A stretch of DNA of 32,246 nucleotides, from positions 1 to 32,246 of IMG/VR virus record IMGVR_UViG_3300008266_000281, one strand, 5' to 3'. Below, piece after piece: positions 1-32,246 of this stretch. The position numbers were made by a program, and so were the translations under genes. How positions within the stretch are numbered: position 1 is the stretch's first letter; each line of letters opens with the position of its first letter. The stretch comes from a virus. A model generated the notes under the pieces. The model was given only the letters and a program-made list of their open reading frames with translations, was not told the origin of the DNA and made no database searches.

Positions 1-1959
1 GTCTGGCCTGACAATGACACGCCGGGGATTGAGGCCGCGCTGGAAATCCAGAGGATTTTAGGTGAGCTGCGGGTTCCTGCATCCATTGTCGGGCTTAGTC
101 CAGCCTTCCCCGATGGATGGGATCTGGGCGATACGTTGCCGGGTAAGGTGAAAGCGGCACAGATTACCGAGATCTTGCGGCGAGAACTGAAGCGCGCGGC
201 TGTGCCGGAAGCGCCAGAGCCCGCGAACGATCAGGTCGAGGAAGACTATGACCCGGATGAGGAGCGCGCACGGGAATGGCGCGCACTGGGTTACGATCAC
301 AACAAGTATATGATTATGACGCAGCGCCGTGAGCAGGTGGACGTATTCGATCCGGGCGTGCTGATGAGCCAGCGTGGGTGCATCAATATCTATCCTGACC
401 CGAATCACTGGGGACTGCGGCAGGGCAAGACGGATGGCAAGGGGATCGACTGGATTCTGGCTGGCTCGCAGATCATGGAGAAGTGCCACGAGGTTGGCGT
501 GTATGACGCGAAGCGTCTGCGTGGGCGCGGCATCTGGATTGACAAGGCAGAGGATGGCGTTGACCGCGCGATCATGAACACTGGCGGCAAGCTGGTGGTG
601 AGCCGTGAGGGACAGGAAACCAAGCAGGTTCCGTTCGTGCGGCTGAAGAGCCGCTGGATTTATGAGCGCAGCCCTGACCTGATCTTGGACGTGCAGGACT
701 ATAGCGCGCTGGCCACCGATGATGACGGGCGCATGATCCGTGAGCTGTGCAACCGGGTGCGTTGGGATGCGCCGATCTATGGCGATCTGCTGGCAGGCTG
801 GATTGCAACGGCTGTGGTCTGTGGCGGTTTGCAGTGGCGCACCCATGCGTGGGTCACGGGGAACCAAGGGTCGGGTAAATCCACAGTGGTGAACGAGATT
901 GCCGGCGCGTGTCTGGGCGATCTGGCGATCTATCCGTTGGGCGCGACGACTGAGGCTGGCATTCGGCAGGTGGTGCAGAATGACGCTATGCCTGTGGTGT
1001 TCGACGAGTCCGAGAGCGACGATAAGAACAAGGTGAATGCAGAGGCGCGGCGCAAGGCGGTGCTTGACCTGATGCGGCAGGCATCGAGCGAAGGGCGTGG
1101 GCGCATTCTGAAAGGCACGGCAAACCACAGCGCGCGGGCGTTCACGATGCGGTCTGCGTTTCTGATGTCGTCGATTGGGGTGGGGCTGAAGGAAGCCGCT
1201 GACCTGACGCGCACGGCAGTGCTGACGATCAAGCCGCTGGACAGTTACACCCACGACGAGCGCAAGAAAAAAGAACAGGAATTCAAGGACTTCCTGAGCC
1301 TTGCTTCGGAGATTCCTGCGGATATGCCACAGCGATTGCTGGCCCGGCAGCTGCGCAATCTGTTCACGCTGCGCCACAACATCGAGGTGTTCAAGGAAAC
1401 GATTGCCACAGTGCTGGCGAACCGGCGTATCGGCGACCAGCTAGGGACGTTGATGGCCGGTTGCCACAGCCTCTACAGCGCGAAGCGTTTGGACATGAAG
1501 CAGTGCGAGAAATATCTGGGCACTGTTAATCTGGAAGAGTTCCTGCAGGTGAAGACGGAGCGCGAAGATCGCGTGCTGCTGGATCACATTGTGCAGTTTC
1601 CGCTGCGCGTTGAGACGAACCACGGCGTGCAGGAGCGGACGATTGGCGAGCTGCTGGTGATCTGTTTCCTGCGCGATGAAACCGCTGAAGTGCGGCTGAA
1701 GATCGCAGAGGACACGCTTTCCCGTAACGGGATTAAGATTGAGAAGGAACATGGTGACGTGACTGGCGTATGGATTGGCCAGAGCAGTCAGGCGATGAAC
1801 CGGATCATGCAGACATCCGCGTATTATGAAGGTTGGTCTGGCGTTTTGCTGCGCCATCCGTATGCGAAGAAGAGCGTGAATGCGATTCGCTTCAAGGGAA
1901 CCATGTCGCGCGCTATCTTTTTACCAAAACAGGAATGGCCAGTAGGATTATGGGACTGA
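1..1959 (+). CDS. TOPRIM primase-helicase, 5' partial
   Basis: The reading frame is open from base 1, so the gene starts left of the window; a TTG at 136 is not a credible start because conserved sequence precedes it. The first residues contain DNDTPG, matching the TOPRIM DxDxxG metal-binding motif, followed by PDGWDLGD typical of phage TOPRIM primases. A helicase-like ATPase core follows: Walker A GNQGSGKST at fragment residues 287-295 and a Walker B-like VVFDES with Asp-Glu at 335-336. The 652 residues seen thus look like a primase-helicase fusion that would unwind the phage fork and make primers. The N-terminal zinc or primase catalytic region is off the window. The helicase half may be DUF927/SF3-like; the exact family is not certain. 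The stop overlaps the next start by 10 bases. Confidence 0.75.
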   Translation, partial: VWPDNDTPGIEAALEIQRILGELRVPASIVGLSPAFPDGWDLGDTLPGKVKAAQITEILRRELKRAAVPEAPEPANDQVEEDYDPDEERAREWRALGYDHNKYMIMTQRREQVDVFDPGVLMSQRGCINIYPDPNHWGLRQGKTDGKGIDWILAGSQIMEKCHEVGVYDAKRLRGRGIWIDKAEDGVDRAIMNTGGKLVVSREGQETKQVPFVRLKSRWIYERSPDLILDVQDYSALATDDDGRMIRELCNRVRWDAPIYGDLLAGWIATAVVCGGLQWRTHAWVTGNQGSGKSTVVNEIAGACLGDLAIYPLGATTEAGIRQVVQNDAMPVVFDESESDDKNKVNAEARRKAVLDLMRQASSEGRGRILKGTANHSARAFTMRSAFLMSSIGVGLKEAADLTRTAVLTIKPLDSYTHDERKKKEQEFKDFLSLASEIPADMPQRLLARQLRNLFTLRHNIEVFKETIATVLANRRIGDQLGTLMAGCHSLYSAKRLDMKQCEKYLGTVNLEEFLQVKTEREDRVLLDHIVQFPLRVETNHGVQERTIGELLVICFLRDETAEVRLKIAEDTLSRNGIKIEKEHGDVTGVWIGQSSQAMNRIMQTSAYYEGWSGVLLRHPYAKKSVNAIRFKGTMSRAIFLPKQEWPVGLWD

Positions 1960-2123
1960 AGAAGAACACGGAAGGCGTTGATTTGGCACGGAATATCATT
2001 CGTGATTGGCCGGATACAACGCTGCTTGGCAAGCGCCCGCACCAGATTGTCGAGGCGTTTGGCATATCAATCACTGAAGCTGACATGCTGCTGAAGCAGG
2101 AGCGCAGACGCCGTAATTTATGA
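1950..2123 (+). CDS. Small basic hypothetical protein (57 aa)
   Basis: I chose the ATG at 1950, preceded by an AGTAGGA site five to six bases upstream and overlapping the primase-helicase stop by 10 bases. An in-frame ATG at 1935 (MASRIMG) is the alternative. The product has the segment HQIVEAFGISITEADMLLKQERRRRNL, which looks like a short helix-turn-helix-like element followed by a strongly basic tail, suggesting nucleic-acid binding. I do not recognise the family. Tight coupling to the primase-helicase suggests a replication accessory role, which is inference only. Confidence 0.5.
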   Translation: MGLKKNTEGVDLARNIIRDWPDTTLLGKRPHQIVEAFGISITEADMLLKQERRRRNL

Positions 2124-2124
2124 G

Positions 2125-2152
2125 TTGAATAGTGTTGTTGAATAAGTAAGAT
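2125..2152 (+). promoter_or_regulatory. Possible weak promoter in AT-rich gap
   Basis: The short gap between two genes is much more AT-rich than its surroundings. TTGAAT (2125-2130) and TAAGAT (2147-2152) are separated by 16 bases and resemble -35 and -10 boxes, each matching four of six consensus bases. TTGAATA is also repeated directly at 2125-2131 and 2138-2144, which could instead be a protein-binding repeat. The following gene has a clear GGAGG site. Confidence 0.3.
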
Positions 2153-2172
2153 AAATCACCGGAGGTTATATT

Positions 2173-2397
2173 ATGTTTAAGATTGAAGATGGTCACGCAA
2201 TCCCGGCAGCGCGAAGTGCGACTGTGCGGCGCGCGAAGTATCCTTGGGCCGATCTGGAAGTGGGCCAGAGCTTCTTTGTCGAGGGCGCGCTGTTGCGCTC
2301 GATGAGCAGCACTGCATCCCATGCAGGCCGGCGCAGCGGGAAGAAGTTCATTGCCCGTGCTGTCGATGGCGGCGTTCGGGTATGGCGCTATGAGTGA
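2173..2397 (+). CDS. Conserved phage-type hypothetical protein (74 aa)
   Basis: It starts MFKIEDGHAIP with a strong GGAGG ribosome-binding site nine bases upstream. The layout is FKIEDG near the start, KYPWADLEVGQSFFVEG in the middle, and GKKFIARAVDGGVRVWRYE at the end. I recall this arrangement from small phage proteins of unknown function, where the basic middle and compact beta-rich end suggest nucleic-acid contact. No catalytic motif is visible. Its stop codon overlaps the start of the DnaA-like gene by eight bases, so the two are probably translated together. Confidence 0.7.
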   Translation: MFKIEDGHAIPAARSATVRRAKYPWADLEVGQSFFVEGALLRSMSSTASHAGRRSGKKFIARAVDGGVRVWRYE

Positions 2398-2845
2398 TCT
2401 GGTCGAAGCCCGCGACTTTAACGGCGAGTTATATGTATCGGCTGGCAATCTGGTCGCAGCGCTTGATCGTGCGCGTGAAATAGGCGCGGATCACGAGCGC
2501 GTCCGACTGCTTTCGATGATGACACCACACGAGCGCAGGGTTCTGCGTGTGCGTGAGGCTTGCGCCGATGCGGGCTTGACGTTCGAGGAGCTGATGACTC
2601 CGACATCGAACCGATACGCCAAGACATGCGTTCTGCGGCAGGATTTGTTTCTGGAATTCCGCGAGGAAGGCATGAGCCTGCCGGAAATCGGGCGGTTTTT
2701 TAAGCGTGACCACACGACTGTGTGTCATGGCATCAAGGTAGCAAGGGAGCGTAGGAATGGGCTGGGGAACACGGGAGAACTTCGACAGGCAGTCAAAGCT
2801 GCTGAGGCAGCCAGCGCCATACGCGCAGCAGATCCCGACGACTGA
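2390..2845 (+). CDS. DnaA domain IV-like DNA-binding protein
   Basis: The 151-residue product carries a clear DnaA domain IV helix-turn-helix: residues 81-120 include MSLPEIGRFF followed by KRDHTTVCHG, closely matching the RDHTTVxHA signature that reads DnaA boxes. The AAA+ ATPase of full-length DnaA is absent. The first 60 residues are helical and unlike DnaA. The ATG at 2390 was chosen because it overlaps the previous stop in ATGAGTGA and removes an improbable arginine/alanine-rich N-terminus. It may bind a phage origin, occupy host DnaA boxes or recruit host DnaA; sequence alone does not decide. Its place beside a primase-helicase supports a role in replication initiation or its control. 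Confidence 0.75.
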   Translation: MSDLVEARDFNGELYVSAGNLVAALDRAREIGADHERVRLLSMMTPHERRVLRVREACADAGLTFEELMTPTSNRYAKTCVLRQDLFLEFREEGMSLPEIGRFFKRDHTTVCHGIKVARERRNGLGNTGELRQAVKAAEAASAIRAADPDD

Positions 2846-2993
2846 CATGGATAAGATCATCGAGGGATCGAAGAAGCTGGCGGCGGCCATCTACCTGACG
2901 AAGAAAGTCTATCGGCAGATGACCCGCGAAGAGCTGAATGACTTCGAGGCGTATGCGCGCAGCGCAGTGAAGGTTGAAAAAAAGGGGAAGTGA
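2757..2993 (+). CDS. Small hypothetical protein (78 aa)
   Basis: The start at 2757 has a GGAG seven bases upstream but makes the gene overlap the DnaA-like gene by 89 bases. The alternative ATG at 2847 (MDKIIEGSKK) gives 48 residues and begins one base after the DnaA-like stop, but has no visible ribosome-binding site. The C-terminal half (KLAAAIYLTKKVYRQMTREE onward) is helical and lysine-rich. No family is recognised. The next gene begins one base after the stop. Confidence 0.5.
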   Translation: MGWGTRENFDRQSKLLRQPAPYAQQIPTTDMDKIIEGSKKLAAAIYLTKKVYRQMTREELNDFEAYARSAVKVEKKGK

Positions 2994-2994
2994 T

Positions 2995-3333
2995 GTGGGA
3001 GAGATCACACCCCCGAAGACTGATCGAAACTGGGAGATCTGGCGCAGATATGTGACGGGAAATGAAAGCAAAACTGCGTTGGCGCGAGAGTATGGCCTCA
3101 CCGGGAGTCGCGTTTCTCAAATAATTTGGAAATGCGAAGACAAGGTGACGGCAATGTTGGAGCGTGATTTGTTTCCCATGTCCACGAACGCTTTGCGTGA
3201 CGAGATCTTGGGGATCGAGTTTTGCTTTGAATACTATTGGCCGTTCCAGCAGCAAGACCGCTATCGTTTTTGCACAAACATCAAAGACGAAATCGGCGAA
3301 CCTATTAGAGTTTGGGTGAAGAAGGAGAAGTGA
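2995..3333 (+). CDS. HTH-type putative transcriptional regulator
   Basis: I chose the GTG at 2995, which has GGGG seven bases upstream and follows the previous stop by one base; a TTG at 2974 is the longer option. Residues roughly 12-50 (WEIWRRYVTGNESKTALARE then YGLTGSRVSQIIWKCED) look like a sigma-70 region 4 or resolvase-type helix-turn-helix, with KTALAREYGLTGSRVSQI as the helix-turn-helix core. The rest contains aromatic-rich sequence and a basic tail ending VWVKKEK. It is probably a small DNA-binding regulator of early phage transcription, but no operator or partner is visible. Confidence 0.6.
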   Translation: MGEITPPKTDRNWEIWRRYVTGNESKTALAREYGLTGSRVSQIIWKCEDKVTAMLERDLFPMSTNALRDEILGIEFCFEYYWPFQQQDRYRFCTNIKDEIGEPIRVWVKKEK

Positions 3334-3334
3334 A

Positions 3335-3520
3335 ATGAAGAAGTTAGTTATCGCAGCCGTGTTGGCTGCCACAGCGGCGCCGGCAATGGCGCAGTATAAC
3401 ATGACGTATTATCTGGTTAGTCAGTGGACAGAAGGCGCTAATCGGTTCTGTAAATACAGCAACGGCGCAGTGATCCCGGTCGGGATCAGCCTCTGCCCGC
3501 TGAGCATCAAGGGCTACTGA
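3335..3520 (+). CDS. Exported two-cysteine microprotein
   Basis: The 61-residue product starts MKKLVIAAVLAATAAPAMAQ, a textbook Sec signal peptide with an AMA-Q signal peptidase I site. The mature part is about 41 residues with exactly two cysteines (FCKYSNG and SLCPLSI) 14 residues apart, well placed for one disulfide in the periplasm. AAGGAG lies just upstream of the ATG. I recall CxYSNGxVxxVGxxLCPLSI-like sequences in small phage proteins but know no function. Superinfection exclusion or envelope protection are possible roles by analogy with other exported phage microproteins. Its stop overlaps the next start as TGATG. Confidence 0.7.
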   Translation: MKKLVIAAVLAATAAPAMAQYNMTYYLVSQWTEGANRFCKYSNGAVIPVGISLCPLSIKGY

Positions 3521-3828
3521 TGGGCGCGCACCACCCCGCATGTGCAGTCGTTAGGTGCGGCGAACTGCGGGCGTGGTGCGATTGCGGAGGGGATAAGAAG
3601 ATGAATAATGTTTTCACATACCGGAAAGAATACACGCTGACCAAAGGTTACAAGGTCGAGTTCTCGCTCGATGCAAGCGCGCTTCCTATGGCTGCGCTGA
3701 ATGCGGAGTGGTCGCCCCGTGTGCCACCCCAAAAGATCATCAAGGGAAAGTTCTTGGAAGCGTATCGAAACGCCCGTGACGATTTCATCGGTTCACTGGG
3801 CATGAAGACATTGGTGGTAGAGCAATGA
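3520..3828 (+). CDS. Small protein with Cys/His-rich N-terminus (102 aa)
   Basis: Two starts compete in the same frame. The ATG at 3520 overlaps the previous stop as TGATG, has AAGGG upstream, and keeps the gapless gene order. The ATG at 3601 has GGAGGGG upstream and gives 75 residues. The extra N-terminus contains HHPACAVVRC and RAWCDCG, a compact set of two histidines and four cysteines that could hold a metal ion. The C-terminal part (NNVFTYRKEYTLTKGYKVEF onward) is unrecognised. Both forms may be made. The stop overlaps the next start as ATGA. Confidence 0.55.
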   Translation: MGAHHPACAVVRCGELRAWCDCGGDKKMNNVFTYRKEYTLTKGYKVEFSLDASALPMAALNAEWSPRVPPQKIIKGKFLEAYRNARDDFIGSLGMKTLVVEQ

Positions 3829-4007
3829 AGAAGTTCGGGATGGGATTCTTGGCCGGGCTGATGCTGGGCGCAGTGGTTCCGGTGGGCGCGGCGACACTGG
3901 TCGGGAATACAGGCTATCTGTTTTACTGGAGCGTGACGAAGGACGGAGATGAGATCTGCGATTCGCCGTATGTCTGGGTTTCGCTTAAGGAAATCGAGTG
4001 TGACTGA
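3825..4007 (+). CDS. Second exported two-cysteine microprotein
   Basis: The 60-residue product begins MKKFGMGFLAGLMLGAVVPV and continues GAATL, a signal-peptide-like segment with a possible AA cleavage site. The mature part has two cysteines 14 residues apart near the end (EICDSP and IECD). It resembles the product at 3335-3520 in length, signal peptide, aromatic start of the mature region (YLFYWSV versus YLVSQWT) and cysteine spacing, so the two may be diverged paralogues. Periplasmic or membrane-anchored location is likely. It is coupled by ATGA to the upstream gene and overlaps the next start by eight bases through GTGTGACTGA. Confidence 0.65.
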   Translation: MKKFGMGFLAGLMLGAVVPVGAATLVGNTGYLFYWSVTKDGDEICDSPYVWVSLKEIECD

Positions 4008-4128
4008 CCTGAACCTATTCCTGATCATCATGAGCGTGTTCGCGATGGTGATTTACCTGATCGTGACGAACCCGGCGAGCGAGCAGGACGTGCGCGAGAT
4101 GCTGGATGATGAGGAGATGTGGCCGTGA
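4000..4128 (+). CDS. Tiny single-pass membrane protein (42 aa)
   Basis: This GTG-started frame (GTGACTGAC, MTDLNLF) encodes a hydrophobic segment LFLIIMSVFAMVIYLIV at residues 6-22, then an acidic tail ASEQDVREMLDDEEMWP. It is probably a single-pass inner-membrane peptide with a charged cytoplasmic or periplasmic tail. It overlaps the upstream gene by eight bases and the downstream GTG by four, with the same junction element used by its neighbours, which supports it being real despite its size. No function is assigned. Confidence 0.55.
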   Translation: MTDLNLFLIIMSVFAMVIYLIVTNPASEQDVREMLDDEEMWP

Positions 4129-4403
4129 CTGACACACCACCAGACTGGGTTCTGATCGAAGCTGCGAAGCGGAGTGAATGGACGCTAATAACTACCGATG
4201 AAATGCGGAAAAGGTATTGGACCTACAATCCGACATTCCACGCCCTCTGCGACATGATCCAGAAATACGAGCAGCCTCCCGTTGATCGGAAGCTGTTGTG
4301 TGCGCGTGAGGCGGATCGGCTTGGGCGTCTGAAAACGGAACACAGTGAGTGGATTGCCATCCGCGCCATCGAACTTTGGGAAGAGGGGTTTGGCCGTGAC
4401 TGA
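4125..4403 (+). CDS. Conserved phage-type hypothetical protein (92 aa)
   Basis: The GTG at 4125 is preferred over one at 4119 because GAGGAG at 4111-4116 is then eight bases away. The product has WTLITTDEMRKRYW, NPTFHALCDMIQKYEQPPVD and LLCAREADRLGRL. I have seen this kind of layout (FHALCDMI, kyEqPPvDrkllcaREa) in small early phage proteins without known function. There is no signal peptide or membrane segment, so it is likely cytoplasmic. The stop overlaps the next start by eight bases. Confidence 0.65.
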   Translation: MTDTPPDWVLIEAAKRSEWTLITTDEMRKRYWTYNPTFHALCDMIQKYEQPPVDRKLLCAREADRLGRLKTEHSEWIAIRAIELWEEGFGRD

Positions 4404-4584
4404 CGCTTTCAGGATTATGCGCGATGCTTTTTGCGCAACCTGCCTATGTCACTCGCTCACGTGGTTTGTAACATGGGATATTTCTTACTTTTGGGAATGG
4501 ACTGCTGGCGAAAGGACGCTCTTGTTGTTTGTGGTTCTTTGCCTTGTAACACTTCAATTTGTTGGGAGGCGTCTGCGTGACTGA
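4396..4584 (+). CDS. Small membrane protein (62 aa)
   Basis: A GTG start (MTDAFRIMRD) lies about ten bases after GAGGGG. Residues around 16-36 are aromatic and cysteine-bearing, and TLLLFVVLCLVTLQFVG at about 41-57 is a clear transmembrane segment followed by a basic RRLRD tail, placing the C-terminus in the cytoplasm. The first hydrophobic stretch may be a second membrane pass. No holin-specific feature beyond size and hydrophobicity is present, and a lysis role is not supported by its neighbours. Confidence 0.6.
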   Translation: MTDAFRIMRDAFCATCLCHSLTWFVTWDISYFWEWTAGERTLLLFVVLCLVTLQFVGRRLRD

Positions 4585-4960
4585 AGACCTAATCGAAGCC
4601 GTGGCGCTGACCATCAAGGCGGAATTTGGCAAGCAGATGAACGCGCAGCCGATCCATCCCGACCCCGCAGTCGATGACTGGGCGGCAACAGGCGGCGAGA
4701 TTAACCTGACGGCCATAGCTGCATCGGTTTGCGGTTTGTTTGCCGACCGCATCGAAGCCCAAGCGGCAGAATTGGAAGATCAATCCAAGCAGATCGCCAG
4801 CCAGATGAACGTAATTTACGACATCAGCGCAGAGGTTCAGAACCTACGCGAACTGCTGGCCGCTGCCTATATCCAACTGTCTGGCAAGGAAGAACACGCA
4901 TCTGACTGCGCTACATCAAACGCGCCAGCCATGATGCCGGGGAGGTGTGACTGTGACTGA
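4577..4960 (+). CDS. Coiled-coil hypothetical protein A (127 aa)
   Basis: It starts at the GTG of GTGACTGAA with GGGAGG about ten bases upstream. The N-terminus (TEDLIEAVALTIKAEF) is helical, followed by an acidic DWAATGGEIN region. Then FADRIEAQAAELEDQSKQI begins a coiled coil running to about residue 95, and the C-terminus is cysteine-rich (GRCDCD). The ADRIEAQAAE segment is encoded by 29 bases identical to a stretch of the next gene. This type of ADRIEAQAAEIERL coil is frequent in small phage proteins of unknown role, possibly as an oligomerisation element. Confidence 0.6.
   Translation: MTEDLIEAVALTIKAEFGKQMNAQPIHPDPAVDDWAATGGEINLTAIAASVCGLFADRIEAQAAELEDQSKQIASQMNVIYDISAEVQNLRELLAAAYIQLSGKEEHASDCATSNAPAMMPGRCDCD
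4742..4770 (+). repeat. 29-bp exact direct repeat, copy 1
   Basis: These 29 bases are identical to 5202-5230 and are read in the same protein frame, encoding ADRIEAQAAE in coiled-coil protein A. Confidence 0.9.
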
Positions 4961-5342
4961 CGACGACAAGGCGCTGGACAAGATTATCCGCGCATCAATG
5001 CCACTTGATTTTGAGCGGAAGGAAACTTTGTCGAACGACAAGGCGCTGGTGGGGCGACTGCGGTGGTCGGCATCTGGCAAGGTAGGTGCAGAACAAGCGC
5101 GGCTTGAGCGCAATGCCGCAGACCGCATCGAAACGCTTAACGCTATGCTGAAAGCCGCAGAAGAAAGTTTGGGCGATCAACTGGCAGCGCGTAAGGAACA
5201 GGCCGACCGCATCGAAGCCCAAGCGGCAGAGATTGAGCGGCTGCGTGAGGCGTTGCTGGATGTGCTGGTGTATGCGCCTGATTACATGCACGGTATGCCA
5301 AAGAAACACTACGCAAAGATTGCTGAGGGTAAGGCCGAATGA
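4953..5342 (+). CDS. Coiled-coil hypothetical protein B (129 aa)
   Basis: The GTG at 4953 has GGAGG at 4941-4945, seven bases away; a GTG at 4947 is too close to it. The product has an acidic start (TDDDKALDKI), a central coiled coil with ADRIETLNAMLKAAEESLGD and then ADRIEAQAAEIERLREALLD, and a tail YAPDYMHGMPKKHYAKIAEG. It shares the coil repeat with the preceding gene, exactly at the DNA level, and has a third weaker copy at about 5114-5128. No enzymatic motif is visible. It is joined to the next gene by ATGA. Confidence 0.6.
   Translation: MTDDDKALDKIIRASMPLDFERKETLSNDKALVGRLRWSASGKVGAEQARLERNAADRIETLNAMLKAAEESLGDQLAARKEQADRIEAQAAEIERLREALLDVLVYAPDYMHGMPKKHYAKIAEGKAE
5202..5230 (+). repeat. 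29-bp exact direct repeat, copy 2
   Basis: Identical to 4742-4770, inside coiled-coil protein B. A related 15-base piece (GCAGACCGCATCGAA) occurs earlier in the same gene near 5117-5131. Confidence 0.9.
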
Positions 5343-5881
5343 GCAGCAAGGACATCCCCCTGCACCAGTACGTCTGGGTCTGGAGTTCGCTGATCCGCGA
5401 GGGTTGTCCAGCTGATCTGTTCGAGCCTGCCGTATGGTTTGCCATACGCAGCGAGCCGGGCCGTGCGTGGGGGTGTCACGTCATGCTGGAATGCGGCGCG
5501 GTCTATCGGAACCTGCCGCCGCATTCGATTTCGTTTGCCCCACAGGTAAAAGAAACTTGGGGCCTGAGAGATGCGCAGGTTTGGGATTGCTACGGCCACG
5601 AGTTCGACGTGGTGCGGTATCAGTATCTCGCTGATCTGCGCGCCCGCTATGACGGCACGGAGAAGCGCGCGCGGTATCTGTTTACAGCCTGCCCCCGTGA
5701 CGATGGGTTCAGCGCCGAGCCTGAGCAGAGCAAGGAGTTCATGTTCATGAGGACGGATGACAATCGCCTGCTGATCAGGCCGACGAACATGCTTCTGTTC
5801 GAGGAGCGCAGCTTCACGGAGGATACTGGCTGGCCATCTGATCTGCGGGTGTCCCGCTGGGTATGGAGGTGCGAGGGATGA
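5339..5881 (+). CDS. Tryptophan-rich hypothetical protein (180 aa)
   Basis: It begins MSSKDIPLHQYVWVWSSL at the ATG of an ATGA overlap. The sequence is rich in Trp, Tyr and Arg with a conserved-looking core FEPAVWFAIRSEPGRAWGCH and MLECGAVYRNLPPHSI. I do not recognise the family and see no nucleotide-binding or metal motif. It is the largest gene in the tiny-gene cluster. There is no signal peptide, so it is probably cytoplasmic. The next gene starts in its stop codon. Confidence 0.6.
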   Translation: MSSKDIPLHQYVWVWSSLIREGCPADLFEPAVWFAIRSEPGRAWGCHVMLECGAVYRNLPPHSISFAPQVKETWGLRDAQVWDCYGHEFDVVRYQYLADLRARYDGTEKRARYLFTACPRDDGFSAEPEQSKEFMFMRTDDNRLLIRPTNMLLFEERSFTEDTGWPSDLRVSRWVWRCEG

Positions 5882-6135
5882 CTGACGATGGCAAGCCGCT
5901 ATTCGCAGCGCGGCATCCTGTTGCGCCTTGGTATAAGCGTCTGTGGTATAGCCGCCTGATCGTTCGCCTGTGGTTTAAGCGCCTGCCCTGCCGCCTGTTT
6001 GGGCATAGGTTCAACAACACATTGATCGAGGTGGCAGACGGACAGATTTGGCCGATGTTTGACGAATGCACGCGCTGCCATGTGCGCGAAGGTGCTGGAT
6101 TCTATCGGGTTCTGAGGGGTGTGAAGCATGACTGA
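5878..6135 (+). CDS. DUF1660-like small zinc-ribbon protein (85 aa)
   Basis: It starts ATGACTGAC overlapping the previous stop by four bases. The arrangement LPCRLFGHRF followed about 30 residues later by DECTRCHVREG gives Cys, His, Cys, Cys, as in the small prophage DUF1660 family (CxxxGHxW ... CxRC). A tryptophan- and arginine-rich N-terminal helix (YKRLWYSRLIVRLWFKRL) precedes it and is amphipathic, possibly touching membrane or nucleic acid. Assignment to DUF1660 is by motif only. It overlaps the next gene by eight bases. Confidence 0.55.
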   Translation: MTDDGKPLFAARHPVAPWYKRLWYSRLIVRLWFKRLPCRLFGHRFNNTLIEVADGQIWPMFDECTRCHVREGAGFYRVLRGVKHD

Positions 6136-6325
6136 CCTGAACCAGCAATCACTGGAAGCCACAATGCTTGAGATCAGGAAGATCATGGAGTGGCAGACCA
6201 TGCGCAAGCACCCAACCAAGATCGTCGTTCGGCCAGTCGATATTCAAGCTGTCGCTGATCGACACGGTGTTTCGTTTGATGAGGCTCTCGCTCTACTGAA
6301 GTCTATCGCAAAGGACGGCCAATGA
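6128..6325 (+). CDS. Small hypothetical protein with HTH-like end (65 aa)
   Basis: It starts ATGACTGAC with GAGGGG nearby upstream. The first half is helical (LEATMLEIRKIMEWQTMRKH), and the second half, VRPVDIQAVADRHGVSFDEALALLKSI, looks like a short helix-turn-helix or bundle. No family is recognised. It sits in the same overlapping chain as its neighbours and joins the next by ATGA. Confidence 0.55.
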   Translation: MTDLNQQSLEATMLEIRKIMEWQTMRKHPTKIVVRPVDIQAVADRHGVSFDEALALLKSIAKDGQ

Positions 6326-6498
6326 AACCAGCATGGCACGGCGGCAACAAGATCCCCGAAAGCTATCTAAAGAAATTCTCAACTTCTCAGGGTGAGGAGG
6401 CGGACCCTGATTTGCCGTATGAGTTACGCCTCTTTCTGCACAACATGGGAGAGAAGCCATGCAAGAATACATTGCACTCGGATTGCTCGCCATCCTGA
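6322..6498 (+). CDS. Tiny hypothetical protein (58 aa)
   Basis: The frame starts in an ATGA overlap with AAGGA eight bases upstream and encodes MKPAWHGGNKIPESYLKKFS followed by an acidic stretch and PYELRLFLHNMGEKPCKNTL. It overlaps the next gene by 40 bases, so the last third may be under dual constraint or the gene may be spurious. No function is recognised. Confidence 0.4.
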   Translation: MKPAWHGGNKIPESYLKKFSTSQGEEADPDLPYELRLFLHNMGEKPCKNTLHSDCSPS

Positions 6499-6644
6499 CT
6501 CTGGGCGGGATGACGCTGATTTACATTAACGCTGGGCTGCGCAAGCAGCTGGAAGAATTGCAGGACGAATATCACACGCTGGTGGATCGCGACCCAAAGA
6601 CTGGGCGGTTCGTGAAGAGCATGCGGGTATTAAAGAACGACTGA
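6459..6644 (+). CDS. Small membrane protein with coiled-coil tail (61 aa)
   Basis: A GGGAGAG site lies about seven bases before the ATG. Residues 4-24 (YIALGLLAILTLGGMTLIYI) form one membrane segment; the rest is charged and helical (LRKQLEELQDEYHTLVDRDP) and ends in TGRFVKSMRVLKND. The topology resembles small inner-membrane proteins with a cytoplasmic coiled coil. It could be a spanin-like or host-takeover membrane protein, but there is no lipobox or lysis cassette nearby, so no role is assigned. The stop again lies in a GACTGAC element. Confidence 0.55.
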   Translation: MQEYIALGLLAILTLGGMTLIYINAGLRKQLEELQDEYHTLVDRDPKTGRFVKSMRVLKND

Positions 6645-6676
6645 CTTCGGGCGCGCCTCCTGCGTTGGAACACCGC

Positions 6677-6705
6677 TGGCAGACCGGTGCGAAGGAAGTC
6701 TGCCA
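6677..6705 (+). promoter_or_regulatory. Hairpin in the leader of the SF2 helicase gene
   Basis: TGGCAGAC (6677-6684) and GTCTGCCA (6698-6705) form a perfect eight-base-pair stem with a 13-base loop. It ends three bases before the AAAGGA ribosome-binding region of the helicase gene. There is no following T run, so it does not look like a terminator; it might affect translation or mRNA processing. Confidence 0.5.
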
Positions 6706-6718
6706 ATAAAGGACACTC

Positions 6719-8197
6719 ATGGTTCAGCTTAGAGATTATCAGGAATCCGCTGTGCAGGCGGTGCGCGATAGCTTTCGCGCAGGCCACAAGCGCACGCTGC
6801 TGGTTAGCCCGACTGGTTCGGGCAAGACGGTTATATTCAGTTACATCGCCGCCGGCATGGCACGGAACAACAAGCGCATCCTGATCGTGGCGCATAGGCG
6901 CGAGCTACTGAAGCAGATCAGCGGCGCGCTGAAGAAAGTTGGCGTAACGCATGCCGTGCTTTCTGGCGGGTCACTGGGCGTGCCTACCACAAATGTGGTC
7001 GTTGCATCCGTGTTCACGCTGGTGCGGCGCATGAAGCTGATGAAGCCCTTCGATCTCATCATTGGCGATGAGGCCCACCACTTCACCCCGCAATCCAGCT
7101 GGGGCAAGGTTGTGGCTGGCTTCCCGACTGCCCGTGTGCTGGGCGTTACAGCTACGCCTGAGCGCCTTGACGGCAAAGGCATGGGCCAGATGTTCGATGA
7201 CATGGTTATGGGGCCGACTGTTGCTGAGCTGACCGCGCAGGGCTTTCTATCACCTGCTATCGTGTATGCGCCGAGCGCGCCAGATCTGGGCAGCGTTGGC
7301 ACACGCATGGGCGACTTCGTTCAGAAGCAGCTGGAAGAGGCGATGGATAAATCTGTCATCACCGGCAGCGCCGTGAAACACTACGGCAAATACGCGCCGG
7401 GACGCAAAGCAATCGCGTTCTGCGTGAGCGTGAAGCATGCCAAGGATGTGGCTCAAGACTTCAGAGACGCAGGTTACACGGCCAGCCATATCGATGGCGG
7501 CATGGATGATGGCGAGCGCGATGGCGTTCTGAAGGACTTCGAGGAAGGCCGAGTGCAGGTTCTCACGAGCTGCGATCTGGTGAGCGAAGGCTTCGATCTG
7601 CCGGCTGTCGAGGTTGCGATCCTGCTGCGCCCGACGAAATCGCTGGGGCTTTACTTGCAGCAATGCGGACGCGCGATCAGGCCGCATCCCGAGAAGGAGC
7701 GCACGATCATTCTGGATCACGCTGGCAACACGGCGCGACACGGCTTCATTGACGACGAGCGAGACTGGACGCTGGCCGATGGCTTCGTGCTGGGGCGTGG
7801 GCAGCGGCAGGAGAAGATCCAGTCTGTGCGGACGTGTCCCGCCTGCTTTGCCGTGCATAAGCCAGCGCCGACATGCCCGATGTGTGATCACCAGTATCCG
7901 GTCATGGCGCGCGTTGTGAAGCACGTTGATGGCGAGCTGGTGATGATGGCGCGCGAAGGCGATCCTGACATCGCAACGACTGAAGGGCTGATCCAGAAGC
8001 GGTTCCGGGTTCTGTCGAGCGTGGGGCGCAAGCGTGGCTACAAGAACCCGACGCAGTGGGCGTTTAATGTTATCTGCGGGCAAGAGGCCGCAAGGCTTGC
8101 AAAGAAGGTCGGTATGCGTGATGCTCGCACAACGAACGGCCTGACGGATGAAGAAAGGGCTGAGCTATGGAAGATGACAGTGGGATTGACGCGGTAA
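6719..8197 (+). CDS. SF2 DEAH-type DNA helicase
   Basis: The 492-residue protein has the ordered motifs of a RadD/Ssl2-like superfamily 2 helicase: PTGSGKT at 31-37 (motif I), DEAH at 117-120 (II), GVTATPERL around 142-150 (III), SEGFDLP near 289-295 and QQCGRAIR at 314-321 (VI). After the helicase core, CPAC (373-376) and CPMC (386-389) form a zinc-ribbon-like pair. It should use ATP to remodel DNA forks, displacement loops or annealed intermediates. Followed by nuclease, exonuclease and RecT genes, it likely serves phage recombination-dependent replication or repair. The start is supported by AAAGGA five bases upstream. Confidence 0.88.
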   Translation: MVQLRDYQESAVQAVRDSFRAGHKRTLLVSPTGSGKTVIFSYIAAGMARNNKRILIVAHRRELLKQISGALKKVGVTHAVLSGGSLGVPTTNVVVASVFTLVRRMKLMKPFDLIIGDEAHHFTPQSSWGKVVAGFPTARVLGVTATPERLDGKGMGQMFDDMVMGPTVAELTAQGFLSPAIVYAPSAPDLGSVGTRMGDFVQKQLEEAMDKSVITGSAVKHYGKYAPGRKAIAFCVSVKHAKDVAQDFRDAGYTASHIDGGMDDGERDGVLKDFEEGRVQVLTSCDLVSEGFDLPAVEVAILLRPTKSLGLYLQQCGRAIRPHPEKERTIILDHAGNTARHGFIDDERDWTLADGFVLGRGQRQEKIQSVRTCPACFAVHKPAPTCPMCDHQYPVMARVVKHVDGELVMMAREGDPDIATTEGLIQKRFRVLSSVGRKRGYKNPTQWAFNVICGQEAARLAKKVGMRDARTTNGLTDEERAELWKMTVGLTR

Positions 8198-8379
8198 TTG
8201 TGCCGGTGTCTCTGGTCCATAAACTTGCATTCGAGATGGTCTGCGCCCTTGAAGAATGGCATGCGGAGCGCGGGATCGATGAGGTCGATGTATCAAAATG
8301 CTTCGTCGCCATGATGGCCGCTGTCGACGCGACGATGGAGCGCATGACCAACGCAGCCAAGGAACACACGTTGCAATGA
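8167..8379 (+). CDS. Small hypothetical protein (70 aa)
   Basis: It starts inside the end of the helicase gene (31-base overlap) with AAAGGG upstream and encodes an all-helical acidic protein (LVHKLAFEMVCALEEWHAER; VSKCFVAMMAAVDATMERMT). No motif is recognised. The tight overlap on both sides, ATGA into the nuclease gene, suggests co-translation with the recombination genes. Confidence 0.55.
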   Translation: MEDDSGIDAVIVPVSLVHKLAFEMVCALEEWHAERGIDEVDVSKCFVAMMAAVDATMERMTNAAKEHTLQ

Positions 8380-8699
8380 AGAGCGAAGCCGCAATCCAGC
8401 AGGAAATACGCCTCGCTCTGGGCCAGCGGCATGACATCATGATGTTCCGCATAAACGTCGGCAAGTTCCGTCCGCTGGATGGTGGGCCGCGCGTGATCCA
8501 GTCTGCGCCTGAGGGCACGCCCGATCTGCTGGGGGTTATGTCGCCCGGTCGAGCATTCGCTATCGAGGTCAAAACCGAGAAGGGAAAGCAGCGCACTGCG
8601 CAGGTGGCATGGCAGAATGCGTGGGAAAAGCGCGGCGGAATCTACATTCTCGCGCGATCTGTTGAGGATGTTTACAAGGGGCTTGACATCACCCCGTAG
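8376..8699 (+). CDS. VRR-NUC domain nuclease
   Basis: The 107-residue product is a stand-alone VRR-NUC (PD-(D/E)xK) nuclease. Visible elements are an N-terminal helix with Glu10, RINVGKFRP, then GTPDLLGV with Asp50, AIEVKTEKGKQR with Glu64 and Lys66, and Gln76. These match the expected metal-binding and catalytic positions. The ATG at 8376 overlaps the previous stop by four bases and gives the usual short length of phage VRR-NUC proteins. The family cuts branched DNA or flap structures; here it likely processes recombination or replication intermediates with the neighbouring SF2 helicase. Confidence 0.85.
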   Translation: MKSEAAIQQEIRLALGQRHDIMMFRINVGKFRPLDGGPRVIQSAPEGTPDLLGVMSPGRAFAIEVKTEKGKQRTAQVAWQNAWEKRGGIYILARSVEDVYKGLDITP

Positions 8700-8712
8700 A
8701 CAACCATATGCT
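8683..8712 (+). promoter_or_regulatory. Sigma-70-like promoter before the exonuclease gene
   Basis: A perfect -35 box TTGACA (8683-8688) is followed after 18 bases by TATGCT (8707-8712), a four-of-six match to the -10 box. The -35 box lies in the last codons of the nuclease gene and the -10 box in the 46-base gap. A start near 8719 would give a leader of about 27 bases before the TTG at 8746. Confidence 0.6.
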
Positions 8713-8722
8713 GTGAGTCTAC
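8696..8722 (+). promoter_or_regulatory. Operator-like dyad over the -10 box
   Basis: GTAGAC (8696-8701) and GTCTAC (8717-8722) are exact inverted repeats 15 bases apart, centred on the -10 box of the adjacent promoter. Two further inner positions are symmetric. This geometry fits a dimeric repressor, such as the ribbon-helix-helix protein encoded at 9681-9848. Confidence 0.4.
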
Positions 8723-8745
8723 AACAACAATACCGGAGACATACA

Positions 8746-9684
8746 TTGGCAATCATAACTGTGCGTGACCAGACCCACTGGCACGAGCTGCGTGCGCAGC
8801 ACATCGGCGGAAGCGACGTTTCCGCGCTGTTTAACCTGTCCCCGTTCACCACGCGCTGGCAGTTGTGGATGGAGAAGTCTGGCAAGCTACCGCCCGAAGA
8901 CCTGTCGGACAACAAATCTGTTCAAGCAGGCACGTTCCTCGAAAGCGGCATCGCTAACTGGGCAGCGCATCGCTGGGGCATGAGCATCGAGAAGGTCACG
9001 GATTACTTTACCGCTGACGATTGCCCCGGCATGGGCGCATCGCTGGACTTTGCGACTGACGCCGGCATCCCGGTGGAGATCAAGTGGTCTGCCTATGGCG
9101 ACGGCTGGGAGTATGAAGGCGAGACGATCACAGGCGCGCCTGACAATTACATCATGCAGGTGCAGCACCAGATGGCTTGCACTGGCGCTGAGTATGGCTG
9201 GCTGATCGCGCTGCTGCGCAATGAGCCGCGCCGCATGAAGATCCCGCGCAACGATAACATCATCGACGCGATCAAGTCTGAGATCACGACGTTTTGGGAT
9301 AGCGTGCGCGCTGGTGAAGAGCCGCCCGTCGACTTTGAGAACGACGCAGAAGCTGTCGTGCGCCTGCTGGACTTCGTCCCCATCTCGGACATCACACTGG
9401 ATCAGGCGCATGCTGAGCTGTTCCAGAAGTATCTAGAGATGGCTGATCTTGAGAAGCAGGCAAAGACCAAGAAGGATCAGGCCAAGACCGAGCTGCTTGC
9501 CCTGAGCATCGAGGAAATGAAGAAGCACAACACGTCGCAGGAAAAGGCAATCGTGAAGTGTGGCGATTACAAGATGTCGATCAGCACCGTGAAAGGTTCT
9601 GCTGGCACCGAGATCACCGCTGAAATGGTTGGCCAGTTCTATGGCGCGCGCACAGGCTACAAGAGAGTGACGGTATCCAAATGA
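8746..9684 (+). CDS. YqaJ-like phage exonuclease/recombinase
   Basis: The TTG at 8746 has CCGGAG eight bases upstream and begins just before the conserved part; the longer open frame overlaps the nuclease gene and the promoter. The 312-residue protein has the YqaJ/lambda-exonuclease layout: HWHELRAQHIGGSDV (11-25), LSPFTTRWQLW, AGTFLE with Glu66, MGASLDF with Asp101, EIKW (111-114) and YIMQVQHQM (135-143). These supply the metal-binding carboxylates and lysine of a 5'-3' double-strand DNA exonuclease. The C-terminal region is a lysine-rich coil. It would create single-strand tails for the RecT protein encoded next. Confidence 0.87.
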   Translation: MAIITVRDQTHWHELRAQHIGGSDVSALFNLSPFTTRWQLWMEKSGKLPPEDLSDNKSVQAGTFLESGIANWAAHRWGMSIEKVTDYFTADDCPGMGASLDFATDAGIPVEIKWSAYGDGWEYEGETITGAPDNYIMQVQHQMACTGAEYGWLIALLRNEPRRMKIPRNDNIIDAIKSEITTFWDSVRAGEEPPVDFENDAEAVVRLLDFVPISDITLDQAHAELFQKYLEMADLEKQAKTKKDQAKTELLALSIEEMKKHNTSQEKAIVKCGDYKMSISTVKGSAGTEITAEMVGQFYGARTGYKRVTVSK

Positions 9685-9848
9685 AGAAAGACAGTGTGAT
9701 GATGCGGGTTGACCGCGAGTTGCTTGGCAAACTGCGCCAATTAGCTGGCCGCCACCCCCTAAAGCCGACCCTGCGCGCCACTGTTGAGCGCGCGATTGAA
9801 CTCATGATTGAAGATCTTGAAGAGGAACTGCGTAATGGAAACAAGTAA
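9681..9848 (+). CDS. Ribbon-helix-helix small DNA-binding protein (55 aa)
   Basis: It starts in an ATGA overlap with the exonuclease gene and encodes a beta strand (DSVMMRVDREL), then two helices (LLGKLRQLAGRHP and LRATVERAIELMIEDLEEEL), the order of CopG/Arc ribbon-helix-helix proteins. Such proteins bind inverted repeats as dimers. It overlaps the start of recT by 14 bases. It could autoregulate the exonuclease-recT operon through the dyad at 8696-8722; this is inference. Confidence 0.6.
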   Translation: MKKDSVMMRVDRELLGKLRQLAGRHPLKPTLRATVERAIELMIEDLEEELRNGNK

Positions 9849-10872
9849 TCTTCCCGCCAAACCGATGGATCGGTTCAAGCAAGAACTCGCCATGCGTGAG
9901 TCGCACCTGCGCAGCCTGCTGCCGCAGGCGATGACTGTCGATAAATTCCAAGGCATCGTCGTGGCCGCTGTGGCTGACAACATGGACCTGCTGGACTGTG
10001 ATCGCGCGTCGCTGCTGAAGGCGTGCCTGAGCGCCGCTGAGCTGGGCCTGAGCCTCAATAAGAACATGGGTGAGGCAGACATCCTGAAGGTGTGGGATGG
10101 CCGCCTGAAGAAGAATATCGCTCAGTTCCGCCCCCGTTATAAGGGGCTGATGAAGCTGGCGCTGCAATCAGGTGAGGTGCTGAAGATCGAGAGCCGTCTA
10201 GTCCATGCGAACGATACGTTCGAGGTGGAAGAAGGCATCGAACCCCGCATCATCCACAAGCACGGCCTGTCCAATCGCGGCGAGATGGTCGGCGCATACT
10301 GCGTGTGGAAGCTGAAGAACGGCGAGACGCAGTTCGAGATCATGAACAAGGAACAGATCCTTGCCATCCGTGATCGCTCATCTGCTAAGACTAAGGACGG
10401 CAACATCGTCGGCCCTTGGAAGACGGACGAAGCTGAGATGTGGCGCAAGACCGTCGTTCGTCGGGCCAGCAAGTATATGCCGCTGTCCACTGAGGCGCAG
10501 CGAGCTGTGGCTGTAGACAATCAGGCAGACGGTATCGTCGAGGCTGACGCCTATACTGGAGATGAGATGGACATCACCGACTTCGAGGAGGCACCAGCTG
10601 CTGAGGCGCAGGTGCAAAACCTTGAGGAAAAGATTGTCGCCAAGGCATCTGCGCCGCAACCAAAGCCAGATCTACACATCGACATTCTTGAGCCGCAAGA
10701 AGACGGCGACATGGTTGATTGGGACGGATGGTGCGACTCTGCCGTCCACATCGTGGCCGAGCTGTCACCAGAAGAGCGTGACGCATGGCGTGAACTGCAC
10801 AGCGGAATGCTGGATGAGGCCGAGCTTATGGCTCCGCGCAGCGCCCTGCGTCTTTTGAAACTGTTTAAATAA
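9835..10872 (+). CDS. recT: RecT-family single-strand annealing protein
   Basis: The ATG at 9835 (METSNLPAKPMDRFKQEL) is preceded by GAGGAA and follows the family's usual N-terminus; a TTG at 9808 would add nine residues. Residues 1-230 match RecT: FQGIVVAAVADN, LLKACLSAAELGLSLN, RPRYKGLMKLALQSGEV, GAYCVWKLKNGETQFEIM and MWRKTVVRRASKYMPLS. The remaining 110 residues are an acidic linker and a helical tail (DWDGWCDSAVHIVAELSPEE). It anneals complementary strands after exonuclease resection, forming the standard YqaJ-RecT two-component phage recombination system with the upstream gene. Confidence 0.92.
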   Translation: METSNLPAKPMDRFKQELAMRESHLRSLLPQAMTVDKFQGIVVAAVADNMDLLDCDRASLLKACLSAAELGLSLNKNMGEADILKVWDGRLKKNIAQFRPRYKGLMKLALQSGEVLKIESRLVHANDTFEVEEGIEPRIIHKHGLSNRGEMVGAYCVWKLKNGETQFEIMNKEQILAIRDRSSAKTKDGNIVGPWKTDEAEMWRKTVVRRASKYMPLSTEAQRAVAVDNQADGIVEADAYTGDEMDITDFEEAPAAEAQVQNLEEKIVAKASAPQPKPDLHIDILEPQEDGDMVDWDGWCDSAVHIVAELSPEERDAWRELHSGMLDEAELMAPRSALRLLKLFK

Positions 10873-10883
10873 GGAGAAAGTAA

Positions 10884-11192
10884 ATGGCTAAGAAGTATGA
10901 TCTCGTCGTCAAGGTTGGCGAATACACGGATGGGCAGGGCCAGACCAAGGGCCGCTTCAAGAACGTCGGCGTCATGATGGAAGGCGACAAAGGCCCCTAC
11001 ATCCTGCTCGACCGCACGTTCAATCCGGCTGGCGTCGGCGGGAATGATGGCCGCGAGAGCATCATCGTCTCGCTGTATGAGCCGAAGCAGGATGGCAACC
11101 AGCCGTCACCAGCTCAGGTTCAGCACTCGCAGCAGAAGGCTAACGCATTCCAGCCGCAGCCGCGTGATCTGGCGGATGAAGTTCCGTTTTGA
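10884..11192 (+). CDS. SSB-like phage protein with acidic tail (102 aa)
   Basis: AAGGAGAAAG lies just before the ATG. The N-terminal 65 residues are beta-rich (KYDLVVKVGEYTDGQGQTKG, FKNVGVMMEGD, GPYILLDRTFNPAGV, SIIVSLYEP), a pattern I have seen in small phage proteins placed after recT. A Gln/Pro-rich linker follows and the protein ends DLADEVPF, very like the DDDIPF tip by which SSB proteins recruit partners. This suggests a single-strand-binding role or a decoy for SSB-interacting host enzymes. It is the last rightward gene and ends one base before the converging late gene. Confidence 0.65.
   Translation: MAKKYDLVVKVGEYTDGQGQTKGRFKNVGVMMEGDKGPYILLDRTFNPAGVGGNDGRESIIVSLYEPKQDGNQPSPAQVQHSQQKANAFQPQPRDLADEVPF
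11173..11190 (+). terminator. Weak hairpin plus T run at the rightward operon end
   Basis: CGGA and TCCG pair around a six-base loop and are followed by TTTT, which overlaps the stop of the SSB-like gene. The stem is only four Watson-Crick pairs (two more G-T pairs outside), so terminator strength is doubtful. Confidence 0.2.
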
Positions 11193-11193
11193 T

Positions 11194-14100
11194 CTATTCG
11201 ATCTCGTCGACTTGGAGGGGGGCGTCTTCGTCCTCCTCCTCGACTTCCTCGGGGATCAGATCTTCCTCATTATCCTCGACCAAAGCAGTGCGCATCGCAT
11301 CGATCCATGCCTGACGCTTTAGTTTCCCGACATTATTCATCTTCATCTCGGGATACATTTCGATCAGCATAGCTTCCTTGAGAGCCTGTTCTGATGGCGG
11401 TTTGATAGCCTTATCCATCTTGCCGGCCTCAACGTCCTTCTGAAACTCATCGACAATAGCGCTTAGCTGCCTATCAAACTCAGCGCGTAGCCGTTCGGCT
11501 TGAGCCGGATTACCCTTGTTGTCAGCCTCAGCGGCATCGACCAGCAGCTTGCTCAGGCGCAGCGTATTGTTTCGTTCAGCATTACGAGTTGACTCCGAGA
11601 TCCGCTTAGCCGCAGTTGCCGCCTGCTGCTTGCGAGCGATGTCAGCTGATTGGAAGCCGAACCCGCGCGCAAAACGCTCGCCCCAGTCAATCGCATCAGG
11701 CTTCATCACAGACGTGCCGTAGCGCGTCCTGACGCCCTCCTCGGGGTATTGCACAAAGCCTTTCACAAGATCAGTCGGCCCCTTGCCAATGAACGGAGAA
11801 ACGAGCGCCGTGTATGCAGCAATAGGCTGCACGCCGGAATTGCGCCGGTCAATGTATTCCTTGAACTTACCAATCGTCGTTGAGAGGGCTGGAATTGCCG
11901 ACACAGGATCGCCCATTTCAGGAAGCAGTGACGTGAAGCCGACGCGCTGACCGATGTTAAGGCCGGTGAGCTGACGAGTAGGGCCATATAGAACAGCTTC
12001 CGCAGCGCGGCGACCCTCTTCTCCGTTGCCAAACATATCAGCGAGCATTTGCTGCGCTTCCATACGGACATCGAGATCCTCGCCATTCATGGACTTATAC
12101 ATCCACTCGAAGATGTTAATCGCGTCATCGCCGAACGGAATTGCGAACAGCAGGCCAGCCACAGTGTACATCGAAAGCAGGACGAACGTGCCAGCAATCT
12201 TGCCGCGCTTGCCCTGCTTCATGAAGTTCTGCTTGAGAAGCGCCATGAGGTTCAACGCATACTGCGAGAACTGGAATACCACGCCACCAGCGCCACGCAT
12301 AATGCGCGGCTTCTCAATCTGGCCGCCCATGAACGTCGTCGTCTCGACCATGAACTCGGCAACCTCGAACGGATCAGAGCCGCGCGCCATAATGTCTTGG
12401 GCGCGCTCGTCTTCCTTATAGGTTTCCTTCCAGTTCTTCAGGGCGACCGGGTCTTTCGCGTAGCGATAGGCCACAATGAAGGCGGCATTCTTATTCAGCT
12501 CTTCCGTAATCGAGATAACGCTGGATCCGTATTGGAAATAACGACCAAAAGTTTTCTTGACCGGGCCGGGCTTAGAGAGCGCGACCCCGGCCTCCATGCC
12601 CATCAACTCAGGGTTCATCTGGGCGCGGGTTGTGCCGCGCTTGTTCGCAAGAGTAAGAGCGTCCCGTTCATCACGGGTGAGGCCCGGAATCTTTTCGGGG
12701 TTGATGTGAAGACCGTATCCAACCGATCCCCTAAAGCCAGCCATGACCTGCACGCCCATGCGGTAAACATCTACACCGGCAGTGGCTTTCATGTTCAGCA
12801 TCTGTGGCGCAGTCACAGCCCATACTGACATGGCGTTAACCGCTGACGACGCGATGCTACCCCACATAGAGTTGAAGAAGCCAATCGTCCGAGCCGCGCG
12901 CCACACGCCCCATTCAGGGCTGTCGACATACTGATCCCAGCTCTCAGCGTATTTCCGTTCAGGTTCAGCGGCATTGCGCTTCAAGTTATCGAAGGCTTCC
13001 GAATATTCCTTACGATACATGCGATCCGAAACCGTCGTCGCAACGATGCGGTTATAGTCGAGCAGCCGGTCCGTGAAGTTCGTGTCATAGCCCGGGATGT
13101 CGCGTGACTCCTTCATGAAGCCGGCGATGAGATCATCCATCAGGACGGAGCGCACGTTCTTATCGAGGTCAGCGATGAAGCCCTTGGCGATTGCCTCAGC
13201 ATCCCGCGCGCTAACGTTCTTCACGACATCTTCACTAAACATGCCGCCAAGCGTCTTCTCAAAATACTTTTTCACCATGTCGCCGGAGCGAGCATCCATG
13301 AGGTTCAGCAGCTTATCGAGAGACGACAAATCATCAATGGACAGGCGCTGGTTCATGTCTGCGCCCATCTTGGACACGACAATCTTGTAGCCTTCGCTGG
13401 CAGGGAACTTCGCTTGAATCGCCTTGATCTGCTTGTCGACCCCCGGGTCAGGGATGGTCGACGCAATCTTCGGCCCGACGATGTCTTTCAGCCACTCGAG
13501 ACTGTCGAGCATGTAGAATGCACCGCTTTCCAGCGTGCCGTCAGGCCCATAAACCATGACGCGCGTGTCACCGGAGCGCATGAAAGGAATGTAGGAAATA
13601 ACTCGACGAGCCTCGAGCGCATCATAAAGGCGCAGTAGATCGTCTCGAAAGTCCTCATCCTCAACCGTGTTCATGATCGAATCACGGCTGTAATTACCTT
13701 CATAACCAAGCGCCGAAAGGATCGACTTAGCATTCAGCGTATAGCGGCTCTCAAGGTAATTGCGGATCTCGTGCAACAGCCGTGTTTCATTCGCATTCAA
13801 CTTCAGCACCTGACCGGGCTTTGACAGCTCTGGCTGAACGCGCCGATTGATACCGTCCTTACCTTCTCGGAAAAGCTCGCGGGTCTTGATGGAGAAGGGG
13901 CGACCAGTGTCACGCACAACCGTGCGAGACAGGCGCAGGTATTCGAGGACGGAGTTGATCTTCTGCCGGGACTCATCCGGCATCAGGTTCAGCTCATGTA
14001 GCATATCCTCATGCTCAGCCATGAGGTAATTGCGCATCTTCACCTTCTCATTGGTGATGCGGTGCATCGGCTGGAACAGCTTGCTCTTACGCGCCAAAGA

Positions 14101-14226
14101 CGAAGCCGTCGTAATCCATGAGCCAATCGATCCAATGTTTCGGATAGGATCAATCGTCCTCGGAGGCGGCGTCTGCTTATCCAGAATGTTATCGGTGATG
14201 TCGATGGAGCAGTTCGAGCCAAGCAT
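11194..14226 (-). CDS. Polyvalent-protein-like C-terminal half (1010 aa)
   Basis: The start ATG overlaps the stop of the upstream gene as TGATG. The long helical protein contains FGRYFQYGSSVISITEELNK, then GGVVFQFSQYALNLMALLKQ near residues 642-662, a layout I associate with the C-terminal part of phage proteins annotated as PLxRFG-containing polyvalent proteins. One hydrophobic segment (GTFVLLSMYTVAGLLFAIPF, about 680-700) could enter a membrane. The end is very acidic (EEDLIPEEVEEEDEDAP). With the preceding ddrB-ParB-like protein it may make up a split polyvalent protein carried in the virion and injected with DNA. An internal ejection protein is the simplest alternative. Confidence 0.5.
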   Translation of the reverse strand: MLGSNCSIDITDNILDKQTPPPRTIDPIRNIGSIGSWITTASSLARKSKLFQPMHRITNEKVKMRNYLMAEHEDMLHELNLMPDESRQKINSVLEYLRLSRTVVRDTGRPFSIKTRELFREGKDGINRRVQPELSKPGQVLKLNANETRLLHEIRNYLESRYTLNAKSILSALGYEGNYSRDSIMNTVEDEDFRDDLLRLYDALEARRVISYIPFMRSGDTRVMVYGPDGTLESGAFYMLDSLEWLKDIVGPKIASTIPDPGVDKQIKAIQAKFPASEGYKIVVSKMGADMNQRLSIDDLSSLDKLLNLMDARSGDMVKKYFEKTLGGMFSEDVVKNVSARDAEAIAKGFIADLDKNVRSVLMDDLIAGFMKESRDIPGYDTNFTDRLLDYNRIVATTVSDRMYRKEYSEAFDNLKRNAAEPERKYAESWDQYVDSPEWGVWRAARTIGFFNSMWGSIASSAVNAMSVWAVTAPQMLNMKATAGVDVYRMGVQVMAGFRGSVGYGLHINPEKIPGLTRDERDALTLANKRGTTRAQMNPELMGMEAGVALSKPGPVKKTFGRYFQYGSSVISITEELNKNAAFIVAYRYAKDPVALKNWKETYKEDERAQDIMARGSDPFEVAEFMVETTTFMGGQIEKPRIMRGAGGVVFQFSQYALNLMALLKQNFMKQGKRGKIAGTFVLLSMYTVAGLLFAIPFGDDAINIFEWMYKSMNGEDLDVRMEAQQMLADMFGNGEEGRRAAEAVLYGPTRQLTGLNIGQRVGFTSLLPEMGDPVSAIPALSTTIGKFKEYIDRRNSGVQPIAAYTALVSPFIGKGPTDLVKGFVQYPEEGVRTRYGTSVMKPDAIDWGERFARGFGFQSADIARKQQAATAAKRISESTRNAERNNTLRLSKLLVDAAEADNKGNPAQAERLRAEFDRQLSAIVDEFQKDVEAGKMDKAIKPPSEQALKEAMLIEMYPEMKMNNVGKLKRQAWIDAMRTALVEDNEEDLIPEEVEEEDEDAPLQVDEIE

Positions 14227-17200
14227 CAGTCGCAGCCCCTATTCTGTTTCTGCAGGTTCGCACGTTCGTTCATGATCTTATCGTCTGGCTTTTCAGCCTT
14301 GGCAATTGCCTTCTTCATGGCGGAGGGGCTTCCAGAAGTGAGAACTTCATTAACCTCAGCGTTGTTATCAGAATCGGCAGCAAGCAAATCAGCTTGCTCG
14401 GGACTGGAGATGCTATCCAGAATCTGCTCTGGCGTCAGCTGCTCAGTGGCAAAAAGCTGCTCTCCAGTGGTCTGCTCGCGAGCCCGGCGCACATACTTAT
14501 TCAGAACGTCTGCGATGGCATCGCGACCGGCAGCGCGGCCACCAGTCGCATTATAAAACGAACGGATAAAGCGCTCAGTGATTGGGTTCAGCGGATTGAA
14601 TGCGTCTTGCTGGGCAAGGAAGTCGTTGATCTTCTGGCCCCGATTGCGCACGTCACGCACAATCTTAGCGGCTTCGACCAGCTGATCCGTGACATCCATC
14701 TCTTCGCGAACACGGCCCTCGGTCACGTCATCACGCAGCGCACGCCAGTTCGGAGCAACATCTTCCAGCGCCCCACCAATACTCTTGATGTTGTTGTCCT
14801 GAGACTCATCGAGCGTATTAAGAAGATCCGCATCACCGTAAGCTGACGCCTTAATCGCGGTCCGCAGCCGGCGAGAGCCCTCAGCGGAAAGGTTTCCTGT
14901 CCTGTCGAGAAAAGCGGCCTGTTCTTGCGCTGGCATCTTGGACAGAAAGCCACGCACGAAGTCACGGTTCACGGCCTGATTAACATCAGGTGATGCCATA
15001 AGTGCCATAACATCAGGCGTCAGGGCGGCTGCATCCGTGCCAGCCTGCTCGCTAGTGCTAAGACGCAGCTTCGTGTCCATGTTGCTTTCACGGACAAACT
15101 GCGCGCGACCTTCAGGGGTAAGATCATCCAAGCGGCGGCGCACCAAAACGGGACGCTCATAGCCAGTCGTATCATAACCCTGAGACTGAATGAAATCGCG
15201 ATATGCCTGCGCGCGTTCGGGCGATTCGTCGTAGACCTTGTTGATCGCCATCACGCGGCCATTGCCGCTTTCAACGATGTTGTCAGGGCCGATAATCGGT
15301 GAGCCACGATCACTCTCGAGGCTTTCCCCAAGCCGCTCAGGATCGAAGTTCGAAAAGATGTCTTGCACCTGCACGTCGGTTGCAGCCCGGCTGCGGTCGC
15401 GGTTCTGGAGATCGCCTGTGGCAGCCTTGAGATCTTTAGCGTCGACAACCTCGAACGCGGTATCGACCTTAGTGCCGCCCGGGGTCGTGACTGTGCGCAC
15501 TGATTCTGGTGCTGGTGCAGGCCGAGCAGGCGCTGGCGCTTCTGCCTGTTGCCAGTCGCCTGCAAACGGGACATCCGTACCAGCCGTGCGGCTCGCCGCA
15601 TTGTTAAGAGCCTGAGCAAAGTGCAGCGACGAAACGCTTGTCGCCCCTTGATCTGCCGCGATCTGACGAGCTTCTTTCTCAAGACTCGCCATATACGATG
15701 GTGTGTTTGACCGCTCCATCTGTTTAAGCTGAGGCAAAAGGTTTTCATCGATTGGCAGCGTCTCGCCATCATCAATCAATGTGAACTTAGGCTTCTCAGC
15801 GGGAGCCTCAACCACCGGAGCCGGTGCCTCAACCTCAGGCAGACCCTCAGTGATGTCCTCGCCAAACGCTACAGCGCCGACGCCCATTTCAGGCTCAGCG
15901 GCACCGGCCTGCATAGCCTGTGCGATTGCACTCGGATCTTCAGCAAATACGCTTCCATCTTCGTCAACCAGCAAGACGTTTCCGTCATCATCGAAGCCGT
16001 CAAAGATGTATTCCTGCGGGCCAGTCGGCTCTTGCAGCGTAACCTTACCGCCGACAGGGCCAAGCGCCTTGCTGATCGCGCCCATTTCTGGGGGTGGTGC
16101 CGAAGGCGGGGCAGGCGGGGCTGTTCGCGGAGCTTCCGCCTCCGGCGTCTCTTCTGTAGCCGCTGCGCGACGTTCTGCAAAGCCCTGAAAGCCGCCAATG
16201 GGAGCAGCGAGTGCGCCACCCGCAATGCCGCCCAGCACACCGGATGAAAGAACGTCTTCACCAATCGGCCTCTCGGCTGCAGTCCCGAGCTTAGCCACGT
16301 TAGTCGCAAGCTGGGTGCCAGATTCTTCGACGAATTCTTGCGGGATTTCGCCCTTAGCCGCACGAGCTGCGCCGCGAATGATGCCGCCTGCGGCTGGTGC
16401 GCCAGCAAAGACCTGCTGCTCAAGGCCGGGAAGACGCGCCGCCACAGCGGACGTAGCTGCCGCGCCACCTGCCGCAATGTTAAATGCGCGCTGAGCTTCA
16501 GCCTCAGTGCCACCGGCTTCAATCACATCCCTATAGGCTTGCTGGCCAGCGCTCGCTGCGTTGATTGCAGTTGCAGCACCAACAGCCGTAGCACCAGCAG
16601 CACGACGCGCGCCGGTTTCACCAGCCAAACGTAACGCGCGGGTTCCGATCTGTGCGCCCTTACCCAAGCCGAGAGGAATCAAGGTCGGCAGCACCTGCTC
16701 GGCAGCAAACTCGGACGCTCCACGAGCCGTTTGGAACGGGGCTTGAACCTTAGCGATAGTCTTCGCCGCCTCTTCTGGAGTCTGCGGCAGGAACTTCTGC
16801 GCAAGGAAACTGGCAGCCATGCCGGGAACCGAGAGCGGAGAAAACTGCGGCCTGCTCAAACCAGCCAAAATCTCCGAACCCAGACCGGGCTTGGCTTCAC
16901 GAACGAAGGCAGCCTGACGTGCTCGCTCAGCGATTGATGACTGCGGTAGCTCTGCCTCTCCACGCTCACGCAATCCAGTTGCAGCCCGCTTCAAGGCGGT
17001 CGTGACAGGTCGCTCTGAAATCTTGCGCTCACCGAGAATGGGATCAAACAGGGATGCAGATGAGGGAATCTTTTGAAGGATACTGACTAGACCCTCGCCA
17101 ATCTCACCTGCAGATTTCTTCAGGGTTGGGAGAACGCCGCTAAGGACTGACTCTTCTTCCTTCTTAGGAGCAGGTGGCTTAGCGCGCTGCGCGGGCGCGG

Positions 17201-17312
17201 GCGCAGGTGCGCCAGCAACAATCGCCTGAAGGTCATCCTCAGTAGCGCCTTGCGGAGCTTCAATTACATACCGTCTGCCGGCATATTCATATACGTAACG
17301 ATAGTTTGCCAC
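14226..17312 (-). CDS. Polyvalent-type protein with ddrB-ParB-like domain (1028 aa)
   Basis: The start is a GTG with AGGAG six bases upstream; a nearby ATG at 17314 is out of frame. The N-terminus (YRYVYEYAGRRYVIEAPQGA) is typical of phage injected or polyvalent proteins. Residues about 190-380 hold several long Ala/Gly-rich hydrophobic helices. A Pro/Ala/Glu-rich linker follows. From about residue 620 to 780 lies a ddrB-ParB-like region: DLQNRDRSR, SPIIGPDNIVESGNGRVMAI, GYERPVLVRRRLDDLTPEGR. The ParB-like fold suggests nucleotide or DNA interaction or host-defence interference. The family link is by motif recall. It ends in TGATG with the next gene. Confidence 0.65.
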   Translation of the reverse strand: MANYRYVYEYAGRRYVIEAPQGATEDDLQAIVAGAPAPAPAQRAKPPAPKKEEESVLSGVLPTLKKSAGEIGEGLVSILQKIPSSASLFDPILGERKISERPVTTALKRAATGLRERGEAELPQSSIAERARQAAFVREAKPGLGSEILAGLSRPQFSPLSVPGMAASFLAQKFLPQTPEEAAKTIAKVQAPFQTARGASEFAAEQVLPTLIPLGLGKGAQIGTRALRLAGETGARRAAGATAVGAATAINAASAGQQAYRDVIEAGGTEAEAQRAFNIAAGGAAATSAVAARLPGLEQQVFAGAPAAGGIIRGAARAAKGEIPQEFVEESGTQLATNVAKLGTAAERPIGEDVLSSGVLGGIAGGALAAPIGGFQGFAERRAAATEETPEAEAPRTAPPAPPSAPPPEMGAISKALGPVGGKVTLQEPTGPQEYIFDGFDDDGNVLLVDEDGSVFAEDPSAIAQAMQAGAAEPEMGVGAVAFGEDITEGLPEVEAPAPVVEAPAEKPKFTLIDDGETLPIDENLLPQLKQMERSNTPSYMASLEKEARQIAADQGATSVSSLHFAQALNNAASRTAGTDVPFAGDWQQAEAPAPARPAPAPESVRTVTTPGGTKVDTAFEVVDAKDLKAATGDLQNRDRSRAATDVQVQDIFSNFDPERLGESLESDRGSPIIGPDNIVESGNGRVMAINKVYDESPERAQAYRDFIQSQGYDTTGYERPVLVRRRLDDLTPEGRAQFVRESNMDTKLRLSTSEQAGTDAAALTPDVMALMASPDVNQAVNRDFVRGFLSKMPAQEQAAFLDRTGNLSAEGSRRLRTAIKASAYGDADLLNTLDESQDNNIKSIGGALEDVAPNWRALRDDVTEGRVREEMDVTDQLVEAAKIVRDVRNRGQKINDFLAQQDAFNPLNPITERFIRSFYNATGGRAAGRDAIADVLNKYVRRAREQTTGEQLFATEQLTPEQILDSISSPEQADLLAADSDNNAEVNEVLTSGSPSAMKKAIAKAEKPDDKIMNERANLQKQNRGCD

Positions 17313-17329
17313 ATGGCACTCCTATCATA

Positions 17330-18757
17330 TTATTTCTTGATTGGCTCAGAAGAAAGAATTCTGCCGGCAGGTTTTTTCTTGGGAGCAGCAGGCGGCGGCA
17401 TGAGGCCCATCTGGACTGAAAGATTCCTGAGCATCAAGTTGTTCGCTGTCTTCTGCGCGCGCGCCTCTTTCTTGATCGCCGGGTCAGTAACTAACGGATT
17501 TGAAAGGATTTTATCCAAGTTAGTATTGCTCGTCGTCAACGCCGTGAACACGCCCGTGACGCCCCTAGTATTACCGCCAGTCTTATTAAGACCGGCTGCA
17601 GCAGCCTGAGCGCGCCGCGCCTCACCTAGTGCCAAACTGGCTGACAGTTCTGCCTGAGCAATCTGCGGTGCGAACTCAGCCTCAACCTCTTTAATCCTAG
17701 CCTCGGCCTTACCCTTTGTAATCGTCGGCTCCAGCAAAGCCGTGCGCAGTGCCGTTTCGTCGTCTATCTTGGACAGCTCAGCGATGTCCTTGTCCATCGT
17801 CATGCCAGACTTAATCATGCTGACGGCGTCATCGCGAGCCTTCTGGATCAGCTCGTAGCGCTTCAGAACAGCAGCATCGCGCGCTTCACCAACGCCCTCG
17901 ATGCCTTCTTCGTTTTCGTTCTTTGCCTGAGCATAGGCGCGCAAACCTGTCTGCAGGCCGCGAGACAGAGCCTCACCGAAACGTTCGCCACCGCGACCCT
18001 GCGCCATAGCTGCGCTGCCAGCCAAGAGAGCCTCCCAAGGAGACAGTCGCTTAGCTTCTGCCAGACGCTCTTCACGGCGCTGCAGGCGCTGCTCTTGCGA
18101 CGCCAGCGCCGATTGGAACTCCTCAGGGATTTCGGCAGCTTCTTCAGCCTGCACGTAGCCCTTGAGCATGTTAGCACGCTGGGTTAGCGCACGGATGCGA
18201 GCTTGCTCAGTGATCGGAACGTCAACGCCCTGATCGCGAGCCTGCTGCATCAACGCTTCACGGTTGTTAAGTTCCGAGACAGTCTCATCCAGCAAGCGCC
18301 GATAGCGCGATGGACGGACACCTTCTTTCGGAGCGCCGGCAATAGTCTCAGCGGTCAGCCTTTCTTCAGGAACCTGCGGCGCGGCAACAGGCGCAGCCTC
18401 AACGGCGGCACGCTGACGTACATCCTCAGGCAGCTCGAGCGGGCCGCCAACGGCAGGAGCTGTGGGCTTGGGAGCAACCAGCGCCACGCCGGGCTTCATA
18501 GGAGCCGGAGTTGCCGGTGTGACAGTCTGCGGAGGGGTGAGCATAAGCGCACTGGCAATCGCGCTCTGCGGTAAACCTTCAAATGCAGTCTCGCGGGACA
18601 TCCCGCCGGGCGTCATTACTGCCTCGCCGACATTGGCGTTGCCTTCATTGACCATGATCTTGGCAATCAGCGTATCAAGATTCATAGCCTGAAGCTCAGG
18701 CTTCATGGCCCGCAATTTAATTGCCGCTGCCCGAGCCTGCTCACGTGTCATTGCCAT
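17330..18757 (-). CDS. Helical virion or ejection protein (475 aa)
   Basis: It starts MAMTREQARAAAIKLRAMKP in a TGATG overlap with the upstream gene. The order is a helical N-terminus, a Pro/Ala-rich linker (about residues 75-125), and long charged coiled coils from about 140 to 390 rich in Glu, Arg and Ala (EQRLQRREERLAEAKRLSPW). The tail is basic and proline-rich (PPPAAPKKKPAGR). Composition and place between two probable internal proteins and the polyvalent proteins suggest an internal or ejection protein. No enzymatic motif is visible. Confidence 0.5.
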   Translation of the reverse strand: MAMTREQARAAAIKLRAMKPELQAMNLDTLIAKIMVNEGNANVGEAVMTPGGMSRETAFEGLPQSAIASALMLTPPQTVTPATPAPMKPGVALVAPKPTAPAVGGPLELPEDVRQRAAVEAAPVAAPQVPEERLTAETIAGAPKEGVRPSRYRRLLDETVSELNNREALMQQARDQGVDVPITEQARIRALTQRANMLKGYVQAEEAAEIPEEFQSALASQEQRLQRREERLAEAKRLSPWEALLAGSAAMAQGRGGERFGEALSRGLQTGLRAYAQAKNENEEGIEGVGEARDAAVLKRYELIQKARDDAVSMIKSGMTMDKDIAELSKIDDETALRTALLEPTITKGKAEARIKEVEAEFAPQIAQAELSASLALGEARRAQAAAAGLNKTGGNTRGVTGVFTALTTSNTNLDKILSNPLVTDPAIKKEARAQKTANNLMLRNLSVQMGLMPPPAAPKKKPAGRILSSEPIKK

Positions 18758-19731
18758 CAGCGCACATCCTTCAACCAGCCAAGCCCGTGCATCGGACTCT
18801 TAAGGTTGCGCTTGCCGTCCTTGACGGGGCTTTCAACCTTGCCGCCCTCAGCCTTAAACAGACCAGTCAGCCAGCCCGTCTTACCAAATGCGCCAGTCGA
18901 ACCCAGCGCGCCGACAATACTGCCAGCCGTGCTGAGGGCCGACGACAGGCCAGACGTACCCGGCTCAGTGCGTGTAACAGTTCCGCCCACGCCGCTTGCT
19001 GACGGGACGCCACCGATACCTGCGAGCTGTTGCACCTGATACAGCGGATAATCCCGCTGACGCTGGAAGTCTTCATAGGCCAGATTGGCAGATGTCTGCG
19101 CCAGATCCTGACGCTTCGCACCAATAGCCTCGAGGCCAGCCAATTCGCGCAGGCGCTGTTGCTGCTCTTGCTCGCCGAGAGAAGCAAACTGACCAGCGCC
19201 TGTAAGCGCGCGGCTTGCTTCCGTACCGTAGAGGTCCGCAGCGGTCTTATAACCCTCAGTCAGCGCCTCCATTTGCTTTGCGAGGGCCTGAGCCTGCGTA
19301 TCGCGGATGGCGCGCTGCGTGAATTCTGCACTGCGTGAACCACCGAATGTGCCGCCACCGATAAAGGTGCGGTTGATCTGAGGCAGAATGTTTTCGTAAA
19401 GATTGCGGCCAGCCATCGCGCCGATACCCGACACGACGTTCTGAATGTACGGATTCATGTAACGGCCAGCGACGCCCGGATCTGTGAACGAGCCGGTGCC
19501 GCGGCCAAGCTGGGCGGAAGCCACGTTAATATACGGCTGATACGAGCCCATCGTTGCGCGATAAGTGCCGAAAGCCTCTTCTTGCTCAGGCTGGAACCCG
19601 GCAATGCGCGGCGCGCTATAGGCCATGTAGGGCTGGTTAGTGGCGGCAGTTGCCCGGCCAAGGAGATCCTTGGCGTATTGAGTGTACCATTCAGGGAGAA
19701 CGGTCTGTGTCTGGGTAGTCTGCGTCGCCAT
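18757..19731 (-). CDS. Virion protein, ejection-protein candidate (324 aa)
   Basis: It starts in a TAATG overlap. The protein is helical with a repeated-looking Gln/Ala-rich core (LPEWYTQYAKDLLGRATAAT; FGGSRSAEFTQRAIRDTQAQ; DFQRQRDYPLYQVQQLAGIG). A hydrophobic Gly/Ser/Ala segment near 265-290 (LSTAGSIVGALGSTGAFGKT) and a basic end follow. I have seen this layout in podovirus-type structural proteins of unknown role. It contains AEGGKVESPVKDGK near its end, a motif shared with the next gene downstream of the tail hub. An internal core or ejection role is inferred from its position. Confidence 0.55.
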   Translation of the reverse strand: MATQTTQTQTVLPEWYTQYAKDLLGRATAATNQPYMAYSAPRIAGFQPEQEEAFGTYRATMGSYQPYINVASAQLGRGTGSFTDPGVAGRYMNPYIQNVVSGIGAMAGRNLYENILPQINRTFIGGGTFGGSRSAEFTQRAIRDTQAQALAKQMEALTEGYKTAADLYGTEASRALTGAGQFASLGEQEQQQRLRELAGLEAIGAKRQDLAQTSANLAYEDFQRQRDYPLYQVQQLAGIGGVPSASGVGGTVTRTEPGTSGLSSALSTAGSIVGALGSTGAFGKTGWLTGLFKAEGGKVESPVKDGKRNLKSPMHGLGWLKDVR

Positions 19732-22133
19732 TACACTGCACCTCCGACTGCCTTCAGCATATCTTCAATGCCACGCTGAGGCTTCGCAATTTTCTTCACG
19801 TCCTTACGCCCTGCCTGTTTGCGCACCATCTGGCGCATCTTGTCAAGACGCCGCACACCTTCGTCGGTTGAACCGTCACCAAGATCCGCAACGTCTTGCG
19901 CACTCCAGACATATTCACCGTCCGAAAGCCATGCCGGAATCTTATCTTCCTGACCGCTGCCGATACCCTTAACGCGACCCGGGCCATTGTGACCACCGCC
20001 CTGACGATAAGCCATGAGGTGGCTTACCATATCATCTTCGACTTCGCCACCCTCTGCCATTGCGGGAGCAAGGCCGCCAGCCGTGAGGTATGTGTTCACC
20101 GCATTCTGTGCGCCAGATAGATCATTCTTGGCAATGAACGGCTCGACAGCCTGCTGCAAACCACGAGCGCCAGCCGCGTCGAGCTTGCCAGTGCTGAAGT
20201 AAGAGTTCGCCAACGGCGTGACGTAATCCATGTAATAGGACTGAGCCGTCATGCCCGGAGCTGGTGCGGCGCGAACGGCTTGCACCTGCGTCGGGATAGC
20301 GGAAATCGTGGCCTGACGCGCCGCTTCATCAGCTGCCATCTTGGCCATCTGCAAGTCACGCATCGACATCTGAGTGCCTACCAAATCAGGCTTGCCAATC
20401 GCATTCGCGGTTGCCTCATCGATGTCGAAATAAACGCCCGGCAGAATTGAACGCGCCTCAGCCGCTGTCGGCGCTGCTTTTGCCGCCGCCATGATACGGT
20501 CGATCTCAGCGAGTCGAGCCTGCTCAGCTGGGCTGGCAATCTGCGTAAACGTCGATCCTGAACCGCCGCCCGTCGTTCCGCCTGTTGTGCCGCCCGTCGT
20601 GCCACCCGTCGTGCCACCTGTTGTGCCGCCTGTTGTGCCGCCTGTTGTGCCACCGCCAGTCGTGCCGCCACGATTGATCGGAATACCCGTCGTCGGACCG
20701 TTATATGCACCAGAGATGCCAAATGGCGCGCCGTTTTCCGTGAAAAACAGGAATTCACCCGGCTGATTTCCGCTTGCCTGACCATAAGAGAACGGATCGA
20801 AGCCGATGTTCGCGAGGCCACGACGGATCGGAGTGTAGGTATACGTGCCGCCAGTCGGGACGAGATTCGGTACTTCCGTCGTTGTCGTCGTGGTTGTCGT
20901 CGGGGTTTCATAAACTGGGGTAATATCCCCATAAGGATTGATGACGCTGACATCTTCCTTCGTCGTTGTGGTCGAACCAGTAGACGGGAAGAGATTCGTC
21001 GACTCCCTAGCTGTTACGATGATCTCATCGTCCTTAGGAAGCGTCGTGTCATTCTGCTTGGTGGTAATGGTATTCGACCCGGGAGTTACCGTCAGATTGG
21101 TAAGGGGCGTGCCATTTACGAAAATGGTGCCTTCCTCATCCTGAGTTACGTCCATATCCTGACCTAAGGCTTCATTTCCGATTCCAGAAATTTCACCAGC
21201 GGTGACCTTCGGAATTCCGGGGCCAAGCGTCAGATTCGTATTGCCGGCAGTTACGATGATGTTGCCGTTCTCATCAACAACCTGACGCTCGCCAGATGGC
21301 AATGTGCTTTGGCTCGTCACAGGACCAATGTCAGGTGATCCCGTATATGTTAGCGTGGCCCCCTTAGGTGCCGTGACCATAATTTCGTCAGGGTATGAGC
21401 TGTTGCTGACCCCATAGTTGCCGCCACCAAGCCTGATCCCAGTGGCGTTTGAAATATCATAGCCAACGTTTGTCAGGCCCTTATAGATGTCGCCAATGCC
21501 CAAGGTGTTGTCTTGGATAGCCCCGCTAAGTAAGCGATTCGTACCGTAGGTGCCAATACCAGCCATTGCGCCGCCAGTCAGGGCTTGCTCAAGGCTTTGG
21601 CCAGTTACTAAACCTGCGCCAGTTGCCCCAAGGCCGGCACCAACTGCCTGACCAAGCTCTTTCGAGATACCAATATCAGGTGCAAACTTAGCGCCAAGCT
21701 GGCCTGCCCCAGCCGTCGCAGCAGCAAAACCAGCGCTCTTGACGATGTCGCCGAGATCACCGCCGCTGATAGCCGTATCGACAGCATTCACCGCAGCAGC
21801 AGCGCCGACAGGGCCAAGAACCGGCGTGAGCATAACCGTAGCGCCGATCTTGGCGACGCCCTTTACGATCTTGCCAAGCGTCTTGAAGAAACCAAACGCC
21901 GGCAAACCAGTCTCAGGGTTGATCGCCGGCTCACCCCACATCTCACGGAGCTGTTGCAGCTCATACTTGTTGACGTGGATCAGCTCGCTGTCGCCAGCCA
22001 TGTTTGCAGCAGGGGAGCCTTTGGCTGCTTTGGCAGCGGCGACGAGGCCGCCATCCTTGTAAGCACGGGGCTTACGTGCAGGGACGTGGACCCAGTAACG
22101 CTCTTCTCCACCAATGCCTGCAAGAGCTACCAT
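19731..22133 (-). CDS. Large virion protein with TonB-box-like motifs (800 aa)
   Basis: The ATG follows the previous stop by one base. Domains in order: a short basic start with KDGGLV; a Gly/Ala-rich hydrophobic region (about 76-200) that looks membrane-active; a beta-rich region with DEIMVTA (249-255), NIIVTA (291-296) and DEIIVTA (369-375); Thr-rich linkers; eight Thr-Thr-Gly-Gly units (491-524); a helical region; and a C-terminal block with IPAWLSDGEYVWSAQDVADL and LDKMRQMVRKQAG, a tail common in phage structural proteins. It is probably a virion protein that contacts or crosses the host envelope. The three IVTA motifs resemble TonB boxes, but they could be plain beta strands. Confidence 0.55.
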   Translation of the reverse strand: MVALAGIGGEERYWVHVPARKPRAYKDGGLVAAAKAAKGSPAANMAGDSELIHVNKYELQQLREMWGEPAINPETGLPAFGFFKTLGKIVKGVAKIGATVMLTPVLGPVGAAAAVNAVDTAISGGDLGDIVKSAGFAAATAGAGQLGAKFAPDIGISKELGQAVGAGLGATGAGLVTGQSLEQALTGGAMAGIGTYGTNRLLSGAIQDNTLGIGDIYKGLTNVGYDISNATGIRLGGGNYGVSNSSYPDEIMVTAPKGATLTYTGSPDIGPVTSQSTLPSGERQVVDENGNIIVTAGNTNLTLGPGIPKVTAGEISGIGNEALGQDMDVTQDEEGTIFVNGTPLTNLTVTPGSNTITTKQNDTTLPKDDEIIVTARESTNLFPSTGSTTTTKEDVSVINPYGDITPVYETPTTTTTTTTEVPNLVPTGGTYTYTPIRRGLANIGFDPFSYGQASGNQPGEFLFFTENGAPFGISGAYNGPTTGIPINRGGTTGGGTTGGTTGGTTGGTTGGTTGGTTGGTTGGGSGSTFTQIASPAEQARLAEIDRIMAAAKAAPTAAEARSILPGVYFDIDEATANAIGKPDLVGTQMSMRDLQMAKMAADEAARQATISAIPTQVQAVRAAPAPGMTAQSYYMDYVTPLANSYFSTGKLDAAGARGLQQAVEPFIAKNDLSGAQNAVNTYLTAGGLAPAMAEGGEVEDDMVSHLMAYRQGGGHNGPGRVKGIGSGQEDKIPAWLSDGEYVWSAQDVADLGDGSTDEGVRRLDKMRQMVRKQAGRKDVKKIAKPQRGIEDMLKAVGGAV
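20562..20663 (-). repeat. 12-bp minisatellite encoding Thr-Thr-Gly-Gly
   Basis: Eight tandem units of about 12 bases encode TTGG repeats at residues 491-524. Two unit types alternate on the plus strand (CCTGTTGTGCCG and CCCGTCGTGCCA), each with adjacent identical copies, consistent with recent slippage or unequal exchange. Confidence 0.9.
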
Positions 22134-22134
22134 C

Positions 22135-22392
22135 TTAAGACCCCTGACTAATTACGTCGTTAAAACGCATCGCCCACTCACGCCAATCGTCAAACTGGTA
22201 TGCGCTTGGAACCCCCAGACCGGCGAGTGACGCGATGGTTGATAACCCAGAAGCCCAATCTTTCCAATCTCTTTCGTCCATAAGGCGCACAGCAACGCCA
22301 AAATCCTCGATTGACGGGAACATATAGTCCGCCCATTCGACAACATTGTCGACAACGCGAGGGTCAATCGTGGTAGTGCGAACCTTACTCAT
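22135..22392 (-). CDS. Small hypothetical virion-operon protein (85 aa)
   Basis: It starts in an ATGA overlap with the tail-hub gene and ends one base before the next start. The sequence is acidic and aromatic (VVEWADYMFPSIEDFGVAVR; DDWREWAMRFNDVISQGS) with no recognised domain. Its fixed place between hub and the 800-residue protein suggests a small structural or assembly role. Confidence 0.6.
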   Translation of the reverse strand: MSKVRTTTIDPRVVDNVVEWADYMFPSIEDFGVAVRLMDERDWKDWASGLSTIASLAGLGVPSAYQFDDWREWAMRFNDVISQGS

Positions 22393-23993
22393 GACTGGTA
22401 GCGGCCATCCGCCGCTTCAATGTGGGCGATGACCTGACCCATCTGGTAGTCCCCGCCAACCGTGTTCGATGAGAACTTAAAGCGAAGCTCGCGGCGCTGC
22501 TCCTTGAAGAACACCTGCTGCTCGTACTTCTCGGTAGCCACAGCCGGGAACGTGCGGATTGGGCCGGGGACTTCAGGCGCACGGGCGTTGATGCGGCCCG
22601 TTACCTGCGCCGTCATATCACCAGACTGCACGAAGTCAGGCTCGATCATCTCAACGTGAATGGACTTATTCTTCGGCGGATCGGAGATGATCAGGGCAAT
22701 ATCGCCAGTCTCAAAGTAGCTCTCAACCGCATTGAGCTGCGCGCCGTCGATCTCATCGACACCAAACTCATGCTGCCAGATCTTATAGCGCGTCGGGCCA
22801 TTACTGACGACGCGGGTGTTATTGTCTTCCGTGATGCGCGTATCGTTCGCCTGCGTGATGCGCGTGTCAGGGATACCCGGGCTGATCGGATCGATGCCGG
22901 CAAGTATCGGATCCTGCAGCGAGCCTGAGTAAATCCCCGCAGAGCGGCCCAGATTCGGCAGCTCAGTGTCGTACCATGTGTTCTCGCGGAAGTTATAGAT
23001 CACGGCGTGCGTGCATTCTGTGGCCTCGCCACGCGGATAGCACCACCAGATCTCACCGAAGCGCGGAACTTTATACGCGAAGATCTTATTCGCATACGGC
23101 TTGTTCAGCCCTTCAAAGAAATAATTGATGTTCATGTTGTTCACGACTTCGCGAACGACGCCGTTGTACATCATGAAGCGGCCATCACCGACCCAGAAGT
23201 AAATCCCGTCATACTCAATCACGCTGTTAACCGCGATGATCGATGACGACGAGCTGATCGTGTCGAACGCGAATACGTCCGTGCCACCCGTGTAATAGAC
23301 GCGAATCAGGCTATCCAGCGTCCAGAGAAGCCCTGCCGGGTTCTGACCACCGCCACGCAGCGGCAGGCCCTTGACGATCTTCGAGGAAGCGATGAACGCA
23401 TCGCCCGCATCCCCAGTCGTGAAGTTCGTCGGATCGTTCGCGTCGGACCATTTAACATAACCGTTCGACGAAAACATAAACAGATACGGGTGAAGCACCA
23501 CCACGCCGCCAGACACGCCCGGTGTCGGGATCTGCGTCAGGGGAGCCGTATCGTAAATGTTGCCGATGTAAGCCGGATAAACGCTGCTGGTTGAGATGTC
23601 GTTTGCCGAGTTCGCGGCATGGGCGATCAGCACAGTCGAGCTGCCAGCGCCGTCATAGAGTGCGTCGAACTGCCACATGAATCCTTCGCCGCCCGTGTAC
23701 GTCGTGGGTGTACGATCCGTCACGGAGCTGGTGTTGCCGACGTTATCGATAGTCATGCGCTGCACGCCAGTGCCGTGACCCATGTGCGTATAGGTGAAGT
23801 TATTCTGCGCCTGCAGGTGGAACTGCCGCACAATGCCCTCAGCGTAATTGCTGATCTGCCGATAGCCACCGATCTTACGCGGCAGCCCGCGCTGAAAGCG
23901 GACCCACTGCCCGTCAACGTAGAAGTTCCCCTCGAACTTCGTGCCGTCGCGCTTGATGCCGGCCTCTGATCTTACGTTAACGGGTACGAGCAT
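22389..23993 (-). CDS. Tail hub / DNA-stabilisation protein, P22 gp10-like candidate
   Basis: The 534-residue protein is beta-rich with propeller-like repeats: LFMFSSNGYVKWSDANDPTN, LDSLIRVYYTGGTDVFAFDT, YDGIYFWVGDGRFMMYNGVV, VIYNFRENTWYDTELPNLGR. This order and the WxGDGRFxxYxG segment fit the packaged-DNA stabilisation or nozzle proteins of podoviruses (P22 gp10 type). A near-triplicate stretch with DTRIT, DTRITED and NTRVV lies near residues 375-395. Its start codon directly follows the previous stop. It would close the portal and connect to fibres. Assignment is from pattern, not alignment. Confidence 0.55.
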   Translation of the reverse strand: MLVPVNVRSEAGIKRDGTKFEGNFYVDGQWVRFQRGLPRKIGGYRQISNYAEGIVRQFHLQAQNNFTYTHMGHGTGVQRMTIDNVGNTSSVTDRTPTTYTGGEGFMWQFDALYDGAGSSTVLIAHAANSANDISTSSVYPAYIGNIYDTAPLTQIPTPGVSGGVVVLHPYLFMFSSNGYVKWSDANDPTNFTTGDAGDAFIASSKIVKGLPLRGGGQNPAGLLWTLDSLIRVYYTGGTDVFAFDTISSSSSIIAVNSVIEYDGIYFWVGDGRFMMYNGVVREVVNNMNINYFFEGLNKPYANKIFAYKVPRFGEIWWCYPRGEATECTHAVIYNFRENTWYDTELPNLGRSAGIYSGSLQDPILAGIDPISPGIPDTRITQANDTRITEDNNTRVVSNGPTRYKIWQHEFGVDEIDGAQLNAVESYFETGDIALIISDPPKNKSIHVEMIEPDFVQSGDMTAQVTGRINARAPEVPGPIRTFPAVATEKYEQQVFFKEQRRELRFKFSSNTVGGDYQMGQVIAHIEAADGRYQS

Positions 23994-24404
23994 TTATGGT
24001 TTATCCACCCATTCTTCAGCAGGCGCAACAGGCCATACAGGGTTGAGCAAGTCAACGCCACGAAGTTCTTGGCGATAAGCTGCAAAAGCTGTCTTGCAAT
24101 CCTCCGTGAGCGGAACGTCAGCAAGTTGCGTCCAATCAGACCCACTTAAAAGACTATTGCGCGTCTTGCGGTTCTGCTCTTGCCCTTCGTAGTCAATAAA
24201 TGCAGGGACAGGTTCCTTTTCGACAAAGGAACCATCAACATACAGCCACCCATTATCGGATGCATGGGGTGGCTCTGCCTCGATAAGCAACGCATCCGGT
24301 GCGATGGTTTTGGAGATAACCGTATCGTTCACCATGTATGCGTCAGGCGTTTCTTCAATATCGCCCACCGCAATCACAAAGTTTTTGTCAATTAGGCTGC
24401 TCAT
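23994..24404 (-). CDS. Tail fibre assembly chaperone-like protein (136 aa)
   Basis: The C-terminal half has RNSLLSGSDWTQLADVPLTE followed by AFAAYRQELR and PVWPVAPAEEW, the hallmark of the phage tail assembly chaperone family (Phage_tail_APC type). The N-terminal half (KNFVIAVGDIEETPDAYMVN) is a small beta domain that often varies with the fibre. It overlaps the preceding fibre gene by ATGA, the usual position for a fibre-specific chaperone. It likely helps fold or attach the 954-residue fibre encoded upstream. Confidence 0.78.
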   Translation of the reverse strand: MSSLIDKNFVIAVGDIEETPDAYMVNDTVISKTIAPDALLIEAEPPHASDNGWLYVDGSFVEKEPVPAFIDYEGQEQNRKTRNSLLSGSDWTQLADVPLTEDCKTAFAAYRQELRGVDLLNPVWPVAPAEEWVDKP

Positions 24405-27265
24405 TGAGCGGCTCCTTTGTCAAATACATGGTAGAGTTCCATGCGGAGATTTGAAGCATTACGGCCAAAGAATAGAATTTTATCGCTATTAGGAACGAAG
24501 TTATCACTCTCGACCCAATCTTGGATGTTGCAGTGCATGGATAGACTGGGGGCAAAAGATTTTGTTGGGCCCAAAATTGTGGGGTTTTCGGAAAACGTAG
24601 CCGTTGATGGTGTTACGGTTGCCTTGCCAAAATAACCCATGTTGTTTCCGATAACCATGACTGAGTTTTGGTTAAACGGAAGGGTAATTCCCGTTGCATT
24701 AAAATTATCAGCACTAACTGAGCCTATTGTTCGTATATTGGCATCTGGTCCAGAATACGAAATCGAACCAAGCGAGCCACTACCGCCAGTGCTACCCATA
24801 CCAACATAGGTACCGGGGCCGAGAAGAGCGCTATAGAGAATTTGGTTGTTGGCAGATACCGTATTTGTTCCTGACGACAAATTTGTCGGGCTTGTTCCGG
24901 AAACGTTAAATTGTTGAATATACCCAAGGGTGCCGGATTGAACTGAATAAAAATACCCGATGGTTCCTAGATTAAACAATATCCGGCGGCTTGTGCTGGA
25001 CTGCGCTGCGGCATCACTCGTGGACACATACGACGGGCTTTCCGTCAGCGTAGTGCCACTAATCGCAATGTTGTAGATACGATGATCCGTTGATGAATTA
25101 GATACATACATCATCGCTTTTGTAGAACTAATTCTGCAAAGCGCAGGCCGAACACCAATTAATGAAGCGCTAGTAATAGACGTATTAAAGGTAAAAGTAT
25201 CACCAGTAATGTCTAAAGTCCTAATTGTACCTGCTAGGTTAGGACTTGTAGAGTAGGCAATAAGCGCCCGTGTCGGCGACAACGGTGTCGCACAAAATAT
25301 AGACGCGGTTCCAATGGTAGTCGATGTATTCAGTACAACTGGGCGCGCCCCAGATGTATCAATCAAATATAAACGAGAACCAACCGTCCCATCTGACATC
25401 ATATTGAATGGTACAAATGCAAGCGCGCGCGTCTTAGACAACGTGCAAATCGCAGGAAAGCCAGAAGAAACTTGCACATTCTCTTCAGTTACTAGCAGCC
25501 CGGTTCCGGGCGTGATGACCGTTCCACTCACCGACATGGGTACGGCAAACACATAGTTAGTGCTTGTATAATCCATATACAGATCAGTTGATGGCTGCTG
25601 AATTGGATCGAACGCAACAAATCCTTTCAGCGAAAAAGGAGCTGGGCTAGTAGACAACGGCGTTGGGTTGTTCGCAATCGTATAAGTGGTACCCTTAACC
25701 AAACTTGTCCCAGATTTTGTATAAACCGCTGCGTAAGGCTTGTTGAATGAAGCGTTGGTGTCATACCAAACAACAACCGCAGCTGTACTGCTGATTGGAT
25801 ATGTTGCACAGCTATACAGCGTAGAACCGCTTGGAGTATGTGAGTTCTGAGCGCCAAGGGTAATAGTAGTGCCACTTACGCTTCCATAATACGCACGGAT
25901 AACTGAGTTATCCGTCATAGCAAAAATGAATTCAGTTGCCGAAAGTCGGCAAAGAGAGAACTGAAAGCCGTTAGAGCCTGTAGTAAATGGACTGACTTCC
26001 GTTCCCCAGTTAATCTGGGTTCCAGATAAATCGCCTACTACAATACCTACTTCTAGGCCGGGGCTATTCACATATGCCGCAACGACTTTAGTCGATGACA
26101 GCGCGATGAGTTGTGGGAACTGAGTTACAGACGATGCTGCGCCACCAGCCCACGGAACTGAGGTTATATTACCTACAGCCGTTATCAGGCCGCCGGAAAG
26201 AGTTAAAACCCTAGAATATAAAAACCCGCTGGCATGATACATTACAACTGCATAGGTCGAAGACAGCGTCGTTATTGCGATGCTATTCGCGTTAGAAACG
26301 GACGAATTGGCATCAATGGAAGTCCCACCCGTAATCTGGATATTATCATTTCCATCAAGCGAAAATGTATAGAGATTGATGGCCCCAACAGCGCCGCCAC
26401 TAGATCCGTTAAAAGTCGTAATAATGCCAGTTGTAGCGCTAGTCATAACGACATTGATTACGCCGATACGGGCGCTGTTTTGAGTGAAATTAAATATATA
26501 CTGCGGGGCCCCCTTTGTGATGTTAGCCCCACTTTTAGTTATAATCGTAGCCGTCACGCCATTTGTTGAAGACGAACCATAAATAATTCGGATCATTTTT
26601 GTCGCGCTAATAGCAGCTGTTACGCTGTTTTGCGCGTTAACCTGAGAAACTGCACTGCTAGTAAACCCAAATGAAACTGGGCTGCTAAAGCCATAATTGG
26701 GGTTGTCGGCCACCCAAACGCCCGCAGCAGTCGAAACGCTTTCGGCTGTGATATTTACTGTTTCCCCAGCAGCAACAAACGCCTGATACGTTCCGTCGCT
26801 GCTCCTTACGAACATATTGTTCTGTTCGCTTATATTTGTGATTTCGAAGGTTTTGCCTTCTGTAAGCGTTGTCGCATTCGGAAGCTGGATCATAATCGAC
26901 ACAGTTGGATCCACAACGACTTTGCCGACGTTTGCAGCTGTGAGGGTAACATCCGTCGAGCGGTTTAGAAATTCTGTATACACTCCGATTGCTGAGGATA
27001 CCCATCCTGTTCCGTTGCTGGTCAGGACATTGCCCGCAGAACCCGGCGAAGATAGGCCAGTGCCACCGTTTGCCGCCCCAAGTGTTCCCGTCAAGGTGTT
27101 CGCCGGGATCCCGCCCGTCGCCGTCAGCGTCCCCGCCACAGTGACGTTCGCACCGTTAACCGTCAGCCCCGTAACCCCGCCAGACTGAAGCTCCAGAATG
27201 CCAGAGCCGTCGCCAGTGACTACCGCGCCGCCAGTGGTGTTGCTTGCGTTGATGGTTGTTGGCAT
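24401..27265 (-). CDS. Tail fibre with beta-propeller-like repeats (954 aa)
   Basis: AAGGAA precedes the ATG. The N-terminus (TGDGSGILELQSGGVTGLTV; GGTGLSSPGSAGNVLTSNGT) is a fibre shaft module shared with neighbouring genes. From about residue 200 to the end there are twelve or so imperfect repeats of 40-60 residues with the pattern LSxTxAhhhY then hhxhSGTxIT: for example LSSTKVVAAY, LSATEFIFAM, ISSTAAVVVW, LSPTRALIAY, ISSTKAMMYV. This predicts one long or two stacked beta-propellers, suited to glycan or protein receptor binding. Base composition is lower in G+C than in the neighbouring hub gene, which hints at acquisition or rapid evolution. Confidence 0.75.
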   Translation of the reverse strand: MPTTINASNTTGGAVVTGDGSGILELQSGGVTGLTVNGANVTVAGTLTATGGIPANTLTGTLGAANGGTGLSSPGSAGNVLTSNGTGWVSSAIGVYTEFLNRSTDVTLTAANVGKVVVDPTVSIMIQLPNATTLTEGKTFEITNISEQNNMFVRSSDGTYQAFVAAGETVNITAESVSTAAGVWVADNPNYGFSSPVSFGFTSSAVSQVNAQNSVTAAISATKMIRIIYGSSSTNGVTATIITKSGANITKGAPQYIFNFTQNSARIGVINVVMTSATTGIITTFNGSSGGAVGAINLYTFSLDGNDNIQITGGTSIDANSSVSNANSIAITTLSSTYAVVMYHASGFLYSRVLTLSGGLITAVGNITSVPWAGGAASSVTQFPQLIALSSTKVVAAYVNSPGLEVGIVVGDLSGTQINWGTEVSPFTTGSNGFQFSLCRLSATEFIFAMTDNSVIRAYYGSVSGTTITLGAQNSHTPSGSTLYSCATYPISSTAAVVVWYDTNASFNKPYAAVYTKSGTSLVKGTTYTIANNPTPLSTSPAPFSLKGFVAFDPIQQPSTDLYMDYTSTNYVFAVPMSVSGTVITPGTGLLVTEENVQVSSGFPAICTLSKTRALAFVPFNMMSDGTVGSRLYLIDTSGARPVVLNTSTTIGTASIFCATPLSPTRALIAYSTSPNLAGTIRTLDITGDTFTFNTSITSASLIGVRPALCRISSTKAMMYVSNSSTDHRIYNIAISGTTLTESPSYVSTSDAAAQSSTSRRILFNLGTIGYFYSVQSGTLGYIQQFNVSGTSPTNLSSGTNTVSANNQILYSALLGPGTYVGMGSTGGSGSLGSISYSGPDANIRTIGSVSADNFNATGITLPFNQNSVMVIGNNMGYFGKATVTPSTATFSENPTILGPTKSFAPSLSMHCNIQDWVESDNFVPNSDKILFFGRNASNLRMELYHVFDKGAAQ

Positions 27266-27275
27266 GGGTTATTCC

Positions 27276-28730
27276 TTAGATATAGCGCTGGCGCATATTA
27301 AACGAATTCAATCGGATTGCACCACTGGCCGCAGCGCGAGTCCAAGCCCCAGTTGGCAATGCGTTTGTGTTATAATAAAGACCACCAGCAGTTAATGCGA
27401 TCCATACAGACCCATTATGGATAAGGGTGTAAACAGTATTCCCACCAGCGAAGCTCGTTACAGATGTCCACGAACCGCTACCGGTTGTAGAGTAGGCAAG
27501 CGTGTCAGCCGTTGCTGTTGTTGTAGCCGCCATCACGCCGTTCGACGCTGCGAATGCAACTTGATTGAACGTAACGCCAGTTGAAGTGTTATTAGTCCAT
27601 CCTGTCTGCGCATTATTATTCGTAAAATATGTCGCTGTAGATCCGCTACTAACAGTAAACGCGAATCCAGACGCTCTGTTATATTGGATTAAAGTACCTC
27701 CAACCCCAGAAGCGACGCGCGTCGTCCACGAAGTTGCCCCAGCGGAGCAAGTTCTCAACGAGATAACCGAGTCAATAGAAACAATAGCAACTGTAGCGGA
27801 TGTGCCTACTGTCCCTGTATCAATGTACAGCAAATCAAAAACAGATCCTGAGCTTGAGTAATTTATCGCGGTTTTTGTAAAACTACTCCAATTTGTCCCT
27901 GCGCTTACATATAGGCCAACCTGAAGATTTGTATTATCAAATGTAGTTACAACAAGCGCACCATTGCTATCGTCCACTGCGATTTTTTCGACAGTTTCGG
28001 TGGAGCTAGCTCCAGCCTTACCTCTGAAATTCATCAGCGCCAATGACCAATTAAGGCCATTTTTAGAAGAGTAAACGCCGTATTGAGTTGTGGCAATAGC
28101 TTCAAGCCCGGCACAAAACCAGCAGCCGTAATATGAGGAATAAAAGATTGAAGTTGCAGCGATTAAGCTTGTGCCGGTATATGTTATGACTTGCGCGCCA
28201 GCAAAACCTCCAGCTGACAACATGTCTGATGGAGAAGCGGCTAAAAAGTTACCATTATTATTGGTCAAACCAGCCACCGAGAACTGCCCAAAGGCCCCCG
28301 GGACGAAGTTAGGCGTGTTCCACGTCGGCGGATTACCAGCGCCCCCAGACGTGAGGTACTGACCGCTAGTTCCAGACGCCACAGCACCAAACGCACCAGC
28401 GTTATTGATCTGCACCTGACCCGTAGACCCAGCAGGCGTCGTCGCAGGCACCGTAGCAAACGCCAACTGCCCCGCACCATTAGTCTGCAGATACTGCCCA
28501 TTAGTCCCGTCAGCCGTAGGCAATGTCCACGTCGTATTCGCCGACAGCGAATTTGGCGCTTTCACAGCCACATAGTTCACGCCATTAGCAGTCGCTTCCG
28601 GCAGTTGCAGCTCAGCGCCCGCGATGGCAGAAGCCGTGACCGCGAAAGGCGTCGCCTGAGAAACTGCCTTCGACTGCGTGGAAGCGTCAGGAAACGTAAT
28701 CCCAGTATCGCCGCTAATGGTCGTGCCCAT
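27276..28730 (-). CDS. Tail fibre with Asp-box-like propeller (484 aa)
   Basis: The N-terminal 160 residues are a fibre shaft module (DGTNGQYLQTNGAGQLAF; TSGQYLTSGGAGNPPTWNTP). The remainder contains at least five BNR/Asp-box-like turns: YSSKNGLNWS, YVSAGTNWSS, CSAGATSWTT, FTNNNAQTGWTN, YSTTGSGSWTS, spaced 40-60 residues apart. This suggests a sialidase-type beta-propeller that binds a surface glycan; no clear catalytic Tyr/Glu pair or arginine triad is visible, so binding is likelier than cleavage. The end NMRQRYI closes the last blade. It starts five bases after the previous stop. Confidence 0.7.
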   Translation of the reverse strand: MGTTISGDTGITFPDASTQSKAVSQATPFAVTASAIAGAELQLPEATANGVNYVAVKAPNSLSANTTWTLPTADGTNGQYLQTNGAGQLAFATVPATTPAGSTGQVQINNAGAFGAVASGTSGQYLTSGGAGNPPTWNTPNFVPGAFGQFSVAGLTNNNGNFLAASPSDMLSAGGFAGAQVITYTGTSLIAATSIFYSSYYGCWFCAGLEAIATTQYGVYSSKNGLNWSLALMNFRGKAGASSTETVEKIAVDDSNGALVVTTFDNTNLQVGLYVSAGTNWSSFTKTAINYSSSGSVFDLLYIDTGTVGTSATVAIVSIDSVISLRTCSAGATSWTTRVASGVGGTLIQYNRASGFAFTVSSGSTATYFTNNNAQTGWTNNTSTGVTFNQVAFAASNGVMAATTTATADTLAYSTTGSGSWTSVTSFAGGNTVYTLIHNGSVWIALTAGGLYYNTNALPTGAWTRAAASGAIRLNSFNMRQRYI

Positions 28731-28735
28731 GTATG

Positions 28736-28951
28736 TTACTCCGTGGGTGTTTCTTCAGGCTCAGCCGGTGCTTCGATAACAGGCGGCTCAGGCTTCACCA
28801 AAACTCCATCGACCCAGCCGTCGCCGTTGCAGGCATCGTCAGGAACTTCGGTGTCGTAGAAGACTGCGACATCAGGGTGGTACCAATCAGTCGGCGTACC
28901 CGGAGCAATGTCGCGAATGCGATCATCTTGAATCCAAGCCCATTTCATCAT
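28736..28951 (-). CDS. Small fibre-associated protein (71 aa)
   Basis: It starts MMKWAWIQDDRIRDIAPGTP in a TGATG overlap with the glycine-rich protein gene. The core (FYDTEVPDDACNGDGWVDGV) recurs in my memory beside phage fibre genes, where it sometimes forms the N-terminal part of chaperone proteins. The end is proline- and glutamate-rich (EPPVIEAPAEPEETP). It is probably a fibre chaperone or attachment factor for the glycine-rich protein upstream. Confidence 0.6.
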   Translation of the reverse strand: MMKWAWIQDDRIRDIAPGTPTDWYHPDVAVFYDTEVPDDACNGDGWVDGVLVKPEPPVIEAPAEPEETPTE

Positions 28952-30396
28952 CAGTATCCTTCAGTCCATGCGAAAGCTACGAAGCCGTTTCCGCCAGCTC
29001 CGCCGTTGCAGTTCTGGCCGCCGCCGCCACCACCGCCGCCGAAACCGCCCGTCCCAGCAGTGCCTGTAAGCGGGCCAGAACCGCCGCCTCCACCGCCTAT
29101 TCCGCCGCTTGCTCCGGATGTATTGTTCTGTGCGGCGCCACCGCCGCCACCGCCGAATCCACCTCCGCCGGGGGAGTTCGTGCCGAAGGAGGATCCGCCG
29201 CCACCTCCTCCCCAGCCCCCGGAAGCTCCAGAATTCCAAAGGCTAGATGCGTCGCTTCCGCCGCCGCCGCCGCCGCCACCAAATCCACCTCCGCCGGGAT
29301 TCCATCTATGCCAGCCGCCGCCGCCGCCACCACCTTGTGGACGTATTTTGTTAATGTAAATTAAGTAATCGCTATCCGCAGTCACAAGCTGACCGGATCC
29401 TCCAGATAGGCTCACGGAAGCAACAGCAGTCCCTGTCCATGCACCACCTGTGCCAGAGAATGGGCCGCCGCCACTTCCTGTTGTAATCGCGCTCGTGGTT
29501 TGCAATGAATAAGACGCAGCTCCTGCACTTTCAGATCCACCGCCTCCGCCACCAGCAGCATTAATATTGGCAGTATTGACAACACCTGAATTGCCACCAG
29601 CGCCATAAAACCCGCCCCCACCAGCGCCTGCGTTGTTCGCAGCGCTAGCGGTTAAAATAACCGATCCGCCAGCTCCATAAAAACCGCCGCCGCCAGCACC
29701 GCCAAGATTATTAGAGGTAGTTTGGTTGTTAAGCGCGCCGCCGGTTCCATAAAAACCACCTCCCCCAGATCCGCAATAATTATATCCGCCGGTTCCAGCA
29801 TTGGTGATTGAGCCGCCGTTGCCGTTGATGCCGCCGCCACCAGAGCCACCCTGATTGCCTGAAGATCCGCCAGAGAGAGTTAAAGATCCGCTAGATCCAC
29901 CGGTAAGAGTAAACAGCTGTCGAATGGTTGCCGATGCCGTTGCAGTTCCGCCAGTGGCTGCTGCTACAGTCGTTGTGTTGCCAGTTCCGCGATTACCGCC
30001 ATTACCCCCTGTGCAGCTTACAATCGTTCCAATAGAGGTTGTGCCACCTGCTGCGCCATTCGTCGCAGATGCCGCTGTCGCATTATATGTCCCGCCAGAA
30101 CCACCTGTGCCGATTGTCCCGGTGATTACCTGACCGGGTACAACGTCAATAATGCCTTCAGCGAAACCGCCGCCTCCGCCCCCGGAGCCGCCAACATTGC
30201 TTGCGCCTGAACCACCGCCGCCGCCACCACCGCCACCAGCGCCAGCACACATGAAGTACAGCTGGTAGACGTTCAGTGGAACGGTGAACGTAAACGCACC
30301 AGCAGTCGTGAATGCACGGCTGCGTGACCACGTCGCAGGAGCAACGCGAGTCGCATAATTAGGCGGAAGCGGAAATCCGTAAGTGCCACGGTTCAT
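28951..30396 (-). CDS. Glycine-rich adhesin-like tail protein (481 aa)
   Basis: The first 60 residues (SRAFTTAGAFTFTVPLNVYQ then LYFMCAGAGGGGG) match the start of glycine-rich phage tail proteins. The remainder is dominated by Gly runs, with GGGGFYGTGG or GGGGFYGAGG recurring four times and many GGxGG steps. Such composition supports a poly-glycine type II helix bundle as in the gp38 adhesin of Salmonella phage S16. It would sit at the fibre tip and bind a receptor. Coding is real: the opposite strand shows only a proline-rich shadow. It starts in a TAATG overlap. Confidence 0.75.
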   Translation of the reverse strand: MNRGTYGFPLPPNYATRVAPATWSRSRAFTTAGAFTFTVPLNVYQLYFMCAGAGGGGGGGGGSGASNVGGSGGGGGGFAEGIIDVVPGQVITGTIGTGGSGGTYNATAASATNGAAGGTTSIGTIVSCTGGNGGNRGTGNTTTVAAATGGTATASATIRQLFTLTGGSSGSLTLSGGSSGNQGGSGGGGINGNGGSITNAGTGGYNYCGSGGGGFYGTGGALNNQTTSNNLGGAGGGGFYGAGGSVILTASAANNAGAGGGGFYGAGGNSGVVNTANINAAGGGGGGSESAGAASYSLQTTSAITTGSGGGPFSGTGGAWTGTAVASVSLSGGSGQLVTADSDYLIYINKIRPQGGGGGGGWHRWNPGGGGFGGGGGGGGSDASSLWNSGASGGWGGGGGGSSFGTNSPGGGGFGGGGGGAAQNNTSGASGGIGGGGGGSGPLTGTAGTGGFGGGGGGGGQNCNGGAGGNGFVAFAWTEGY

Positions 30397-30797
30397 TAGA
30401 AGTTACCTCCGTATGCAGTTACGCGAACGCCAGTCTGAGCGACGCTTGTGGTTGCGCGAAGCGAATAGCCAGTCGGCAGCGTGAGCGGCAAGATATTCGC
30501 GTTGCCGTTGCTGGAGAGGGCTACCGTGAAAGCCGGAGCAGTCGTGCTGCTCGTCACAGCCTGTACGGGAACCTGCTGCCACAGGATGTAGTTCGTGCCA
30601 TCATAAACAAACAAGTTAATGATACCCGACACCGTCGTCGCCACACCCTGAATGTCAATGTAATCGATTCGCGTGCCAGATGCGCCAGCCGTTAGGACTG
30701 TGCCGACAGTGGTTGGTGCCGTGAGCGACGTGTCAGCCGTAGTCAGCGTGGCTGATCCGAAGACTGGAGTCGAAGCGTATTGAGCAGAAGTAGCCAT
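30396..30797 (-). CDS. Small beta-rich virion protein (133 aa)
   Basis: AAGGAACGGAAC precedes the ATG. The layout (GTVLTAGASGTRIDYIDIQG; SGIINLFVYDGTNYILWQQV; LTLPTGYSLRATTSVAQTGV) recurs in uncharacterised small phage structural proteins and predicts a compact beta-sandwich. It lies between fibre-type genes, so it may be a fibre collar or decoration protein. No enzymatic residue pattern is visible. Confidence 0.6.
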   Translation of the reverse strand: MATSAQYASTPVFGSATLTTADTSLTAPTTVGTVLTAGASGTRIDYIDIQGVATTVSGIINLFVYDGTNYILWQQVPVQAVTSSTTAPAFTVALSSNGNANILPLTLPTGYSLRATTSVAQTGVRVTAYGGNF

Positions 30798-30807
30798 GTT
30801 CCGTTCC

Positions 30808-31110
30808 TTAGATAATTCCTAACGCCGACTGCGGATCGCCCGGCATTGTGTTACCGCCATTTACAAACAATACAAACGATTCTGCGCCACTGACAAGTGT
30901 CGTCCATGTGGGAGCAGCCCCAGATCCGTTCGAGGTCAGGAACTGACCAGCAGTCCCATAGCTTGCAGATGGCCCGAAGCCGACGGCGCCAGTCGCGCTG
31001 AACGTGACGGAAACAGTCGTGTTATTGACTGTAAAGACCAGATTGCCGGACGTATCGCCTGTAACGGCAATTGCCTGACCAGCTGTAGTGCCTGATGTAA
31101 TCGTACTCAT
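30808..31110 (-). CDS. Short fibre-module protein (100 aa)
   Basis: The 100-residue product has a beta-rich start (VTGDTSGNLVFTVNNTTVSV) and one copy of the shared shaft module (GTAGQFLTSNGSGAAPTWTT), then ends MPGDPQSALGII. It looks like a single fibre building block rather than a full fibre. Only one base separates it from the upstream stop. It could be a small structural subunit or a remnant of a longer fibre. Confidence 0.55.
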   Translation of the reverse strand: MSTITSGTTAGQAIAVTGDTSGNLVFTVNNTTVSVTFSATGAVGFGPSASYGTAGQFLTSNGSGAAPTWTTLVSGAESFVLFVNGGNTMPGDPQSALGII

Positions 31111-31111
31111 C

Positions 31112-32246
31112 TTAGATCACCACCCACCTACCGCCTGAGGAAACAGTAACCGACATACCTGAGGGAACCGTGATGGGGCCAACAGACATGGCATTCTGCG
31201 TCGAAGCAACAGTATAGCTCTCAATCAGCGTATTGTCGCTAATGAAAAAGCTGTTTGCCGCATTCATGGCTTTCGCCTTCAGGACGCCAGTCAGCGGGTT
31301 GAACGTATAGTTCGGGCTACTGGTATAGACCGTGATAGCGGCCCCAGACGTAGCATCAGCGAAGATCGGGAAGCGCGTAGCATTCGTCGTCGTATCGTTG
31401 CTGAGCGTGGCTCCAGACGGCCCAGCAGCGACGGACACCCATGATGTGCCGTTTGACTGCAGGATATTTCCAGCCGTCCCCGGAGCGACGGATGTTACCG
31501 CGCTTGTACCATTGCCAATCAGAACTGCGTTGGCGGTCAGAGATGATGCCCCCGTCCCCCCATTGGCGACCGGCAAGATACCAGTGACGTTCGCGCTCAG
31601 AGAGATGTCTGACCAGCTGGCATTCGTCCCGTCCGTCGTGATAAACTTACCAGCATTACCGGCTTGGTTCGGGAGCGCCGTCGAGAACGCCGTACCAATG
31701 ACAAATGCCGTAGTGGCAATCTGCGTCGTGTTAGTCCCCGGGGCTGCAGTAGGAGCGGTCGGAGCGCCCGTAAATGCGGGGTTGGCAGTCAGGGCAATCG
31801 TCGTGCCGCTGCCGCTGGTGCCGTAGGACGTACCCCACGCAGTTCCTGTGGAATAAGCAATCCCCATACCCGGGAACGTATCAGGGCCAGTGCCGGCAAT
31901 CGTGATTGAACCCGGGCCATTCGTAATATTGATGCCCGTGCCAGCTGTCAGCGTGGTTTTCGTCAGCGTGTTGCCGGTGCTGTTCCCGATGAGCAACTGA
32001 CCGTTCGTGTAGCTCGTCTGCCCGGTGCCACCCTGAGAGACGCTGATCGGCGTTGTAAGGGCGTTCAGTGACGTAATGTCGTTGTTCGCGCCAGAGGCGG
32101 CAGCGCCTAGAGATGCACGCGCCACAGCGGCGTTAATGGCGGTAAACACGCCGATACCGAGTGATGTGCCGCCCAGATTGATCAGCGCAGAACCAGCAGT
32201 TGTTGCGCCCGTACCGCCCTGAGAGATGGAGATCGGCGTGCTGATG
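31112..32246 (-). CDS. Tail fibre-like protein, 5' partial
   Basis: The frame stays open to the right edge, so the true start is outside the window; the GTG at 32149 is preceded in frame by PISISQGGTGATTAGSALIN and is not the real start. The visible part has repeated shaft units SQGGTG or NGGTG (three copies), APGTAGNILQSNGTSWVSVA, and a terminal domain ending ITVPSGMSVTVSSGGRWVVI, a typical end for fibres of marine and freshwater phages. It probably forms a trimeric fibre or collar protein. Confidence 0.7.
   Translation of the reverse strand, partial: ISTPISISQGGTGATTAGSALINLGGTSLGIGVFTAINAAVARASLGAAASGANNDITSLNALTTPISVSQGGTGQTSYTNGQLLIGNSTGNTLTKTTLTAGTGINITNGPGSITIAGTGPDTFPGMGIAYSTGTAWGTSYGTSGSGTTIALTANPAFTGAPTAPTAAPGTNTTQIATTAFVIGTAFSTALPNQAGNAGKFITTDGTNASWSDISLSANVTGILPVANGGTGASSLTANAVLIGNGTSAVTSVAPGTAGNILQSNGTSWVSVAAGPSGATLSNDTTTNATRFPIFADATSGAAITVYTSSPNYTFNPLTGVLKAKAMNAANSFFISDNTLIESYTVASTQNAMSVGPITVPSGMSVTVSSGGRWVVI

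Follow-up and report, generated by a model that had tools for sequence, protein, structure and literature searches.

A putative ejection protein of uncultured podovirus-like phages carries repeated motifs resembling the TonB box

Introduction

TonB-dependent outer-membrane receptors, recognized by their Plug domain (PF07715), have a single TonB box, an acidic residue and then I-V-V-T-A/G, which lies in unstructured sequence shortly ahead of the Plug and after the signal peptide. Group B colicins, klebicins and other TonB-dependent bacteriocins, including colicin M and KlebC, are imported proteins with a TonB box of their own, which TonB grips in a disordered region while the proton-motive force drives import (PMC11658791); they usually have one box near the N-terminus of a soluble toxin, and their use of TonB has been demonstrated. 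TonB also takes part in infection by the phages T1, phi80 and H8. Phage T1 needs it for irreversible adsorption, acting through the receptor (PMC11658791), and H8 is cited as a phage whose infection involves TonB (in PMC10504331). In these phages TonB works through the receptor's own box, and the literature consulted describes no phage-borne box for them; no precedent for a TonB box on phage ejection, virion or tape measure proteins was found in the open-access literature.

The locus described here lies on a virus record of 32,246 bases, analyzed over its full length and referred to below as the window, and encodes an 800-aa protein with three motifs of this kind (Table 1). As in the receptors, the phage proteins have an acid and then I-V-V-T-A/G in sequence predicted to be unstructured, but they show no Plug match and hold up to five boxes in a linker; unlike the bacteriocins, the protein is encoded in a phage structural cassette.

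Gene Neighborhood and Protein Architecture

The motif-bearing gene, in which the plus strand of 19731-22133 is interrupted by stops, sits inside a presumed ejection cassette between the phrog_3287 gene, relatives of whose product are annotated as P22 gp10-like "phage stabilization protein", and the phrog_4287 gene. Matching gene order was found in Caulobacter phage RW, and similar gene orders in Sinorhizobium phage phiM5 and in LUZ24; homologs of the neighbors of the motif gene were found in particles by the annotators of phiM5, the motif protein itself not being among these. Gene order and relatives together suggest that the 800-aa protein is an internal or ejected virion protein, and we infer that it is probably injected. 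The podoviral ejection proteins of P22 and LUZ24-like phages are alike in their position after a gp10-like gene and beside phrog_4287, while no sequence match was found between the full-length protein and the ejection proteins of P22 or LUZ24. The small proteins of about 120 aa in the neighboring slot of phiM5, OH and MJing1 were considered as homologs and set aside as unrelated by eye. The phage is probably podovirus-like, and its hosts are presumably Gram-negative and probably alphaproteobacterial.

From the N-terminus onward, the protein comprises a variable part containing a hydrophobic segment, then an extended linker of low complexity bearing the motifs, the conserved DPFTYGQ..GE..FF segment, a helical domain and a C-terminal module. 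The preliminary description had noted a membrane-active-looking segment ahead of the motifs, and a hydrophobic Gly/Ala-rich segment does precede them; it is presumably membrane-active or glycine-zipper-like. A Pfam search of the protein gave no match, with no Plug domain or beta barrel and no toxin, and fold searches with its model, helical domain included, gave no meaningful structural match. The helical domain also occurs in the relative L010 (63%). The C-terminal module is shared between proteins that are otherwise very different, and its residues 719-753, together with short overlapping stretches, match the C-termini of tape measure proteins (phrog_6090, phrog_5448, phrog_17300) around IPAWLSDGEYV. 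About 35-80 residues match in this way and the remainder is unrelated; identification as a tape measure protein was therefore rejected, there being no full-length family match and a short C-terminal stretch only.

Table 1. Positions in the window of the motif-bearing gene, its protein segments and the adjoining genes.
Feature	Position	Strand	Basis or remark
Upstream gene, P22 gp10-like ("phage stabilization") structural protein, phrog_3287	22389..23993	-	Family match
Motif-bearing gene, 800 aa	19731..22133, stop included	-	ORF; 26 related viral contigs
Hydrophobic Gly/Ala-rich helical segment, about residues 89-208	21510..21869	-	Helices at pLDDT about 35-66
Motif 1, DEIMVTA, residues 249-255	21369..21389	-	Receptor-derived matrix, EIMVTAPK = 15.4 against a threshold of 11.2
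Motif 2, DENGNIIVTA, residues 287-296	21246..21275	-	Acid more distant from core
Motif 3, DEIIVTAR, residues 369-376	21006..21029	-	Receptor-derived matrix 11.3, barely over the threshold of 11.2
Conserved segment FDPFSYGQASGNQPGEFLFF, about residues 444-467	20733..20804	-	DPFTYGQ..GE..FF in relatives
Helical domain, about residues 535-690	20064..20531	-	Sole confidently predicted part (AlphaFold)
C-terminal module, residues 692-800, contains GIGSGQEDKIPAWLSDGEYVWSAQDV	19731..20060	-	80-93% identity in relatives
Downstream gene, DNA ejection protein, phrog_4287	18757..19731	-	Family match
Two more genes presumed to belong to the ejection cassette, 475 and 1028 aa	14226..18757	-	1028-aa protein with ddrB-ParB domain

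Abundance of the Motif

The family comprised 47 close relatives from viral contigs and one contig of an alphaproteobacterial MAG. The latter, 5.7 kb long and carrying L107, may be mis-binned phage DNA, and L107 is therefore weak evidence of the host. With a strict core pattern, [DE]x(0-2)[IVLM][IVL]V[TSN][AGS], and the C-terminal module left out, 62 matches were found in the 32,989 residues of the 47 members, against 3 in the 124,140 residues of 253 neighboring proteins from the same loci. When 17 distant relatives were added to the 47 members the count was 63, compared with a mean of 2.0 and a maximum of 8 in 500 block-shuffled sets, and the 40 non-redundant members held 53 strict cores in 24 proteins against a shuffled mean of 1.5 (maximum 7 of 1000). 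The reversed class pattern had no occurrence in the family, and the median of 720 class permutations was also 0. A count of 4-mers in the non-redundant members that presupposed no motif ranked IVVT as the second most enriched, after GIGG (35 vs 0.78). The motifs are not chance occurrences.

The preliminary description had reported the three TonB-box-like motifs of the window protein, and all three were recovered at the same residues, in a family whose motif counts far exceed those of shuffled and neighboring sequences. All three satisfy a looser pattern, and DEIIVTA alone satisfies the strict one, since the second core residue of DEIMVTA is M and DENGNIIVTA has a longer spacer. Motif 2 scores below the receptor-matrix threshold described in the next section and, being absent from the top receptor-matrix matches, is the weakest of the three. 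Across 75 five-residue cores the composition was I 71, V 62, V 74, T 48 / N 18 / S 9 and A 44 / G 27, with D or E usually preceding; the five-residue pattern itself fixes much of this composition, so that the informative features are the preceding acid and the preference for I, T and A/G. The N that replaces T in 18 of the 75 cores is rare at that place in the receptor sample. Apart from the TonB-box-like core, these linkers are also enriched in GIG[GSN].

Comparison With TonB Boxes of Receptors

A matrix was derived by expectation-maximization from receptor N-termini alone (consensus EIVVTGNR), with a threshold of 11.2, the 40th percentile of receptor scores, fixed before the phage proteins were scanned. 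This receptor-only matrix gave 62 matches in 31 of the 47 phage family members, compared with 1.5 in shuffled sequences and 3 in 126 kaa of neighboring proteins. It gave none in the 17 distant tape-measure-like relatives, which are mostly actinobacterial, and none in six of seven control phage stretches, so that the P22 and LUZ24-like control genomes are without the motif save for a single match in the P22 stretch. The motif was also not found in the wider relatives DSL-LC04 and MinM2.

In the opposite direction, a phage-only matrix was applied to 70 alphaproteobacterial receptor N-termini. At a score of at least 9, a cut picked after the ranked list had been seen, 42 of them had their best site 11-29 residues ahead of the Plug, and in 40 of these 42 the distance was 11-20 residues. 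At the level of whole genomes, three alphaproteobacterial genomes selected for their richness in receptors gave 33 matches to the coding pattern [DE]IVVT[AG] against 1 for the backward control. Among the 30 loci that were read, 21 had a Plug directly after the motif, 5 were long frames in which the motif is N-terminal and 4 were short frames, a Plug share that is not transferable to all hosts because the three genomes were picked as receptor-rich. The likeness to TonB boxes claimed in the preliminary description is strong for those of alphaproteobacteria and holds in both directions, the receptor-only and the phage-only matrix each finding the other's sites.

Homologs lacking the motif, which had been proposed as an argument against its involvement with TonB, do occur in part: 16 of the 47 members, some of them cut off at contig ends, have no site over the receptor-matrix threshold, and 5 of these 16 hold a strict-pattern copy. 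By the strict pattern 19 members have no copy. The motif is therefore not indispensable in the group.

Conservation and Predicted Structure

Among homologs the motifs recur at varying positions with variable flanks, and synonymous codon changes are found at matched sites while the residues stay. When 16 sequences were aligned around L013, identity at three of five sites was 0.54-0.57 in the core and 0.30-0.33 in the flanks, whereas at the other two, where the alignment is poor, core and flanks were equal in conservation. The motif is recurrent between variable flanks but is not present in every member, with the core standing above its flanks at just these three sites.

In the AlphaFold model of the window protein the motif region has a pLDDT of 27-45, and in that of L013 values of 26-47 surround most motif sites. 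Most motifs of the two models fall in coil of very low confidence, and the first L013 site is at the start of a low-confidence predicted helix; such values are compatible with disorder without being proof of it, and the alignments are shallow. The region after the hydrophobic segment had been described as "beta/linker". The linker part of this is borne out by a pLDDT below 50 over residues 201-461 and the beta part is not, and the motif region of the window protein is probably disordered. In line with this, all three segments fall in low-confidence, probably disordered sequence of the model and not in buried core strands.

Occurrence in Other Viral Proteins

An unbiased scan of viral contigs was made with the DNA of DEIVVTA and of EEIVVTG; the DEIVVTA results given here are among the matches listed. 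They include the family relatives L363, L414, L401, L409, L272 and L283, in which two to four copies are retained; the C-terminus differs in some of these, and L363, L414, L401 and L409 are members with another C-terminus that retain the motif. RW-like members (L399, L302 and L387) were also among the matches listed. Outside the family, L237, a protein of 410 aa that is unrelated to it and is encoded next to a portal-like gene, has five copies, of which two pairs are plain duplications. Single copies were seen elsewhere, for example in the tail tube protein L282 and, as MEEIVVTGRRE, N-terminally in L429 and L433; no named-phage relatives of L429 and L361 were found.

Many tape measure proteins among the matches listed end in the unrelated sequence GDIVIPVYIGGDMIDEIVVTAQQRMNLRSGGR, whose DEIVVTA resembles an arm of an ordinary beta hairpin at the terminus. 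Such termini are a common feature of phages that infect Gram-positive bacteria, and these bacteria lack TonB. The heptapeptide alone is therefore not evidence, and the case for a TonB box rests on repetition, disorder and recurrence. A pelagiphage protein of Skadi-1 annotated as "TonB-dependent receptor domain protein" was rejected as a precedent, since it is a protein of 148 aa beside the capsid gene, has DGLIVTATTAG alone and is probably misannotated.

Possible Function

Regarding function, there is about an even chance that an array of TonB-box mimics on a probably injected virion protein engages the host TonB during ejection. The phage protein would leave the head and reach the periplasm, where TonB would take up a box as an additional strand of its C-terminal domain, in the way it binds receptors and group B colicins; the proton-motive force, acting via ExbB-ExbD, would then pull or hold the protein and so aid ejection, and the several boxes could provide successive or alternative handles. 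By analogy with those systems we infer that the protein may be present in the virion and ejected, that TonB may bind it and that the effect would aid entry. The broader proposal, that these phages bring their own TonB-box array on an ejected protein and use TonB-ExbBD directly, and not via the box of a receptor, to power or steer entry, is advanced tentatively and falls somewhat short of an even chance.

Docking inside the virion and interference with TonB would fit much of the same evidence. For the former, the motif would dock as a strand on the portal, the capsid, the scaffold or another ejection protein and anchor the linker in the head, its likeness to the TonB box being convergence. Repeated short motifs in disorder suit such multivalent docking, as do the tolerance of N for T, the motif gene adjoining the portal gene in L363 and L237, and the enrichment of GIG[GSN] as a second linker motif. 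Docking nevertheless leaves unexplained why a matrix built on receptors alone picks these sites, with the acid before and the small residue after the core, and podoviral relatives whose cassettes are comparable, those like LUZ24 among them, lack the motif. What counts most against docking is the match with receptor boxes in both directions; it is judged unlikely, although it is the best of the alternatives.

Less probable again, and distinctly doubtful, is a decoy role, in which the ejected or newly made protein would occupy TonB and block receptor uptake or TonB-dependent competitors. A TonB-box pentapeptide reportedly inhibits TonB-dependent processes in vivo (Tuckman and Osburne 1992, cited in PMC7142613) and multiple copies would fit sequestration, but the gene lies in a structural cassette and not among early genes, and the copies per virion are presumably few next to a dedicated inhibitor. 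It is improbable that the motif serves some other partner, such as another host periplasmic protein or a protease: short linear motifs are readily reused and the V-x-A ending vaguely resembles signal peptidase sites, yet the hydrophobic stretch that signal peptidase needs directly ahead of its site is absent here, the upstream residues being acidic. Ordinary linker beta strands, or an expansion of repeats that serves no particular purpose, which plain tandem duplications among the copies (L010, L237) and the tape measure hairpin, where DEIVVTA can be ordinary, might suggest, are disfavored as the least probable explanation of all, given that 24 of 40 non-redundant members share the motif between unrelated flanks, that the reversed motif is absent and that cores are more conserved than their flanks at three sites.

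If engagement of TonB by the ejected protein is correct, phage-borne TonB boxes would represent a different use of a machine that TonB-dependent phages are known to need by way of the outer-membrane receptor, and the unrelated, portal-adjacent L237 with its five boxes would indicate that the strategy arose more than once. Metagenomes could also be searched for such phages with the motif array as a simple sequence signature, and the driver of early steps in podoviral ejection would become testable in Caulobacter with phage RW.

Cultured Relatives

The motif protein belongs to uncultured freshwater phages, with one cultured cousin that infects Caulobacter. The Caulobacter phages RW, GB2A, RLK and KcrB belong to one species (PMC11053796), and all four carry the same three-gene order. 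No relative was found when RW gp66 was used as a query against the viral contigs. Among the systems at hand phage RW is best suited to testing, but its copy of the motif is weak: in gp66, DEIVVTPSQ is barely over the receptor threshold, accompanied by the looser VDPVVVNPP and VDELVIKPP.

Short motifs in the family linkers and in other phage proteins

The family linkers that carry the TonB-box-like motifs are also strongly enriched in a second short motif, [ASV]GIG[GSN], with GIGG observed 84 times against 5.9 expected, and a GIG-type motif is present in the adjoining ejection protein as well (window 18757-19731).

TonB-box-like copies were also found in phage proteins of other kinds (see table). 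For the 410-aa protein with five such copies (contig L237), a family match was sought and none was found. The shared N-terminus of three further proteins resembles the TonB box of receptors, but occurs without a signal peptide. Tape measure proteins of many viral contigs (e.g., L243, L258, and L269) have the C-terminal end GDIVIPVYIGG(D)MIDEIVVTAQQRMNLRSGGR, in which the same heptapeptide (DEIVVTA) is held in a fixed, hairpin-like terminal setting, a caution for motif searches. Regarding pelagiphage Skadi-1, its authors inferred a TonB receptor from the label of a gene that looks misannotated.

Features in the window and in other viral contigs
Feature	Location	Description
GIG-type motif	window protein, residues 5-8	example of the motif
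410-aa protein	L237:2499-3728	five TonB-box-like copies within Pro/Ser-rich repeats; adjoins portal-like gene
Three otherwise uncharacterised proteins	L429:3145-4347, L433:2178-3476, L362:6105-7298	N-terminus MEEIVVTGRRE
Tail tube protein	L282:7689-8630	N-terminal stretch ELDEIVVTARRPTS ahead of tube domain
Skadi-1 'TonB-dependent receptor domain protein'	L439:4719-5165	148 aa; adjoins capsid gene
Ferredoxin match	window 5339-5881	PHROG phrog_3704
1028-aa protein	window 14226-17312	presumed ejection cassette; carries a ddrB-ParB domain that is related to P1 DdrB

Other genes in the window

The gene matching the ferredoxin PHROG gave no match in Pfam. P1 DdrB, to which the ddrB-ParB domain of the 1028-aa protein is related, belongs to an injected antirestriction set. 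The G+C content falls from about 0.57 to 0.46-0.49 over window 24001-28000, across the genes for a 954-aa and a 484-aa protein, which adjoin a tail fibre assembly gene; these two are probably exchanged receptor-binding genes.
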